Of a stretch of DNA of 64,000 bases, positions 1 through 64,000 are shown one piece after another. The number at the start of each line of letters is the position of its first letter. The first letter of the stretch is position 1. Source of the stretch: Morganella psychrotolerans (GTDB lineage: Bacteria; Pseudomonadota; Gammaproteobacteria; Enterobacterales; Enterobacteriaceae); NCBI RefSeq assembly GCF_001676055.1, contig NZ_LZEX01000001.1, positions 372,001 to 436,000 of the forward strand, read 5' to 3'. The position numbers and the translations under genes were made by a program. Below the pieces are notes generated by a model that did no database searches, was not told where the DNA came from, and saw nothing but the letters and a program-made list of their open reading frames with translations.

Positions 1-784
1 GTTGTTCAATCTTCAGTGCCGCCAACCTGCCCGCCGCAATCAGCGGGTCAGCACGGTGCGCCGGCATCATGGCCACACACAGCCCCGCCTCCACACACGC
101 AATTCCGCTGTCCCAGTCAGGGACTATCAGGCGGCGCTGGTTATCCAGCGCCCAGGTGTCGCGTTTGGGCAGCGAACGGGACGTATCTTCCAGACACAAA
201 CTCGGGTACAGCACTATTTCTTCATTGCTCAGAAGACTGCCCGACGATGCCAGCGGGTGTGTTGTACTGACCACCGCCCGCCACGGCATAAATCCCATAT
301 CACGGAAATTATAGCGCTCACCGATGGGCGATGCCCGGGTTGCGCCAATTGCCACATCCACCCGCCTGTCCACCAGTGCATCCCATACCCCGTTAAACAC
401 TTCCGGATAAATAAACAGCTCAATATCCGGGAAATGATGGTAAAAATCCAACAGAAGTCGCGTTATTCGTGCCGGTTTCACGATACAGTCAACCGCAATA
501 CTGAATTCGCCACGCCATCCGTTGGCTATCATCTGACATTGATGCCGTGTGGATTTCATTTTTTTGATAACAGTCCGTGCTTCCCTGACGAACAATACAC
601 CTGCAGGGGTCAGTTCCACATCTCTGTGGCGTCGTTCAAACAGCGGTACTGCCAGCCACTCTTCCAGTTGGCGGACACTGTAGCTTATCGCAGAGGGCAC
701 GCGGTGAAGTTCTTCTGCCGCCGCACTGAAGCTGCCTGTCCGTGCTACTGCATCAACCACATCCAGCGTATATTCTGACCACAT
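1..784 (-). CDS. punR: LysR-family regulator PunR (YdhB), 3' end cut by window edge
   Basis: Read on the minus strand from ATG at 784 (GGAGG ribosome site 5 nt upstream); the frame is open to the window edge, so the C-terminus is missing. The N-terminus starts MWSEYTLDVVDAVARTGSFS, followed by the LysR winged-helix segment (SAAAEELHRVPSAISYSVRQ) and the ELTPAG linker typical of the family, then the substrate-binding domain. The protein resembles E. coli PunR closely through the HTH and effector domain. It is divergent from the punC transporter gene, the usual LysR regulator-target layout; in E. coli PunR activates punC in response to purines. Cytoplasmic DNA-binding protein. Identity is strong because of both sequence and neighbour. 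Confidence 0.9.
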   Translation of the reverse strand, partial: MWSEYTLDVVDAVARTGSFSAAAEELHRVPSAISYSVRQLEEWLAVPLFERRHRDVELTPAGVLFVREARTVIKKMKSTRHQCQMIANGWRGEFSIAVDCIVKPARITRLLLDFYHHFPDIELFIYPEVFNGVWDALVDRRVDVAIGATRASPIGERYNFRDMGFMPWRAVVSTTHPLASSGSLLSNEEIVLYPSLCLEDTSRSLPKRDTWALDNQRRLIVPDWDSGIACVEAGLCVAMMPAHRADPLIAAGRLAALKIEQ

Positions 785-918
785 AACCCCTCCTTTCAAA
801 TTTTTTCACAGCAATGTGCAAATAATAACGTTTTACAAAGAAAATTTCGAATGGTTAAAATAACCACTTACGAATTATACTTTCGCACAACATTTATTTA
901 ACATTCAGGTATTCATTT
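785..918. promoter_or_regulatory. punR/punC divergent control region with perfect dyad
   Basis: This 134-bp AT-rich gap separates two divergent starts. It contains a perfect inverted repeat TGGTTA-AAA-TAACCA at 852-866 and a TATACT -10-like hexamer for punC at 876-881. The position is where a LysR regulator would bind; assignment of the dyad to PunR is inference. Confidence 0.5.
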
Positions 919-2133
919 GTGACTGTCCAAAAATCGCCTTCCCGCGGCTTCCTTTTTTATCTCGCCGGACTCAGCATGCTGGGTTATCTCGCGATTGATA
1001 TGTATCTCCCTGCTTTCGGTATGATGCAGGCATCTTTAAACTCAAGTGCCAGTGCCATCAGCGCCAGCCTGAGTATCTTCCTGGTCGGTTTTGCTATTGG
1101 TCAGCTGTTATGGGGCCCGCTTTCCGATAAAATCGGGCGCAAGCCGGTTCTGCTGATGGGATTAGGGCTGTTTGCCCTGAGCTGTCTGGCGATGGTCTGG
1201 GTATCCACCCCTGCACAACTTTTATTACTGCGCTTTGTACAGGCGGTCAGTGTCTGTTCTGCTGCGGTTACCTGGCAGGCTCTGGTAATTGACCGCTATG
1301 ACAGCCACCGCGCACAGCGTGTTTTCGCAGCGATTATGCCGCTGGTTGCCCTCTCTCCGGCGCTTGCCCCTCTGCTCGGTGCCTGGCTGCTCAACCATGG
1401 CGGCTGGCATGAGATTTTCCTGTTACTCGGCGGCATTACGGTTCTGATCCTTATTCCGACGTTAGTTCTGAAAGAAAAACACGCTCTTGCCGCACCGGAC
1501 AGTATCAAACCCAAAAAACAGGCGATCTCGTTCTTCCGCCTGCTGAAATCACCGGTATACAGCGGTAATGTGCTGATTTATGCCGCGTGCAGTGCCGGGT
1601 TCTTTGCCTGGCTGACCGGCTCACCGTTTATCCTGCGTGATATGGGATATAATCCGAATGATATCGGATTGAGCTATATTCCTCAGACCATTGCCTTTAT
1701 GGTCGGCGGATACGGCTGCCGTGCCCTATTGTCCCATGTGAAAGGAAAAACGCTGCTGCCGTTCCTGCTGGCAGGCTATGCCGTCAGCATGATAAGCCTG
1801 TATGCGATGGCCAAATTCGGTAATCCGTCGCTGCTTGAGATCCTGATCCCGTTCTGCTTTATGGCGGCAATGAACGGCGCATCATATCCGATCGCGGTAT
1901 CAAATGCCCTGGCCGTTTATCCGGCACACAGTGGTAAAGCGGCGGCGTTACAAAATGCAATCCAGTTGGGATTATGTTCTGCCATCAGTTTCCTTGTCTC
2001 TGCCCTGATGGATAATCCGCTGCTCTCAACAACCGCAGTCATGGCAGCAACGGTGATCCTGGCGGCCGGCGGCTATATTATGCAGCACCGCTCATCCCGG
2101 ACAACCGTGACTATTGCGGAACAAAATCAATAG
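919..2133 (+). CDS. punC: MFS purine nucleoside exporter PunC (YdhC, Bcr/CflA type)
   Basis: A 404-residue inner-membrane transporter of the DHA1 drug/metabolite family with about 12 hydrophobic segments. The MFS motif between TM2 and TM3 is visible as [11 protein letters not shown] at residues 66-76, and TM1 contains [13 protein letters not shown] as in Bcr/CflA proteins. E. coli PunC is 403 residues. The start is GTG at 919; ribosome site is weak (AGGT). It lies divergent to punR and upstream of cfa as in E. coli. In E. coli the protein is linked to purine nucleoside export and uptake responses; substrate specificity here is inferred from homology. A Rho-independent terminator follows at 2166. 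Confidence 0.88.
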
Positions 2134-2146
2134 ATTGCAACCATAT

Positions 2147-2160
2147 TAAGAATATTCCTA
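2147..2160. promoter_or_regulatory. Perfect RcsAB box consensus
   Basis: TAAGAATATTCCTA matches the published RcsAB box consensus at all 14 positions and is embedded in a near palindrome. It sits 14 bp after the punC stop and just before the punC terminator, about 240 bp upstream of cfa. Whether RcsB (with RcsA or another partner) binds here, and which gene it would control, is not shown by sequence. Confidence 0.5.
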
Positions 2161-2165
2161 ATTAT

Positions 2166-2193
2166 AAGCCGTACTCTGTTACGGCTTTTTTTG
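2166..2193 (+). terminator. Rho-independent terminator of punC
   Basis: AAGCCGTA - CTCTGT - TACGGCTT forms an 8-bp stem followed by a run of T. Confidence 0.85.
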
Positions 2194-2401
2194 TCATTGA
2201 AATTTACTCTCAGCCTCCTATACTTTTCAGACAATTAGTCTTAAATCCGGATTTTGAACTTTATTTTTGTCTTAAAGATAACATTAATATGACAACTGTC
2301 ACCAGGTGACGGATTTCATGCCTTGTTCTGTTATTCCTGCACAACATAACTGATATTAATAAAGTCCTCAAAATCCCGTTTTGATAAAAATTGGAGATAA
2401 C
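2194..2401 (+). promoter_or_regulatory. cfa upstream/leader region
   Basis: Gap of about 200 bp before cfa. It holds a perfect dyad GTCACC-A-GGTGAC at 2298-2310, two GTCTTAAA direct repeats at 2238 and 2269, and a GGAG ribosome site at 2392-2395. E. coli cfa has two promoters and a long leader targeted by small RNAs; no particular promoter can be fixed here by eye. Confidence 0.4.
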
Positions 2402-3565
2402 ATGAGTTCTGATTGTATCGAAAATCAAAAAACGCCGGCTGATGCCTGGCAGCGGATTGCCTCCGACCTTTTAAATGAAGCCGGTATTGAAATTAACGGC
2501 ACCCGCCCTTTTGATATACAGGTGCACAATAACCATTTTTTTAAACGGGTATTGCAGCAGGGATCGATGGGACTGGGTGAGAGTTACATGGACGGTTGGT
2601 GGGACTGTGAGCGTTTGGATCTTTTTTTCCAACGTGTGCTGCGTGCCGGGCTGGAAGACAAACTTCCGAAAAATATCAATGATGTGGTTAAAATTGCTAT
2701 GGCGCGCCTGCGTAATCTTCAGACCCGTAAGCGGGCGAGGATTGTGGGTGAAGAGCATTATGATCTGGGCAATGATCTGTTTGAGCGCATGCTCGACCCA
2801 TATATGCAATACTCCTGCGGCTACTGGAAAGACCTGAGCAATACCCCGGAAAACCTGCCTCTGGCGCAGGAACAAAAGCTGCATCTTATCTGTGAAAAAT
2901 TACAGCTCAAACCCGGTATGCGGCTTCTGGATATCGGTTGCGGATGGGGTGGACTGGCGGCTTATGCGGCAAAACATTTTTCCGTATCTGTTACCGGGGT
3001 AACTATTTCAGCCGAACAACAAAAATATGCACAAACACGCTGTGCTGATCTTGATGTCAATATTATCCTGGAAGATTACCGCGATTTAAATGAACAATTT
3101 GACCGGATAGTGTCGGTCGGGATGTTTGAGCATGTCGGGCCGAAAAATTACGCGACGTATTTTGATGTGGTAAAACGCAATCTGAAGCCGGATGGTCTTT
3201 TCTTATTACACACTATCGGCTCAAACCGGAATAAAGTGAATGTTGATGCCTGGATAGGGAAGTATATTTTCCCGAATGGCTGTCTGCCCTCTGTACAAAA
3301 TATCGGTGACAGCAGTGAAAATAAATTAGTCATGGAAGACTGGCATAATTTCGGTGCGGATTATGACCGGACACTGATGGCGTGGCATGCCCGTTTTCTG
3401 GATGCATGGCCTGAGCTGGAGCAGAATTACACTCCCCGCTTCAAACGGATGTTTACCTACTATCTGAATGCCTGTGCCGGAGCTTTCCGTGCCCGTGATA
3501 TTCAGTTATGGCAGATATTATGGAGTCCGCAGGGCTGTGAAGGTGGTTTGCGCGTTGCCCGCTGA
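2402..3565 (+). CDS. cfa: Cyclopropane-fatty-acyl-phospholipid synthase
   Basis: Cytosolic, membrane-associated methyltransferase that adds a methylene group from S-adenosylmethionine across cis double bonds of phospholipid acyl chains, mainly on entry to stationary phase or in acid. The start at 2402 (MSSDCIENQK) is chosen for the GGAG site 6 nt upstream and match to the E. coli N-terminus; an upstream TTG would add seven residues. The SAM-binding motif LLDIGCGWGG is at residues 175-184 and the conserved cysteine at 139 (QYSCGYW). C-terminus ends NGxRVAR-like (GGLRVAR) as in E. coli. At 387 residues it is five longer than E. coli Cfa, with a small insertion around residues 145-157. Confidence 0.97.
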   Translation: MSSDCIENQKTPADAWQRIASDLLNEAGIEINGTRPFDIQVHNNHFFKRVLQQGSMGLGESYMDGWWDCERLDLFFQRVLRAGLEDKLPKNINDVVKIAMARLRNLQTRKRARIVGEEHYDLGNDLFERMLDPYMQYSCGYWKDLSNTPENLPLAQEQKLHLICEKLQLKPGMRLLDIGCGWGGLAAYAAKHFSVSVTGVTISAEQQKYAQTRCADLDVNIILEDYRDLNEQFDRIVSVGMFEHVGPKNYATYFDVVKRNLKPDGLFLLHTIGSNRNKVNVDAWIGKYIFPNGCLPSVQNIGDSSENKLVMEDWHNFGADYDRTLMAWHARFLDAWPELEQNYTPRFKRMFTYYLNACAGAFRARDIQLWQILWSPQGCEGGLRVAR

Positions 3566-3579
3566 ACGCGTCAGACATA

Positions 3580-3622
3580 AAAAAATCCGGACTGATACCA
3601 AACCAGTGCCGGATTTTTTTTA
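3580..3622. terminator. Bidirectional terminator between cfa and ribE
   Basis: A-run, TCCGG-ACTG stem, loop, CAGT-G-CCGGA stem and T-run; both strands read hairpin plus T-tract, so it can serve cfa and the convergent ribE transcript. Confidence 0.8.
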
Positions 3623-3631
3623 TATCTGTAG

Positions 3632-3743
3632 TCAGGACTATTGATCAATCAGGACTATTGATCAATCAGGACTATTGATCAATCAGGACTATTGATCAAT
3701 CAGGACTATTGATCAATCAGGACTATTGATCAATCAGGACTAT
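3632..3743. repeat. 17-bp tandem repeat, six full copies plus a partial one
   Basis: The unit TCAGGACTATTGATCAA is repeated exactly at 3632, 3649, 3666, 3683, 3700 and 3717, then breaks off inside a seventh copy that contains the ribE stop codon (3740-3742). Each unit carries the palindrome TTGATCAA, giving six Dam (GATC) sites at 17-bp spacing. The array therefore looks like amplification of the extreme 3' end of ribE. It lies outside the coding frame and between convergent genes. Confidence 0.95.
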
Positions 3744-4399
3744 GCCGGCTCTGTTGTCGCAGGCGGTGTCTGTGATCCCTGTGACTGCTGTTCTTTTTGC
3801 ATCAGTACGCGCTCAACCGTATCAACAATCGCCTGTGTCTGTGGATCAAGCTCAATATTCACTTTATCCCCCAACCGTTTTTTACCCAGCGTTGTGCGGG
3901 TGCAGGTCTCCGGGATCAGATGCACGCAAAAGCGATTATTGACCACATCACCGATAGTCAGGCTGATGCCGTCAATACCGACAAATCCTTTATGCAGGAT
4001 ATATTTCATCAGCAATTTATCTTCAATACGCAGCCAGATCTGGTAATTATTTTCCGATACAAAAATTTTGGCAATTTCTGCCGTGGTAACAATATGGCCT
4101 GACATAATATGCCCGCCGATTTCATCACCATATTTTGCAGCTCTTTCCAGATTAACATTATCACCGGTTTTCAGGCTGCCGAGGTTTGTCAGTCTTAACG
4201 TTTCCTTAACCAGATCAAAGCTGACTAAATCGCCGTCAATTTTTGTGACCGTCAGACAGCAACCGTTGTGTGCAACCGAGGCGCCCGTTTCGATTCCGCC
4301 CAGTAATTCCGGCGGAAATTTTACAGTATGAACACGAAAGTTCTCTTTTTCTTCAATGGCGACGACGGGGCCTTTGCCTTGTACAATCCCGGTAAACAT
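3740..4399 (-). CDS. ribE: Riboflavin synthase alpha chain
   Basis: Catalyses dismutation of two 6,7-dimethyl-8-ribityllumazine molecules to riboflavin, last step of flavin synthesis, as a cytosolic trimer. The start [10 protein letters not shown] is the family signature. Two lumazine-binding barrels are evident: first half with [13 protein letters not shown] (39-51), second with GGHIMSGHI (95-103) and [12 protein letters not shown] (138-149). Length 219 against about 213 in E. coli, the extra residues lying in a Gln/Pro/Thr-rich tail. The gene is called ribC in older E. coli nomenclature. It is divergent from mdtK and its stop codon lies in the first unit of a tandem repeat array. Confidence 0.96.
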
Positions 4400-4608
4400 G
4401 CGGATCTCCAGTCAGTAAATAAGTAGATTTATTGAGTTTATCCTACAATACAGAATTAAACAGCCCTCCTCCCGTCATCCCGCACATTTAATTGTATTGG
4501 TTTGTGTTGGCTTAGTCGTTAGAATAACCAATCGTATGCTCCGGTAAATTATCAACGTATTCCGGAATCTCTTTCCTTACTCTTCTCTCTGTATAAAAGG
4601 TGTTTTAC

Positions 4609-5982
4609 GTGCAGAAGTATTTAAAAGAAGCGCGTACTTTGCTCGCTCTTGGTATTCCCGTTATTATCGCTCAGTTTTCCCAGACCGCGATGGGTGTGGT
4701 TGATACCGTGATGGCCGGCAGAGTCAGCGCGACAGATATGTCCGCCGTTGCCGTCGGCACCTCTATCTGGCTGCCCGCAATATTATTCGGTCATGGACTG
4801 TTAATGGCGCTGACCCCGATTGTGGCACAAATGAACGGCTCCGGCCGCCGTCCCCTGATAGCAAATCAGATACAGCAGGGAATGTGGCTGGCAACATTTT
4901 TATCCGTTCTGGTCATTGCCGTGCTCTATAACAGCCGGTTTGTTATTGAAAACATGCCGCATATTGACCCTTTGCTGGCTGAAAAAGCCGTCGGATTCAC
5001 CCATGCCATTATGTGGGGCGCACCCGGCTACCTTTATTATCAGGTGCTGCGTAGTCAGTGTGAGGGATTGTCCAAAACCAAGCCCGGAATGGTCATTGGT
5101 TTTCTGGGGCTGCTGGTAAATATCCCGATTAACTATATCTTTATTTACGGGAAATTCGGCATGCCCGCACTCGGTGGCGTGGGTTGCGGTGTGGCAACCG
5201 CCTCCGTGTTCTGGGCAATGTTCTTGTTTATGCGCTGGTATGTCAAACGCGCCCGCTCTCAGCGGGATGTGCGTCCGAAACAGCGTTTTGCAGCACCCGA
5301 CTGGGCAATCATGAAGCGGATAACCTTGCTGGGCCTGCCTATCGCGTTAGCCTTATTCTTTGAAGTGACGCTGTTCGCGGTTGTTGCTCTGCTGGTCGCA
5401 CCTTTGGGCGTCACGGCAGTCGCCGGGCATCAGATAGCGCTGAATTTCAGCTCTATGATGTTTATGTTCCCGATTTCACTCGGTATCGCCACCACTATCC
5501 GGATTGGCTTTAATCTCGGGAAAGATTCCCCGGAGAAAGCGAAGGTATCCTCCTATACCGGGCTTGGCGTCGGTCTGATGATCGCGGCAATGACGGCACT
5601 CTTTACCGTGCTGCTGCGTGAACCTATCGCCCTGCTGTATAACGATAACCCGGAAGTGGTACTGATGGCATCCGGTCTGATGCTGCTGGCGGGCGTCTAT
5701 CAGCTGTCTGACTCTGTTCAGGTGATTGGTGCAGGTGTCCTGCGCGGATATAAAGATACCCGCGCCATCTTCTTTATTACCTTTGTTGCTTACTGGGTTC
5801 TGGGGCTGCCAATCGGCTATATCTTAGGATTAACGGATTGGATAGTACCGGCGATGGGACCACAAGGTTTCTGGGTTGGTTTTATCATCGGCTTAACCTC
5901 TGCGGCAATCGGAATGGCCTGCCGGATCCTGTGGTTACAGAAACAGCCGGACAGTTTTATTCTGCAACGCGCGGGGCGTTAA
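4609..5982 (+). CDS. mdtK: MATE-family multidrug/Na+ antiporter MdtK (NorM)
   Basis: Inner-membrane efflux protein of the MATE family that exports cationic drugs and fluoroquinolones in exchange for Na+ or H+. About twelve hydrophobic segments in two symmetrical halves; conserved stretches [14 protein letters not shown] (residues about 26-39), [11 protein letters not shown] and [15 protein letters not shown] match MdtK of enterobacteria. The GTG at 4609 is taken as start because AAAAGG lies 8 nt upstream and this gives 457 residues, the E. coli length; an upstream GTG at 4600 overlaps the ribosome site. Confidence 0.95.
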
Positions 5983-6076
5983 TCCTTTTTCCCGCCGGGT
6001 AACACAGGGGAATGCACATATTTCAATCCGATAGCGTTAAATACGAGCAGTCGGACACGAAAATGTGTTTTTCCCC

Positions 6077-6105
6077 TTGCAAGAGTCGGTTCTGATCGTT
6101 AATAT
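6077..6105 (+). promoter_or_regulatory. tRNA-Val promoter
   Basis: TTGCAA (6077-6082), 17-bp spacer, TAATAT (6100-6105); predicted start near 6112, 26 bp before the mature tRNA. Confidence 0.7.
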
Positions 6106-6137
6106 TCGTCTCCGTTGTCAGCGGAATTATAAATAAT

Positions 6138-6214
6138 GCGTCCATAGCTCAGTTGGTTAGAGCACCACCTTGACATGGTGGGGGTCGGTGGTTCGAGTCC
6201 ACTTGGACGCACCA
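6138..6214 (+). tRNA. tRNA-Val, anticodon GAC
   Basis: A 77-nt cloverleaf with genomically encoded CCA. The acceptor stem GCGTCCA pairs with TGGACGC, the D arm has AGCTCAGTTGGTTAGAGC, the anticodon stem is CCACC/GGTGG with loop TTGACAT (anticodon GAC at 6172-6174), and the T loop is GTTCGAGTC. E. coli has the paired valV-valW GAC genes at this same place beside mdtK; here only one copy is seen. Confidence 0.98.
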
Positions 6215-6362
6215 TTTCTTGCAGTATCCGGTTTCATCCCCTCTTTAATATTAATTCATTTGGTTACTTTTATTCTGACCGTCGGATTACGTGTTTTCGT
6301 CTGAAACTAAACCCCTTTCCTTGCGTTAACTCAATGATGTTAATTTATTTTTGATTTTATGA

Positions 6363-6417
6363 TTCAAATCACACTAATAACCCTCTATAATGCCCGCACA
6401 GTTGTTGAATGGATTCA
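6363..6417 (+). promoter_or_regulatory. pykF promoter with Cra (FruR) operator
   Basis: A consensus -10 TATAAT at 6386-6391 is preceded 17 bp upstream by TTCAAA (6363-6368). Just downstream of the predicted start lies TGAATGGATTCA (6406-6417), a good match to the Cra operator. This position predicts repression by Cra, relieved by fructose phosphates, as known for pykF in E. coli. The rest of the 6215-6627 gap is a roughly 230-nt leader with no further feature recognised. Confidence 0.75.
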
Positions 6418-6627
6418 GCTTATTGATTTATCGGCAATGAAACAGAGTGAACCTTAGCGGATCTCTGTATACTGAATCTGTTCTTTTACAAAAACGACTT
6501 ATTTTAATAACCCGGGAACCCTGACAATCGCCTATCCTTAAAGATATGATGTGAGACGTTTGTTAACGCTCATGTCAGATACCAGCGGTTGTTCACTATT
6601 TACTCTCATAACTGTAGATGGGCTGTC

Positions 6628-8040
6628 ATGAAAAAGACGAAAATTGTTTGTACTATCGGACCTAAAACCGAATCAGAAGAGAAACTGGAAGCACTGTTAG
6701 ATGCCGGCATGAACGTGATGCGACTGAACTTCTCCCACGGCGATTATGAAGAACACGGCCAGCGCATCAAAAACCTGCGTGCTGTCTGTGAACGTACCGG
6801 TAAGAAAGCAGCCATTTTACTTGATACCAAAGGTCCTGAAATCCGGACCATCAAACTGGAAGGCGGTAATGATTTCGCCCTGGTTGCGGGTCAGACCTTT
6901 ACCTTTACCACTGATAAATCTGTCATCGGTAACAGCGAACGTGTTGCTGTCACCTATCCGGGCTTCGCCAAAGATCTGAAACCGGGCAATATTGTACTGG
7001 TCGATGATGGTCTTATCGGCATGCGTGTTAAAGAAACCACCGCAACAGAAGTCATTTGTGATGTGCTCAACAGCGGTGACCTCGGTGAAAACAAAGGTGT
7101 AAACCTGCCGAATGTGTCAATTGGTCTGCCTGCACTGGCTGAGAAAGACAAACAGGATCTTATTTTCGGCTGTCAGCAGAATGTTGACTTCGTTGCCGCC
7201 TCTTTCATCCGTAAACGTTCAGACGTTGATGAAATCCGCGCTCATCTGCAGGCCAACGGTGGCGCGCACATCCAGATTATTTCTAAAATCGAAAATCAGG
7301 AAGGGATGAACAACTTCGATGAAATCCTCGAAGCATCCGACGGGATCATGGTTGCCCGTGGTGACCTCGGTGTTGAAATTCCGGTTGAAGAAGTCATTTT
7401 TGCACAAAAACTGATGATCGAAAAATGTAATACCGCACGTAAAGTCGTTATTACTGCCACACAAATGCTTGATTCCATGATCAAAAACCCGCGCCCTACC
7501 CGTGCAGAAGCCGGTGACGTTGCGAACGCCATCCTCGACGGTACAGATGCCGTGATGCTGTCCGGTGAAAGTGCAAAAGGGAAATACCCGGTTGAAGCCG
7601 TAACGATTATGGCGACCATCTGTGAGCGTACTGATCGCGTGATGCACAGCCGTCTGGGTGAGTTACGCGCGGGTCATAAACTGCGTGTAACAGAAGCAGT
7701 CTGCCGTGGCGCAGTTGAAATGTCAGAAAACCTGGATGCACCACTGATTGTTGTTGCAACCGTCGGCGGAAAATCAGCAAAATCTGTCCGCAAATACTTC
7801 CCGAAAGCCCCTATTCTGGCGCTGACCACCAATCCGACCACTGCCCGTCAGCTTCTGCTGGTAAAAGGTGTGACCACAAAACTGGTCAGTGAAATATCAT
7901 CAACGGATGATTTCTACCGCATCGGACGTGAAACCGCATTAGAAAGTGGTCTGGCTGTAAACGGCGAAATTGTGGTAATGGTTTCCGGTGCATTAGTTCC
8001 GAGTGGCACCACTAATACCTCGTCTGTCCAGTTACTGTAG
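6628..8040 (+). CDS. pykF: Pyruvate kinase I (fructose-1,6-bisphosphate activated)
   Basis: Cytosolic glycolytic enzyme converting phosphoenolpyruvate and ADP to pyruvate and ATP, as a tetramer. Starting at ATG 6628 gives [12 protein letters not shown] and exactly 470 residues, the E. coli length; an upstream in-frame codon at 6589 would add 13 residues with no family support. Substrate-loop Arg32 (MRLNFSHG), catalytic Lys220 ([10 protein letters not shown]) and metal-binding Glu222 are present, as is the ATQMLDSMI signature. Followed by a strong terminator at 8068. Synteny pykF-lpp-ldtE is that of E. coli. Confidence 0.97.
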
Positions 8041-8067
8041 TTTTTCTGCTATTATCTGAATAATCAG

Positions 8068-8094
8068 CGCACCCGCTTTACGGGTGCGTTTTTT
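8068..8094 (+). terminator. pykF terminator
   Basis: CGCACCCG - CTTTA - CGGGTGCG perfect 8-bp stem followed by TTTTTT. Confidence 0.92.
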
Positions 8095-8290
8095 ATTCTA
8101 AACTGTAAAAGAACATAACAGAAATCCGTATCAGCTCAGGATAATCATCACTTTCCGAATATAAAATGACAGAAAACTGTCCTGTTTATTTCACCATCGG
8201 GATATTTGATTGAAAATCGTGTCGATTATGGTTTTTTTTGATTTTCTTTGCGGTTTTGATAAGATTATCGTTGTAAACGCTGAATTTCTA

Positions 8291-8319
8291 TTCTCTTTCT
8301 GTATTGAAATGTGTAATAT
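8291..8319 (+). promoter_or_regulatory. lpp promoter
   Basis: By comparison with E. coli lpp: -10 TAATAT at 8314-8319 and a poor -35 region around TTCTCT (8291-8296), with predicted start at 8327 where the leader begins GCTACTTGG, close to the E. coli lpp leader. Upstream sequence is strongly A/T rich, as expected for this very strong promoter. The region 8095-8290 shows nothing else. Confidence 0.65.
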
Positions 8320-8364
8320 CATAAGTGCTACTTGGCGATTAACTTTAATCTAGAGGGTATAAAA

Positions 8365-8601
8365 ATGAGTCGTTCTAAAATTGTTTTAGGTGCTGTAATT
8401 TTAGCTTCTGCCTTATTAGCAGGTTGTTCTTCTAACGCTAAATTTGACCAACTGGACAACGACGTTAAAACGCTGAATGCCAAAGTTGATCAGCTGAGCA
8501 ATGACGTTAACGCAATCCGCTCTGATGTTCAGCAGGCTAAAGATGAAGCAGCACGCGCTAACCAACGCTTAGATAACCAGGTTCGTTCTTACAAAAAATA
8601 A
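8365..8601 (+). CDS. lpp: Major outer-membrane (Braun) lipoprotein Lpp
   Basis: A 78-residue lipoprotein, same length as E. coli Lpp. Signal peptide [20 protein letters not shown] with lipobox LAGC (lipidated Cys21), then a heptad-repeat helix ([20 protein letters not shown]) that forms the trimeric coiled coil, and a C-terminal lysine (YKK) that L,D-transpeptidases join to meso-diaminopimelate in peptidoglycan. The start at 8365 follows AGAGGGT; an upstream ATT/ATG-rich extension in the same frame is leader RNA. The neighbouring ldtE encodes an enzyme of the same L,D-transpeptidase class that uses peptidoglycan stems. Confidence 0.97.
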
Positions 8602-8626
8602 TTTGTAACCACGAGCTTAAGAACAG

Positions 8627-8660
8627 ATGGCGTAACATGAAATATGTTACGCCATTTTTT
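8627..8660 (+). terminator. lpp terminator
   Basis: ATGGCGTAACAT - GAAAT - ATGTTACGCCAT, a perfect 12-bp stem, followed by TTTTT. Confidence 0.92.
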
Positions 8661-8687
8661 ATGTCTGCAATCCGTCATCATAGCGAC

Positions 8688-8724
8688 AAAAAAGCCACAT
8701 CCGGTAAATAGCGATGTGGCTTTT
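8688..8724 (-). terminator. ldtE terminator
   Basis: AAAAGCCACATC ... GATGTGGCTTTT inverted repeat with a T-tract on the minus strand (8688-8693), downstream of ldtE. Confidence 0.8.
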
Positions 8725-8745
8725 ATATTATCTTAACAGCCCGGG

Positions 8746-8781
8746 TTATTACTTTTCTTATTACTTTTCTTATTACTCTTC
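8746..8781. repeat. 12-bp tandem repeat at the 3' end of ldtE
   Basis: TTATTACTTTTC at 8746 and 8758 and a one-mismatch copy at 8770; on the minus strand each copy begins with the ldtE stop context (TAATAA). The ldtE stop (8773-8775) lies in the third copy. Confidence 0.85.
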
Positions 8782-9858
8782 GCCGCTGTTCTCACTGATA
8801 ATCGGACCCGGCTGAGTTAACTGTCCGGGAGCAAAATCTGCCGGTTTCAGATTCAATGCTTTCACTTCAGCTTCTTCATCCATTTCTACCGGGGCAAAAT
8901 TAGTATTACTGCCCGATGCGGCCTCTTCCTGCTGATATTGTGCGTCACGGCTCACATCCACCGGCATTCCTGAACGACGGATAATCGCCTGTTCAACAAT
9001 GTCGCTGTTGGTATCCGGTGACTGTATAAAGCTTATCAGCCCCGCTGAGCGGGCAATCGGCATAGTCTGCGGATCGTCATTTTTATTTTTCGATAACGGC
9101 TGGTGAACTTCCACATAGCGCTTACCATCCGGTTCAATGGCATATTTTACCGGCTCATTGAGGATCTGCACACGGGTTCCTTTCGGAATGGTGTTAAACA
9201 GTGCTTTGATATCATCAGGCCGCAAACGGATACAGCCGGAGCTGACCCGCATGCCTATCCCGAAATCCGCATTGGTTCCGTGGATAAGATATTCACCCCG
9301 TCCGTGTGCCAGACGCAGTGCAAACAGCCCCATCGGGTTTTCCGGTCCGGCAGGTACAACACCGGGTAAGGTAATTCCCTGAGCAGCATAGGCTTTGCGG
9401 ATATTGACCGTCGGGGTCCAGGTCGGGTCTTTAATCAATTGCGATACGGATGTGGTCATAACCGGCGTATCACGCCCTAACTGACCAATCCCTATCGGAT
9501 AGACCTTCACTGTATTTGTTCCCTGCGGATAATAATACAGACGCAGTTCTGCCAGATTAATTACAATTCCCTGATGTGGTGTGTCCGGCAGGATAAGCTG
9601 TGACGGGATAATAAGCTCACTGCCGGCTTGCGGCAGATACGGATCGGTCCCCGGGTTGGCTTCCAGCATCGCTAATAACCCGATGCCATACTCTGCGGCA
9701 ATCGCTTCCAGTGAACGTCCGTCATCCGGCACGATATAGGTTGTGTTCTCACCGATGACCCGTCCCTTATTCGCAGGGAGTTCATATTCTGTTGCCTGAG
9801 CGGTTAACGCAGTAATGGTTAATAAAAGCCCGCCCATCAACGAGAGCATTCGTTTCAT
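8773..9858 (-). CDS. ldtE: L,D-transpeptidase LdtE (YnhG)
   Basis: Periplasmic YkuD-fold enzyme that forms 3-3 (mDAP-mDAP) crosslinks in peptidoglycan. An N-terminal signal peptide (cut probably after about residue 22, LTAQA) is followed by a LysM-like region (about 41-85) and the catalytic domain (about 97-240). Catalytic motif HGT at 193-195 and SSGCIRL at 206-212 with nucleophile Cys209. The 361 residues exceed E. coli LdtE (334), the extra being an acidic C-terminal tail after residue 290. Adjacent to lpp and the suf operon as in E. coli. The 3' end overlaps a 12-bp tandem repeat. Confidence 0.93.
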   Translation of the reverse strand: MKRMLSLMGGLLLTITALTAQATEYELPANKGRVIGENTTYIVPDDGRSLEAIAAEYGIGLLAMLEANPGTDPYLPQAGSELIIPSQLILPDTPHQGIVINLAELRLYYYPQGTNTVKVYPIGIGQLGRDTPVMTTSVSQLIKDPTWTPTVNIRKAYAAQGITLPGVVPAGPENPMGLFALRLAHGRGEYLIHGTNADFGIGMRVSSGCIRLRPDDIKALFNTIPKGTRVQILNEPVKYAIEPDGKRYVEVHQPLSKNKNDDPQTMPIARSAGLISFIQSPDTNSDIVEQAIIRRSGMPVDVSRDAQYQQEEAASGSNTNFAPVEMDEEAEVKALNLKPADFAPGQLTQPGPIISENSGEE

Positions 9859-9888
9859 ACCAGATCCTCAGCTGACGTTATAAAATAC

Positions 9889-9909
9889 GTGGCGGCTTTA
9901 AGCCGCCAC
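9889..9909 (-). terminator. suf operon terminator-like hairpin
   Basis: GTGGCGGC - TTTAA - GCCGCCAC perfect 8-bp stem about 50 bp after sufE; on the minus strand it is followed by GTATTTTA, a modest T-rich tail. Confidence 0.6.
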
Positions 9910-9959
9910 GACAACAAGTATTTATATTATTAGCAGAGTAAGAAAAAGGGAACGATGTT

Positions 9960-10379
9960 TTATCTCATTTGCTGCGTGTTTTGTAAGATTGTTCTGACCA
10001 TTGCATTCAAACCCTGAGTACGGGAGGGTGTCAGATGAACAGACAGGGCCAGCTGATTAAAAATATCCGCGATATCCAGCGCCCGGATTTCGTCCGGCAA
10101 TTTGCCCTGATATAAGGCGATAACCAGCGCCACCAGCCCTTTCACGATAGCTGCATCACTGTCTCCGGCGAACCAGACCCGCCCTTCATCATCCTGTTGC
10201 ATGGCTATCCATACCTGACTCTGACAGCCCGATATTTTATGCTGTGCTATCCGTTGAGTTTCTGTCAGTGCCGGTAATTTTTCACCCAGCTCAATCAGAT
10301 ACAGATAACGCTCTTCCCAGTCATGGCAGCGGGCAAAATTGCGCAGTAATTTTGCCTGATCCGGCAGATTAATCTTCAT
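9960..10379 (-). CDS. sufE: Cysteine desulfurase sulfur acceptor SufE
   Basis: Accepts persulfide sulfur from SufS and passes it to SufB for Fe-S cluster assembly under iron limitation or oxidative stress. The acceptor cysteine lies in GCQSQVW (Cys52 counting from the chosen start). ATG 10379 is preferred over ATG 10385 because the only ribosome site (AAGG, 10386-10389) abuts the latter and sits 6 nt from the former; this gives 139 residues against 138 in E. coli. It follows the sufS stop by about 12 bp, last gene of sufABCDSE. Confidence 0.94.
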   Translation of the reverse strand: MKINLPDQAKLLRNFARCHDWEERYLYLIELGEKLPALTETQRIAQHKISGCQSQVWIAMQQDDEGRVWFAGDSDAAIVKGLVALVIALYQGKLPDEIRALDIADIFNQLALSVHLTPSRTQGLNAMVRTILQNTQQMR

Positions 10380-10391
10380 GTCCATCCTTAC

Positions 10392-11630
10392 TTAACCCAG
10401 CAGTTTTGCAGTTCGTTGCAGTGCGCTTATCAGTATATCAATGTCCGCCTCTGTGGTGTAGAGCGCAAATGAGGCGCGGCACATAGCGCTGACACCATAG
10501 TGCGCCAGCAGCGGCTGTGCGCAGTGATGCCCGGTACGGACTGCCACGCCGTAGCGGTCAAGAAAAGCACCAACATCAAACGCATGATGAACACCGAGGT
10601 TAAACGCAATCACGCCTTCGCGCTGCGAATTACCGTACAGAATAATACCCGGAACGTCATTCATACGCGCAACCGCATATTGCATCAGTGCATGCTCATG
10701 TGCGGCAATCGCGTTCATACCAATACGGTTCAGATAATCAAGCGCGGCACCCAGCCCGATAATCCCCTGAATATTCGGGGTTCCGGCTTCAAAACGCCAG
10801 GGAACTCCCGCATAGGTAATGCCGTTGGTTAAACTGACTTCAGCAATCATCGCACCACCGCCTTCACGCGGCGGCATATCGTCCAGCAGGGATTTTCGTC
10901 CCCATAACACACCTGTTCCTGTCGGGCCATATAGTTTATGACCGGAAAAGGCGTAAAAATCGCAATCCAGCGCCTGTACATCGACCGGCAGGTGCATTGC
11001 ACCCTGTGCGCCGTCTACCAGCACTGCAAGTTCTCCGCCCGCGTTACGGCTCAGTTCACGCGCCTGTGCGATAATTTCCCGCACCGGGTTCACTGTGCCG
11101 AGCACATTAGACAGATGCGTAAAACTCAGCAAACGCGTCCGGTTATCAATAAGTTCCGGTAATTTACTGAGGATCAGCGTGCCGTCATCCGCCATCGGGA
11201 TAACGCGGATCTCAATTCCGGCGCTCTCTGCCAGCATATACCAGGGAACAATATTAGCGTGATGCTCCATTTCAGTAATAATGATATTGTCACCATCGTT
11301 ACAAAACGCCCGCCCGAAACTGTCTGCAACCAGATTGATTGCCTCCGTCGTGCCCTTAACGAAAATGATTTCTTCAGTCTGCGGCGCATTAATAAAGTCA
11401 GCTGCTTTTTTCCGCACCGCTTCTGTGGCAGCGGTCGCCTGCGCACTCAATGTGTGAATACCGCGGTGAACCGCGGCATAATGGTGAGCTGTAAAATCAC
11501 TGACCGCATCAATAACCTGCTGCGGTTTTTGTGCGCTGGCAGCGCTGTCGAGATAGACCAGCGGTTTATCATTCACAATAGCGGACAGAACCGGAAAATC
11601 TGCCCGCAACTGCTGTACCGGATAACTCAT
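10392..11630 (-). CDS. sufS: Cysteine desulfurase SufS
   Basis: PLP-dependent class V aminotransferase-fold enzyme that takes sulfur from cysteine, leaving alanine, as a persulfide on its active-site cysteine. PLP lysine in [10 protein letters not shown] (Lys232), catalytic Cys370 in [10 protein letters not shown]. 412 residues, E. coli 406. Its ATG overlaps the sufD stop codon (ATGA, 11627-11630), indicating translational coupling. Dimeric cytosolic enzyme activated by SufE. Confidence 0.96.
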
Positions 11631-12943
11631 GCCCGCTCCTTATCACCCTGATCAAGTGCTCCGCGAATGCGCGTCATCACCACATCATTAAGAACGCTGT
11701 CACTGATGCTGTCCGTCAGTTCTGCGGCAAACGCGAGGATAATCATCTGCTTCGCTTCTTTTTCCGGGATCCCGCGCGCGCGCAGATAAAAAAGCTGCTC
11801 TTCATCAATCCGCCCGATGGTCGCGCCATGGCTGCACTTCACATCATCAGCATAGATTTCCAGCTGTGGCTTGGTATCCACTTCCGCTTTTTTGCCCAGT
11901 AACAGATTGTTGTTGGTCATCTGTCCGTCTGTCTTCAGCGCGTGCGGGGCAACTTTAATCATGCCGTTGAATACGGCTTTGCTGTTATCCATCACAATAA
12001 CTTTATGGCGCTGACGGCTTTCACAATAACCTTTGTTATGCTCCAGATATGTCCGCGTATCGGCAACCTCACCATTTTTCGGCAGTACCAGGCTGTTCAT
12101 GGAAAGCATCACGCCTTCACCGTTAAGCTGTGTGCTGGTGTGATGGCGGGTCAGTTTGCCGCCGAGCAGAAAACTGGTGCTTTCCACCCGGGCATTGGCA
12201 TCAATCACTAAATCATTGTGAGCGAAATGATAAGCCTGTGCATTTTCAAAACCCAGTTTCAGATGGCGAAAATCACTGTTTTCACCAATCGCTGCGGTCA
12301 GTCGTGTACCGGTAAAATGTGCGGATGTGCTGTCAGAACTGATAAAATGTTCAATCACCGAGGCGGCTGCATTTGCCCCTATCTCAAGATGATAACGGCT
12401 GTGATTCATATTCAGCGCATCATTACCGGCAATTGAAATATTCACGATATACAGTGGTTTTTCTGCCTGTACACCCGGTTTCACACGGATAATCAACGGG
12501 CTTTGCGCGAGGCTTTCCGTCAGGTGCAGGAAGATCTCGCCGTTCACTGCCGCCGGAAACTCACGTCTGTCATCAGCAATGCGCAGTTCATAAGCACCAA
12601 AATCGGTATCACTCCACTGTGGCGCAAACACACCGTCCACCAGCACCACGCGGTAAGCATCGAGTGTTGTCATCACGCCCGCAGGCAGTGCATCAATTGT
12701 ACCGGTCCGTTGCTGATACTCAGCCGCAAGCAGATTATCCAGTGATGTATAATGCCAGTCTTCCTGACGAAACGCCGGAAAGCCGGTTTTTTGTGCCAGT
12801 TGCCAGTGATGCCGGGCATTGTCAGAGAGCGGGCTTTGGCGTTGTGCAATCAGCGCGTCAATCTGTGCCATTGCCGCTGCATTGCGCTCACTGACCTGAC
12901 TGCGTTTCAGCGCGCGTTCACTGTTGGTCAATAAGCCAGCCAT
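11627..12943 (-). CDS. sufD: Fe-S assembly scaffold subunit SufD
   Basis: Partner of SufB and SufC in the SufBC2D scaffold. The start is ATG 12943 ([16 protein letters not shown]), inside the end of sufC: the two genes overlap by 26 bp, the same arrangement as in E. coli, where sufD also starts MAGL. An apparent longer frame from 13021 has no family support. 438 residues; right-handed beta-helix domain in the middle and conserved C-terminal segment [24 protein letters not shown] (written in part: [17 protein letters not shown]). Confidence 0.94.
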
Positions 12944-13664
12944 ATCCCTGTTCCTCCAGTTTTTTAGCCAGTGAGAAATCACCGGATTTGATAATTTTGC
13001 CCTGATACAGCACATGAACAAAATCCGGTTTCACATAATCGAGGATGCGCTGATAGTGCGTGACAATAATAAAAGCGCGCTCCGGGCTGCGCAGTTGGTT
13101 CACACCATTTGCCACGGTTTTCAGGGCATCAATATCCAGCCCGGAATCGGTTTCATCCAGGATGCACAGTGACGGCTCAAGCGCTGCCATTTGCAGGATA
13201 TCATTACGCTTTTTCTCACCGCCGGAGAACCCGACATTCACCGCGCGCGTCAGCAGATCCTGCGGCATATTGAGCAGCTCAATTTTATCTTCAATAAAAT
13301 CAGCAAAATCAAACCGATCTAACTCAGGTTGGCTACGGTACTTGCGCACCGCATTCACTGCGGTTTGCAGGAAGAACTGATTGCTGACACCGGGAATTTC
13401 CACCGGATACTGAAACGCCAGGAAAATCCCCTCACCGGCGCGATCTTCCGGTGCCAGCTCCAGCAGGTCTTTACCTTTAAAACTGACGGTGCCACCATCG
13501 ATTTCGTAATCTTCCCGTCCCGCCAGAGTTGCGGATAAGGTACTTTTTCCGGAGCCGTTCGGTCCCATAATGGCGTGAATTTCACCCGGTTTCACCTCAA
13601 GGGATAAGCCTTTGAGGATCTCGTTACCTTCCACGCTGACATGCAAATCTTTTACACTTAACAT
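12918..13664 (-). CDS. sufC: Fe-S assembly ATPase SufC
   Basis: ABC-type ATPase of the SufBC2D complex, powering cluster assembly; soluble, no membrane partner. Walker A GPNGSGKS (34-41), ABC signature FSGGE (146-150) and Walker B LCILDE (166-171) are intact. 248 residues as in E. coli. Overlaps sufD by 26 bp and lies 52 bp from sufB. Confidence 0.97.
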   Translation of the reverse strand: MLSVKDLHVSVEGNEILKGLSLEVKPGEIHAIMGPNGSGKSTLSATLAGREDYEIDGGTVSFKGKDLLELAPEDRAGEGIFLAFQYPVEIPGVSNQFFLQTAVNAVRKYRSQPELDRFDFADFIEDKIELLNMPQDLLTRAVNVGFSGGEKKRNDILQMAALEPSLCILDETDSGLDIDALKTVANGVNQLRSPERAFIIVTHYQRILDYVKPDFVHVLYQGKIIKSGDFSLAKKLEEQGYGWLIDQQ

Positions 13665-13716
13665 AATGTACTACTCCGTCCCGCCGGTTAGTCCGCGGGC
13701 GCTGATTCTGATGTAA

Positions 13717-15201
13717 TTAACCCACGCTGTGCTCAAGGCTTATCGCCAGCAGCTTCTGTGCTTCCACGGCAAATTCCAGTGGTAATTCAGAGAACACGTC
13801 TTTACAAAAACCATTCACAATCATAGAGATCGCATCATCTTCGCTGATCCCGCGCTGCAGGCAATAAAACAGCTGATCTTCACCAATACGCGAGGTGGTC
13901 GCTTCATGCTCCAGATGCGCACTGTTATTCATCACTTCCACATACGGGAAGGTATGAGCGCCGCATTCTGTGCCGATCAGCATGGAATCACACTGGGTAA
14001 AGTTACGGGCGTTTTCCGCACCCGGCAGTATTTTTACCAGCCCGCGATAGCTGTTCTGGCTTTTCCCGGCAGAAATCCCTTTTGAAATGATGGTGGATTT
14101 GGTATTTCGCCCGATATGGATCATTTTCGTCCCGGTATCGGCCTGCTGCGAACCATTGGTCAGGGCAACAGAGAAAAATTCACCGACAGAATTGTCCCCT
14201 TTGAGAATAACACTCGGGTATTTCCAGGTGATGGCCGAGCCGGTTTCTGATTGTGTCCAGGACATCCGTGAGTTTTCACCCTCACACAGTGCCCGTTTGG
14301 TCACAAAATTGAGGATCCCGCCCTGTGTCTCGCCACCGGCAAACCAGTTCTGGACAGTGGAGTATTTCACTTCCGCATCTTTGAGGATAATCACTTCAAC
14401 AACTGCCGCATGCAGTTGATAAGTATCCCGTACCGGTGCTGAACAACCTTCGATATAACTGACGTAACTGCCTTCATCGGCAATCAGGATCGTCCGCTCA
14501 AACTGACCGGTTTTCGCCGCGTTAATGCGAAAATAGGTGGACAGTTCCATCGGGCAGCGCACGCCTTTCGGGATATAGACAAAAGTACCGTCAGAGGCAA
14601 CTGCGGCATTCAGTGCGGCAAAAAAATTATCATGGCTTGATACCACACTGCCGAGGTATTTCTGTACCAGCTCCGGATAATCATGAATCGCTTCCCCGAA
14701 TGAGCAGAAGATAACCCCGTGCTGTTTCAGTTCATCACGATAGGTTGTTGATACTGAAACGGAATCAAAAATAGCATCTACCGCAACCGCCTGTCCCTCA
14801 CGAACCGGAACCCCCAGTTTTTCAAAGGCATCTTCCACTTCACTGGTCAGGAAACTGCCCGCCGGGCTTTGGGTTGCTCCCGGCTGAGAGCCGCAGTTAT
14901 CATCACAGGCACCACAGGATGGCGCGGAGTAATAGCTGTAATCCTGATAATCAAGGTAAGGATAATTGGCTTTCAGCCAGTGCGGCTCTTCCATGCCCAG
15001 CCAGTGCTCAAAGGCTTCCAGGCGGAAATTCAGCATCCACTCCGGTTCATTTCGTTTGGCAGAAATAGCACGGATAACGTTTTCGTTTATTCCTTTCGCC
15101 AATTCATCGGTGGCGACGTTGGTAAAGAAGCCCTCTTTATAGCGCCCGTCATTCAGCCAGGTCTGAACTTCTTCACCCATTTCCGGATTGCTCTGAGACA
15201 T
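13717..15201 (-). CDS. sufB: Fe-S assembly scaffold subunit SufB
   Basis: Main scaffold protein on which nascent clusters are built with SufC and SufD; receives sulfur from SufE. 494 residues (E. coli 495). Hallmarks: N-terminal [10 protein letters not shown] cysteine cluster, the core [27 protein letters not shown], and the C-terminal [10 protein letters not shown] and [18 protein letters not shown] stretches that contain the conserved cysteine and glutamate. First large gene after sufA (15-bp gap). Confidence 0.97.
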
Positions 15202-15216
15202 AATATGGCTTCGCTC

Positions 15217-15597
15217 TTAAACCCCGAAGCTCTCACCACACCCGCAGGCATGTTGTGCTTTCGGATTATTAAATTTAAATATCTGATTCAGTCCTTCGCG
15301 GACAAAATCCACTTCTGTGCCGTCAATAAACGGCATCGCTTTGCGCGGAACATACAGGCGGGCGCCATCGCGTTCAAACAGCATATCCCCCGCATCCGCC
15401 TGATTAATCATGTCAAAAACATAACCAAACCCGGCACACCCGGATTGTTTGACACCCAGGCAAAGCCCGATGCTGTCCGGCGTGTTATTCATCAGTGTCA
15501 CAATCTGTTTTGCGGCGGCCGCCGTCAGTGTGACGCCTGTCCAGTCATTGTCATTCAGTGAAAATGTTTCCACCGGGTTTGCAGTATTTGTTGTCAT
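15217..15597 (-). CDS. sufA: A-type Fe-S carrier SufA
   Basis: Carries [2Fe-2S]/[4Fe-4S] clusters from SufBC2D to target proteins. The three ligand cysteines are in QSGCAGFGY (Cys54) and ACGCGESF (Cys118, Cys120). Three ATGs compete (15609, 15600, 15597); GAGG at 15603-15606 gives best spacing to 15597 (126 residues; E. coli 122). First gene of the operon; the leader just upstream forms a TTTACGG/CCGTAAA hairpin immediately before the ribosome site, which may affect translation. Confidence 0.94.
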   Translation of the reverse strand: MTTNTANPVETFSLNDNDWTGVTLTAAAAKQIVTLMNNTPDSIGLCLGVKQSGCAGFGYVFDMINQADAGDMLFERDGARLYVPRKAMPFIDGTEVDFVREGLNQIFKFNNPKAQHACGCGESFGV

Positions 15598-16002
15598 CAT
15601 TGACCTCATAAAATTTACGGCTTTCGCCGACGGTAGCTCTCCGTAAACACTATGTTAACGATAATGTTTCCCACTTCAACCACTTGCTTTGAAAGGGCAT
15701 TCCGATATCAGTATAAATAATAGACAAAACAGCGTGAATGCGCGTATCATTTTCGTGTGGGAAGTGAATTAAGCTGTTGTTATAAAGATTAAAACTATTT
15801 TTATTGCACGTGTATTTTATAGTACCGAATAGTACAGTATCTATCGCACAAAAGGATCATTATAAATGCAGCTTTAAAGACGGGAACCGGTATTTCATCA
15901 TTTCTGAAAAAAATAAGAAATACCGGCTGAATATCGGATGTATACCCAACGTCATTCAAGCTGTAGCCAACGAACCTGCGGTTTGAATGAATAAGGGTAA
16001 TG
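15598..16002 (-). promoter_or_regulatory. suf operon control region with IscR-like site
   Basis: A gap of about 400 bp. At 15678-15701 the stretch CCACTTGCTTTGAAAGGG agrees with the type 2 IscR consensus at most conserved positions (CC...TTTG...GG), about 80 bp before sufA, where IscR activates suf in E. coli. A candidate promoter on the minus strand is TTGAAG then TAACAT (spacer 16) just downstream. The distal part holds a palindromic repeat (separate entry). No OxyR or Fur site could be recognised with confidence. Confidence 0.5.
15943..15999. repeat. 57-bp imperfect palindromic element
   Basis: Begins TACCCAACGTCATTCAA and ends TTGAATGAATAAGGGTA, so terminal TACCC/GGGTA and internal CATTCAA/TTGAATG arms pair. 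The element abuts the 3' end of menI and has the form of the small dispersed palindromes known in Yersinia, Photorhabdus and relatives. Confidence 0.6.
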
Positions 16003-16428
16003 TTATTTTTTTGATCCATGCAGGATAGCCGTGGTCAGGCGAGATATACAGCACAGCTTTTGCTGTTCATCATAGATTTCTATCGACCAGACCTGCTGGT
16101 TACGCCCCAGGTGTATCGCTTTACAGTGACCGGTAACCCGCCCTCCGCGAACCGCCCGCACATGATTGGCGTTAATTTCCACGCCTACCACGGTTTCATC
16201 TCCTTCACTGCACAGATAACCGGCCACTGAGCCGAGACTTTCTGCCAGCACCACAGATGCACCGCCGTGCAATAATCCGTGCGGCTGCTTTGTCCGTTCG
16301 TCAACCGGCATTGTGCCGATCAGCTGTTCCGGCTCCAGCGCGGTAAATTCAATCCCCAGATGACTGAGCATATTTCCCTGCGCAATCTGATTCAGCTCTG
16401 CCAGTGTGGTGGCGCGTTTCCATATCAT
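16003..16428 (-). CDS. menI: 1,4-dihydroxy-2-naphthoyl-CoA thioesterase MenI (YdiI)
   Basis: Hotdog-fold thioesterase that hydrolyses DHNA-CoA in menaquinone synthesis; also acts on other aryl-CoA esters. The family active-site stretch GLLHGGASVVLAESLGS spans 51-67, with catalytic Glu63 and His54 as in E. coli. 141 residues, slightly longer at the C-terminus (HGSKK) than E. coli (136). It is 47 bp downstream of ydiJ on the same strand, so probably cotranscribed. Confidence 0.92.
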   Translation of the reverse strand: MIWKRATTLAELNQIAQGNMLSHLGIEFTALEPEQLIGTMPVDERTKQPHGLLHGGASVVLAESLGSVAGYLCSEGDETVVGVEINANHVRAVRGGRVTGHCKAIHLGRNQQVWSIEIYDEQQKLCCISRLTTAILHGSKK

Positions 16429-16475
16429 AGAACTCTCCCGGGTTATCGTGTTTGTCCGGTTTCAGGATATCAGTT

Positions 16476-19400
16476 TCAGGGCACCAGTGTCAGCAGCGCC
16501 TGCAACGGGTGCAGCATTACTTTACCTTCCATCCGCTTAACCTGACTGCGACAGGAGTACCCGGTGGTCAGGCAGCGCTCTGATACCAATGTCTGATACG
16601 GCTGCGCCCAGGAGAGCTGATAAATCCCTTTTGAGCGTTCCAGGTTCGGCATTTCATGTCCGTAAGTTCCCGCCATACCGCAACAGCCGACACTGACCGG
16701 TTGCAGCGATGCGCCGAAACGGCTGAAAATGGCCTTCCACGCATTGACGCTGTCCGGCAATGCGGTCGATTCAGTACAATGACTGAATAAATACCAGGGA
16801 CGGTTATCTGTTGGTGCCGCTATTTCAGGGAGCAGATCTGCATATTCAGTCAGCCACTCATGCACCAGCATCACGCGGAACAACTGCTTATCAGGGGACA
16901 ATACCGTTTTATATTCATCGCGGTAGCACAGCACCAGCGCAGGATCAACGCCCACCATCGGGCAGCCGAGGCGCGCCACGCGATTGAGAAAATCAGCGGT
17001 CCGGGTTGCGGTACGGGCAAAACGGGCAAGAAAACCTTTAATATGTTGCGCTTTACCGTTCGGGCTGAACGGCAGCAGTACCGGATGAAAACCGAGTTTT
17101 TCTGTCAGTGCGGCAAAGTCAGCCACCACTTTGGCATCAAAATAACTGGTAAAAGGATCTTGTACAATAAAGAGATAACGCCCCGCCTGCCGCTCACTTT
17201 CACTCATGCCTTCCAGCATTTCGAGAGTGACGGATGTGGCTTTGCTGCCCGCAAGCTGCTGCTTCAGTGACGGCGCAGACAGCAGCGGCAGGTCTGTCAT
17301 ACCGACTGTTTTTTCACTGAGTGTCTGCACCCAGGCTTGTTTCAGGAAAAAATTAAATACGCGGGGTGCTTTCGCCATCAGCGGCGCACCACTTTCAACA
17401 TTGGCGACCAGATGGTCGCGCAGCGGACGCAGATAGCGCCCGTGATACAGCGCCAGGAAGCGGGCACGGAATTCCGGCACATCAATTTTGATCGGGCATT
17501 GTGTTGAACAGGCTTTGCAGGCCAGACAACCGGACATGGACTCTTTCACTTCATGAGAAAAATCATATTCTCCCCGCGATGCCCGCCAGGTATGCCGGGT
17601 TTTTCCGATCAGCCCGCGCAGAGAGACACGGCTGTGCGGGACAGATTCAGCTAACAGTGCCGGGTCCGTTCCCTGCTCTGCCAACAGGCGCAGCCACTCT
17701 CTCACCAGTGCCGCTCTGCCTTTCGGGGAGTGAAAACGGGACTGCGTTATTTTCATGGACGGACACATCGGGCTTTTTACATCAAAATTAAAACATAGTC
17801 CGTTGCCGTTGCAATTTAGTGCCCCGGCAAATGCATTTCGCACATTTATTGGTATGGCTCTGTCATAAGTGCCGCGTTTTACCGCATCCACCTGCACCAA
17901 CGGTGCATCACTGTCTGATGGCGTACAAATTTTGCCGGGATTGAGCCGGTTTTCCGGGTCAAATGCGCCTTTTATCCGGCGTAGCTCGCGATAAAGTGTG
18001 TCGCCGAAAAACGCCTCACCATATTGTGCGCGAAATCCTCTGCCGTGCTCTCCCCACAGCAATCCGCCATATTTTGCTGTCAGTCCCACAATCTCATCGG
18101 AAATCTGTTTCATCAGCACTTCCTGCTCCGGCGAGCACATATCCAGTGCCGGGCGGACATGCAACACACCGGCATCCACATGCCCGAACATACCGTATTC
18201 AAGATGATGACTGTCCAGCAAGGCGCGAAATTCAGTAATATAGTCAGCCAGATGCTCCGGCGGCACACAGGTGTCTTCCGCAAACGGGATCGGTTTTGCT
18301 GCCCCTTTACTGTTACCCAGTAATCCCACCGCTTTTTTACGCATTGCATAAATACGCTCTATGCCGGTCAGATCCTGACAGACCTGATAGCCAATCACAC
18401 CCGCTTCATTATTTGCCATCAACCGGTCAAGGCGCTCACAAAGGTCGGCAACCTGACCGTCAATAAGCGCCTGGTCATCGCCGCAAAATTCAACGATGTT
18501 CAGCCCGAGCATGATTTTATCCGGAACATCCGTGACCAGTTCACTGACGGAATGCCAGATAATATCTTCCCGCGCCAGGTTCAGCACTTTTGAGTCAACA
18601 GTTTCCACAGAGAGTGCCTGCGCCGCCACCATAAACGGGGCATTGCGCAGTGCAGAGTCAAAAGCATCATATTTAACATTCACCAGGCGGCGCACCGCAG
18701 GCAATGGCGTGATATTCAGTTTTGCTTCCGCGATAACCGCCAGTGTTCCTTCCGAGCCGGTCAGGATGCGGGTTAAATCAAAGGTCTGTAAATCATCACT
18801 GAAGACATGGCGCAGATCATACCCGGTAAGAAAACGGTTCAGTTTCGGGAAGTTATCCAGAATTAACTGCCGGTTTGCTTCACAACTGTCCAGTGTGGTG
18901 CGGTACAACTGCCCGGTCACACTGTCCTCTTCTGCATACGCCCGCGCCACACTGACCGGGATCGGTTGCGTATCCAGCAATTCGCCGTTGATCAGTACCG
19001 AACGCAGCCCCAGCACATGATTGGATGTTTTCCCGTACACCAGCGAGCCCTGCCCGGACGCATCTGTATTAATCATGCCGCCGAGTGTGGCGCGGTTTGA
19101 TGTGGAAAGCTCCGGGGCAAAAAAGTAACCGTACGGCTTCAGATACGCATTCAGCTGATCTTTAATCACCCCGGCTTCGACGCGCACCCAACCCTGCTCC
19201 GGGTTAATTTCAAGGATACGGTTCATATAGCGGGATAAATCAATCACCACACCGCTGTTCAGCGACTGACCATTGGTGCCGGTTCCGCCGCCGCGCGGGG
19301 TAAACTGAACCGAGCGGAATTCATCCCCTGAGGCAATACGCATGATTAAAATCACATCCGCCACCGAGCGCGGAAACACAATCGCCTGCGGCAGAAGCTG

Positions 19401-19544
19401 ATAAATACTGTTGTCCGTGGCGAGCGTCAGGCGCTCACCATAGCGGGTTGTGGTATCACCGGTAAATCCGCTTTCGTTCAGGGCGATGATATACCGTCCG
19501 GTTTCCGGGCTTACCTGCGGAGATTGCGTTAATCGTGGGATCAT
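16476..19544 (-). CDS. ydiJ: FAD-linked oxidoreductase with Fe-S domain YdiJ (D-2-hydroxyacid dehydrogenase type)
   Basis: Large fusion of an FAD-binding (GlcD/D-lactate dehydrogenase-like) half and an Fe-S/CCG half. The flavin loop FTPRGGGTGTNGQSL lies near residue 90; a [4Fe-4S] motif CLACKACSTQCP is around residue 650 and the C-terminal domain has SVGCCGMAGTYGHE. ATG 19544 (MIPRLTQSP) is chosen because it matches the E. coli N-terminus (MIPQISQ) and gives 1022 residues (E. coli 1018); a GTG at 19574 would add ten. Homologues have been assigned D-2-hydroxyglutarate or D-lactate dehydrogenase activity; substrate here is inferred. Confidence 0.9.
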   Translation of the reverse strand: MIPRLTQSPQVSPETGRYIIALNESGFTGDTTTRYGERLTLATDNSIYQLLPQAIVFPRSVADVILIMRIASGDEFRSVQFTPRGGGTGTNGQSLNSGVVIDLSRYMNRILEINPEQGWVRVEAGVIKDQLNAYLKPYGYFFAPELSTSNRATLGGMINTDASGQGSLVYGKTSNHVLGLRSVLINGELLDTQPIPVSVARAYAEEDSVTGQLYRTTLDSCEANRQLILDNFPKLNRFLTGYDLRHVFSDDLQTFDLTRILTGSEGTLAVIAEAKLNITPLPAVRRLVNVKYDAFDSALRNAPFMVAAQALSVETVDSKVLNLAREDIIWHSVSELVTDVPDKIMLGLNIVEFCGDDQALIDGQVADLCERLDRLMANNEAGVIGYQVCQDLTGIERIYAMRKKAVGLLGNSKGAAKPIPFAEDTCVPPEHLADYITEFRALLDSHHLEYGMFGHVDAGVLHVRPALDMCSPEQEVLMKQISDEIVGLTAKYGGLLWGEHGRGFRAQYGEAFFGDTLYRELRRIKGAFDPENRLNPGKICTPSDSDAPLVQVDAVKRGTYDRAIPINVRNAFAGALNCNGNGLCFNFDVKSPMCPSMKITQSRFHSPKGRAALVREWLRLLAEQGTDPALLAESVPHSRVSLRGLIGKTRHTWRASRGEYDFSHEVKESMSGCLACKACSTQCPIKIDVPEFRARFLALYHGRYLRPLRDHLVANVESGAPLMAKAPRVFNFFLKQAWVQTLSEKTVGMTDLPLLSAPSLKQQLAGSKATSVTLEMLEGMSESERQAGRYLFIVQDPFTSYFDAKVVADFAALTEKLGFHPVLLPFSPNGKAQHIKGFLARFARTATRTADFLNRVARLGCPMVGVDPALVLCYRDEYKTVLSPDKQLFRVMLVHEWLTEYADLLPEIAAPTDNRPWYLFSHCTESTALPDSVNAWKAIFSRFGASLQPVSVGCCGMAGTYGHEMPNLERSKGIYQLSWAQPYQTLVSERCLTTGYSCRSQVKRMEGKVMLHPLQALLTLVP

Positions 19545-19752
19545 TATCTGCGGCTCTTTATCATAAATGGTCACATTGCGAATTCGACAGTATAATTATG
19601 TTGTTAACACGCCATTCTGATGCATAATTCAGGCGGGAATATTCACCTTAACATACAATGTATTCATTTTGTGCGCTCCCTGAAATAACGCAATATTCGC
19701 GCTACTTTATTAGGAACATACAGTTTTTTCATTTACAAAGGGAAACTTATCT

Positions 19753-20877
19753 GTGGAAAAATCGCAGCCTGGTTATGACTTACCTAAATTAATATTCGCC
19801 ATTGGCGCGATATCAATTCTCATTATTATTAGTTTCTGGGTATTAAGCCCGTTTATTTTAGGCTTCGTCTGGGCAGGTATGATTGTCATTGCAACCTGGC
19901 CGGTCTTTAAGCGTATCCAGCGCCGCGTCCGCAACAGCCGCTGGATAGCGGCCTGCATTATGGTTATCCTGATTATTCTTTTATTTGTCTTCCCGCTGGC
20001 GTTACTGATTAACAGCATTGTTGAAAACAGTGAGCCACTGATGCGCTGGGTAAAATCCCCCGGACAACTGACCCTGCCGGAACTGTACTGGCTGGACTCT
20101 ATCCCGGTTATCGGACCTAAGCTGTTTGCCAACTGGACATCGCTTGTTGCCAGCGGCGGCAATGCCATGATGGCAAAAGTACAACCTTACCTCGGGCAGA
20201 GTGCCGCCTGGTTCCTGACACAGTTGCTGAGTGCCGGTAAATTTCTGTTCCATCTGGCGATTATGCTGATGTTCAGCGGCCTGCTGTATCTGCAGGGGGA
20301 AGAGGCTATGCGCGGATTCCGCCATTTTGCTATCCGTCTTGCCGGAATGCGCGGTGATGCGGCAGTACTGCTGGCAGCAATGTCTGTGCGCGCAGTCGCA
20401 CTCGGCGTTGTGGTTACCGCACTAACTCAGGCTATTATCGGCGGTATCGGGCTGGGACTTGCCGGTGTGCCGTTTGCCGCTATCCTGACAGTGCTGATTT
20501 TTATCTGCTGCGTGGCACAACTCGGCCCGCTGCTGATAATGATCCCGTCCATTATCTTCCTGTTCTGGACCGGTGATACCACCTGGGCAATTATTATGAT
20601 TGTCTGGGCCGCCGCGGTTGCCACCATGGATGGCGTGCTGCGCCCGTTCCTGATAAAAATGGGCGCTGACCTGCCGATGGTACTGATACTGACCGGTGTT
20701 ATCGGCGGGATGTTATCCCTTGGGATGATCGGACTCTTTATCGGCCCTGTGGTGCTGGCCGTTTCCTATACCTTACTGAAGGCCTGGATGAATGATGTAC
20801 CACGTCCGTCCGATGATTTGACCGAGGTCAGAGCGTATATGGAAGAACAACTCTCAGAAAAAAAAATAAGTTTTTAA
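19753..20877 (+). CDS. ydiK: AI-2E family (UPF0118) membrane transporter YdiK
   Basis: Inner-membrane protein of 374 residues (E. coli 370) with about eight hydrophobic segments; the PF01594-type core is evident in GVVVTALTQAIIGGIGL and GADLPMVLILTGVIGGM. Function is not established; family members have been linked to export of AI-2, Na+ or other solutes. Start GTG/ATG choice: the frame opens at 19753 with MEKSQPGYD after AAGGGAAA. Divergent from ydiJ, followed by rprA as in E. coli. Confidence 0.85.
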   Translation: MEKSQPGYDLPKLIFAIGAISILIIISFWVLSPFILGFVWAGMIVIATWPVFKRIQRRVRNSRWIAACIMVILIILLFVFPLALLINSIVENSEPLMRWVKSPGQLTLPELYWLDSIPVIGPKLFANWTSLVASGGNAMMAKVQPYLGQSAAWFLTQLLSAGKFLFHLAIMLMFSGLLYLQGEEAMRGFRHFAIRLAGMRGDAAVLLAAMSVRAVALGVVVTALTQAIIGGIGLGLAGVPFAAILTVLIFICCVAQLGPLLIMIPSIIFLFWTGDTTWAIIMIVWAAAVATMDGVLRPFLIKMGADLPMVLILTGVIGGMLSLGMIGLFIGPVVLAVSYTLLKAWMNDVPRPSDDLTEVRAYMEEQLSEKKISF

Positions 20878-20879
20878 TC

Positions 20880-20901
20880 AAAGGTGCAGAAATGCACCTT
20901 T
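20880..20901 (+). terminator. Hairpin after ydiK
   Basis: AAAGGTGCA - GAAA - TGCACCTTT perfect 9-bp stem 3 bp after the stop; the tail is only weakly T-rich (GCTATATTT), so termination may be partial. Confidence 0.55.
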
Positions 20902-21055
20902 GCTATATTTAATTAATTATTCAATTAAATTTCATAACTAACATTAATAATTTGAAATATTAATATACATTGAGATACAGGGTCAGTACTTATTCTAAAT
21001 ACATACAGACGTTCTGAATATATTTCACTTATCTTACAATCAGTAAATTATATAT

Positions 21056-21098
21056 TGAGACAATTCTTAATGCAGGGATATCTTAATTATTTTAATAT
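21056..21098 (+). promoter_or_regulatory. rprA promoter with RcsB-type box
   Basis: A -10 TAATAT lies at 21093-21098. Directly upstream of the -35 position is TGAGACAATTCTTA (21056-21069), whose complement TAAGAATTGTCTCA matches the Rcs box at 10 of 14 positions and has the location (about -49 to -36) at which RcsB activates rprA in E. coli. Sequence between 20905 and 21055 is very AT-rich and shows nothing else. Confidence 0.6.
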
Positions 21099-21104
21099 AT
21101 CCGT

Positions 21105-21216
21105 CATCAAGTAACGAATTAAAAGGTTCCGTTATTCATTAAAAACGGTATCTTCAGAATACAAAATATTGCTGTGTGTAGTCTTTGCCTGTCAGCCCAT
21201 GATAGGCTTTTTTTTT
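21105..21216 (+). ncRNA. rprA: RprA small regulatory RNA
   Basis: The 3' half contains ATTGCTGTGTGTAGTCTTTG (21169-21188), nearly identical to the core of E. coli RprA that pairs with the rpoS leader, followed by a terminator hairpin (GCCTGTCA/TGATAGGC, 21187-21207) and T9. The location between ydiK and the next operon is the same as in E. coli. The 5' end is inferred from the -10 box and is uncertain by several bases; the 5' domain differs from E. coli but can still form a small hairpin (CCGTT/AACGG). RprA is an Hfq-dependent RNA that stimulates RpoS translation under envelope stress via Rcs. Confidence 0.85.
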
Positions 21217-21336
21217 GCCTGTTATTCAGGTATTCTTATTTGGTTTTAGTTTGATTTCAGTTTGATTTATGTAAAAACACACATTAGTCATAGCATTTGA
21301 TTATATATAAATACATTTATTGTGATATTTGATTAT

Positions 21337-21367
21337 AAAAAAAGCCCGGACTAATCCGGGCTTTTTT
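21337..21367 (-). terminator. ppsA terminator
   Basis: AGCCCGGA - CTAA - TCCGGGCT stem flanked by A7 and T6; works on the minus strand for ppsA. Confidence 0.88.
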
Positions 21368-21389
21368 CTGAGCATTTTAAATGATGCTG

Positions 21390-23767
21390 TTAATTATTTT
21401 CTGCTAATGCGACCCAGGTTTTCACAACAGTATCCGGATTAAGAGAAACACTGTCGATTCCCTCTTCCAGCAGCCATTGTGCAAAATCCTCATGATCTGA
21501 CGGGCCCTGCCCACAAATTCCCACATATTTGTTATGTGATTTTGCCGCTCTGATAGCCATAGATAACAGTGCTTTCACGGCATCGTTGCGCTCATCAAAG
21601 AGTTCTGACACCACACCGGAGTCGCGATCCAGCCCCAGCGTCAGCTGAGTCATGTCGTTTGAACCGATAGAGAAGCCGTCAAAGAACTCAAGGAACTGGT
21701 CAGCCAACAGAGCATTCGACGGAATTTCGCACATCATAATCAGGCGCAGGCCATTTTCGCCGCGTTTCAGACCACGTGCTTCCAGTTCATTCACAACCGC
21801 TTCTGCCTGAGCAACAGTACGGACAAACGGGATCATGACTTCCACGTTAGTCAGATCCATCTCATTACGCACACGTTTTACCGCTTCACACTCAAGCGCA
21901 AAACAGTCACGGAAGCTGTCATGAACATAACGACCGGCTCCGCGGAAGCCCAGCATCGGGTTCTCTTCATCCGGTTCGTAGATATCCCCGCCGACCAGGT
22001 TTGCATATTCATTTGATTTAAAATCAGACAGACGCACAATCACTTTCTTCGGATAGAATGCCGCCGCAAGTGTCGCGATCCCTTCAGTCAGACGACCGAT
22101 ATAAAACTCAACCGGATCATCATATCCCGCCATCATACTGCGGATTTCTGCCTGTAACTCAGGGGTTTGCTTATCAAACTCCAGCAATGCACGCGGATGC
22201 ACGCCAATCATACGGTTGATAATAAACTCCAGGCGGGCAAGACCCACACCTTCATTCGGCAGGCAGGCAAAATCAAATGCACGATCAGGGTTACCGACGT
22301 TCATCATGATTTTTGTGCCCACTTCCGGCATTTTATCTATTTCAGATGCGTGGATAGCAAACTCCAGCTCTCCGCTGTAGACATAACCGGTGTCCCCTTC
22401 AGCACAGGAGACAGTAACCGCCTGACCTTCTTTCAGCAATTCAGTGGCATCACCACAGCCGACAACAGCCGGAATACCCAGTTCACGCGCAATAATCGCC
22501 GCATGACAGGTACGTCCGCCGCGGTTGGTCACAATCGCCGCCGCTTTTTTCATGATAGGTTCCCAGTCAGGATCCGTCATGTCAGTAACTAACACATCAC
22601 CGGGCTGAATTCGGTCCATCTGGCTGAGGTCATGAATAACTTTAACCTTACCGGCACCAATACGATGACCGATAGCGCGGCCTTCCACCAGCACATTACT
22701 CTGTCCGTTCAGCTGGTAACGTTCCATAACCTGCTGGTTGGAGCGCACAGTTTCCGGACGCGCCTGAACGATATACAGCTTGCCGTTGTGCCCGTCTTTC
22801 GCCCATTCGATATCCATCGGACGGCCGTAGTGCTTCTCGATGGTTACCGCTTGTCTTGCCAGCTCTTCGGTTTCACTGTCTGTCAGTGAGAAGCGCCCAC
22901 ATTTTTCAGCCGCAACATCTTCGATACGGACCTGTTTGCCGTGGCTCTTATCATCGGCATACACCATCTGAATCTTTTTCGATCCCATTGTGCGGCGCAC
23001 AATAGCGGGACGGCCTTTTTCCAGGGTTGGTTTATGGACATAAAACTCATCCGGGTTAACCGCGCCCTGAACCACCATTTCACCCAGGCCGTAAGCGGAG
23101 GTAATAAAGACAACCTGATCAAAACCGGACTCGGTATCGATAGTAAACATCACACCCGATGACGCGAGGTCTGAACGCACCATGCGCTGAATACCCGCAG
23201 ACAGTGCAACACCGCGGTGGTCATAGCCCTGGTGAACACGATATGAAATCGCGCGGTCATTAAACAGTGAGGCAAAAACGTGCTTGATGGCTACCATAAT
23301 GGCATCCATACCCTGCACGTTTAAAAAGGTTTCCTGCTGTCCGGCAAATGAGGCATCCGGCATATCTTCGGCGGTGGCAGATGAACGCACCGCAAATGTC
23401 GCCCCTTTTTCCCCTTCAGACAGTTGCTCATAAGCCTGACGAATGTCATTTTCAAACTCAGCGGAGAACGGGGTATCAATCACCCATCCGCGGATTTGAG
23501 CACCCGCTTTCGCCAGTTGATTCACATCATCAACATCCGTTTTATCCAGCAATTCATAGATACGCTGGTTAACGCCACTTTGCTCAAGAAAGTCATTAAA
23601 GGCCTGTGCGTGGTGGCAAAACCATTGGGAACAGACACACCTAACCCGGAAAGATTGGTTATCATTTCCCCTAAAGACGCATTTTTACCACCAACACGGG
23701 GTACGTCATTCATACCTAACTGGTTATACCAAAGTACATTACACGGAGTCTGGCCATTGTTGGACAT
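21390..23767 (-). pseudogene. ppsA: Phosphoenolpyruvate synthase, broken by a single-base deletion
   Basis: Full-length homology to PpsA (E. coli 792 residues) but in two frames. The first part starts at ATG 23767 (MSNNGQTPCNVLWYNQLG) and runs to about residue 52 (PNGFATT); the rest continues in another frame from [13 protein letters not shown] to the stop at 21390. One base is missing near 23610, where ACC-AC-GCA is read instead of ACC-ACN-GCA. All catalytic landmarks are otherwise intact: ATP-grasp [20 protein letters not shown], phosphohistidine loop [15 protein letters not shown], and PEP-binding C-terminal domain. The enzyme makes PEP from pyruvate and ATP for gluconeogenesis. The lesion may be a true mutation or a sequencing error. 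Confidence 0.9.
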
Positions 23768-23872
23768 TGCAAGCAATCCTTTTAACATTCAAAAGAAGGT
23801 AAAGTCGGAAATACAGCGCTCTGTTGAGCATCACAAACAGATTATCACAATGTTCAGGTGAATATAGACAGG

Positions 23873-23963
23873 TGAATCGATCAACCCGATTACAATATTT
23901 TTTTTATCCTTTATAATCAGGTTTGAATTTATTTGTGCCGTTGCTCCGGATTATCGATTCAGC
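23873..23963. promoter_or_regulatory. ppsA/ppsR divergent control region with two Cra-like sites
   Basis: TGAATCGATCAA at 23873-23884 and, on the opposite strand, GCTGAATCGATAATC at 23949-23963 both resemble Cra operators (TGAATCG-type half-sites). Cra activates ppsA in enterics. A TATAAT at about 23911-23916, with TTACAA 16 bp upstream, is a likely ppsR promoter. Confidence 0.5.
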
Positions 23964-23987
23964 AAAAAACATAGGAAAATAAATAAC

Positions 23988-24851
23988 ATGTCTATCACAA
24001 CCGGCTCATCTTCTGATACAAAAAATAAAGAGACACGGAGTGTTTTCTTTATTTCTGACGGAACAGCTATTACGGCGGAAGTATTAGGTCATGCCGTATT
24101 GTCACAGTTTCCGATTGATATCATCGCGTATACCCTGCCTTTTGTGGCAACTGTTGATCGTGCACTGGAAATCAAACAAAAGATTGATACCATTTATGAC
24201 ACCACCGGGTTACGCCCGCTGGTGTTCTACTCCATTATTTGTCAGGATGTCCGGGAGGCGATCACCGCCAGTAAAGGCTGTTGCCAGGATATAGTACAAA
24301 CACTGGTCGCGCCGATACAACAAGAGATTCAGATGGATCCGCAGCCGATTTTTAACCGGACACACGGGTTATCCAAACGCAATCTGAGCCAGTACGATGC
24401 CCGTATCGCCGCCATTGATTTTGCGCTGGCGCATGATGACGGCGTCTCTCTGCGTAATATGGACCAGGCGCAGGTGATTTTGCTCGGCGTTTCCCGCTGC
24501 GGTAAAACACCGACCAGCCTCTATCTTGCGATGCAGTTTGGTATTCAGGCGGCAAACTATCCGTTTACCGCCGATGATATGGATAATCTTCAGTTACCGG
24601 CAGCCCTCAAGCCGCATAACCACAAATTATTCGGATTAACTATCGATCCTGAACGTCTCTCGGCTATCCGTGAAGAGCGCCGCGAAAACAGCCGCTATGC
24701 GTCTATCCGCCAGTGCCGTATGGAACTTGCCGAAGTGGAAGCCCTGTACCGTAAACATAAAATCAGCTACCTCAATACCACCAATTACTCTGTTGAGGAA
24801 ATTTCCACCAAAATCATTGACTCATTAGGCTTAAACCGCCGCATGTTTTAA
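23988..24851 (+). CDS. ppsR: PEP synthase regulatory kinase/pyrophosphorylase PpsR (YdiA)
   Basis: Bifunctional DUF299-family enzyme that inactivates PpsA by ADP-dependent threonine phosphorylation and reactivates it by Pi-dependent dephosphorylation. The P-loop [11 protein letters not shown] is intact near residues 163-173, and the conserved [20 protein letters not shown] segment follows. 287 residues with a longer N-terminus than E. coli (277). Divergent from its substrate gene ppsA. It remains intact although ppsA is frameshifted as written, which argues either for a very recent lesion or an error in ppsA. Confidence 0.94.
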
Positions 24852-25051
24852 TGTCGTTGTTTCAGATACCGCGGGTCAGAAAAACAGGCTGGCGGAAACG
24901 GTTAAGTGGATCAGCACACAGTGTGATCCACTTTATTAAATTCTGTCTTGTAATCATCCTGATTTCGTTTATTGTGATCGGTATCACTGTGATTACACAC
25001 AGCAACAGACCGATTTCAGAGACAGTATTTACTTATGGAAAAAACGGATGA
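24851..25051 (+). CDS. Possible small single-span membrane protein
   Basis: A 66-residue frame whose ATG overlaps the ppsR stop (TAATG) and whose end overlaps the aroH start by 17 bp. It has a basic N-terminus (RVRKTGWRKR) and one clear transmembrane stretch (FIKFCLVIILISFIVIGITV). I know no homologue at this place in E. coli. Against it: no ribosome site of its own and a perfect inverted repeat AGTGGATCA/TGATCCACT at 24905-24932, followed by TTTATT, that could be the ppsR terminator. It may be only intergenic sequence. Confidence 0.35.
   Translation: MSLFQIPRVRKTGWRKRLSGSAHSVIHFIKFCLVIILISFIVIGITVITHSNRPISETVFTYGKNG
24905..24932 (+). terminator. Possible ppsR terminator hairpin
   Basis: AGTGGATCA - 10 nt - TGATCCACT perfect 9-bp stem followed by TTTATT; competes with the idea that a small gene is encoded here. 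Confidence 0.45.
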
Positions 25052-26083
25052 ATTGCGCACACGGGCGGTAGATAAACTCATCACCCCGTCAGCGCTGGCC
25101 GGAGAGTTCCCGGTCACCGAGACAATAAATAAAAATGTGACAACGTCACGCACGCGAATTGAACGCATTCTAACCGGCGATGATCCGCGTTTACTGGTTA
25201 TTATCGGCCCCTGCTCCGTTCATGACACCATCGCCGCGCTGGATTATGCACAGCGCCTGAGTGAATTGCTGCCAAAATACCAGTCCCGGCTGGAAATTGT
25301 CATGCGCACCTATTTTGAAAAGCCCCGCACCGTTGTCGGCTGGAAAGGTTTAATCTCTGATCCGCACCTGGATAACTCCTGCCGGGTCAATGACGGGATC
25401 CGCCTTGCCCGCAAGCTGCTGATTGATGTTAATGCACTGAATGTCCCGACCGCCACCGAGTTTCTCGACATGGTCACCGGGCAATATATCGCAGACCTTA
25501 TCAGCTGGGGCGCTATCGGCGCACGCACGACAGAAAGCCAGATCCACCGGGAAATGGCTTCCGCACTCTCCTGCCCGGTCGCTTTAAAAACGGCACCGAC
25601 GGCAATATTAAAATTGCTATTGATGCGATCCGCGCCGCACAGGCCGGACACATGTTTTTATCGCCGGATAAAGAAGGACAGATGACAATTTACCAGACGC
25701 AGGGTAACCCGTTCGGTCACATTATTATGCGCGGCGGTAAAACACCGAACTATGCCGCAGGCGATATAGCACATGCCTGTGACCAGCTCCGCCAGTTTGA
25801 TTTGCCGGAACACCTGATCATTGATTTCAGCCATGGCAACTGCCAGAAAATTCACCGTCGTCAGTTAGATGTCGCCCGTGATGTCTCACAGCAGATTAAA
25901 GATGGCTCCCGCGCGATTGCCGGCGTGATGGCAGAGAGTTTTATTCAGGAAGGCACACAGAAACTTGTCAACAACAAGGCCCCAGTTTACGGACAATCTA
26001 TCACGGATCCGTGCCTGAGCTGGGCAGATACCGTGACACTGCTGGATATCCTGGCGGATGCGGCCGATGCCCGTTTTTCCTGA
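25035..26083 (+). pseudogene. aroH: Trp-type DAHP synthase, broken by a single-base deletion
   Basis: 3-Deoxy-D-arabino-heptulosonate-7-phosphate synthase, first step of the shikimate pathway (PEP + erythrose 4-phosphate). The N-terminal MEKTDELRTRAVDKLITP identifies the AroH isoform. Frame 1 runs to SALSCPV (about residue 182); homology continues in another frame from GFKNGTDGN through HMFLSPDKEGQMTIYQTQ to the stop at 26083. One G is missing at 25580/25581 (GTC-GC instead of GTC-GGC). Conserved motifs IGPCSVHD, VVGWKGLISDP, SWGAIGARTTESQ and DFSHGNCQK are otherwise intact. No Trp repressor operator was recognised upstream. Mutation and sequencing error cannot be separated here. Confidence 0.9.
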
Positions 26084-26112
26084 GCCTTTCCCGTCTGATA
26101 CAAAATAAAAAC

Positions 26113-26137
26113 AGGATGCCACGGCATCCTTTTTTTA
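26113..26137 (+). terminator. aroH terminator
   Basis: AGGATGCC - AC - GGCATCCT stem followed by T7. Confidence 0.88.
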
Positions 26138-26259
26138 TTCATCACCCGTAGTTATCATTCGGCAGTAATAAAGTTGAGATCCCGCTCACTTTTTTTGCCA
26201 AACTCCGCACGACAAATAAAAATCCCTTGAACTCATCCTCTTCCCTGTTAATACTATTT

Positions 26260-26278
26260 GCGAATGATAACCGATATC
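26260..26278 (+). promoter_or_regulatory. Fur box upstream of hemP
   Basis: GCGAATGATAACCGATATC matches 14 of 19 positions of the classical Fur box (GATAATGATAATCATTATC), 13 bp before the hemP start. Iron-dependent repression of hemP is known in enterics. Confidence 0.65.
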
Positions 26279-26291
26279 AAATAGAATAATT

Positions 26292-26468
26292 ATGACAGAA
26301 AGTAATTCTGACGTTTCTGACGTTAAGGGCTTAAGCGTTACCGGGCCCGGCCATCCGGCACCACGAAAATCCAGTATTGCGGTGATCAGCAGCCGGGTAC
26401 TCCTGGGTCCGCAAAAACGCATTATTATTCAGCATCAGAATAAATACAAATCAAATATACTTCTTTAA
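26292..26468 (+). pseudogene. hemP: hemP (ydiE) truncated at its 3' end by prophage insertion
   Basis: The 58-residue frame has a variable N-terminus and then ISSRVLLGPQKRIIIQHQNK (32-51), the conserved HemP core. In HemP proteins the core continues into a Tyr-x-Leu-Arg-x-Thr-x-Ala-Gly-Lys-Leu-x-Leu-Thr-Lys end; here it is replaced by YKSNILL and a stop. aroH-ydiE is the E. coli order, so the missing end should lie beyond the right edge of the prophage. HemP is a small iron-regulated protein associated with haem uptake genes. Too short to be a typical gene call but supported by synteny, Fur box and motif. Confidence 0.8.
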
Positions 26469-26493
26469 TATCAATTAAATAAATCAAATATAC
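26441..26493. other. Prophage left attachment region (attL) with direct repeats
   Basis: Homology to hemP stops at about 26441. A 13-bp direct repeat AAATCAAATATAC occurs at 26448-26460 and 26481-26493, the arrangement expected of integrase arm-binding sites. The core sequence itself cannot be fixed without the right junction. Confidence 0.5.
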
Positions 26494-26512
26494 CGTCATT
26501 AAATTATCATTA

Positions 26513-26530
26513 TGTACATGAGCATGTACA
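26513..26530. promoter_or_regulatory. Perfect 8-bp dyad upstream of the dinI-like gene
   Basis: TGTACATG-AG-CATGTACA, 29 bp before the -35 box of the following promoter; operator-like, binder unknown. Confidence 0.5.
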
Positions 26531-26558
26531 CATAGATAATGATACAAAGTGACGACCC

Positions 26559-26606
26559 TTGACAATGCTAGTCCGTAGATTTACATTGCACTGTATATTT
26601 AAACAG
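26559..26606 (+). promoter_or_regulatory. SOS promoter with LexA box
   Basis: TTGACA (26559-26564), 17-bp spacer, TACATT (26582-26587), with a LexA operator CTGTATATTTAAACAG at 26591-26606 covering the predicted start. Repression by LexA and induction by DNA damage follow from this layout. Confidence 0.88.
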
Positions 26607-26625
26607 TGCATTAAGAGGTGATCGC

Positions 26626-26871
26626 ATGCTCCGTATTGATATTATTTTCAGCAGTAACCAAAAAGAGATGATGCCGCTAGGCATATTCGAGGCTCTGGAA
26701 AAGGAAATTGACCGAAAGTTGCGGGCTCAGTATCAGGATATGAACGTTCGCATTGCGTGGGGAACCAATGCCTCGATGTCGGCAACCGGCGGGAAAAATG
26801 ATAAGGACAATAAAAAAGTGAAGGAAATACTGCAGGAGATTATGGAGGATGACGCTGGATGCCGGAAGTAG
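26626..26871 (+). CDS. DinI-family SOS protein
   Basis: 81 residues with DinI-like pattern: N-terminal MLRIDIIF strand, a central helix (ALEKEIDRKLRAQY), a second strand (VRIAWGTN) and the C-terminal helix VKEILQEIMEDDAG typical of DinI (EILQETWE). Good AGGTGA ribosome site. DinI-like proteins bind RecA filaments and modulate co-protease activity, hence LexA and CI cleavage. Such genes commonly sit at the outer end of lambdoid prophages next to tail fibre genes, read on the opposite strand and under LexA, as here. Confidence 0.85.
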   Translation: MLRIDIIFSSNQKEMMPLGIFEALEKEIDRKLRAQYQDMNVRIAWGTNASMSATGGKNDKDNKKVKEILQEIMEDDAGCRK

Positions 26872-26914
26872 AAGGTGCTTCTGATGATGTAGAGTATTTT
26901 GATAAGTAACTGAC

Positions 26915-26953
26915 AGCCGCGCCGGATCTTCCACCAGTGCGGCTTATTTTATT
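26915..26953 (+). terminator. Terminator between dinI-like gene and tail fibre gene
   Basis: AGCCGC - 18 nt - GCGGCT with TATTTTATT downstream on the plus strand. Confidence 0.6.
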
Positions 26954-28367
26954 CCTCTGCTTCCACCGCCTTCTCCGCAGCCTCTTGCACTTCACGCTCT
27001 GCCTGCTCACGTTCCATATGCTCCGCCAGCTCACGCTGCTTCACATTCCACACTGAGCCTTGTGGCATTTCTACGCGAACGTCCAGGCGGGTGTATTCCG
27101 GCAGGTCGCAGGGTTCGCCGTCCTGATAGAAAACACGGTCGCCGTCAGCAGTGATTTCTTTCAGGCGCCAGTTCTGGAATTTGTCCGGGAGGTGGGTGTG
27201 TTGCCGGTGGCAGGTTTCAATGATGATCCCGCCGTCTTCCAGTACGCGGTCAGCGACATAGACCAGCTCAAGACCGTTATTGTCTTTCGGTACTGAAATA
27301 CCGCCGTTTACACCCCATGCGCCATCTGAGTTATAGCCGAGGATGCCGGTAATATGGTACTGGCCAGTGTCAGTGCGATTAACTTCTGCACCTTCAGATT
27401 CGTCGTTGGTTTCAAAACTGCCGTTCGGGTGGACCCGGATAATTGGTGATGATTTTTTCAGAAAACCACTACCGTCAAATGCTACACTGGAGCCTATTAG
27501 TGCTATCTCCCCACCAAATTTCCCTCCATTAGACCCTGAATTTAAGAAATACAGGTAACCTTTTCCGTTATACCCTATGTACATCTGCCCCGTGTCACTG
27601 TTATTACTTCCCGGATACCCGAAATTAATCCCTTTAGCATAGGATATAGCTTGTGTGCCAGACCATGACCCGCGCACAGTCGTTCCCGGAGGGGCTGCAT
27701 ATACTTCACGCTGAGCGAAGAAAAAATTGTCTCCGACCCACGTTCTGTCGGCACCTATAACTGTACCTGCCGTTTCCGGCAATTGGTACGAAGTTGTATA
27801 CCCTGAGCCGGCTTCATTTGGTCGCGAATAAATTGTGATGACTCCGGCCTTCGTCCTGTACACGCGCCCCATGTTACCCGCAAAGTTGACCGACCCGTTT
27901 CCGGATGAATCTGTTGCACCGGTATTCACATGAGGTGAGTATTTTAGTACACCACTTAAAGCCTCATTCATCGCCTTAACACTATCCAGCGTCACTTTCT
28001 GCCCGTTTGGTAGCTCAACTTCTACTTTACCGGTGTCTGTCATCCATTGCTGCATTGCCTGGAGGAAATACACGATATAGCCCTGATTCGCTGACATGGT
28101 GCGGGCGGCGTCAGAAATGGTATCCGGCACTGTGGTGGCAATAGAATACTTAGCGCCGCTGCGCGCCACCGGGGCATTGAATGACAACGCTAGCTCTGTG
28201 TCGCTGTTCACTGCGCGGATCATCATATTTATCGGGTTAGTGCCGTTTTCAATGCTTACCATTTGCCCCGGCGCCACGCCGTGAATGTTCTTTTTCCACT
28301 GTGTTCCGGTGCCGGTGACAATCGGTGATCCGGCTTTTATGGCAATTGTGCCGTCTGTGTAAATCAT
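26949..28367 (-). CDS. Tail fibre protein
   Basis: 472 residues; starts MIYTDGTIAIKAGSPIVTGT, the common N-terminal baseplate-attachment type of siphophage tail fibres, followed by a Gly/Ser/Asn-rich repetitive shaft (150-340) and a C-terminal part with the HTHLPDKFQNWRLKEI segment seen in many enterobacterial prophage fibres, ending in a charged helix rich in Glu/Ala. Last gene of the late operon, the usual place for a receptor-binding fibre. AGGGGA ribosome site. Host receptor cannot be predicted. Confidence 0.85.
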   Translation of the reverse strand: MIYTDGTIAIKAGSPIVTGTGTQWKKNIHGVAPGQMVSIENGTNPINMMIRAVNSDTELALSFNAPVARSGAKYSIATTVPDTISDAARTMSANQGYIVYFLQAMQQWMTDTGKVEVELPNGQKVTLDSVKAMNEALSGVLKYSPHVNTGATDSSGNGSVNFAGNMGRVYRTKAGVITIYSRPNEAGSGYTTSYQLPETAGTVIGADRTWVGDNFFFAQREVYAAPPGTTVRGSWSGTQAISYAKGINFGYPGSNNSDTGQMYIGYNGKGYLYFLNSGSNGGKFGGEIALIGSSVAFDGSGFLKKSSPIIRVHPNGSFETNDESEGAEVNRTDTGQYHITGILGYNSDGAWGVNGGISVPKDNNGLELVYVADRVLEDGGIIIETCHRQHTHLPDKFQNWRLKEITADGDRVFYQDGEPCDLPEYTRLDVRVEMPQGSVWNVKQRELAEHMEREQAEREVQEAAEKAVEAEE

Positions 28368-28390
28368 GGGGTTCCCCTGAATTTTGGACG

Positions 28391-28412
28391 AAAAAAAACC
28401 GCCGGAGCGGTT
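28391..28412 (-). terminator. Terminator upstream of the tail fibre gene
   Basis: On the minus strand AACCGC - TCCG - GCGGTT followed by T8, between two late genes; the late transcript must be antiterminated or the fibre gene separately expressed. Confidence 0.8.
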
Positions 28413-28419
28413 GAGTTAT

Positions 28420-29088
28420 TTACTTCCAGCGCGGATAAGCATCCGGGGCATAAGCAACAATGCATCCGATATCATTCACATACGCACCTCCGCCACCCAA
28501 CCCGACAAGATTCGATGCCCGCGTCACATAACCATCTTTTGTTACACCAAACCCGAAAACAAAACCACCAAAGCTCATTTCGAATGATGTGGAAATATAA
28601 CTTAACACCATGCAGCCCGCATACCCGCTCCGGTAATCTAATGGTTTCTGTATATCCAATATCGTTCCGCCATAAGTTAAGTCTGATATAATTGTTTTTA
28701 TTCTTAATGGGAACTTACCTGATGAATAGAATAGTTTATTATCATCATTAAACATATTAACCTTTATTTTTGTATCTATGTCTGACGCTACAATCGGTCT
28801 ATAAATATAAATATTCACGGTATTCGTAGTTAAAAACCGCAAACTTTTATTATTCCACCCATGGCGAAGCATATTTGAACCAATTCCGTCCATCCTTGCA
28901 TCACGGTGAAAAACAATATATTTATCCCACATGGATGGATATAAAACGGCATAATCTCCACGAACAAAGTCATACATCCCGGGTTCTTTTATTCCGTCTT
29001 TACTCATGTCCAGTATTTTTTCTAAAACATAGGTAATTGAGGACAAAATTCCTAATTCAGCTCCATTTACTGATATAACAGGTTTCAT
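28420..29088 (-). CDS. Phage protein of unknown function downstream of J
   Basis: 222 residues, no signal peptide. Beta-rich with aromatic residues; C-terminal part is rich in glycine (VGLGGGGAYVND). Starts MKPVISVNGAELGILSS. Position between tail tip J and tail fibre suggests a tail-tip or host-range accessory, or a superinfection factor. Base composition is more AT-rich than neighbouring J and tail genes, which hints at separate acquisition. Not recognised by me. Confidence 0.7.
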   Translation of the reverse strand: MKPVISVNGAELGILSSITYVLEKILDMSKDGIKEPGMYDFVRGDYAVLYPSMWDKYIVFHRDARMDGIGSNMLRHGWNNKSLRFLTTNTVNIYIYRPIVASDIDTKIKVNMFNDDNKLFYSSGKFPLRIKTIISDLTYGGTILDIQKPLDYRSGYAGCMVLSYISTSFEMSFGGFVFGFGVTKDGYVTRASNLVGLGGGGAYVNDIGCIVAYAPDAYPRWK

Positions 29089-29090
29089 CG

Positions 29091-29414
29091 CTACTTCCCC
29101 ATCAGCTTAAATATATGAATAATAGGGATTGTGGCACTTGCCATTCCGCTGTCGTGTTCATATTTCCATGTCACCTTATTACCGGAAATATTTATATTTG
29201 TTACTGTCGGGTAGTTGCCCTGCATTTCTGATCTATGGGTAACTATTGGGACAGCTATTATTTTCTCGCCCCCTTTCAGATACCGGCTGTCGAATGTCAT
29301 GCTTGTTTTTGAAAAATCAACTTGTTCAGAGTGAATGACAAACGCAAGAGAATCTATAATATTATCTATTTCACCAGTATCATGATAGACATTAAAAACC
29401 GGATTTTTAGCCAT
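29091..29414 (-). CDS. Phage protein of unknown function downstream of J
   Basis: 107 residues with an AGGAAAT ribosome site; 2 bp before the next gene, so coupled with it. Beta-rich (VIHSEQVDFSKTSMTFDSRY). AT-rich like its neighbour. A tail accessory role is inferred only from position. Confidence 0.7.
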   Translation of the reverse strand: MAKNPVFNVYHDTGEIDNIIDSLAFVIHSEQVDFSKTSMTFDSRYLKGGEKIIAVPIVTHRSEMQGNYPTVTNINISGNKVTWKYEHDSGMASATIPIIHIFKLMGK

Positions 29415-29433
29415 ATAATTTCCTGTAATTTCA

Positions 29434-32400
29434 CTATTTTAATGCTATTTCAATTTTGAGATTCCCACGCTCATCCCGTAAATAAAGGCCGGTTCCATCA
29501 AATGTAAGCCCCCCGCCGGTTTCATTCGAGTTCATTTCAAATTTATTTTTTTTCGCATCAAGAATAAATCCTTGCTTACCCGGTACATAATTCTCAGACT
29601 GAATTTTGTCCATAACGATAAGGCTCTTTATCCAGGCTTCACTAATGAACGCCTCTTTAACAAAAAGCTTCCCGTCTTTCATATACATAAACAGGTCCAT
29701 CGACTTATTGACCGGGTTATAAAACGCAAACTGCTGTGCGCTGAAGCCGATAAGCGTTGTCACCTGTCCGTTTTTCAGCTCTGCGCCAATTACCATGCCT
29801 GCGGAATAATCGGTGCCCTGATAGTTGATCCTTACTTTCATATCGTGAATGACGGATGCCTGATTGGATTCCATATCCCACTTAGCGCGGATGGAATTTT
29901 CAGCCATGGCAAAGCTGCCGTCGGCAGTAACTTTAACCGCGTCGATTTTCTCAGCAAGTGCCGTTGTCTCAGTTACTGTGTAGTTGCGGACTTCAATGAT
30001 TTCTGCTTTCATCACGCCACTTTCGCGCTGCCAGTAATTCCATTGTCCGTAAGCGTTGTTGGCGTTGTTGATGATGGCTTCGAAATTGTCATCTGCCTGA
30101 GACTGCAGGTCTTTGATGATGGCTGAATCACCCAGCCCGGCGGCAACTTCATCAATAATGGTTGAGGCGTCAAACTCCGCCACGCCGCGCACAAACTCGG
30201 TCCATGGTGACTGATTACCGGTTTTGTCCACCAGCCGCGCGCGGAAATAAAATGCGGTACCGGCGGCAAGCCCTGCGAGTTCGTGAGAGCGGGACGGGTA
30301 CGGCACGTCTGCCAGCAGTAACAGATTTTCGCCGTCATTGGTTTTGCTGTACTGAATTTCGGTTTTCAGGGTGTCCTCTGTGAACTGCCCGAATTCCCAG
30401 TTCAGTTTGATGCCAAAAACCAGTGTGGATGCACGGAAATTAAGTGGCACCGGCGGATCCCCGACTTTGCCGGTCAGCCGGGTTTCCTCTGAATACCCCC
30501 ATCCGCTGGATATCTCAGCCGCATTAATTGCCCGGACGCGCACCAGATAGCGCCCTGAATACACGCCCTGCACTTCAAATGATGTCGTTGAGTTACGTAA
30601 TACGTTTATCCAGTTGCCATCGTCACGCCGCCACTGCGCTTCATAGGCGATGGCGTTATCTGCCGGTTGCCAGGTTGCCCGCATGGTTTCCACGCTGATC
30701 CCCTGCCGGATGACAGAGTAAGAATCAATAATGATGTCTTTCGGCGGGAACTGGTTGCCGGGAGGGATCACGCTTATCGGGCGCTCGTCGAGTACCGCGC
30801 CGGTATCAATCCGGTCGTATTTATCAGGATCGTGCGCGGTGGCCGAGATAGTAAATGTGCCGTCGTCATTCTCTGTCACGCTGATAACGCGGTATTGCTG
30901 AGCGTACAGCTCGTCAGATTCAACCACCCACACGCATTCCGCCTCAGGCACTTCACTGTACGCGGTGGTCACCGTAATAACGTTATCAGTGACCATCTGA
31001 ATAGTGCGGGCCTGAGACTTACCGGACGGCAGGTTGAGCATCAGCCGATCCCCCGCTGCAGCATCTGCTTTGCGGTCGAGGGTGATACTCCGCCCGTCTG
31101 CGGCACTGACGCGTCCGCCGGTTACTTTTCCGGACACCCGTTCATCAGCAACTGCAATGATGTACCCCGGCTGCGGGATATTGCCGTCCATGCCGACACT
31201 GAAGGTCACCATGCGATCTTTATTATTGGTCAGAATACCCCATCGGCCCTTACGGTTGGCTTCTGATTGCCGGCTGCAACCAATGGCGGTCATTTCCAGC
31301 TGATTAAAGCCGAACCGGGATACCAGCTCTGTTTCAAATACCGGCTCCATGGCATCCGAATAACCATTGAGCGGGTCGGAATACGATACCAGCGCAGAGG
31401 AATAACGGGCTTTGCTGCTGCTCCCGGAGTATCCGAAATTACCGTCAATGACATTAGCTTTTGTATAGCTGTAGTCGATATCGCGCGGCATATCCGCCAG
31501 GGTGACAATCTGATTACCGCCCCAGTAGGTCATGCCCCGGAAGATAGCGGCAAAGTCCCGCAGTACGGTGTATGCCTCGTTTCTGTCCTGCACGTAGACA
31601 TCACACACATAGCGCGGCTCGGTACCGCTGCCGCCCCTGCCGTCCGGCACCAGCTGGTCGCAGTATTGTGCAACGCGGTACAGCTCCCATTTGTCGATAT
31701 TCTGCATTTTGATGCGGTCGCCAAGACCAAAGCGATCAGAAACGACGATGTCGTAAAATATCCAGGCGGGGTTATTGGTCCACGCCCATTTAAACGAGCC
31801 GTCCCACGTTCCGGCGTAGGTACGGTGCTCCGGATCGTAATTCGATGGCACCCGGATAACGCGCATCTTCGGTTCACAGGTGATCTGCGGAATGCTGCCG
31901 TTAAACTGTTTTGAGTCAAACTCGATGTAGAGCAATGCGGTATGAGGATAAGTCAGTTTGGCGTCAATCACTTCGGTGTAGCTTTGCAGCACTATCGCGT
32001 CACCGATTTTGGCACTGTTCGCATCCGGGGTGATTTTACGGACACGCAGCGTCCATGATGTGGCGGACTGAGGCAATTCAATACGGTGGGTGCGCTCATA
32101 GCCTGAGGTAGTTTTACCTTTGGCGCTGCCGTCCACCGCCGTTTTCCAGCTCCCGCCGTCTGTTTGCAGATCAATAGCGTATTTTACTTCGTTGCCGGTC
32201 ATGTCGCCGTTATCTTCCTGACGGAACAGTGACGGCCATTTCAGACGGACGCGGATAGCGGATAACTGCGGATTGGTGAATGCGCGGATCCACGGGGTGT
32301 TACTCTGAATAACGGTACCGACATTAATTTCATTCTCAGCAGACGGCATGCCGGGGATGTAGGTTTGCGCCTGAGTGCCGGGGCGGTATTCCCATACCAC

Positions 32401-32607
32401 GCCGCTGAAGTTCTCCGAGCCGTCATCGTTCAGCAGCGGCGTACCATCAAGAAAGATATTTTTCCCGGTCAGATCACCGGCAAATTCTCCCTCACCGAGC
32501 GCCAGAAGTAACTTTGCTTTTGCTGTGGATTGTAAGTCGTCCGGCTGTTCTACAGGCGTGCGCGGGCTGCTGTCGCCACCTTTGCGACCGGTGATTGAGT
32601 TCATCAT
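29434..32607 (-). CDS. Tail tip / host specificity protein J
   Basis: 1057 residues. Typical central tail-tip protein of lambda-like phages: N-terminal domain beginning MMNSITGRKGGDSSPRTPVEQPDDLQS, with the conserved IFYDIVVSDRFGLGDRI region (about 275-295), fibronectin type III-like repeats between about 640 and 810 (GRYLVRVRAINAAEISSGWG), a coiled region, and a C-terminal receptor-binding part. The C-terminal third is usually the host-range determinant. Lies directly after I, as in lambda. Confidence 0.93.
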   Translation of the reverse strand: MMNSITGRKGGDSSPRTPVEQPDDLQSTAKAKLLLALGEGEFAGDLTGKNIFLDGTPLLNDDGSENFSGVVWEYRPGTQAQTYIPGMPSAENEINVGTVIQSNTPWIRAFTNPQLSAIRVRLKWPSLFRQEDNGDMTGNEVKYAIDLQTDGGSWKTAVDGSAKGKTTSGYERTHRIELPQSATSWTLRVRKITPDANSAKIGDAIVLQSYTEVIDAKLTYPHTALLYIEFDSKQFNGSIPQITCEPKMRVIRVPSNYDPEHRTYAGTWDGSFKWAWTNNPAWIFYDIVVSDRFGLGDRIKMQNIDKWELYRVAQYCDQLVPDGRGGSGTEPRYVCDVYVQDRNEAYTVLRDFAAIFRGMTYWGGNQIVTLADMPRDIDYSYTKANVIDGNFGYSGSSSKARYSSALVSYSDPLNGYSDAMEPVFETELVSRFGFNQLEMTAIGCSRQSEANRKGRWGILTNNKDRMVTFSVGMDGNIPQPGYIIAVADERVSGKVTGGRVSAADGRSITLDRKADAAAGDRLMLNLPSGKSQARTIQMVTDNVITVTTAYSEVPEAECVWVVESDELYAQQYRVISVTENDDGTFTISATAHDPDKYDRIDTGAVLDERPISVIPPGNQFPPKDIIIDSYSVIRQGISVETMRATWQPADNAIAYEAQWRRDDGNWINVLRNSTTSFEVQGVYSGRYLVRVRAINAAEISSGWGYSEETRLTGKVGDPPVPLNFRASTLVFGIKLNWEFGQFTEDTLKTEIQYSKTNDGENLLLLADVPYPSRSHELAGLAAGTAFYFRARLVDKTGNQSPWTEFVRGVAEFDASTIIDEVAAGLGDSAIIKDLQSQADDNFEAIINNANNAYGQWNYWQRESGVMKAEIIEVRNYTVTETTALAEKIDAVKVTADGSFAMAENSIRAKWDMESNQASVIHDMKVRINYQGTDYSAGMVIGAELKNGQVTTLIGFSAQQFAFYNPVNKSMDLFMYMKDGKLFVKEAFISEAWIKSLIVMDKIQSENYVPGKQGFILDAKKNKFEMNSNETGGGLTFDGTGLYLRDERGNLKIEIALK

Positions 32608-32637
32608 GAGATTTCCTGATAAAAGCTGAGAGAGGGT

Positions 32638-33228
32638 TTACTGCTGATCTTCGACGTAGATACCGGCTGAAATAATAGCACCACCGATGCGGCGTTTGCC
32701 GTAGCCGATGGGTACAGGGTAGCCCTGTGAAACGGTGTTAGTCGGGGATCCGAATGCGTATGAGGGTTTGTTTTCGCCCTGGTCTTTCATGGCGAGTCCG
32801 CCGGGCTGCGGGGATAGCATTTGGATTACGCCACCGAGTGCCATTGCTGCACCCATTTGCATCATTGGGACACCTATTGCCCCTCCTCCGAAATAGGTAA
32901 CAACGGCTCCGACCGCCACAAGAACCGCACCGAATATAGTTTGAAGTACACCAGCCTTTTTACTGCCAATAATGACAGGTACGATACGAACAACCTCATC
33001 GGTTACCGGTAGCCCAAGATCATCAACGCCAATATTTTTCTTTCCGCGAAATACCGCGTAAGTCAGCCCCCGCGCCTTACTTGTATTTAAAAATTGCTCA
33101 AATCCCGGGATTGTGCAACATAGTGCGCGGATAGATTCTGATGTTGTACTGATCAGTCTTTGATGTACTTTGCCAAACGTTTTACCAAGCACAGCACCGA
33201 GCTCTATTTTTGTCATGACTTCAGTCAT
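32638..33228 (-). CDS. Tail assembly protein I
   Basis: 196 residues; lambda I family with a hydrophobic Gly/Ala-rich middle (TIFGAVLVAVGAVVTYFGGG, about 97-116) and the C-terminal NTVSQGYPVPIGYGKRRIGG signature. GGAG ribosome site. Acts in assembly of the tail tip complex with J, K and L. Confidence 0.88.
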   Translation of the reverse strand: MTEVMTKIELGAVLGKTFGKVHQRLISTTSESIRALCCTIPGFEQFLNTSKARGLTYAVFRGKKNIGVDDLGLPVTDEVVRIVPVIIGSKKAGVLQTIFGAVLVAVGAVVTYFGGGAIGVPMMQMGAAMALGGVIQMLSPQPGGLAMKDQGENKPSYAFGSPTNTVSQGYPVPIGYGKRRIGGAIISAGIYVEDQQ

Positions 33229-33238
33229 ACTTACTCCA

Positions 33239-33265
33239 TTAAAAAACCCGCCGGAGCGGGTTTGG
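33239..33265 (-). terminator. Terminator after the lipoprotein moron
   Basis: Minus strand AAACCCGC - TCCG - GCGGGTTT followed by T-tract. Confidence 0.82.
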
Positions 33266-33284
33266 TTTTTATATTAAAATTAAT

Positions 33285-33707
33285 TTAACGGGAAAGTGTG
33301 GTCGGCTTGATATCCATGTTTCCATTTTGATCCGTGAATATCCGATAATATTTATTATCACCTGAATTTATATTAAATTCACGCTCCTGACGCGCCGCTC
33401 CCGATGAACAAAGTCCGCGTCCTTCCAGTGAAGCGCCGAGAATATGCTCACCTTCTTTTACATTAAAAGTGGTTTTTTCTGACGGATCTAATTTTGCCGC
33501 ACGCTCACCATCAATGAATACCGTGGCAAAACACCCGCCACCGACCATGCCTGAATCACGAATGACAGTTACAGAGCCTGTATTTTCACTTTTTGCATCA
33601 GAGGTAAAAACTCTGTCTTTAGGGGCGACCCTGGCTAAGTCAGGATTCACCGCTGAGGTGGCACACCCAGCCAGAGTAAACACAGTAATAAGTAGTAATT
33701 TTTTCAT
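33285..33707 (-). CDS. Prophage-encoded lipoprotein (moron)
   Basis: 140 residues; lipoprotein signal peptide MKKLLLITVFTLAGCATS with lipobox TLAGC (Cys15). The mature part is beta-rich with several cysteines (GGGCFATVFIDG, GRGLCSSGAAR). It interrupts the lambda order K-I and has its own terminator, the hallmark of a moron. Related lipoproteins occur between K and I in many lambdoid prophages; outer-membrane location and a role in lysogen surface properties or superinfection exclusion are inference. Confidence 0.8.
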   Translation of the reverse strand: MKKLLLITVFTLAGCATSAVNPDLARVAPKDRVFTSDAKSENTGSVTVIRDSGMVGGGCFATVFIDGERAAKLDPSEKTTFNVKEGEHILGASLEGRGLCSSGAARQEREFNINSGDNKYYRIFTDQNGNMDIKPTTLSR

Positions 33708-33752
33708 TCCGGGAACCCATTAAAAAATAAAGATAAGGGTAACCACGGCAAG

Positions 33753-34461
33753 TCAGTTTGTCATGAATATTTTATGTCTCAGTATCATAACTGTGCGGTC
33801 GCGCCAGTACCCGCCATAGGGAACACGCTGACTGAGGTGTCCGTATAAATGATGCAGGAGCATATTATCCGCGAGGAGGATGCCTGCATGATTAGCGACT
33901 GTTGCCTGTACCTGCATCACGATAACATCGCCGGGCTGTGGATCTTCAACCTGAATAAAGCCCGCTGTCTGCCAGTTATCGGCATAGCGGTTTTCGCCCT
34001 GCTCCCACCAGCAGTAATCTGCACGGTAATCCGGTAACTGAATGCTATGCTCCTGCCGGTAATAATCCATCACCAGCCCGTAGCAGTCAGTAAAACCGAG
34101 AACGAACGGTCGCCCCACCAGCGGAAGGTCTCCGCGTGGCTGAATGGTCCGGATATCACCTTCCGGCCAACTGACGATATACCACGGAACCCCGAGCGCA
34201 TCACACTGTGATTTATCCAGTTCAGAGGGCTGAGTGGTGGCATCCGGATGACTGTGAACAATACCAGTCACCGTTCCCCAGTCTTCGGCGGCGGCGTAGT
34301 CTTCCGGCGATAAGATAAAGTGATTTTCCGGCTCACCGGCGATATTGCGGCACGGGAAATATTTTATAACGCGAGATTTTTGGACGATCACCCCGCAGCA
34401 TTCACGGGGGTATTCCTGTTCGGCGTGGCTTAATATTTTTTTTTATTAAAACATCACGCAT
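33753..34461 (-). pseudogene. Tail assembly protein K (JAMM + NlpC/P60), frame interrupted at an A9 run
   Basis: From GTG 34391 an open frame of 212 residues shows the lambda K-like JAMM motif HSHPDATTQPSELD and an NlpC/P60 part (LGFTDCYGLVMDYYR, ANHAGILLADNMLLHH). Homology continues upstream: HAEQEYPRECCGVIVQKSR matches the K family start, and a start ATG at 34461 (MRDVLIKK) would join it only if the A9 run at 34436-34444 were A8. As written the true N-terminus, including the glutamate of the JAMM site, is out of frame. K cleaves or remodels peptidoglycan and participates in tail tip assembly. Transcriptional slippage on A9, mutation or a base-call error could each explain this. Confidence 0.82.
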
Positions 34462-34552
34462 TATTATTTATCCTTATTTTTTATCTAACTCACCATCAAT
34501 GATTGACAACTTATTTTCTAAATATTTTTTAAATTCTGAAAGATTTTTAAGA

Positions 34553-34771
34553 TCACACTCCGCGTTTTTTCACATATCCTTCTGTGAATTTCTTTCCTTT
34601 CACTCTAAGTTCATCGACAGTTAAAACTGGTTCATTTTTGGCTTTTTTGCTGAGTTCTGTAACTTCATCCAGGCTATATACACGGCAGTCTTCATACCAG
34701 TATCTATTTTCATCTGCTACTGCGCTTGATAGAAATAAAAATGGTAATAATAACGTTATATATTGCTTCAT
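34553..34771 (-). CDS. Small exported protein (moron)
   Basis: 72 residues with a clear Sec signal peptide (MKQYITLLLPFLFLSSAVA, cleavage before DENR) and a basic C-terminus; AGGTGA ribosome site. Two cysteine-poor, charged mature region of about 53 residues. It is inserted between K and L, outside the lambda tail gene set. Periplasmic location inferred; function unknown. Confidence 0.65.
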   Translation of the reverse strand: MKQYITLLLPFLFLSSAVADENRYWYEDCRVYSLDEVTELSKKAKNEPVLTVDELRVKGKKFTEGYVKKRGV

Positions 34772-34818
34772 GATCTCACCTCAATAATAGATTTAAGGTG
34801 AACATTATCAGAATGAAT

Positions 34819-35577
34819 TTACTTGCGCAGTAACGATGTTCCCGGAAAGCCACCGAACGGGATCGGGTTGTTTTTACCAAAGCGCAGGAAGCAGCCGGTG
34901 TTCAGCATACCGCTGCACTGATCCTTTGCGGGGTCATCAACCGGGTTTCCATGTTTATCAAACCAGCCGTTCTGCCCGGCGTAATCACAACCGTCACCGG
35001 ATTTATATTTTCCGCGAATGCACCAGGTACACATGGAATGTAACTGGCGGGTCGGGATCAGAACACCCTGTAAATTCATCGGGCTGGCTAATTCAAACTC
35101 AACGATTTCACCGGTTTCCGAGGGTTTACTGTCAATATAGAAAACAGATACCCGCTCCTGTGTCGGATCCGCTGTTGGGTTACCTTTCGGGAAATTGGCG
35201 GCATCGAGATAATGCACCAGCGTGTTGTGTATCGTAACTTTCGCTTTCAGCATATCGTCATAGGCAAGACACAGCGCCGTGATCGACCCGTCCAGATTGG
35301 CAACGGATAATTTCGGCTGCGCGCCGGAGCCGGTTGTTGATGCTTCCAGCCCTTCAATATGCACCGGCCACGCCCGGTATTCTTCATCCTGCCACCATAC
35401 AGATTTAGCCGGCAGCTTTTCAGCATCACCACCAGCCGCCACAATTTCAGCTTCGGTGTGCGGTAAGTTATAGGCATGAAAGCGCAGAATATCCGGCGCA
35501 CCGAACGCTGAGCCGTCAACCTCAAACAACCGGACAGCACTGCCCGGCTCCAGCTTTTGATAATCTGATGTGATCAT
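34819..35577 (-). CDS. Minor tail protein L
   Basis: 252 residues; lambda L family. C-terminal cysteines CTWC, GDGCDYAG, DQCSG and NTGCFLRFG form the set that in lambda binds a [4Fe-4S] cluster. Overlaps M by 4 bp (ATGA). Structural component of the tail tip. Confidence 0.92.
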   Translation of the reverse strand: MITSDYQKLEPGSAVRLFEVDGSAFGAPDILRFHAYNLPHTEAEIVAAGGDAEKLPAKSVWWQDEEYRAWPVHIEGLEASTTGSGAQPKLSVANLDGSITALCLAYDDMLKAKVTIHNTLVHYLDAANFPKGNPTADPTQERVSVFYIDSKPSETGEIVEFELASPMNLQGVLIPTRQLHSMCTWCIRGKYKSGDGCDYAGQNGWFDKHGNPVDDPAKDQCSGMLNTGCFLRFGKNNPIPFGGFPGTSLLRK

Positions 35578-35909
35578 GGTTTGAATGCCTGGGTAAAGGT
35601 GAGGGAAAGAGAGTAATTATTGCCGCCCAGCGGGGTCAGCTTCGGGTCTTCGCAGCGGTATAAACCGAGTTGCTCCAGTGGTGGTCGCCACTGAAACGCG
35701 CGGATCCCGCCGTGATTGTCGATAAAGTCACGGATAGGCAGGATGTAATCTTCCGTACCGGTAAAGTTCAGCGACCATTTCTGGCTTCGGGCATTGATGC
35801 CGTCACCGCTGACCTGCTCATACCCGTCACCGAATTTCGCTTTACGGGTTTTGAATAAAATATCGCCCTGCGGATTAAGGCGCGGGCTCCAGGTGAATGT
35901 TTCGATCAT
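35574..35909 (-). CDS. Minor tail protein M
   Basis: 111 residues, typical of the lambda M / distal tail family (IETFTWSPR at the start, FRWRPP-like FQWRPPLEQLGLYRCED near the end). Overlaps both neighbours by 4 bp. Confidence 0.92.
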   Translation of the reverse strand: MIETFTWSPRLNPQGDILFKTRKAKFGDGYEQVSGDGINARSQKWSLNFTGTEDYILPIRDFIDNHGGIRAFQWRPPLEQLGLYRCEDPKLTPLGGNNYSLSLTFTQAFKP

Positions 35910-38900
35910 CGGCTTCCCTTAGCTATATTCCAGACACCACCACCGGGACGGGTTTCTTTTGCCATCAGTATGCGGAAACGCCCGTCAACAAACTCACCGA
36001 CCTCTCTGCCAAATTGCTCATAGCCTGCGGATCCCTGCGTTTTCTGGTTACCGTCACCATCTATAGTGATATAAACCACCGGCGCCGATGACTGAGAACC
36101 ACCGCCATATGCGCGAATGCCGAGATTACCGTCAGGTCCGCGTTTCAGTGGCATGATAGCCTCGTCACCAGCCTCGCCCATTAACCCAACATTCGGCGCA
36201 CCACCTTTGGCGAACGCAAATACTGTCGGACTGCTGACGACCTGATTACTGTACTGACTCAGACCAGGTGAGTTATATGTGCCACCTTTGGCGTTTGCGG
36301 TGACAGGAACACTGCTGCCTGCTGATGCCGAAGCACCACCAAAACCACCAAATAACCCGGTAATCGCATTGGTAATCTGCCCCTGAATCATAATTTTAAT
36401 CAGATCCTGAATAATCGACTCAGCGAGTGACGCCGACAGATCCCGCAACCCTTCCGAGAAAGTCTTCGTTCCCGTCAGCATGCCGGCCAGTGAACCGGCC
36501 GTTTTCTGCTCTACTGTATCAATCAGGTTGATTTGCATTTTCTGCCAGTCGCCCTGCGCGGCATACAGCTCTTTACCCGCCTGAATTTGCGCCTCTTTTG
36601 ATTTTTCAGACGCCTGCTTAACAAGGGCCTCATAACGCTCTTTACTGATCACCCCATCGTTGTAATATGCCTGATAGAGTGCTTTCTGTTCTTCCAATTG
36701 GTTACGCAACTGCACGACAGGATCGACGTCGCCAGCCAGTGAGATATTGGGTAACGCAATGTCTTTTGCCTGCTGAGAAAGCCGGTCACGCTGGCTTGTT
36801 TGTGTCAGTTGCAGGCGGGCGCGCTGGTATTCTTCTTCCGTCAATAATCTGGCATCAAGAAGCGATTTCATTTCTTTGCTGGCTTCATGCTCCTGACGCA
36901 GCATTGCCGCTGTCGGTGAGTGTTTTTCTGCCAGAACCACACGCTGAAGCTGATAGTTCTCTGCACTGATAAGAGACAGGCGGTTCATTTCAGACTGAGA
37001 CATACCGCCTGATTTATGCAGTTCTTTCAATTTTTCCAGTGTTTCAGATTCACTGAGTGAGATTTTTTCAAGGCTGGTCGCGTGTTCGGATTCAATTTGA
37101 TGCCGGAGTTGCTTATATTGATTAAGCTCTTTTTTACCGTTCCCTTTTGTTTTAGGGAGTTCATTGGTACCGGTTGAGGCAACCGGCTCTTCTTTCGGGG
37201 CTTCTTCGCTGGGTTTTACTTCAAATTTTCCGATTGAGACCGTTTTTTGTCCGTTACGGATGTTCTCTTTCCGCTGTTCAATTGAAGCATTTGCATCTTC
37301 TAATTGACCGAGCAAAGTATTTTTTTCCCTAGTCATCTCCTTTGAGTCCCAGAACAAACTTCCGAATGTACCTTGTTCACGGGATTTGGCTATATTTATA
37401 GCTGTATCAGAGTAACGCCCCAACTGGCTTTCTATTTGTTTTTTTTCAGCTTGCAGCTTGCTTAGATCATCTTCCCAATCATCAAGCTTTAACTGAACTT
37501 TAACCTGAGATAATCGCTGTAATTCAGCGACCGTCTCTATGGTTTCATTTTTCAGATTACGCAAGCCTTTCCGCGCCTGGACGCTGCTGTTGTATAATCC
37601 GTATAGTGCAGATCCCGCCAGCAACGCAGCGCCAACTGGTCCACCCAATAAATTTAAAGCCCCTCTTGCGCCCGCACTTGCTGCGGACAGGGCTCTGGTT
37701 GAAATGGCTAATCTGTTATTCGCTGCATTGAGATTGGCTTTTGCAGCCGTCTCCGCAATATTAGCCTCACGAATTCTGCGGCTGATCGCTGCATATTCAC
37801 TCTGATAGCTGACATTCATGCCATGCTGCCGATTTATAACAGACTGCTGCGCCAGTCGTCGTGATTCCTGCTGCGCCTGTAACCGGCTGGCTTTTGCTGC
37901 CTCAATTGTTGCCTGTGCCGAGTCGCGTGTTTGCCTTGCTGTTTCTCTGGCGGCTTGCCCAGTCTGGTACCACGCTTTTACCTGCCCCTGCAACCCCATC
38001 GTCATTCTGGAAGCCATCACCGGCAAAACTGCATAGGTCACGATATTAGCCAGGGTGGAAAAATTATCGGTCAGTCCGTTTACTGCGGCAGTGACACCCT
38101 GAATACCTGACCTCATGGGTCCGTCTGCGCTGTGACCGACAGCAAGCGCCACACCCTCAAATGCGGTACCGAGTAATTCCAGATCACCATTGAGATTATT
38201 CGCCCGGATACTGGCCTGATCATATGCGGTGTCAGTCCCGGTCAGTGCAACTGTAAGCTCTTTCAGTTTATCGGTATTTTCACGCAGATTTACCGCTGCG
38301 CTGACATTGGCGCGACCGAATAATTTAACGGATGCCGTGGTTGAGTAGTTCTTTTTATCCAGGTTATCCAGCGCGGCAGCAAGACCGACAACGGACGGAC
38401 GCAGGGATTTATCCGCTGATCGCTCCAGTGTCAGAATAACGTTACGCATCATTCGTCCGGCCTCGGCACCTTTAATGCCTTTATCCGCCAGAACCTGAAC
38501 GGCCGCATTCAGCTCTTCAAAGCTGATGCCCGCCTGCGCTGCGACAGTACCGCTCGTTTTAATCGCCTGAGCGGTTTCATTGATTTCAGATGCACCGTAT
38601 TTGGCACCCGCTGCCAGCACATTAATATAGCGCTCCGCAGAGATAGCCGATGCACCATACTGATTCAGACTGAGTGACAGTGATTTTGCCGCCTCAGCAA
38701 GATCGATACCGGATGCCTGTGCCAATGTAATTGATTTTGCGGTTACTTCTTCGAGCGCCCCGGCTGTTTTAAGCAATGCCGGTTTTGCTGATGCCAGTAA
38801 TTTCATTGCATCGGCAACTTTCGTCGCACCGAATTCTGTTGTCCGCCCCATTTTCATGGCGGCTTCGTCATACCGCTTCATTTGCTCTGCGGATGCGCCG

Positions 38901-39187
38901 GTAATGGCACTGAGGTCAGCCAGCGCCTGACCATACTGGCGTGATACCGATAAAATACTGCCGATAGATAACCCGCCCCCGGCAAGTAATGCCAGCTTAC
39001 CGGCAACATTGGTGACACTTTTACTGATGCCGTTAAAGCTGTCTTCAACACCTTTTGCGTCCCGCTTTGCCTTATCAGAAAAGCGTTTTGTTTCACGTCC
39101 GGCATGATTCATCGCATTGGTGATATTTGACCGGAAAGTGGCGTCATTAAGTAACAGGCCAACGCGCAGATCTGCAAGATTCGCCAT
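35906..39187 (-). CDS. Tail tape measure protein (H)
   Basis: 1093 residues. N-terminal tape-measure core (GRTTEFGATKVADAMKLLAS, KGIKGAEAGRMMRNVILTLE), a hydrophobic stretch around residue 510-535 (GALNLLGGPVGAALLAGSAL), long Gln/Lys/Glu coiled-coil regions (540-880) and a C-terminal Gly/Ser region with AFAKGGAPNVGLMGEAGDEA, a usual end of lambda-like tape measures. Length sets tail length, here predicted in the range of lambda. Directly after the chaperone gene. Confidence 0.95.
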   Translation of the reverse strand: MANLADLRVGLLLNDATFRSNITNAMNHAGRETKRFSDKAKRDAKGVEDSFNGISKSVTNVAGKLALLAGGGLSIGSILSVSRQYGQALADLSAITGASAEQMKRYDEAAMKMGRTTEFGATKVADAMKLLASAKPALLKTAGALEEVTAKSITLAQASGIDLAEAAKSLSLSLNQYGASAISAERYINVLAAGAKYGASEINETAQAIKTSGTVAAQAGISFEELNAAVQVLADKGIKGAEAGRMMRNVILTLERSADKSLRPSVVGLAAALDNLDKKNYSTTASVKLFGRANVSAAVNLRENTDKLKELTVALTGTDTAYDQASIRANNLNGDLELLGTAFEGVALAVGHSADGPMRSGIQGVTAAVNGLTDNFSTLANIVTYAVLPVMASRMTMGLQGQVKAWYQTGQAARETARQTRDSAQATIEAAKASRLQAQQESRRLAQQSVINRQHGMNVSYQSEYAAISRRIREANIAETAAKANLNAANNRLAISTRALSAASAGARGALNLLGGPVGAALLAGSALYGLYNSSVQARKGLRNLKNETIETVAELQRLSQVKVQLKLDDWEDDLSKLQAEKKQIESQLGRYSDTAINIAKSREQGTFGSLFWDSKEMTREKNTLLGQLEDANASIEQRKENIRNGQKTVSIGKFEVKPSEEAPKEEPVASTGTNELPKTKGNGKKELNQYKQLRHQIESEHATSLEKISLSESETLEKLKELHKSGGMSQSEMNRLSLISAENYQLQRVVLAEKHSPTAAMLRQEHEASKEMKSLLDARLLTEEEYQRARLQLTQTSQRDRLSQQAKDIALPNISLAGDVDPVVQLRNQLEEQKALYQAYYNDGVISKERYEALVKQASEKSKEAQIQAGKELYAAQGDWQKMQINLIDTVEQKTAGSLAGMLTGTKTFSEGLRDLSASLAESIIQDLIKIMIQGQITNAITGLFGGFGGASASAGSSVPVTANAKGGTYNSPGLSQYSNQVVSSPTVFAFAKGGAPNVGLMGEAGDEAIMPLKRGPDGNLGIRAYGGGSQSSAPVVYITIDGDGNQKTQGSAGYEQFGREVGEFVDGRFRILMAKETRPGGGVWNIAKGSR

Positions 39188-39188
39188 T

Positions 39189-39788
39189 TTATCCCCCGAT
39201 AATTTTCATTATATCTGCACATTGCTGATCGACCAGCGCCGGTAATTCCGGTGCATTGCCGTGCGGTATATCCGGTTTTTCCGGCTTGCCGGCCGAATCA
39301 GCCTGACCTGATTTGATGGAAAAATAAGCCTGCCAGCCAAGCAGTGTTGATGCCGGCAGGCTGAGTACGCGGTAGGGATCAATTTCCCCGAGTTCTTCCG
39401 CGAGTTGATAGGCAAAGAAAAGTAACGGGCTGTCAGTTAGTTTTTTTTTTGCTTCTTCGAGGGTGCCGATTGAGTGACGTTTGACGATATTAATCGCGTC
39501 GATCAGGATGGCGTTATCATGGACATCAACCATTTCATCCGCTGTCGGCAGCAGGGACTTGGTGACGGGTTTGCCTGCATCGTCCACAATGCAATTGAGC
39601 AGCATATCAACGTTCAGCAGTGATGCTTCGCGCACTTTCCCTTCGATATTCAGATCGGAAACATTCTGTTCCAGCGCCATCAGTTCACTGGCTGTCATGC
39701 GGCGGATGTTCACTTTTACGCCGCAGAGAATATCAACTTCGCGGATCTCCGGCTTTGCTGTCAATAGTGATGCTTTCAGAGCGTTCAT
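39189..39788 (-). CDS. Tail assembly chaperone (G/GT type) with A10 slippery run
   Basis: 199 residues combining a G-like N-terminal part (MNALKASLLTAKPEIREVDI) and a C-terminal DUF4035/T-like part (FFAYQLAEELGEIDPYRV). The two are joined exactly at GCA AAA AAA AAA CTA, an A10 run (39441-39450). Loss or gain of one A leads at once to stop codons, giving a short G-like product. In most siphophages the long form needs a -1 frameshift; here the long form is the in-frame one. Binds the tape measure and recruits tail tube protein. Confidence 0.85.
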   Translation of the reverse strand: MNALKASLLTAKPEIREVDILCGVKVNIRRMTASELMALEQNVSDLNIEGKVREASLLNVDMLLNCIVDDAGKPVTKSLLPTADEMVDVHDNAILIDAINIVKRHSIGTLEEAKKKLTDSPLLFFAYQLAEELGEIDPYRVLSLPASTLLGWQAYFSIKSGQADSAGKPEKPDIPHGNAPELPALVDQQCADIMKIIGG

Positions 39789-40271
39789 TTATTTTGTTCC
39801 CCCTTTTGCCTGGTCGCCGGTAACACCCGCGACACCCCATTCCAGATTGTTTTGTTTGCCTTTCACCGTGATCTGAATGGCTTCGTTCGCCGGTGCGCTG
39901 ACATCATTCAGTTCCCACCCGGACAGCGATAACAGCATGTTTGCCGTGCGCTTATTCGGCAGTTCAAAATAAAACTGCACCGTTTCACGCTTTTCTGCCG
40001 CATTAAGGAAAGCTGCAAAATCTTCGTTTTCCGGGTCATCAATAAAGCCGAGGGATTTCTCCGGTCCTTCCGGTAAGTCAGAAATAAACTGTTTTGACAT
40101 GTCGATAAGCGTGGTCACATCAACAAAGCTACCTGACTGCCCCGTGGCACCCAGAGCCTTACAGTTAATCAACGGTTTCATTACTGCAACGGCATCACCC
40201 GCCTTACCGTATTTAACAATCGTGCCCGCCGGTAATTTTGCATATTCCGGTGAGGTCTTTTTATCAGCCAT
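39789..40271 (-). CDS. Major tail tube protein
   Basis: 160 residues, directly upstream of the chaperone as V is in lambda/HK97. Starts MADKKTSPEYAKLPAGTIVKY and has the Ig-like/beta sandwich pattern of tail tubes (VQFYFELPNKRTANMLLSLSG). Expected hexameric rings forming the tail tube. Confidence 0.88.
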   Translation of the reverse strand: MADKKTSPEYAKLPAGTIVKYGKAGDAVAVMKPLINCKALGATGQSGSFVDVTTLIDMSKQFISDLPEGPEKSLGFIDDPENEDFAAFLNAAEKRETVQFYFELPNKRTANMLLSLSGWELNDVSAPANEAIQITVKGKQNNLEWGVAGVTGDQAKGGTK

Positions 40272-40283
40272 ATCTTGCTCCTG

Positions 40284-40685
40284 TTAATACATAGAAAGTG
40301 CGTGGCGGATCTGCTGTGATAATTTGTTCAGAACCGCGCGTTTGTTGTAGTCGAGTGCCGGACGGATAAAGGGTTTTGCCACCTGTTTAATGGTGCCGAA
40401 TTCCTGTGCACGGGCTTTCATGTAGTGGGTTTTCTTCGGACCGACAGTGACCATAACGCCGCCGTTGGTGCCTTTGATTTCCGTGCTTCTCAGGGTGATA
40501 TTTTCACGCATATGCTGACCTTTCCCTTTCGGGTCGAATCCGGCATGTCGCTCCATATCGTCTTTTACCACTTCCATTGCTTCGCGCCCGGCTTCACGCA
40601 GAATTTTTGTTTTCAGTCCAACATCAATCTGTTGCAACCGGCGCCCGAGCTCCTCCAGACCGGAGATTTCAATCCGGGTTATCAC
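40284..40685 (-). CDS. HK97 gp10-family neck/tail completion protein
   Basis: 133 residues: ISGLEELGRRLQQIDVGLK start and the ARAQEFGTIKQVAKPFIRPAL motif characteristic of the HK97 gp10 family. Overlaps the next gene by 4 bp. Acts at the head-tail junction. Confidence 0.88.
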   Translation of the reverse strand: MITRIEISGLEELGRRLQQIDVGLKTKILREAGREAMEVVKDDMERHAGFDPKGKGQHMRENITLRSTEIKGTNGGVMVTVGPKKTHYMKARAQEFGTIKQVAKPFIRPALDYNKRAVLNKLSQQIRHALSMY

Positions 40686-41071
40686 TGCGCATCCTCCGGG
40701 TAGGTAATGATAAAATCCCGCATAACAGACCAGCGGACGCTGTTTTTTGTCAGTTCTTCCCGGTTCTGCTGCATTCCGCCGCGCTGCACCGTCTGTACCG
40801 GATAATTACCGATATAACCGTGCACGACCGACTCCCACGCCTCACAGATAGCCCTGTCCAGCTGCAGGACTTTTTCATAGTTATTCAGGATATGAATGCC
40901 TATCTGAAAACGCGCCTCCACCAGACGGGTGGTTACCATGCCGGAGCCATAGCGCGGGTCGCTGATTCGCTGAAAGGTAACACCTTCCTGCACCTCTTTT
41001 GGCAGCAACAGGGGGTAAGCGGGGAGATGGGTAATACCGGAAAGAGACTCAAGAATGTCACTTTCGATCAT
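40682..41071 (-). CDS. Tail terminator / DUF3168-type protein
   Basis: 129 residues, positioned as the U-like tail terminator. FQRISDPRYGSGMVTTRLVEARFQI and the terminal RWSVMRDFIITYPED fit this family. Overlaps its neighbours by 4 and 14 bp. Confidence 0.75.
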   Translation of the reverse strand: MIESDILESLSGITHLPAYPLLLPKEVQEGVTFQRISDPRYGSGMVTTRLVEARFQIGIHILNNYEKVLQLDRAICEAWESVVHGYIGNYPVQTVQRGGMQQNREELTKNSVRWSVMRDFIITYPEDAQ

Positions 41072-41384
41072 GTCGTGTATCTGCCTCCGTGGTAATAATG
41101 AGTTCTACCGGGTCGTTGCGGTCACAGGCGCGGACAGTAAAGTACCGGCGCTGATATCCAATTACCCAGTCAATCTGAATATCCGGTCGTGGCCGCGCGG
41201 TAAATTGCATGGTTTCAATGACCTGCTCCTGGTCACCGGTGCGAATTTTACGGTTGGACATCGCCTCGGCTTTCGCCCATACCGTGGTGATTTTAATCAG
41301 TTCAGTATGGGGATCGCCGAGGTTCCCAGATTGGAGTTCAGGTTTGAAGAGGGTGATGCGTTTGTTGAGTTCGCCGGTTTTCAT
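41058..41384 (-). CDS. Head closure (stopper) protein
   Basis: 108 residues; MKTGELNKRITLFKP start and VWAKAEAMSNRK segment are typical of the SPP1 gp16/HK97 gp9-type head closure family. Confidence 0.88.
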   Translation of the reverse strand: MKTGELNKRITLFKPELQSGNLGDPHTELIKITTVWAKAEAMSNRKIRTGDQEQVIETMQFTARPRPDIQIDWVIGYQRRYFTVRACDRNDPVELIITTEADTRHDRK

Positions 41385-41391
41385 TGGTCAC

Positions 41392-41694
41392 CTACAGATT
41401 GATATGCCGGTACGGGTCAAGAATGGCTTTAAAGCCGTTCGGCATCGCTGCCGGGTCGCGATTTTCATAAAAATGAGTGACCGCCAGCATCAGCGCCACT
41501 TCAATATCATCTGAAATCAGCAAGCCATCAGGATCTGTATCCGGAATATCACTGTCATACAGCGTCCGGTTGGTATAGTTTTCTGCCCGGACTCTTGCAG
41601 CACCGAGATATGTCTGAAGCAAGGTATCCTCAAGATCATTGTCTTCATCGATACGGCACTGCGCTCTCAGTTTTTCAAGTGTCGGTAACGGCAT
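41392..41694 (-). CDS. Head-tail connector protein (HK97 gp6-like)
   Basis: 100 residues from ATG 41694 (MPLPTLEKLRAQCRIDEDND), the normal start of this family; the frame is open 42 bp further upstream without support. ALMLAVTHFYENRD is the conserved connector helix. Forms the adaptor ring below the portal. Confidence 0.88.
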   Translation of the reverse strand: MPLPTLEKLRAQCRIDEDNDLEDTLLQTYLGAARVRAENYTNRTLYDSDIPDTDPDGLLISDDIEVALMLAVTHFYENRDPAAMPNGFKAILDPYRHINL

Positions 41695-41775
41695 ATTCCC
41701 ACCATTACCTGTGGCCACACCGGACCACAGGCACAAAAAAACCGCAATTAAGCGGCGGGTTCGGTTAAGCCCAGG

Positions 41776-42996
41776 TTATTCCCCGGCGCCTTTAGCTACC
41801 AGCGCCTTAATTGCAGAGGTATCTTCCAGGCAGCAATCAAAGCGGTGGAACGCGAGGAATGCAGTCTGGTCAAATTCGGCGTAACGCTCCACCAGCCGTT
41901 TCAGCGTCATATAGGTAACGCGGCGGATAATAAAGCGGTCAAAGTCACCACAGAAGATGAATTTTTTACCTACTTCCGCACTGTCGATAGCCTGGTCAAT
42001 GGCGTACTGCATACCGAGAATAGTAGCCGGTGCGACACCGGTAATTTCCGGCAACCATAACGGACGCTTATTACCATCCACCATTTCAGTGAGTGACTTC
42101 AGGGTGCTGTCATTAAATGCCAGGCGGAATTTAGGGCTGTTACGGTATGCCGGGTCGATGGCATGTTTCAAGGCATTAATATCCGTCCAGGAGATCGCTG
42201 CTGCTGACTCAACCGTGCCGGTAACAGATGCATCGAGCCCTTTCGGCTGAACGGGTGCACCCGCACCGGTACCTTTCACCAGATATTTAGCCTCACCGCG
42301 ACCAATACGCTGAGCGATACGGGCAGCGAGATAGGATTCGATATCAATTCCGCTGTCCTGCAACAATTCATTCGATACACGGATGATTTTGGATGACAGT
42401 TTTTTTGCACCCAGAATAGCGGTACCGAATTCAACATCCTGTTCACTGGCAGCGGTGTTTTCACCCAGTAACTCCCCCTCTTCCGCCGTACCATCAGCGG
42501 TTGACCAGGTGATATCCTGCCCGTTTGAGGTTGGCAGGATCTGAGAAATACCGGCGATGCCGCCATACGCTTTCATCTGGTCAACGACCTTATTCAGCAT
42601 CTGGGTTGGTACGGTGTAACCCCCTTTTTCATCCGGTGAGGTGCCCTGCGCGCGCAGCTCTTTAACCGCCTGACGCTCTTCCGCCGTCAGTTCACCAAAG
42701 CCGCAGCGGAGAAAGCGATCGAATGCTGCTGCACGGCGTTCGATGGCTTCTGCCTCAGGGTTGCCCGGTAACTGTGCACGTTGCTCTAGCTCTTTATCAT
42801 CAACAAATTTCTGATCCAGAGAGCGCATTTCTTCTTCGCGCTCAATCTGTTCATTAAGACGATCAAATTCGGTTTTGGCTTCATTCCATTTACCGCGCTG
42901 CTCTTCGGTCATAACGCCGTCGCCAACTTTTTCGTGGATAGCACGCATTTCAGTAGCGATGGTATTACGTTTTTGTTTTAATTCATGAAATTTCAT
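41776..42996 (-). CDS. Major capsid protein (HK97 gp5 fold)
   Basis: 406 residues. N-terminal coiled-coil scaffold (delta) domain of about 105 residues (MKFHELKQKRNTIATEMRAI; IEREEEMRSLDQKF), followed by the mature capsid beginning near GTSPDEKGGYTVPTQM. The prohead protease gene lies directly upstream in transcription order, consistent with delta-domain cleavage. Confidence 0.96.
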   Translation of the reverse strand: MKFHELKQKRNTIATEMRAIHEKVGDGVMTEEQRGKWNEAKTEFDRLNEQIEREEEMRSLDQKFVDDKELEQRAQLPGNPEAEAIERRAAAFDRFLRCGFGELTAEERQAVKELRAQGTSPDEKGGYTVPTQMLNKVVDQMKAYGGIAGISQILPTSNGQDITWSTADGTAEEGELLGENTAASEQDVEFGTAILGAKKLSSKIIRVSNELLQDSGIDIESYLAARIAQRIGRGEAKYLVKGTGAGAPVQPKGLDASVTGTVESAAAISWTDINALKHAIDPAYRNSPKFRLAFNDSTLKSLTEMVDGNKRPLWLPEITGVAPATILGMQYAIDQAIDSAEVGKKFIFCGDFDRFIIRRVTYMTLKRLVERYAEFDQTAFLAFHRFDCCLEDTSAIKALVAKGAGE

Positions 42997-43005
42997 ATTG
43001 TTACC

Positions 43006-43614
43006 TTATGCACTTATTAAAGTAAGAAGACGCTCGCGCGCCAGTTTTTCATTGACAGCTTTGGTTAAACCGCCGCTTTCGCGTGCTTCTTTCCACGCTT
43101 CCATTGACCGTACTGTGGAATTTGCAGCCTGATACGCCGGATAAGTCACCGGGCTGACGTCATAAAGACGGGAGATTTTGTGGATTTCACGGACAACCAT
43201 ACCGTCGTCGTCCTGGTACCAGTCATCACCATTCGGCGCGACACTGAAAGCAAATGAACTCTGATTAACATCACCGCGCAACATGGGGGCGATAACCAGA
43301 TCACGGATAGTTTGCGTGTCCGGTGCCGTGATGTCATAAACCAGACCCTGCTCATTCACACTCAGGGACAGGGTTCCTGATGATGATCGCCCGAGAATAT
43401 AGTTACGGTCGTGATTAAACAAACCACGCACATCGTCATTCAGCACATCATCAAACGCCCCGGGCTTAATAATTTCACGGAAGCCCCACATCGGTTCAGA
43501 CAGGGAATTGAACACCGAGGCAAGCCCGATAATGTGGGTTGGTTTGTTTTCCTCTCCCGGAGCTGCGCGAACTTCGCCGACATAGCTCCGGGTTTCTCTT
43601 TCATTACTACTCAT
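43006..43614 (-). CDS. Prohead maturation protease (HK97 gp4-like, U35)
   Basis: 202 residues from ATG 43614 (MSSNERETRSYVGEVRAAPG), overlapping the portal end by 8 bp. Catalytic His in LFNHDRNYILGRSSSGTL (His68) and Ser in the NQSSFAFSV motif (119-120). Cleaves the delta domain of the capsid protein. Confidence 0.93.
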   Translation of the reverse strand: MSSNERETRSYVGEVRAAPGEENKPTHIIGLASVFNSLSEPMWGFREIIKPGAFDDVLNDDVRGLFNHDRNYILGRSSSGTLSLSVNEQGLVYDITAPDTQTIRDLVIAPMLRGDVNQSSFAFSVAPNGDDWYQDDDGMVVREIHKISRLYDVSPVTYPAYQAANSTVRSMEAWKEARESGGLTKAVNEKLARERLLTLISA

Positions 43615-44827
43615 CGTTGTCACCACCTTTTGACTTATCACTTACAGACTGTGCCGCATTAACGCTTACCAGCATTTCATCCAGACCATTCACAGGGTTC
43701 ATATCCTCGAATGCCCTGGCTTCGTTTCTGCTCATCCAGCCGTCAGTGATGGCGAAATGGTAGAATTCACCCCTTTCTTTCGGTGTACCGCGCAGTAATC
43801 CGGCAAGATTAAACCGGACATAAAAACCGGCGAGACGCTCCTGTTTTGTGAATAACCGGCGATTAAGCTCCTGCTCCCAGTTCACTACCCACGGCATGAT
43901 CGTATGACGGACAAACTGAATTGCCTGCTCTGAGATATTAGAGAATGTGGCTTTTTCCAGGTCATTGATCATGTGGGCCGGTACATTAAAAATACCGGCA
44001 ATCATTGAGCGGTTTAGTTTCAGCATATCAATCAGCTGAGCATCCACCGGGGAAACAGTGAGCGCTTTATAATCAAGATCAGCAGGGAGCAGCATGGTTT
44101 TATTTTCCTGACTGCGGAGTGCTGCCGATGCCTTTTGCCACATGTCTTTCAGTCTGGCCCAGCCCTCTTTTTGCAGTTCGCCCTTCACCGACACAATCCC
44201 TGCCGGTCTGGCGTTCCCGCCAAAAAATGACGTGGTATATTTCTGACCGGACATCCCCATACCGATGGTTTCAGCATGCTGGACTATCGGACTGATGCCC
44301 ATCCGCTGATTATTACCGAGAGCGCGGATGTGGATCATATCGTCAGGACTTATCGCAAAATTGCCTAATTCGTTATAAACACCGTATGTATACCGCCCGC
44401 CGGTGTTCAGCAGCGTGGTTTCCCACGGCATACAGGCTTCCAGATTTATCACTTCCCCTTTACGGTTACGGACAACATGCGTGTACCCGTTACCCCATCC
44501 GAGAATGTGACGCTCTTTGGTTTCACGCCATTTGTAACTGGTTTGCCAGTCATTTGGCTCGTCGTGAACAAGATAAAACGCGGGGTGATCACGCGCAGTT
44601 TCAACCTTATTGCCGGTTTTCCGCATGACATGAAGCGGCATCTGTGCGATTGAGGATGAAAGAACGTAAATACAGGCGTATACCGCCGCCAGTTTCATTG
44701 ATGTTTCAGGACTGACATAGATATCAGCTTTAAATAATCCGTCCATATCAACAGAGTCAGCCGTAATCGGTACCGCCGGATTTTCGATATTTGTTGTTTC
44801 GTCGCGGAACAATGCATCAAGAAGCAC
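43607..44827 (-). CDS. Portal protein (HK97 family)
   Basis: 406 residues; typical stretches YACIYVLSSSIAQMPLHVMR, GISPIVQHAETIGMG and GIFNVPAHMINDLEKATFSN. Dodecameric ring at the packaging vertex. Confidence 0.96.
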   Translation of the reverse strand: MLLDALFRDETTNIENPAVPITADSVDMDGLFKADIYVSPETSMKLAAVYACIYVLSSSIAQMPLHVMRKTGNKVETARDHPAFYLVHDEPNDWQTSYKWRETKERHILGWGNGYTHVVRNRKGEVINLEACMPWETTLLNTGGRYTYGVYNELGNFAISPDDMIHIRALGNNQRMGISPIVQHAETIGMGMSGQKYTTSFFGGNARPAGIVSVKGELQKEGWARLKDMWQKASAALRSQENKTMLLPADLDYKALTVSPVDAQLIDMLKLNRSMIAGIFNVPAHMINDLEKATFSNISEQAIQFVRHTIMPWVVNWEQELNRRLFTKQERLAGFYVRFNLAGLLRGTPKERGEFYHFAITDGWMSRNEARAFEDMNPVNGLDEMLVSVNAAQSVSDKSKGGDNDE

Positions 44828-44978
44828 GTTTCCCCCTCATGGCTGCCGCCAGTGCGTAGATAACCATCACGGAACCGCCGATAATCAGGGCGTTGTGCAA
44901 ACCGTATTTCAGGTAACAGCCCGCCATGACCGCGCTGAATCCCATCAGGGCAGTGATATCAAGAAGTATATTTTTCAT
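44817..44978 (-). CDS. Small phage membrane protein between terminase and portal
   Basis: 53 residues ([20 protein letters not shown] start, AMRGKRAS end), with two hydrophobic segments separated by [10 protein letters not shown]. Start overlaps the terminase stop (ATGA, 44975-44978) and its stop lies within the portal start region, overlapping by 11 bp; such tight coupling supports expression. HK97-like phages often carry a small unknown gene at this position. Confidence 0.75.
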
Positions 44979-46705
44979 AGGAATAGGATTTCTTCGTCTG
45001 AGTCCAGTGAGGAAAGGAAGTCGCCTTCGTCATTCAGCATTGCCCGGCCGATTGCCATTATCAGCGCCACCGCACCATCAATTTTATTTTCGTTCTGCTC
45101 TTTTATCGGACGGACAACATCATCGTTACCCGGCAGATATTTCCCGACCACGTTACCAATACACCAGCTCATAATCGGGTTGCCGTCATGGTGAAAGCGT
45201 CCGGAAGCAATAGCGGCTTCAAGCTCTTTCATCGGGTCAGACATATTTGTGTAGTTTTGAACGATGGTGATCGGGTTCATTCCCTCGTCAGCCAGTTCGT
45301 GTGAAATATTTGTGGCTCCGTGGGGGTCAATCGCGGTTGCATCAATGGGGTTATTCAGGTTATCAGCTTTTGCATCTTCCAGAATGACGCGGTAATCAAT
45401 CTCTGCGCCATCGGTCAGTTTCAGGTGACCGGTTTCAACCCATTTCATGAATCGTTCGGCGGTACGTTTGTTTTCGACGTCTACGCTGAATACGGAGTCA
45501 TAAGGGACATAAAAATCAGGGGAAATGCAGTAATAGTGTCGTTTCCCGTCAATAACCCGGTTAAACAGTTTAACCCGTGAGTTCATGTCCAGTTTTCGTG
45601 CCAGGTCAAGTGACTGAGTGCAGGATTGTCCCTCAAATGCGCTCAAAGTAAGCGATTTATCCTCGCATTCTCGCCATGACACCATGTTAAAGAATGCAGA
45701 TTTAGCTGAAACCCAGATATTCAGGTGCTTGGTTTTGAATATCCCCGTCATTCTGGGGTTGTTTTTTGCTCTGTTCTGCTGGCTGATCAGGAAATCACTG
45801 TAGACAGAAACCCCCATATTCGGGTTTGCTTTGCGCAATGTCGCCGGATCTGTCCAGTCGTCACCTTCATCGACGGTATAAATAATGCCGAATAACTCCG
45901 GATTCGGTACCGTACCGTTGAGCATTTCAATCACTTCGCGCCGCTTGTCATAACACGGACCTTCAATATTATATCCGGCGGTCGTGATAGCCCACATCAG
46001 TGGCTGGCGGCGAGCCCCCATCCCGGTAATCATGGTTGTATACAGCGAATCCGTATCGTGTTCGTGATACTCATCAACAATAGCGCAGTGTGGCGATTGT
46101 CCGTCACCGGGATCACCGATCAGGGGTTCAAACCGCGCACCGTCGTCAGGGCGGTTCATATTTTTTGCGTTAACTTCAATGCCAAATGCATCAATCAGCA
46201 ACGGAGTGCGCTTGCACATCAGTTTTGCCGGGCGGAAAACCTCCCACGCCTGTTTTTCTGTGGTTGCACCGGAATACACTTCAGCGCCAAACTCGTTATC
46301 ACAGGTAAAACAGTAAAGAGCGACTCCGGCAGAGATGGCTGATTTACCATTTTTGCGGGGGATCTCGGTGTATACCTCACGAAACCGGCGTAATTTACTG
46401 CCTTTATGCACCCATCCAAACGCAGAGCAGACAATAAATAATTGCCACGGCTCCAGGGTGATCGGCATTCGTTTAAACGCCCACTCTCCTTTGGTGTGCG
46501 GCAGCAACTGAATGAACCGTGCTGCCTTTTCGGCTGAATCTTTATCAAACCGGTACCGGAATTTACGCCCCTTCTCTTCGCCAAGATCGTCAATATGACG
46601 CTGGCAGGCATCTTTTACATACTGGCAGGCCACAATCTTTCCGCGAACAACTTCACGGGCATACTGATTGGCCGCATTGACGTTCGGGTAAGCTTTGCGA
46701 CTCAT
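44975..46705 (-). CDS. Terminase large subunit (HK97/Terminase_1 family)
   Basis: 576 residues. Walker A-like IPRKNGKS (115-122), Walker B CAIVDE (207-212), and a C-terminal nuclease domain with [17 protein letters not shown] and the closing [20 protein letters not shown]. ATPase/nuclease motor that packages and cuts DNA. Its ATG overlaps the small subunit stop. Confidence 0.96.
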
Positions 46706-47196
46706 GATGTAATTATCCTCAGAAACGGGTTTTCCTGTTTTTTCTGACCCGCCATACCAATCAGCCGCTGACGGCTTCCGGGATCAAGTCCCAACATGGC
46801 ACCAGTGCGATCCATTTCGCTTTCCTGCTCTTTTTTCGCAGTAAGGTCAGGGTTTTTTATCGGGCCACCTGTAGCACCAATCAGCCTGGTTCCGTCCTTA
46901 ATAATGGCGATCACTAAGTTACGCCAAAGTTGATAAGCAACACACCAGCGCTCAAGAACAGCCAGGTCGGTGAGGCAGATAATTCCCTGCCCGCATAATT
47001 CTTTAACGGTCATCTCCCACATCACTATCGCGAGAGACATATCGTTTTCCACAAACCAGTCCGGCGGAGCCACACCTTTCAGCGGAGTAAAAACAGGCTC
47101 ATCTTTATTCAGCGCCCGTTTGCCGGGATTGCCGGCCAGCTCTTTTCTGGCTGTTGGCTTCGGGCGGCGACCAGATTTGCCCGGAGTGCCAGCCAT
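46702..47196 (-). CDS. Terminase small subunit (P27 family)
   Basis: 164 residues; [19 protein letters not shown] start and the C-terminal ENPFLRIIT are typical of the P27 family used by HK97-like cos phages. Recognises the packaging site, which is expected upstream (between 47197 and 47540). Confidence 0.92.
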
Positions 47197-47317
47197 AAAA
47201 ATCCCTCCATAACGGAAACGTAAGTAGTGCTTATATATCAGCCTGTTTTAATTTCATTTTTCGCGGGTATAAAAATATGACTAAGGCGGCGGTACTCTAT
47301 AGCGAGAGTGGCAGGGA

Positions 47318-47545
47318 TTAGACCCGCCCCTCCCCTGTGTGATTCAAGTGGATATCAGGCGCATCATCAACCACAGACGGATGCCAGACAAAATTGACAG
47401 CGATAGAGGATGATGGTGGGCCAGATGTCTCTATCTTCACATTGGTCTGATGGGATAACATCTCACCATCGACACTGAGGCAATACCCAACAAATCGCCC
47501 GCCCTTAAACAGTCTGGATAACTTAACCTGTTTCTCTTTCATCAT
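47318..47545 (-). CDS. Small phage protein of unknown function
   Basis: 75 residues from ATG 47545 (MMKEKQVKLSRLFKGGRFVG) after GGAGAG; the start overlaps the stop of the HNH gene. Basic N-terminus, no recognised domain. The 120 bp between it and the terminase small subunit is a candidate site for cos. Confidence 0.6.
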   Translation of the reverse strand: MMKEKQVKLSRLFKGGRFVGYCLSVDGEMLSHQTNVKIETSGPPSSSIAVNFVWHPSVVDDAPDIHLNHTGEGRV

Positions 47546-47889
47546 GTTCTCTCCGTTGCTGTCTTGCGGTAGTGACAAGGCCAGCACAGGCTTTGCAGGT
47601 TGCTCTCTGCATCGGTTCCCCCATGCGCTTTCGGGGTGATGTGGTCCACTGTCTTGGCTTCAGTTGCACGACCGTTACGCAGGCACTCCTGACACAGATG
47701 TTTATCTCTGCTCAGTATCACCGCACGCAGCCTGTCCCACTTGGTACCATACCCGCGCTCATGGCGGCTCTTACCCTGCTGGTGATTCTCCCACCCTGTA
47801 TTGATGTGATCATCACAGTAACCACTGCGATCAATTGTTGTCTTTGCGCAGCCACGTTTGCGGCAGGCGCGGGGTATGCGTGGTGGCAT
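47542..47889 (-). CDS. HNH endonuclease (HK97 gp74-like)
   Basis: 115 residues from ATG 47889 with GGAG upstream. HNH core: CQECLRNGRATEAKTVDHI then NLQSLCWPCHYRKT, with zinc-binding CxxC pairs and catalytic DHI. Homologues next to terminase are required for cos cleavage and packaging in HK97-like phages. Confidence 0.9.
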   Translation of the reverse strand: MPPRIPRACRKRGCAKTTIDRSGYCDDHINTGWENHQQGKSRHERGYGTKWDRLRAVILSRDKHLCQECLRNGRATEAKTVDHITPKAHGGTDAESNLQSLCWPCHYRKTATERT

Positions 47890-47902
47890 GGTTGGCTCCA
47901 AT

Positions 47903-47925
47903 AAAAAACCCGCACTTGGCGGGTT
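47903..47925 (-). terminator. Terminator upstream of the HNH/terminase genes
   Basis: Minus strand AACCCGC - CAAGT - GCGGGTT followed by T6; lies between the small zinc protein gene and the packaging genes. Confidence 0.78.
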
Positions 47926-47944
47926 GGTTTTGAATGCTGGCTTG

Positions 47945-48139
47945 CTACTCTGGTTTATGTTGTCTTATGAATGGGTACGTACCACTAAACACCTGTTCTT
48001 CATTGCATAAGATGCATTTATGCTCAAACCCTAAAGCTGATGCCTTATGCGTGTAAGCCATGCTACCCTTAAAGCACTTATCGCACATGTACTCAACCAC
48101 AAAAGTATCTTCTCTAATATCCGTTACACGCTCAACCAT
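47945..48139 (-). CDS. Small zinc-ribbon-like protein
   Basis: 64 residues with two CxxC pairs (YMCDKCFKG and HKCILCNEE) forming a probable zinc ribbon; GAGG ribosome site; followed by a terminator. Not recognised beyond the motif. Confidence 0.6.
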   Translation of the reverse strand: MVERVTDIREDTFVVEYMCDKCFKGSMAYTHKASALGFEHKCILCNEEQVFSGTYPFIRQHKPE

Positions 48140-48202
48140 GACAGCCTCGTTTAACTTATTTTCATTGTGGTGCTGATTGATATTATCGCATAAAAAGATC
48201 GC

Positions 48203-48745
48203 TTATCGTGGTTGCAGTTTTCCGTTTCGCTCCGCATCAGCTTTCCTGATATCCATCAACTGCCCGTTTGCTATATCCAGTACTTTCAATAACGGCTCAA
48301 TCCACTCAACTGCCTGGCAATATGTCAGTCGGCGGGTGGTAGAGGGACCAACACCGGTTGTGTCAGTGATGCCGGGAGCGGAACGCATTGCTGATTCACG
48401 GATGGCGTAGGTGTGACTGAGCAGCCCGTCAGCAACAGACTGAGGAACATACAGATTACAGTTAGACTCTTTGCGGATGATGGTTCGGTATTCAATCTGT
48501 TTCTCCTGTGATTTAGCTTCTGCCTGAATGTTTCGGCTGGCGTTCGCGGCAGCGGCGCGATCAAAGATATCAAAGCTGGTGTAGGCGTTATCAATCACCT
48601 TTTGCTGGTCAGTGATCACGCTGTCTTTGTGCTGTCCTTCCGATTGCTCGGCTGACAGCAGGCTGAACATCCATAACCCGAAGAACACTACAGCCCACAG
48701 CCAGCCATTAAATAGCGTGGCAGTTATTTTTGCCGCGGTACTCAC
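48203..48745 (-). CDS. Inner-membrane spanin (Rz-like)
   Basis: 180 residues from GTG 48745, which overlaps the endolysin stop (GTGA). N-terminal transmembrane segment (LFNGWLWAVVFFGLWMFSLL) then a long helical periplasmic domain. Third gene of the holin-endolysin-spanin cassette, with an Rz1-like lipoprotein frame nested inside. Longer C-terminus than lambda Rz. Fuses inner and outer membranes at lysis with its partner. Confidence 0.82.
   Translation of the reverse strand: MSTAAKITATLFNGWLWAVVFFGLWMFSLLSAEQSEGQHKDSVITDQQKVIDNAYTSFDIFDRAAAANASRNIQAEAKSQEKQIEYRTIIRKESNCNLYVPQSVADGLLSHTYAIRESAMRSAPGITDTTGVGPSTTRRLTYCQAVEWIEPLLKVLDIANGQLMDIRKADAERNGKLQPR
48325..48450 (-). CDS. Outer-membrane spanin lipoprotein (Rz1-like), nested in Rz
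   Basis: 41 residues from ATG 48450: MFLSLLLTGCSVTPTPSV with lipobox LLTGC and a proline-rich mature part (LPASLTQPVLVPLPPAD), wholly inside the Rz-like gene in another frame, the classical Rz/Rz1 arrangement. Start is the only ATG giving a plausible lipoprotein signal; it is short. Confidence 0.78.
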   Translation of the reverse strand: MFLSLLLTGCSVTPTPSVNQQCVPLPASLTQPVLVPLPPAD

Positions 48746-49158
48746 AGCAGTCCCCACGCCTTTTCAAACACATCCGGAGAATACGGCTGATAACCTAACT
48801 CAACGCCGACAATCGCAGTCGCCAGCGCAATGCCGGTCTTTTTGTCTTTGGTGTTCAGTCGGTCATTGATACCGATACCGATATCAGCAGCAGCACGTTT
48901 AATGTAATTGCCCGTAGGGTTCTCGTTTGGCGGTGCATATTTATTGATAATGGCTGCAACGGAATTCAGACCATATTTCGTCTGATATGTCTGAAGCAAT
49001 TTATAGATTGCCCGGATGCCATACTCAGGAGACTGGAACCGACAGAAACGCGATTCCTCAACCGGGTTATGCGGCAGTTGCCCTTGCCACGGGTTACGTG
49101 GGCTGTAGTCGATATTGCCGGGATTGTTGTTGCGTTCGCCGCGCGCTGGTTTACTCAT
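48742..49158 (-). CDS. Endolysin (muramidase/transglycosylase-like)
   Basis: 138 residues from ATG 49158 (MSKPARGERNNNPGNIDYSP) with AAGGAA upstream. The RNNNPGNI start, RFQSPEYGIRAIYKLLQTYQ and NPTGNYIKRAA segments match a family of phage lytic transglycosylase-like proteins often labelled structural protein. It stands between holin and spanin genes, so lysis function is likely. No signal sequence, hence holin-dependent. Confidence 0.8.
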   Translation of the reverse strand: MSKPARGERNNNPGNIDYSPRNPWQGQLPHNPVEESRFCRFQSPEYGIRAIYKLLQTYQTKYGLNSVAAIINKYAPPNENPTGNYIKRAAADIGIGINDRLNTKDKKTGIALATAIVGVELGYQPYSPDVFEKAWGLL

Positions 49159-49462
49159 TATCAATTTTCCTTTTTATCCGTTTCTCAAGCGCCTTAATGA
49201 ACTCAGCACCCGACCATCCCGCCAGACCTGCAATGCCGCCGGACAACTCCGGAACCCACGCGTAATAACTCGCAGCAAGGAAGACCAGCGCACCGGCAAA
49301 AACAGAGACAACCATCTGAAGAAAGAAAATTCCCCAACTGATAACTTCACCATTCAGGGCTTTATAGGCACAACTGGCAGCGGTGCCGAGTAAAGTCATG
49401 ATGACTATCAGCAGACTACTGAACCAGCCGTAGTTGTTAGGGTCATTCGGCATCTTTTTCAT
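49151..49462 (-). CDS. Holin
   Basis: 103 residues with three hydrophobic segments (SLLIVIMTLLGTAASCAYKA, WGIFFLQMVVSVFAGALVFL, GGIAGLAGWSGAEF) and a charged C-terminus KRIKRKIDNE, typical of a lambda S/phage_holin_3 type. GGTGAG ribosome site. First gene of the lysis cassette; overlaps the endolysin start by 8 bp. Confidence 0.88.
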   Translation of the reverse strand: MKKMPNDPNNYGWFSSLLIVIMTLLGTAASCAYKALNGEVISWGIFFLQMVVSVFAGALVFLAASYYAWVPELSGGIAGLAGWSGAEFIKALEKRIKRKIDNE

Positions 49463-49564
49463 GGCTCACCCCCTGACGGAGGAATTTAGTTAATAGGGTG
49501 CCGCTCACAGTATCTCTGCAATGATTACGTTTGTTTGTTCAGGATTCTGTGGCGGCATATATGG

Positions 49565-49586
49565 AAAAAGGCCGCACATGGCGACC
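49565..49586 (-). terminator. tR'-like terminator before holin
   Basis: Minus strand GGTCGC - CATGT - GCGGCC then TTTTT, about 100 bp before the holin start. Confidence 0.6.
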
Positions 49587-49759
49587 TCTGGTGATACGTA
49601 TTATCCTTAATTCACACAATAAATATCTGATTGATAAGTCGATAAAAGACACATTCGCATATTTAATCGTTTTTCAAACTTATCACGGATAAATACGCGT
49701 TTTCAGGTTATAATCGAGAGGTAACAAAAACCTGAATTTATATGTCGTTTATTCTTTAT

Positions 49760-49787
49760 GCCGGTTATTCCCAACCGGCTTTTTTTT
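49760..49787 (+). terminator. Plus-strand terminator in the late region
   Basis: GCCGGTT - ATTCCC - AACCGGC followed by T8; opposite to late transcription. Confidence 0.8.
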
Positions 49788-50131
49788 GTGTCTGAAGTGA
49801 GTGGCTGATTTAGTTCAGCCGGACTGCTCTGCGCTAACAAAGCGATTGCTACTGGTATTCAGTTGTTCGGAATAACCGACCATCTGAACTATCCGGAAAT
49901 TCCGGAGAATTGAACCTGTAAGCCATCGTTACAGGTTACAGAGAATGAAAAAGACCACGCACGGCGACCTTTGGACTAAGTAGTACCGAGATTTGCAATA
50001 ATAGATTGAATCGATGCCATCAATAGGCAAAAACATGTTACCTGAGAAAAATATTCGCGTAACATATCAGCCTTGCCCATAAGACACACAGCAACCTCAT
50101 GGGTGATTAAAATAATACTTATCATCTCTTT

Positions 50132-50158
50132 GCCAGCGCTAATTACGCTGGCTTTTTT
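50132..50158 (+). terminator. Plus-strand terminator in the late region
   Basis: GCCAGCG - CTAATTA - CGCTGGC followed by T6. Confidence 0.8.
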
Positions 50159-50266
50159 GTCAATGCCTGATATTTAAGGCAACTAAAACCCCAAAAAACT
50201 CATCAAGCATAAATCCCTCGTTATCGGAATTCCTACATCGGAACAATATTAATATGTTACATACAA

Positions 50267-50296
50267 AATAGCCCCACCGAAGTGAGGCTATTATTC
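50267..50296 (-). terminator. Terminator after the small membrane frame
   Basis: Minus strand AATAGCCTCAC - TTCG - GTGGGGCTATT then TTTTG-like tail; stable TTCG loop. Confidence 0.65.
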
Positions 50297-50318
50297 TGAA
50301 ACCAATACTACAAGAAAA

Positions 50319-50516
50319 TCACTTAAACCAAGTCACCATTGCAAATGCCGCTGAAAGTAGCAGCGCAACAATAAAAAGGTTTTTAGTAAACATAAGAGTA
50401 TGACGAAAAATAGCCGTTCTGTTTATAGGTATTTCCTTAGGAATATATTCCCCTTGGATACCACATTTATTTATTATATAAAAACTCGCGGTTGCAAGAT
50501 TTACTGTTAATAGCAA
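50319..50516 (-). CDS. Possible small membrane protein
   Basis: 65 residues starting at TTG with two hydrophobic stretches (LLTVNLATASFYII and LFIVALLLSAAFAMVTW). Start codon and ribosome site are poor, but a stable terminator follows at once. No homologue recognised. Confidence 0.4.
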   Translation of the reverse strand: MLLTVNLATASFYIINKCGIQGEYIPKEIPINRTAIFRHTLMFTKNLFIVALLLSAAFAMVTWFK

Positions 50517-50584
50517 TGAGGTAAGATGGTCCAGGCTTTATAGTATTCTGCCGAAAAATTAGCTTAACTAATTTACCAGATAAC

Positions 50585-50609
50585 AAAAAACCCCGGCATT
50601 GCGAGGTTT
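50585..50609 (-). terminator. Terminator after the cold-shock gene pair
   Basis: Minus strand AACCTCG - CAATGC - CGGGGTT (one G-T pair) then T6. Confidence 0.7.
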
Positions 50610-50631
50610 AAAATAATTGGCTGCTTAATAT

Positions 50632-50772
50632 CTAATTTGCTTCAACTTTCATCGCAGTTTTGCAAAAAATACACTTCGCTCCACGCGGGTTACTCAATGA
50701 GATATCAAATTGCGATGTTCGGTATTGTGAGCCGCTGCAACAAGGACACTTAAAACAGAAGTTAATCATCAT
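50632..50772 (-). CDS. Small cysteine-rich protein downstream of the cold-shock gene
   Basis: 46 residues (MMINFCFKCPCCSGSQYRTS at the start) with CFKCPCC and CIFC motifs forming a likely zinc-binding site. It begins 8 bp after the csp stop and ends just before a terminator, so is probably cotranscribed with csp. Small proteins of this type accompany csp genes in lambdoid prophages. Function unknown. Confidence 0.6.
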   Translation of the reverse strand: MMINFCFKCPCCSGSQYRTSQFDISLSNPRGAKCIFCKTAMKVEAN

Positions 50773-50779
50773 AGTGTAT

Positions 50780-50992
50780 TTAGAGCGCCACCACATTACC
50801 AGCGGCAGGACCCTTCATCCCATCTTCAATGGTAAATGATACTTCCTGACCTTCGATTAAAGACTTGAAGTTATCGCTCTGAATTGCAGAGAAATGAACA
50901 AACACATCTTTGCTGCCATCTTTAGGGGTGATAAAACCAAAACCTTTATCATCGTTAAACCATTTTACTGAACCAGTCATTGTATTAGACAT
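50780..50992 (-). CDS. Cold-shock protein (CspA family)
   Basis: 70 residues from ATG 50992 ([20 protein letters not shown]) with AAGGAA upstream. RNP1 (KGFGFI) and RNP2 (VFVHF) RNA-binding motifs are intact. OB-fold RNA chaperone. Lambdoid prophages such as Qin and Rac carry csp genes near Q, so this belongs to the prophage. The leader is long (up to about 190 bp), as for cold-regulated csp genes. Confidence 0.92.
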
Positions 50993-51022
50993 AGAATTTC
51001 CTTTAATTTTTTTGATTGCCAT

Positions 51023-51466
51023 AAGGCATATGAGGTTTGTTTTTATTTTTACTTATGGGAATTAATTAGAAGAAATTCGCAATGAAGGGGTATCAGTGAT
51101 AGCACTAAACGGTGAACAACTTTAAACTGACTAGCATAAATAGGCCTGTACTTCCAAACCAGTGACACCATTAAGCCACAGAATGATTTAGATAGCAATC
51201 TTTATTATTTAATATATTTTATCTGTTGTGTGTAATCACACATGTGGACCTATCCGTCTTAGTAGTAATTATTGCCAATATTCTGGCGATAAAAAACCCC
51301 GCAAATGCGAGGTTTAGAATTTTTGTAGTGCGGATATGTATAGAAATCCCACTATTGATAGATAATAAGGCACTTTCGGACAAAATGCAAGTGTGTACAA
51401 CATTACCTCATTTATCTGACAGGAATGGTATATTACATATGTTTATTATTCGATTTTGGGACATGT
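51023..51466. promoter_or_regulatory. Region between the divergent csp and cytochrome b561-like genes
   Basis: AT-rich 440-bp gap. Contains the dyad TGTGTG-TAAT-CACACA (51227-51242) and a minus-strand terminator AACCTCGC/GCGGGGTT-T6 (51291-51315) that would stop leftward transcription from Q before csp. No promoter could be fixed with confidence. Confidence 0.4.
51291..51315 (-). terminator. Minus-strand terminator upstream of csp
   Basis: Minus strand AACCTCGC - ATTT - GCGGGGTT then T6; nearly the same hairpin as at 50585. Confidence 0.7.
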
Positions 51467-52048
51467 ATGAATCTGATAAGAAAAATATGGCATTTTTTCG
51501 GCCTGTATCAATCACGTAAAGTACGACTGTTACATTGTGCAGTCCTGATTTTTGTTCTGGCGCAAATCATTATCAGTAACTGGATGAAAGGCACAAAATC
51601 CTCCGCTATACCTCCGGTGGATTGGACTTATTTTTTCACATGGGCTCATGTCACTATTGGTTTTTGCTTATTTTTCATTACATTAATCTTAATTGTTGTA
51701 TGCTTCCATGAAAGGGGAATGCGGTATTTTTATCCCTATCTTTGGGGGGATGTTGTCCCATTGAAAAATGATATAAAACAACTGATGAAGCTAAAGCTAC
51801 CAGACAGCACTCCGAAAGGGCTTGCAGCCGTAGTTCAGGGATTGGGGCTTGGTGCGTTATCGATAGTCATTATATCCGGAATGGTTTGGTTTTTTTTGTG
51901 GTTACAACATTCACCATCAGCATTAGAGGCCAGAAGCATCCATAAATCATTAACAGTGCTAATAGAAATTTATATCTATGGACATGGTGGATTTGGGCTT
52001 ATCCATTTTGTTCTGTGGTATAAAAGATCAAAAAACAGCCATCAGTAA
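51467..52048 (+). CDS. Cytochrome b561-like membrane protein (moron)
   Basis: 193 residues from ATG 51467 (MNLIRKIWHFFGLYQSRKVR); an upstream in-frame codon at 51425 would add 14. Four hydrophobic segments with histidines at the right places for two b haems: RLLHCAVL, TWAHVTIG, RSIHKSL and GHGGFGLIHFVLW. It is read opposite to the surrounding late genes, between csp and Q, so it can be expressed from the lysogen. Cytochrome b561-type proteins pass electrons between quinol and acceptors; a redox role for the lysogen is inferred. Confidence 0.78.
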   Translation: MNLIRKIWHFFGLYQSRKVRLLHCAVLIFVLAQIIISNWMKGTKSSAIPPVDWTYFFTWAHVTIGFCLFFITLILIVVCFHERGMRYFYPYLWGDVVPLKNDIKQLMKLKLPDSTPKGLAAVVQGLGLGALSIVIISGMVWFFLWLQHSPSALEARSIHKSLTVLIEIYIYGHGGFGLIHFVLWYKRSKNSHQ

Positions 52049-52109
52049 TTTGTCAACCAAACGGGCAGACTGTCAACAACACTGCCCGTAATACACAGTC
52101 AGTCCAGTA

Positions 52110-52889
52110 TCACGAAGTTATCCGTCCAAACAACGATTCGGCCTGACTCTCCTCAACATAGCACTTAGCAGCCAAGCCATCATAGAACGGCTTCCAGTTT
52201 CTGCGCCAAGTTCTCTCATTTAAATCAGGAACCAAATATTTTATCGCCTGATAAGCAACTGACGACGGCACCCGCTTATATCCTCGCCCTGAGCATTTCG
52301 GGCAGTCTCTGAATACCGGTGCGCCTTGTAATTCGCTCCGTTCTTCATCAAACACCTTGCCCCGTCCTTTGCAGCGGCACCGGTGGGTTAGTTCACCCTT
52401 CCCGTTGCAGGTCACACACAGTTCGTCCACCAGCTCATTACGGACTATTGGCGCAACAATCACAGCACCTTCCATATTAGTGATGCCAGGATGCTTCACC
52501 ACATCTTTCCGGCGATAAATCAGCCCTTTCCCGCCGCAGTCCTGACACAGGCAGACCGAACCTGCTGAGCGGGCGTAATCCTCAAATGCCATTGTGGCCA
52601 GAATAGTCATACACTGAGCAATCCGGTTTCCGGCGGCTTTAGCCACCAGCTTCGGGACTGTTTTCATTGCGTACTGCGTCAGGGCTTTAACCGTGGTAAT
52701 TTTATCCTCAATGCTGACGTCATTTTTACCAAAGAACGCATGCATACCGAACGCCGCCTTTTGTGATGCCATACCCATAGCCGCTGCTGAGTCCATACCC
52801 TTCAGCCTGTCAGGTGCCGTGGAGTTTGAGCTGTCACTGAATGTCGGTGACTTCGGATGAAATTGTTTTAATGCGCTTTCAAGTTTCAT
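52110..52889 (-). CDS. Late antitermination protein Q
   Basis: 259 residues of the phage 82/21-type Q family: MKLESALKQFHPKSPTFSDS start, then DnaJ-like zinc clusters CLCQDCGGKG, CVTCNGKGE and CPKCSGRGYKR, and the C-terminal WRRNWKPFYDGLAAKCYVEE. Binds near the late promoter and modifies RNA polymerase so that it reads through tR' into the lysis and morphogenesis genes. The late promoter is expected downstream, but the b561-like and csp genes intervene, so the distance is larger than in lambda. Confidence 0.9.
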   Translation of the reverse strand: MKLESALKQFHPKSPTFSDSSNSTAPDRLKGMDSAAAMGMASQKAAFGMHAFFGKNDVSIEDKITTVKALTQYAMKTVPKLVAKAAGNRIAQCMTILATMAFEDYARSAGSVCLCQDCGGKGLIYRRKDVVKHPGITNMEGAVIVAPIVRNELVDELCVTCNGKGELTHRCRCKGRGKVFDEERSELQGAPVFRDCPKCSGRGYKRVPSSVAYQAIKYLVPDLNERTWRRNWKPFYDGLAAKCYVEESQAESLFGRITS

Positions 52890-53876
52890 TTATGCCGCCT
52901 CACGGTGTTTTTCCCGGTAAAATACCAGTTCACGAACTTCGCTTCCCTCGCGGATCAGGTCATTAAAATCGCCTTTATCCGGCCAGCGGACACTCACTTT
53001 TTCCACATCGTTATTTGCCACAAGGTTACGCCTCGCACAGGCAAATGCAGCCGCGTGTCCCGTGGCACTGCTGGTGTCGGTATCTGCAAAAACAACCAGA
53101 TGGGTAACACCCAGGGGTGCCACGAATTTATCCATAAATCCGGCATTAATGGTCGCCCAGGTATTCACGCCGTAGATCTGTTTACAGGACAATGCGGTCT
53201 CTATTCCCTCCGCCACGCCTAAAGTGGATGCCACAGGAAACATCCGGATCGCCACAGAGTCCGCGTAGTCCAGATAGTTATCTTCCTGCAATTTAGTCAT
53301 CCGCTTAGTGATGAGGATGTCGGCTTTACTGTTTCCGTCTAAATAGGTCCGGTGCAGATAGCACAGCTGACCTTTTGAGTCGGTGGCCAGCGCCCACATT
53401 GCCTGAAAATTAATAACCTCCATTCCCTTGCGGGTGGGCTGTTTCTCACAGAACCGGATGCACTCTGCCGGCAGCGTGAATATGCCGCGATTTTGCAGGT
53501 AGCCCGCCGCTGAGGTATTTTTCAGGTCAGGCATCTGCGCATAGCAACTGATAAATTTCTCCCGCTCTGCGCGTATGCTGCTGTTTGCCAATTTCGGTGC
53601 TTCTTTTTCACGGGCATTTCCGAGCAGCTGATCCACTTCATCAGCCAGGTCTTTAAAACTTTTACCCTGAGTGCGTTCCAGCAACTGAAACCCGGTACCG
53701 GATCCGCAGGTACAAATCCATGTACCGCGCCCGTCTTTATCGTCAATGCGGAACTTCCCTTTCCGCTCACACAACGGGCATTTGCCTTTGAAGTGTTTTC
53801 TGCCGGTGATCGACGGAAGTCCGTAATAAGCAAAAATCTTTTCCCACTGCCCCTGTGCGGCGTCTGCTGTATTCAC
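52890..53876 (-). CDS. Phage DNA primase (zinc finger + TOPRIM)
   Basis: 328 residues. N-terminal zinc finger with CPLCERKGKFRI and WICTCGSG cysteines (about 32-57), TOPRIM domain with GVAEGIETALSC and VVFADTDTS (about 218-270). P4-alpha-type primase part. Next to the SF2 helicase with a 4-bp overlap, it forms the replication module. Confidence 0.9.
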   Translation of the reverse strand: MNTADAAQGQWEKIFAYYGLPSITGRKHFKGKCPLCERKGKFRIDDKDGRGTWICTCGSGTGFQLLERTQGKSFKDLADEVDQLLGNAREKEAPKLANSSIRAEREKFISCYAQMPDLKNTSAAGYLQNRGIFTLPAECIRFCEKQPTRKGMEVINFQAMWALATDSKGQLCYLHRTYLDGNSKADILITKRMTKLQEDNYLDYADSVAIRMFPVASTLGVAEGIETALSCKQIYGVNTWATINAGFMDKFVAPLGVTHLVVFADTDTSSATGHAAAFACARRNLVANNDVEKVSVRWPDKGDFNDLIREGSEVRELVFYREKHREAA

Positions 53877-55450
53877 AATAATTCTCCCTGCTGTGTGTTT
53901 TTATTCAGTTTCTGTTTTAAATCTGCGATTCGTGCAGTCATGACCTCTTTGGCTTTTTGCTGACCCTTCGCCCATTTGATGCGTTTGTGTCTGATAAAGC
54001 TGGTGACTTCCGGTGTGATTTCCAGCGGTGTGCTGTGCAGACCACCCGGCCATTCACCGAACTTATCTCTGAAGGTATTCGCGACCCATCCGTCACTGAC
54101 CGGTTTGCCCTCGGTGGCGCGGATGTTCTGGTAATATTTGAGTTGAGAGAAAAAACGCTGTTTATCTTTCAGGGTGTGTACTTTTTCAGACTTACCCATC
54201 TTTTTGATATTGCGGGAGGTATCAACATCGACGTCTTCACCTGCCAGCGGTTTAAAGCCACATTTCGGGCAGACATAGACGCCCGCCGGTTTCATGTAAT
54301 GGCAGGATGTGCATTCTTTCGGCTTCTTCTCCCGCTTTTCCTGTTCGCGGACAGAGGATGATTCTTCCAGACCGTCACTTTGACCCGGCAGCTCGTCATA
54401 TTCGATATCATCAGGAAAGCCCAGGCGGTGTACGGATCCGGAGTGATCGAAAATAAGGCATTTATCTTTACCGGCGGCTTTACGCAGACCCCGCCCCAGG
54501 CACTGAACCCAGCGGATTTCTGATTTAGTCGGTCTGGCGTAGATGATGCACCGGACATCACTGTCGAACCCGGCAACCAGGGTGCCGACGTTCACGATAA
54601 TTTTTGTGGCACCCTGTTCAAACCGGTGAATGATAAGCTGGCGCTCTTCGTGGGGTGTTTCTGCTGTAATGATCTCGGCATTCACTCCGGCGCGGTTAAA
54701 CGCTATCGTGACGTAATTGGCATGACTGACCGTCACACAGAAACAAATCGTCGGCAGGTTTTCGCCATTGACCAGCCAGTTATCAACCACATCACCGACC
54801 AGGTCAGAGCCGGACATGATTGCCGCTATCTCAGCCTCTTTGTAATCACTGCCATACTCCGCACTGCTGGTGGATTTAACCGAGGACAGGTCAGGCTTCG
54901 TCGGGGCGTAAAACTCATACGGACTCAGATCCCCGCGGTCAATCAGCTCTTTCATCGTGGTGGGCTTGATCAGTGTTTCGTAGTAGGTGCCCAGAAACGG
55001 AGAGAACGGAGTCCCGGATAACCCGATCACCCTGAATTCACTGTCCCGGATAACTTCCAGTAATTTTTTACGGCGCAGATGGGCCTCGTCGATAAACAGC
55101 AAATCGATGTTGTCCGGAAACTCACGGCGGATCAGCGTGTCAGCTGAGGCAATCTGGATCAGTTTCGTAGGGTCGTAGTTCGGGTGATCCCGCCAGACAA
55201 AGCCGATATCCTCCATCGGAATGCCGTAGTCCTGAAACCGGGTCGCTGTCTGTTCGATCAGGATGGTATATGGCACAACAAACATCACCCGCATATCACG
55301 GCTGATACAGCCATGAGTGATAAAAGCCGCCAGTGCTGTTTTACCGCTGCCGGTCGGACTGCTGATCATAAACGTGCGGTGAGATTTCCACCCGCTGCGC
55401 AATAAGTTCAGCGCCCGTTCCTGTGCAAAATTTGGTGTGATAGTTAACAT
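53873..55450 (-). CDS. Superfamily 2 DEAD/DEAH helicase
   Basis: 525 residues. Walker A SPTGSGKT (31-38), DEAH box IDEAH (120-124), motif III GLSGTPF, motif VI QCLGRGLRKAAG; C-terminal zinc ribbon CTSCHYM/VCPKCGF (around 380-400) and a helical tail. Phage replicative or DNA-repair helicase of the kind paired with TOPRIM primase in lambdoid phages lacking a lambda-type O/P pair. Confidence 0.92.
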   Translation of the reverse strand: MLTITPNFAQERALNLLRSGWKSHRTFMISSPTGSGKTALAAFITHGCISRDMRVMFVVPYTILIEQTATRFQDYGIPMEDIGFVWRDHPNYDPTKLIQIASADTLIRREFPDNIDLLFIDEAHLRRKKLLEVIRDSEFRVIGLSGTPFSPFLGTYYETLIKPTTMKELIDRGDLSPYEFYAPTKPDLSSVKSTSSAEYGSDYKEAEIAAIMSGSDLVGDVVDNWLVNGENLPTICFCVTVSHANYVTIAFNRAGVNAEIITAETPHEERQLIIHRFEQGATKIIVNVGTLVAGFDSDVRCIIYARPTKSEIRWVQCLGRGLRKAAGKDKCLIFDHSGSVHRLGFPDDIEYDELPGQSDGLEESSSVREQEKREKKPKECTSCHYMKPAGVYVCPKCGFKPLAGEDVDVDTSRNIKKMGKSEKVHTLKDKQRFFSQLKYYQNIRATEGKPVSDGWVANTFRDKFGEWPGGLHSTPLEITPEVTSFIRHKRIKWAKGQQKAKEVMTARIADLKQKLNKNTQQGELL

Positions 55451-56067
55451 GCCATTACCTCCGCCGTATTGATGCGATGGAAGGTAAAACCACGGTGACT
55501 TTTGATTTTTCCGGACACGCAGGCATAAACAGCCGAATGGTCAAATCCAAACTCAATCAGGGATTTTTTTCCCTTAAACTCCATAGTGGTGCGTGTCTTT
55601 TTATCAGTAGCGCGGATAACACCTTTGAATTGAGTATTATCAGCGCCTCTGGAAACTCGCATTAGTCCGATGCTTATTGCGTGTCTGATGTTGTCTTTAG
55701 GAGTAACCCATTCGAGATTAACGACACGATTGTCAGTTTTAATACCGTTTTTGTGGTTAACGCAAGGCAGGTCAGCGGCGTTGCGGATGAATGCCATAGC
55801 AATCAAGCGATGCACCGCAAACTGTGACCCGTGGCTGTTGAAACTGAAATTCACCGTCAGATAACCGTCTCTGCGCACCCGTGGTTTTAATAATTTGCCT
55901 TTAATCTTCATTTTTTTGACGTTGCCGGTCGTATAGCGATCCACGCTACGAATCCGCCCTAAATTACTGACTTCGTAGCTTTCCCCGAAATTAGCAATAG
56001 TGACCGGTACCCATTCCTCTGGCAGCAAATTGGTGCCATAATGGTCAACGGTGGTTTGATTATTCAT
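55444..56067 (-). CDS. NUMOD4-HNH homing endonuclease
   Basis: 207 residues from ATG 56067. N-terminal NUMOD4 (EEWVPVTIANFGESYEVSNL then GRIRSVDR), central HNH_3 motif (VNHKNGIKTDNRVVNLEWVT) and a C-terminal DNA-binding tail (GFDHSAVYACVSGKIKSHRG). Overlaps the helicase start by 7 bp and the preceding gene by 8 bp. Free-standing homing endonucleases of this type spread into neighbouring phage DNA; not needed for replication. Confidence 0.9.
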   Translation of the reverse strand: MNNQTTVDHYGTNLLPEEWVPVTIANFGESYEVSNLGRIRSVDRYTTGNVKKMKIKGKLLKPRVRRDGYLTVNFSFNSHGSQFAVHRLIAMAFIRNAADLPCVNHKNGIKTDNRVVNLEWVTPKDNIRHAISIGLMRVSRGADNTQFKGVIRATDKKTRTTMEFKGKKSLIEFGFDHSAVYACVSGKIKSHRGFTFHRINTAEVMAC

Positions 56068-56608
56068 AATCGTCACCCTCTGAGGCCGAACCAGCATTCC
56101 CGTCGAAAGTTGTGCTGTTCGGCCTTTTGTTTTCCTCTACCGGCTCAAATGTTGCTGGCAACGTGAAAGCGCCCTTTTTATCTGATGCTCCGGCGTTTAG
56201 TCTGAATCTCACCCCCTTCGTTACCGTGCTGTTTTCAGCCATAAATAGCGCATTTTTCTTTCCGTCTGCGTAGCCGCCCCAGAATCCACCAGGGTTAATC
56301 TCATAGACCTGCTTTACCCGACAACGCAAATGGCCTGCATCTTTCAGTGCAGCGACTGCGCGATACACTGCGCTGCGTGAAAGCCCGGTATCGGCGATAA
56401 TGGATTTGATATCAGTCATGGCTGCACCCGAGCTGCGATCCATGATTTTGATTAAGTGGATATAAAGCCTGATTGCACTCACATTGCCTTCCTCTGCGAG
56501 CTTCGATATCAAATCCAAACCAGAGTCGTAGGCCTGAATAAAACTCAACCCTTTGCCTTTGGGGAGTTTTAATGATTCAATACGTTTTCCAACCTCAGTT
56601 TTAGCCAT
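56060..56608 (-). CDS. Winged-helix replication protein (RepL-like)
   Basis: 182 residues. Winged helix around SRSAVYRAVAALKDAGHLR (about 93-111), followed by YEINPGGFWGGYADGKKNAL, which recalls the RepL/firmicute replication protein pattern (NPxxFW..G). Position at the head of the replication module, after Cro and a small gene, fits an origin-binding initiator. Family assignment is by motif only. Confidence 0.6.
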   Translation of the reverse strand: MAKTEVGKRIESLKLPKGKGLSFIQAYDSGLDLISKLAEEGNVSAIRLYIHLIKIMDRSSGAAMTDIKSIIADTGLSRSAVYRAVAALKDAGHLRCRVKQVYEINPGGFWGGYADGKKNALFMAENSTVTKGVRFRLNAGASDKKGAFTLPATFEPVEENKRPNSTTFDGNAGSASEGDDYE

Positions 56609-56871
56609 TCCTTAACCGCCCCGTAACTCATTGTTTTTAATAACATTCCCAGCTATGACACTAAACGTCCCGCATGGTGGGATTTTTGGGGCACTTAACT
56701 AATTGATTTTATTGGATTTTACAAGTCGCCCTTTTATTATCTATTAGCCTATGTACTCGAAGACTCGATCTTGTGTTGCCCTTGACCTTGTTTTTTATTG
56801 TTTAACTCATTGCTGTAATTGATATTTTGCCCTGCCAAGGGACAGATCCATTTTGTGTGGTCCTCAGACAC
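56609..56871. other. Noncoding gap in the early right operon
   Basis: 263 bp without gene. A hairpin TCCCGC-ATG-GTGGGA followed by T5 on the plus strand lies at about 56669-56690. Nothing else identified; could contain an nut-like or origin element. Confidence 0.3.
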
Positions 56872-57201
56872 TTACCCTGAAACAGCACCTGAATTGGGAT
56901 TTGTCCTTGGCATGGCCTGTGATACTGACAGTGGCTCTGCTGTATAGCCCTGCATCGACCGGTGATTCTTCCTGAAAAATAATCTCAACCACCGGTTTGC
57001 CGCATGCGCTCCTGCGTTCGCTTTCCTGAATGACACCGGTTCTTCTTTGCTGCGGATTTGAAACACTTCCGAATACTTAAACTTCGCGTATTCCCGCATC
57101 CGAAAAGGCATCTGCCCCAGAACTTCCTGTATCCACACCGCATCTCCCGGATGATAAAGCTCGGGGAGATCAGACTTCAGTGCGTTTTGGTTCGGATACA
57201 T
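56872..57201 (-). CDS. Phage early protein of unknown function
   Basis: 109 residues from ATG 57201 (MYPNQNALKSDLPELYHPGD), starting inside the end of cro (32-bp overlap). An upstream extension of the frame to 57324 runs antisense of nothing and has no ribosome site. Basic middle (NRWLRLFFRKNHRSMQG). It occupies the cII position in the lambda map but shows no HTH; role unknown. Confidence 0.6.
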   Translation of the reverse strand: MYPNQNALKSDLPELYHPGDAVWIQEVLGQMPFRMREYAKFKYSEVFQIRSKEEPVSFRKANAGAHAANRWLRLFFRKNHRSMQGYTAEPLSVSQAMPRTNPNSGAVSG

Positions 57202-57424
57202 GGGAGCAGCCCGCCGGATGAGGGAAAAGATCAGGCAGGTCGGGACGAATTTGATGTGGCTTGACTTGACCCTTTGTAGCATTGACGATAGACATAACGT
57301 GGTCAGCTTTAACGCGTCGACCATTTAGCCAGCGAAACACAGCAGGCTGTGTGACGCCACATGAGCGCGCCAGTGCTGCTTGGCTACCCAAGATATCAAT
57401 AGCTTTCTTGATGTGCTCATTCAT
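57170..57424 (-). CDS. cro: Cro-like regulator (YdaS-type HTH)
   Basis: 84 residues. HTH at about 13-35: GSQAALARSCGVTQPAVFRW, the YdaS/Cro pattern. Divergent from cI across a 110-bp operator region, so functions as Cro, shutting off CI and early promoters in lytic growth. Confidence 0.88.
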   Translation of the reverse strand: MNEHIKKAIDILGSQAALARSCGVTQPAVFRWLNGRRVKADHVMSIVNATKGQVKPHQIRPDLPDLFPHPAGCSHVSEPKRTEV

Positions 57425-57440
57425 AGGATGAATTCCATTA

Positions 57441-57528
57441 GTTATTGAATGTCACGAGAATAACATCTGGAATTACTTTGAGCAATAACTTATAGTTCAT
57501 TTGTGGTAAATAACAAAAGGTATATAAT
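57441..57528. promoter_or_regulatory. OR operator region with PR and PRM
   Basis: Half-sites AATAAC recur at 57459, 57484 and 57509, exactly 25 bp apart, with an inverted GTTATT at 57441. PR for cro on the minus strand: TTGCTC (57485-57480), 17-bp spacer, TATTCT (57462-57457). PRM for cI: TATAAT at 57523-57528 with TTGTGG 16 bp upstream. The operators cover both promoters. Confidence 0.72.
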
Positions 57529-57534
57529 CCAAGC

Positions 57535-58242
57535 ATGAAAACTTTCTCTGACAGACTCAATTTTGCAATGCAACAGGCTGGCGTATCGCAGGCCGATTTA
57601 GCCCTTGCCGTTGGTGTGGCCCAGCCAACAATATGGAAACTGACTGCTGGAAAATCTCAAACCAGCAGGAAGTCCATGGAGATAGCTGCATTTCTTGGTG
57701 TAAATCCAGTATGGCTGACCACCGGTGTGGGTGAGCCGTTTGGGAACCAAGAGAGAGCGTCGATTAGTAATGCAGGTGATCCAATTCCTGTAACTACATG
57801 GGATTCAAGCACCCCACTTGAAGACGATGAGGTTGAGGTTCCTTTCTTGAGAGATATTGAGTTCGCCTGTGGTAACGGCTCTTACAATGAGGATGATTAC
57901 AATGGGTTTAAGTTGCGCTTCTCTAAATCTACATTGCGTAAGATTGGAGCTAATACAGACGGTTCTGATGTGATTTGTTTCCCTGCTCGTGGTAATAGCA
58001 TGGAGCCTGTGATTCCTGACGGATCAACAGTAGGTGTTGTTATCAGTGATAAAAGAGTAATTGATGGGAAAATGTACGCCATAAACCAAGGCGGCTGGAA
58101 GCGATTGAAAATACTGTACAGATCTGGTCCCGATACCATTACGATAAGAAGCTTCAATACTGACGAATACCCAGATGAAACCGCAGCAATGTCAGACGTG
58201 GAAATAATTGGACGAGTATTTTGGTATTCAGTAATGGCATGA
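57535..58242 (+). CDS. cI: CI repressor (HTH + S24 LexA-like peptidase)
   Basis: 235 residues. HTH near 16-36 (VSQADLALAVGVAQPTIWKL), linker, then S24 autoprotease: cleavage site FACGNGS (A111-C112-G113), nucleophile Ser155 in ARGNSMEP, Lys179 in DGKMYAI. All catalytic residues are present, so RecA-dependent self-cleavage and SOS induction are expected. The -10 box ends six bases before ATG, so PRM mRNA is probably leaderless as in lambda. Followed by a terminator. Confidence 0.94.
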   Translation: MKTFSDRLNFAMQQAGVSQADLALAVGVAQPTIWKLTAGKSQTSRKSMEIAAFLGVNPVWLTTGVGEPFGNQERASISNAGDPIPVTTWDSSTPLEDDEVEVPFLRDIEFACGNGSYNEDDYNGFKLRFSKSTLRKIGANTDGSDVICFPARGNSMEPVIPDGSTVGVVISDKRVIDGKMYAINQGGWKRLKILYRSGPDTITIRSFNTDEYPDETAAMSDVEIIGRVFWYSVMA

Positions 58243-58260
58243 TAAATTCGTGTATAAAAA

Positions 58261-58287
58261 AACCAGCAAATATGCTGGTTTTTTTTG
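58261..58287 (+). terminator. cI terminator
   Basis: AACCAGCA - AATA - TGCTGGTT perfect 8-bp stem and T8. Confidence 0.9.
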
Positions 58288-58328
58288 CTTTAAATATCAA
58301 TGAACTGCAAAATAGTCTTGCTTTTATT

Positions 58329-58358
58329 AACTTTAGTTATTGCTATAAGTTATATTAT
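58329..58358 (+). promoter_or_regulatory. Probable OL/PL region of the early operon
   Basis: TAGTTATTGCTATAAGTTAT (58334-58353) repeats the GTTATT operator half-sites of the cI-cro region and contains A/T-rich -10-like hexamers (TATTAT at 58353). Its place right before the plus-strand early genes suggests CI-controlled PL. Confidence 0.5.
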
Positions 58359-58401
58359 CGATTACCTTTAAGTCACAGAGCAAACCTAAAGGTAATTAAC
58401 T

Positions 58402-58659
58402 ATGCAGCTTACTCATCTTGATATACGCAACAACATAGAGACGCTAACTGCCGAAATCCGTGAATCCGTTACCCTGCTTGAGATTATTTATTCAGAGTGT
58501 GATGACGAGAAATTGTCAGACATAGTTTCTTGCGCCATCCGGGCAACCAGATCAACATTACTTAAAGCAGACGACCTTGTCAGGAAGATCCCCACAAAGA
58601 TAGCCGGCACTTCAGCATTAACCATTTCAGTCTCTTCACCTCAAAGCGGTGAGGTTTAA
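58402..58659 (+). CDS. Early phage protein of unknown function
   Basis: 85 residues (MQLTHLDIRNNIETLTAEIR start), mostly helical, with a cysteine pair region (IYSECDDEKLSDIVSCAIR). AAAGGT ribosome site. First gene of the plus-strand early operon downstream of CI and probable PL, the position of N or kil/host-takeover genes, but not similar to lambda N (no Arg-rich motif). Confidence 0.65.
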   Translation: MQLTHLDIRNNIETLTAEIRESVTLLEIIYSECDDEKLSDIVSCAIRATRSTLLKADDLVRKIPTKIAGTSALTISVSSPQSGEV

Positions 58660-58662
58660 AAA

Positions 58663-58890
58663 ATGCCGACTATACATTGTATGTCAAATTATGATGTGCC
58701 GAAACCTGACAACTATACAGCAGTTAATGAGATGTTCATTTTTCGGTTCTTTGCTATCAAACGTATAGACCAAAACGCAAAGCCTGAATGCAAAGAGGTA
58801 CGGGCGGCAGATTTACAGTCCGCAAAATTACAGCTTGTCCGTGATTATATTTTATCACTGGCGACACAAATTCCAGTAAAGGCGGTGTGA
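58663..58890 (+). CDS. Icd-like host division inhibitor family protein
   Basis: 75 residues. The C-terminal pattern FRFFAIKRI...C...VRAADLQSAKLQLVRDY then LSLATQIPVKAV resembles the P1 Icd-like family common in lambdoid early regions (F-F-x-IRR ... C ... A ... AR..L..D..LS.A..IPV). GAGG ribosome site. A role in blocking host cell division is known only for some relatives. Confidence 0.6.
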   Translation: MPTIHCMSNYDVPKPDNYTAVNEMFIFRFFAIKRIDQNAKPECKEVRAADLQSAKLQLVRDYILSLATQIPVKAV

Positions 58891-58891
58891 C

Positions 58892-59188
58892 ATGTCACAG
58901 GAAGAAAAGGTATTAAATAGTATTAGCACAGAGATTGAATCGCACAGCCATATCTGTGAACAGGCATCAGACGTTATTAGAAGTACCGATACATCTGCCG
59001 CGCAAAATGATTCTCAGCGCCACCTGTTAGAGTTCGATGCATTACTAACACATATCAGATGGGATGTGATGCCACATTTAATCCCAGACAGTGAGATTTT
59101 ATTTTTGGTTCAAACATGGCTTGAACAATTACATCGCCCTGCATATATAGAGCGAGCTAATGTAAATAAGGTTGTGAACAATGGCTAA
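58892..59188 (+). CDS. Early phage protein of unknown function
   Basis: 98 residues, acidic and helical (MSQEEKVLNSISTEIESHSH start; LVQTWLEQLHRPAYIERA near the end). Starts 1 bp after the Icd-like stop and overlaps the next gene by 8 bp, so translationally coupled. Confidence 0.65.
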   Translation: MSQEEKVLNSISTEIESHSHICEQASDVIRSTDTSAAQNDSQRHLLEFDALLTHIRWDVMPHLIPDSEILFLVQTWLEQLHRPAYIERANVNKVVNNG

Positions 59189-59393
59189 ATATAACCTTTT
59201 ACCGGGACACCGCCAGCACCTTGACAATACAATGGAAATAAACGAGGAATTACAGGCTTTATTAATCCCATTATTGACCGCTGTAGAAAACGAAGCTGAA
59301 ACCGATACCCATTTGATGCTCAGGGCAGTACAGAGGATTGTAATATCACAGTCAGATGAACTAATCCAACTCAAAACAGATCTTACCATATAA
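59181..59393 (+). CDS. Early phage protein of unknown function
   Basis: 70 residues (MAKYNLLPGHRQHLDNTMEI start), acidic helical centre (ELQALLIPLLTAVENEAETD). Coupled to the gene before it. No motif recognised. Confidence 0.6.
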   Translation: MAKYNLLPGHRQHLDNTMEINEELQALLIPLLTAVENEAETDTHLMLRAVQRIVISQSDELIQLKTDLTI

Positions 59394-59410
59394 CCTAGCA
59401 GGTAAAGATT

Positions 59411-59666
59411 ATGAACTGTATTAAATATAATGAACGAGTTATCAGTAAAATAAAAAAAAATGCCAATGGCTAAATTCATTGCTGATTTCATACAGACCAG
59501 AACGCCTCGCTGGACTTGCAATCTGTATAAGCTGGTTGACGATGATTATGAATTAGTTGATTCGTTTTCAGATCACCATAAAGCATCCGGGGAAGCGAAA
59601 ATAATTATGTATTTACGCCCTGAAATTGGAAATCGTATATCTGCATTTTTTAACTTAGGAAAATAA
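59411..59666 (+). CDS. Early phage protein, two frames meeting at an A9 run
   Basis: The open frame 59460-59666 (68 residues, MPMAKFIADFIQTRTPRWTC) has no ribosome site of its own. Upstream, ATG 59411 with AGGT begins a 20-residue frame (MNCIKYNERVISKIKKNANG) that ends inside the start of the longer one. The two would fuse if A9 at 59452-59460 were A8. Either a short coupled leader peptide, slippage, or a base-count error. Function unknown. Confidence 0.55.
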
Positions 59667-59669
59667 ACC

Positions 59670-60068
59670 ATGGCTAATAAATTTGAAGCAATCGAAAAGG
59701 CATCAAAGGGTGAGATCACTATCGAAATGCGCCCTGTGTATATCATTAATGGTGCACCATGCGCCCGCCTGACCGAACGGGCAGCGCTGAACAAGCTGGC
59801 TTGCATCTTAACCGAACGTGAGTTCAGAAGAACCGGTGTCCCAACTAATGAACCAGATAACCTTGTTACCTTGGAAGATGGCACTGAAGCAAAACGACGC
59901 GGCAAGCCAACCTTTCCTTTCATGAATCTAAAGGAAGACGTGCTTTCATCTCTGCTTGAAAAATTAAAAGCAGAAAAAGAAATTGCCAAGCTGGAAAAAG
60001 AATATCAATCAGCAAATGCAAAATCACAATCATTATTAAAAGAACTTATTACCGCACAAAATAAATAA
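59670..60068 (+). CDS. Early phage protein of unknown function
   Basis: 132 residues; N-terminal half compact (IEMRPVYIINGAPCARLTER), C-terminal half a long Lys/Glu helix likely to form a coiled coil (LLEKLKAEKEIAKLEKEYQS). Three bases after the preceding stop. Not recognised. Confidence 0.65.
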   Translation: MANKFEAIEKASKGEITIEMRPVYIINGAPCARLTERAALNKLACILTEREFRRTGVPTNEPDNLVTLEDGTEAKRRGKPTFPFMNLKEDVLSSLLEKLKAEKEIAKLEKEYQSANAKSQSLLKELITAQNK

Positions 60069-60141
60069 CAAACAATTAAATTAATTTAAATTACAGCGCC
60101 TGCGCTGGGGAATTCCACATCTGAATTTCAGGGATCACGCT

Positions 60142-60534
60142 ATGGAAAATAACAGCCTTTTATATAACCGCCGGAAGTCTTTCGTTAACGCTTTCTTTGA
60201 CCATTTAAAAAAGAAAGGAAAGTCAGCATCGTTTAAACGCTCTGTTGATGGTGTGAAATATCAGATTGATTTAGACAATGAAATCTTCACACAGGCGCTG
60301 ATAACACTTTATGAAAATAAAGCATGTAAGGATGCCGGTTATACAGAGCAGCAAATAATTAACTCTTACGCTGACTATTACAATAAAAATGGAAACATCA
60401 CACCGGACGGGGAGATGTTTATCAGCTTCATAACAGAATTAATTTCTGAACAAATTCACCGCAGGGGGCCGGTAATAAATAGTTTCTTGGTTAAATCAAA
60501 AATTAAAATCTCGGAGGTATGTAATGAACGATAA
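60142..60534 (+). CDS. Early phage protein of unknown function
   Basis: 130 residues, basic N-terminus (YNRRKSFVNAFFDHLKKKGK), helical remainder. AGGGAT ribosome site; overlaps the next gene by 11 bp. AT-rich relative to the late genes. Confidence 0.65.
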   Translation: MENNSLLYNRRKSFVNAFFDHLKKKGKSASFKRSVDGVKYQIDLDNEIFTQALITLYENKACKDAGYTEQQIINSYADYYNKNGNITPDGEMFISFITELISEQIHRRGPVINSFLVKSKIKISEVCNER

Positions 60535-61009
60535 AGATAAAGAAATGACCATTGATGAAATAATTGAATTTCTGAAAGACAAAAATGTTCCTGAGTTTTT
60601 ATTAAATAAGGAAGGGATTGAAGCCAACATGCCTCTGACACAGGAGGAAATTACAGAGTTTGCTGAATATATGGTCGGTAATAAAAGAAACATTATTGCC
60701 AACAGATATTTAACTTCGTGCATGGAACGATTCGGCCCAGGAATAAATGAAACCTTTGCATTCCGCCATAAAGATATCGTCATGGACCTAAGCGAACGGG
60801 TTATTGAACGGATTCTCATTAATGAGATCGAGCAGGTGATTTTGGATGAATCCGAAGACGGTGTTTTTGCACTATGGCGGCTCTATACCGGGAATGAATT
60901 AAAGGAAAAAGAAGAAGGCAGCACGTGGATGCGTGACTTTATCGACTCTGTGCTCATCGACGCAGCCCACCGGCTGACCGCTGCCAGAGCAAACCAGACC
61001 ATTCATTAA
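60524..61009 (+). CDS. Early phage protein of unknown function
   Basis: 161 residues, strongly acidic and helical (MNDKDKEMTIDEIIEFLKDK start; VILDESEDGVFALWRLYTGN centre). Coupled by overlap with the gene upstream. Acidic early proteins can be DNA mimics, but nothing here proves it. Confidence 0.65.
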   Translation: MNDKDKEMTIDEIIEFLKDKNVPEFLLNKEGIEANMPLTQEEITEFAEYMVGNKRNIIANRYLTSCMERFGPGINETFAFRHKDIVMDLSERVIERILINEIEQVILDESEDGVFALWRLYTGNELKEKEEGSTWMRDFIDSVLIDAAHRLTAARANQTIH

Positions 61010-61018
61010 GGGGAACCT

Positions 61019-61816
61019 ATGAAAAATAAATTAGCCACGATCGATGCAGCCGCCCTACCCGTTATCGAATGGAAAGGTGTCCGCGTTGTAACAACCGAAA
61101 CACTGGCAGCCGGGTATGGTGTCGATGATAACAACATCCGGAAAAACCTCTCAAACAATCGCGACCGGTTTATTGAGGGAGTGCATATCCACACCCTAAA
61201 GGGCGACGAACTCAAAGAATATCGGAACCTAGTGAAAGATGTTCACTTGGTTAATAAGCACACAAGCCAGCAGATTTTATGGACTGAAAAAGGCGCAGCC
61301 CGCATGTCAAAAATCGTTGATAGCGACGAAGCCTGGTCATTCTTTGAAAAAATGGAAAACGCCTACTTCCGCCCGGTTCAGATTGTACAGGCAGACCCGA
61401 CCGCAATGGGATTGCCAAACTTTTTAGACCCTGTTTCCTCCGCGCTAGCGTGGGCAGAGGCAAAAAAAGAAAGTAACCATCTGTCTGTTGAGCTGAAGGA
61501 AGCTAAGCGCACCAAATCACAAATAAGCCGTAGCCGTGAAGCATCAGCACTCGGAAAATTAAGTGCCGCCACTCGCAAAAATCGGGAATTGGCAGAACGA
61601 CTGGGTGAAAGCACAAGACAGGCTACCGTTGCCGCTGTTCAGAATTTGACGGGTAAGGAATACAGCCCATATCCGATGCGTAAGTGGTGCAAAGAACGCG
61701 GGATCGTTCCGGACATCGCCCATGATCCGCGCTTCGGACAGGTGAAAGCATGGCCTGCTGAGGCATGGCTTGAAGTACATGGCGTAGATCTGAAAAAACT
61801 CTTTGGTGTGAAGTGA
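61019..61816 (+). CDS. ORF6N-domain antirepressor-like protein
   Basis: 265 residues. N-terminal ORF6N domain (LPVIEWKGVRVVTTETLAAG, IRKNLSNNRDRFIEGVH, LWTEKGAARMSKIV; about 12-105), a Lys/Glu-rich linker, and a C-terminal DNA-binding-like part (YSPYPMRKWCKERGIVPDIA then WPAEAWLEVHGVDL). Domain combination typical of phage antirepressors/Roi-like regulators. GGGGAA ribosome site. Confidence 0.8.
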   Translation: MKNKLATIDAAALPVIEWKGVRVVTTETLAAGYGVDDNNIRKNLSNNRDRFIEGVHIHTLKGDELKEYRNLVKDVHLVNKHTSQQILWTEKGAARMSKIVDSDEAWSFFEKMENAYFRPVQIVQADPTAMGLPNFLDPVSSALAWAEAKKESNHLSVELKEAKRTKSQISRSREASALGKLSAATRKNRELAERLGESTRQATVAAVQNLTGKEYSPYPMRKWCKERGIVPDIAHDPRFGQVKAWPAEAWLEVHGVDLKKLFGVK

Positions 61817-61826
61817 GGTGATGAAA

Positions 61827-62240
61827 ATGGAAATGACAAAATACGCAGTAACTTACCTGGGTGATTATCCGTGCGGACACCGTCACGCGCTGACAATAAC
61901 AGTGACGGCTCAGGATGCAGGTTCGGCCATAGAGAGAGTACAGGCAGATCTGGAAGAGGAACAATTCACCTCAACCAATCACGCGCTTTATGCTGTGGTT
62001 CCGGTCGGGTTCGGTACCAGTGCAATGGCTGAAATCGATATGTGTCCACCACGCAGTGAGATTGAACTGCAACCTTGCCCCTTCTGCGGCAATAACAATC
62101 TCGAACTGACCAGCACCGGCTGGGATGGTGAGCACCTGTTTGCTGTTCGCTGTGATTGCTGCGGCTCCAGCCAGCCGGAAGACTCATTGGAAACTGTAGT
62201 GCGCGTGTGGAATCAGCGTGAAACGGGAGAAAAAGCATGA
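61827..62240 (+). CDS. Lar-like restriction alleviation domain protein
   Basis: 137 residues from ATG 61827 (8 nt after GAGG; an earlier ATG at 61821 is too close). C-terminal Lar-type zinc ribbon: LQPCPFCGNNNLELTS then VRCDCCGSSQPEDS and VVRVWNQR, the family pattern (CPFCG ... CxxCGA ... A..WN.R). N-terminal 70 residues form an extra domain not seen in Rac Lar. Lar protects phage DNA by modulating type I restriction; function inferred. Confidence 0.75.
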   Translation: MEMTKYAVTYLGDYPCGHRHALTITVTAQDAGSAIERVQADLEEEQFTSTNHALYAVVPVGFGTSAMAEIDMCPPRSEIELQPCPFCGNNNLELTSTGWDGEHLFAVRCDCCGSSQPEDSLETVVRVWNQRETGEKA

Positions 62241-62845
62241 AAACCAAATTACCATTCATTGATGCCGGATTACTGCGCGCTGCGCTTACGCTGATCGCTG
62301 CAAACGACGACGCGCGACCGGTAACTAAAGCCGTTCATATTAACGGTGAATTTATCGAGTCAACCAACGGACACACCCTGGTTCGCATGAAGCACAATGC
62401 GCATTTTTACCACGATATCACTGTGCAGTTTAACGATCCCGTCCCTGATGACGCTGAATTTACTGATATCAAGGTGCTTGATGATGGTCTCTGTGTCGCT
62501 GTGCATTACCGTGAAGCGCAACCGGAAGAGTTTATACCGATTGCAAAATCCGTATTAACGCCTGTTTCGGCACAATTCCCTGACCTGAATTTTTTTCTGA
62601 AAAGTGAGTTTGTAAAAACCACTATGCCGCCGGTTAGCGCTAAATACCTGGCATTACCTTATCTCATGTTCGGTGCTGGTGTTGTGGATGCCATGTGTAC
62701 TGAAGATGGGAGAACCGTCCTGTTCAATATGGGTCCACTGACTAATGAAATATTCGGTGATCCACAACTGGTTGCTATGGCGGTTATGCCGGAGTATTTC
62801 GACTTATGCCGCGCCGCCTGTGATGAAGATATGGGGGATGAATGA
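62237..62845 (+). CDS. Early phage protein of unknown function
   Basis: 202 residues (MKTKLPFIDAGLLRAALTLI start), overlapping the Lar-like gene by 4 bp. Segment KAVHINGEFIESTNGHTLVR and later YLALPYLMFGAGVVDAM have alternating beta pattern reminiscent of sliding-clamp domains, which is only a visual impression. Two-domain fold likely. Confidence 0.65.
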   Translation: MKTKLPFIDAGLLRAALTLIAANDDARPVTKAVHINGEFIESTNGHTLVRMKHNAHFYHDITVQFNDPVPDDAEFTDIKVLDDGLCVAVHYREAQPEEFIPIAKSVLTPVSAQFPDLNFFLKSEFVKTTMPPVSAKYLALPYLMFGAGVVDAMCTEDGRTVLFNMGPLTNEIFGDPQLVAMAVMPEYFDLCRAACDEDMGDE

Positions 62846-63063
62846 ATATTGAATTTATCTCAAACGGCAACATAGCCAAGGTGGTGATCCATTCTTTCAT
62901 CACCGAACGCCGGAAGCTGATCCGCCTGGTTGATACCGCCCTGCTCCATGCACCGGTACACGAAACATCTGCAGGTGTGTTTTTCAGGACAACGGTGATT
63001 TACGGCAAACAAAATCACGTCCGCCGCGCTTACAAAATTATCAGCCGGGAGGCGTCACTATGA
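62842..63063 (+). CDS. Early phage protein of unknown function
   Basis: 73 residues, basic (FITERRKLIRLVDTALLHAP; VIYGKQNHVRRAYKII). 4-bp overlaps with both neighbours. Not recognised. Confidence 0.62.
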   Translation: MNIEFISNGNIAKVVIHSFITERRKLIRLVDTALLHAPVHETSAGVFFRTTVIYGKQNHVRRAYKIISREASL

Positions 63064-63314
63064 GCCAGCAGGAAGAAGACTACGATGTAGGCATATACGA
63101 CGACCCGCTGATTAAAGCTATCCATCATGTGGATGACGGCCGTGATTATACACAGCAGCTTATCTACAACATGCGCCAGCGGTATTACATCAGAGCGGGA
63201 ATATATCTTCCCCGCCCACCAGCACCACAGGTCGTTGCACCGAAATTAACGCCGGCAATGAAGAAGAAAAAGAAAGTTCAGAAAAACAGGAAGGTGATAA
63301 ATGGAGACGACTGA
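63060..63314 (+). CDS. Early phage protein with lysine-rich tail
   Basis: 84 residues: acidic start (MSQQEEDYDVGIYDDPLIKA), Pro-rich middle (LPRPPAPQVVAPKLTP) and a poly-Lys C-terminus (MKKKKKVQKNRKV). Possibly nucleic-acid binding. Overlaps the next gene by 14 bp. Confidence 0.62.
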   Translation: MSQQEEDYDVGIYDDPLIKAIHHVDDGRDYTQQLIYNMRQRYYIRAGIYLPRPPAPQVVAPKLTPAMKKKKKVQKNRKVINGDD

Positions 63315-63618
63315 TCTGCACCTGGTGAAAATTGTCACAACCGCCGGTCACGACCCGTCTGATATCACGGATGCTGTCTGGAATGCCGGTTACCGGAAGA
63401 CGGATTTTACCACTGAGCAAATTATAGAAATGGCGGTTGCTCAGACAGGCGACACTGTACTTAATGGCTTGCCTGTTGACACACTGCCGAAAACGCTGGA
63501 TGACCTCAGTCAATACCACCTGAACGGTATTATTTTTGAGGCAAAGTGGGAAGGCACACCTGATGTGGTGGCAAAAGAAGTATTGGTGAACGGGTATAGC
63601 AAGGAGACAGAGAAATGA
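63301..63618 (+). CDS. Early phage protein of unknown function
   Basis: 105 residues, acidic (METTDLHLVKIVTTAGHDPS start; TLDDLSQYHLNGIIFEAKWE). Overlaps the excisionase-like gene by 4 bp. Confidence 0.62.
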   Translation: METTDLHLVKIVTTAGHDPSDITDAVWNAGYRKTDFTTEQIIEMAVAQTGDTVLNGLPVDTLPKTLDDLSQYHLNGIIFEAKWEGTPDVVAKEVLVNGYSKETEK

Positions 63619-63824
63619 CGGAGTTACTCGAAAAAGAATCACCCTGGTTTAAAACCAGTGATTTGGCATCCAGATATGAGGTTAAACCACACACGATCCG
63701 TCTGTGGGCTGGTAATGGGAAGCAGCGGCGCGAGGGGTTCCCCCGCCCGCGCTATAAATCAAAAGAGCTCGTTTTTATGAAGCAGGACATTCTTGATTGG
63801 GAGAATGGTAAACAATTCGAGTGA
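63615..63824 (+). CDS. xis: Excisionase-like winged-helix protein
   Basis: 69 residues with MerR/Xis-type winged helix: WFKTSDLASRYEVKPHTIRL then WAGNGKQRREGFPRPRY and the LDWENG end. Last gene of the early operon. It converges with and overlaps the integrase gene by 50 bp. Directs excision together with integrase; could alternatively be an AlpA-type activator. Confidence 0.72.
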   Translation: MTELLEKESPWFKTSDLASRYEVKPHTIRLWAGNGKQRREGFPRPRYKSKELVFMKQDILDWENGKQFE

Positions 63825-64000
63825 CCTTATCCCACCACTTCTCATACGCTTCACGCTGTGCATCAAGGTAGGTGTGCTTATCGTACACCTGCCACACTCC
63901 GGGCAGCTTGTGACCCAACATAATTTCAGCCACATGCGGCATCGTTAAATCAGACACTCCGGTGCGCATTGTTTTCCGCAGATCATGAATCGACCATGTT
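63775..64000 (-). CDS. int: Tyrosine-recombinase integrase, C-terminal part only
   Basis: The frame is open to the window edge and ends at 63775. Visible catalytic motifs of the tyrosine recombinase family: SIHDLRKTMRTG (His and Arg), MLGHK (second His) and the nucleophile Tyr in YDKHTYLD, followed by a C-terminal tail EKWWDKVTRIVY. The pattern fits P4/DUF4102-type integrases, which is a guess from the last 75 residues. N-terminus and attachment site lie outside. Confidence 0.9.
   Translation of the reverse strand, partial: TWSIHDLRKTMRTGVSDLTMPHVAEIMLGHKLPGVWQVYDKHTYLDAQREAYEKWWDKVTRIVYHSPNQECPAS

Follow-up and report, generated by a model that had tools for sequence, protein, structure and literature searches.

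A b561-type membrane cytochrome gene between Q and the putative late promoter of a probable Morganella lambdoid prophage

The known redox cargo of temperate phages consists mainly of soluble enzymes, and SodC is one of them. In Shiga-toxin phages, the cargo beside the antitermination gene Q is found downstream of the late promoter pR' and is transcribed together with the late genes. Among the systems closest to the protein reported here is E. coli CybB, a superoxide oxidase (PDB 5oc0), for which we take H13, H45, H137 and H151 to be the haem ligands. For superoxide oxidase, PMC11869295 placed H87, H151 and H158 at the quinone, put H13 in the active-site model and gave R30, R35, R38, R108 and K134 as the cationic antenna. 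Superoxide dismutases borne by prophages were documented as cargo in PMC11332146, and the sodC genes of Salmonella prophages (Gifsy-2 type) were, like the gene described below, redox-related cargo of lambdoid prophages, although their protein was unrelated to the cytochrome. Both b561 cytochromes and morons are known kinds; it was their pairing and the position of the gene that were unusual in the present case.

The window, i.e., the whole stretch of 64,000 nucleotides that was analysed, belonged to a 4.37-Mb genome of Morganella psychrotolerans in 46 contigs. A sequence-only reading of this DNA had proposed a cytochrome b561-like gene, and the ORF was confirmed at the position and on the strand given in Table 1. 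Its product of 193 amino acids matched the Pfam family PF01292 'Prokaryotic cytochrome b561' (3.7e-11, 43.5 bits, cut-off 30.1), so the family assignment stood. An in-frame ATG at 51425 was rejected as the start in favour of the one at 51467, because all three differences between the window and locus L008 in 51425-51466 would be amino-acid changes and because 51425 fell at a -10-like element. A chance ORF was ruled out, and we judged the gene to be real and selectively maintained, since six viral contigs from IMG/VR and the M. morganii genome FAM24679 (90%) encoded it at 90-100% identity and since dN/dS was 0.14-0.32 in every comparison of non-identical intact copies. A copy of a host gene was also rejected, as the only DNA match in the genome was the gene itself. 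The genome contained four PF01292 loci, one of which (L011) was CybB-like; the host proteins L011 and L009 were about 20% identical to the prophage cytochrome in an alignment with the host proteins.

The surrounding element was lambdoid in its layout, with genes for the terminase subunits, portal, major head protein, tape measure and tail tip J, and also for CI- and Cro-like repressors, DNA primase, DNA helicase, holin, endolysin and Rz. This layout agreed with the earlier view that the gene was carried by a prophage. The neighbourhood of the cold-shock gene csp matched Morganella phage IME1369_01, and the host element was probably a Morganella lambdoid prophage.

Table 1. Features at the cytochrome locus, in window coordinates
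Feature	Position	Strand	Evidence or remark
b561-type membrane cytochrome gene	51467-52048	+	PF01292 43.5 bits; invariant histidines 29/29; AlphaFold2 model; dN/dS 0.14-0.32
Antitermination protein Q	52110-52889	-	PF03589 148.6 bits; phrog_127
Cold-shock protein gene csp	50780-51022	-	PF00313; beyond pR'/tR', context, not part of the cassette
Putative late promoter pR' of the Q module (TTGCAT-17-TATTAT)	51362-51390	-	Same block 20-23 bp after Q in insert-free relatives
Putative terminator tR' downstream of pR'	51291-51315	-	Folding energy -12.6 kcal/mol (z -4.2); also kept next to pR' in relatives
Hairpin in the gap where Q and the cytochrome gene converge	52061-52089	.	z -2.1 (+), -1.0 (-); without a long T run
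Putative extended -10 element (TGnTATATT)	51426-51434	+	Spotted by eye; conserved in each of the 7 aligned loci

In insert-free relatives with the same Q type, Q was followed by TTGCAT-17-TATTAT or a variant of it and then by a G+C-rich hairpin with a T run, and we read this block as the late promoter pR' and the terminator tR'. The block was kept in all seven cytochrome loci, where it was located on the far side of the cytochrome gene (51390-51291 in the window). Therefore, the gene sat between Q and pR', convergent with the former and divergent from the latter. Like the cargo of the Shiga-toxin phages it was an extra gene beside Q in a lambdoid phage, but unlike that cargo it was upstream of pR'. 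Since pR'/tR' lay between the cytochrome gene and csp, late transcripts should start beyond the gene and not cross it, and a late transcript across the gene was rejected on these sequence grounds. We also rejected a pR' directly after Q, in the 61-bp gap between Q and the cytochrome gene: this gap held a hairpin, which was kept in seven loci, and the sole pR' motif in the window was that at 51390.

These observations changed part of the sequence-only reading. Its placement of the gene between Q and csp was correct, as was the orientation opposite to the late genes, but the gene appeared not to be inside the late unit and so not to be read against the late operon, because pR'/tR' was located beyond it. 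The further proposal that the gene stretched the distance over which Q must act was not supported in that form. With pR' beyond the gene, the path of the antiterminated RNA polymerase to the lysis genes should not be lengthened, and what changed instead was how far gene Q stood from pR': 719 bp in the window compared with 20-23 bp in the insert-free relatives. The sequence-only reading also suggested that the gene may give the lysogen a redox, acid or peroxide phenotype.

The gap between Q and pR' was compared among 16 loci that had a Q of at least 69% identity and a readable downstream region (the window was entered as L083). Eight of them were insert-free, three contained the cytochrome gene and five (L089, L091, L094, L096, and L097) had other inserts of 429-1836 bp before pR'; the count left out L090, whose contig ended at Q, L100-L107, whose Q was 40-48% identical, and the Q remnants L108 and L109. 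As in a moron, an extra gene was found at one site that was present in some related phages and absent from others. The insert of L097 encoded an AAA_15 ATPase that strongly matched models of defence ATPases, that of L096 a DUF726 protein, and that of L091 an HTH gene and a 173-aa ORF; L089 had an ORF without a Pfam match, and L094 had several small ORFs, two of which were scanned, both without a Pfam match. The pR' matrix was trained on nine of the scored loci, and the pR' scores of L095, L096, L098, and L099 were 8.0-10.4 bits versus 45-53 bits for most others, with shuffle maxima of 3.9, 6.6, 12.1, and 6.3, respectively, so that L098 fell below its own control. These four were included on account of the ATAGTGG stretch and the tR'-like hairpin that followed. 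On this comparison, the gap between Q and pR' looks like a cargo site: the pR'/tR' motif would mark a precise cargo position upstream of pR', used by 8 of the 16 related prophages, where genes could be kept out of late transcription.

In L005-L008 the Q of the window's type was reduced to a remnant (about 6650-7012) beside the cytochrome gene, and a different Q of 145 aa was located beyond csp in L006, L007, and L008; the 145-aa Q was not found in L005. Thus, the Q tail, the cytochrome gene and pR' seem to have been transferred as a unit to phages that carry another Q, leaving a trace of module exchange between phages. In phages with the other Q, late transcripts from the promoter of that Q may cross the cytochrome gene.

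A putative transcription start of the cytochrome gene was placed near 51441 (+), downstream of the -10-like element listed in Table 1. The promoter scan gave a weaker match at 51416-51443, and promoter-like sites were not in excess (6 found, 10.4 expected). Over the 72 bp before the start codon, the window had 3-5 differences from the six other copies. There were five such differences from L008 (7%) compared with a dS of 0.25, i.e., the upstream region was less diverged than the synonymous sites.

The earlier claim of a four-helix membrane protein with well-placed histidines was borne out by both the structure prediction and the conservation in homologues. AlphaFold2 (22 sequences) produced a confident bundle of four long helices at residues 17-39, 53-83, 119-146, and 152-191 (mean pLDDT 89.3, pTM 0.82). 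Five histidines, H23, H61, H159, H173, and H180, were invariant in 29 of 29 rows of the relatives' alignment and were also kept in all 18 rows of an alignment with the host CybB-like protein and another PF01292 protein. The first four of them were present in helices 1, 2, and 4 and would be suited to ligate two b haems. The 29-row alignment (A1) included four phage copies but only some of the matching genomes from the family (25) and order (38) searches, and was made without L005 and L006, whose protein was the same as that of L008, and without the frameshifted L007; alignment A5 was A1 without the plasmid rows L016-L019 and without L074, L081, and L082. The net charge of the N end was +1 to +5 in 29/29 rows, loop 2-3 was positive in 26/29 and the C end in 25/29, and the two outer loops ranged from -4 to +2 and from -3 to +1. 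This charge pattern would fit an N-in/C-in topology with both ends in the cytoplasm.

Comparisons with known structures were less specific. The entries 6g94, 5oc0, 4gd3, and 1kqf_C were obtained at Z 10.0-10.8, with unrelated designed bundles among them at up to 10.6, so the match of the model to known b cytochromes was compatible but not decisive, being not above that to unrelated helical bundles. Foldseek gave nothing at E 0.001, the viral structure library gave no structural match at E 0.001, and the PDB sequence searches gave no match or chance-level matches only, the second being a hydrogenase cytochrome b at E 3.8. No PHROG or NCBIfam model matched the protein. With the PF01292 family, which includes the cytochrome b subunits of hydrogenase and formate dehydrogenase, it had in common a score above the cut-off, four (predicted) helices, and the order and spacing of the histidines. 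It differed in that neither partner enzyme subunits nor a gene for a periplasmic partner was found beside the prophage gene, and in that it belonged to a subfamily of its own with a YFYPYLWGD...LPxSxPxGLAAxVQGLGLGAL stretch. Taken as a whole, the protein was probably a haem-binding membrane electron carrier.

The rarity of such genes in phages, which had also been claimed, was supported. A tblastn search with the cytochrome protein found no match in 50,697 phage records; when two b561 relatives served as additional queries, one gave a single partial match (a gene annotated yodB, close to the end of a 10-kb record) and the other none. Among the phages searched, b561 genes therefore seem to be very rare. 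Extending the viral search with alignment A6 returned the same six contigs. The viral-contig and M. morganii searches were seeded by peptide patterns and may miss more distant phage copies, and the absence of a family from the VIA list does not exclude that family. Since L002 agreed with the window at every one of 12,579 bases, and could thus come from the same strain or a sister strain, the differing loci were counted as seven (the window and L003-L008), among which L006 and L008 were close to each other. The gene was intact in 6 of these 7 loci. The L007 copy was frameshifted in a T run, which could be decay, sequencing error or slippage.

Outside phages, relatives of the gene were more distant. 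In the genus, 3 of 6 genomes had a match. Besides the window's own genome, these were one at 90% and another whose relative was 44% identical and had presumably flagellar genes nearby. At E 0.001 or better, 25 of 295 genomes of the family matched, 18 of them below 50% identity, as did 38 of 394 genomes of the order, all except the window's own at 43% or less. E. coli genomes searched by DNA gave no match. Among plasmids, 496 records matched, one at 62% (Providencia hangzhouensis) and the other 495 below 60%. The orphan b561-like genes of enterobacterial plasmids and chromosomes (L019, L016, and L070) were of the same subfamily, with L016 and L070 62-64% identical; unlike the prophage gene, they were located outside phage late regions in the stretches read. 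In the tree of 29 proteins, the four phage copies formed a clade of their own (100/99). A larger clade of six rows (100/99), whose internal order was unsure, joined them with L016 from the Providencia plasmid and with the chromosomal L070. The simplest reading of this tree would be a single capture, perhaps from Morganellaceae DNA. In the open-access literature, mostly judged by titles and abstract openings, we found neither a phage-borne b561 nor cargo between Q and pR' described. PMC6558430 describes prophages in genomes of uropathogenic Morganella, but its text does not contain the terms cytochrome, cold shock or stress protein.

The neighbours of the relatives varied. In the plasmid cluster L019 (3076-6359), genes annotated as a CDF transporter, cytochrome b562, the b561-like cytochrome and a VIT transporter were found together; plasmid context was read in four of the 496 matching records. 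A VIT transporter presumably adjoined L032, L033, L036, and L042, and a CDF transporter, by our assignment, L039, L040, L041, and L043. A ferritin-like gene adjoined L079 and L080, and genes for Usp, a lipocalin and a molybdopterin oxidoreductase surrounded L070. In all 19 of the remote relatives L051-L069, the adjoining ORF was one that we take to be of the HemG/flavodoxin type, possibly forming a functional pair with the cytochrome. Several closer relatives (e.g., L071-L077) had no redox or iron neighbour in the stretches read. The common thread was redox and iron rather than one partner.

With a probability of about 60%, we consider the gene to be a lysogenic-conversion cassette (moron) that was inserted between Q and pR' of the Morganella lambdoid prophage and is expressed in the lysogen, its product being a quinone-linked di-haem b561 transmembrane electron carrier. 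The gene, divergent from pR', would most likely have a promoter of its own and would therefore be read in the lysogen as well. The product would be a four-helix b561-type cytochrome of the inner membrane with both ends cytoplasmic. It would hold two b haems, one between the proposed ligands H23/H173 near the cytoplasm and one between H61/H159 near the periplasm, with H180 as the proposed quinone site beside the cytoplasmic haem, and it would carry electrons through the membrane, linking the quinone pool with a periplasmic partner. The analysis shows the gene, its conservation, its predicted fold, purifying selection and its place relative to the pR' motif; haem binding, quinone coupling and lysogen expression are what we infer, and we can only guess that the lysogen gains tolerance of redox or iron stress. 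Through such a membrane di-haem cytochrome, lysogeny would be coupled directly to the quinone pool. It was a rare and well-supported phage gene whose proposed role we infer. A wider version of this reading, tentative and on balance doubtful, is that the gap between Q and pR' serves the lambdoid phages of Morganella as a permanent cargo niche, which delivers the quinone-linked di-haem cytochrome and also candidate defence genes and rewires the electron flow of the lysogen. If true, the phage would carry a side branch of the respiratory chain, and the genes of the niche would be outside the late transcript and readable in the lysogen.

The likeness to CybB raised the alternative that the protein was a phage-borne superoxide oxidase, passing electrons from periplasmic superoxide to quinone as CybB does and shielding lysogens from an oxidative burst; we considered this unlikely. 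The two proteins were similar in size and in having four helices, and H23, H61, H159, H173, and H180 aligned with H13, H45, H137, H151, and H158 of CybB. This correspondence was made through the host protein L011, which matched 5oc0 at E 9.7e-61, as the direct profile comparison gave little signal (probability 20%, E 0.0011). There are documented cases of superoxide dismutases in prophages (PMC11332146). Prophage SodC in Salmonella would be an analogous shield, although it acts by another reaction. However, of the antenna given in PMC11869295, only K134 had a clear counterpart in the 29-row alignment, R156 (positive in 19/29 rows), and R30, R35, R38, and R108 had none; K41 and K44 were located in the first outer loop of the window's protein, but the outer loops showed the net charges given above. 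Moreover, the proton donor H87 was replaced by Q124 (in ungapped register, by inspection), with Q in 23 and E in 6 of the 29 rows, and the host already had the CybB-like gene L011. Since the superoxide-collecting charge cluster of CybB was mostly unmatched, superoxide oxidase activity was possible but not supported by conservation.

A role in superinfection exclusion or defence, in which the b561 scaffold or an effect on the membrane would block other phages, seemed quite improbable. The ATPase in the same slot of L097 resembled defence ATPases, other loci held unknown genes there, and a position outside the late transcript would suit expression in the lysogen. On the other hand, PADLOC gave no match for the cytochrome protein, and the strictly conserved histidines, together with the relatives beside iron and stress genes on chromosomes and plasmids, pointed to redox work. 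It was very improbable that the gene was a neutral passenger, gained by recombination and decaying. The frameshifted copy in 1 of the 7 loci and the patchy occurrence in the genus (the phage-type gene in 2/6 genomes, the 44% relative in 1/6) could be taken in its favour, but six copies were intact with a protein divergence of up to 10%, dN/dS was well below 1, as under purifying selection, and the upstream region was less diverged than synonymous sites. The moron reading was kept as the best explanation.

Several other features of the region were also observed. The gene csp was on the opposite side of pR' from the cytochrome gene only in the window and L002, and was absent from the available stretch of L003 and L004. 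The Rfam model of the cspA thermoregulator (RF01766) matched at full length over csp (50730-51163, minus strand; 205.8 bits, gathering 78), so this phage cold-shock gene keeps a temperature-sensing leader. A universal stress protein gene was located just beyond tR' in L004 (5333-5779), L007 (5334-5780) and L088 (5943-6392), and in L004 and L007 it pointed the same way as the cytochrome gene; in Morganella phage IME1369_01, a universal stress protein was annotated elsewhere, together with a Blc lipoprotein and a lauroyl acyltransferase. Finally, we regarded 49500-52100 as a cargo region: its GC content was about 33-43%, compared with about 50% for most neighbouring phage genes, and it contained 8 terminator-like hairpins versus 1.7 in shuffles.
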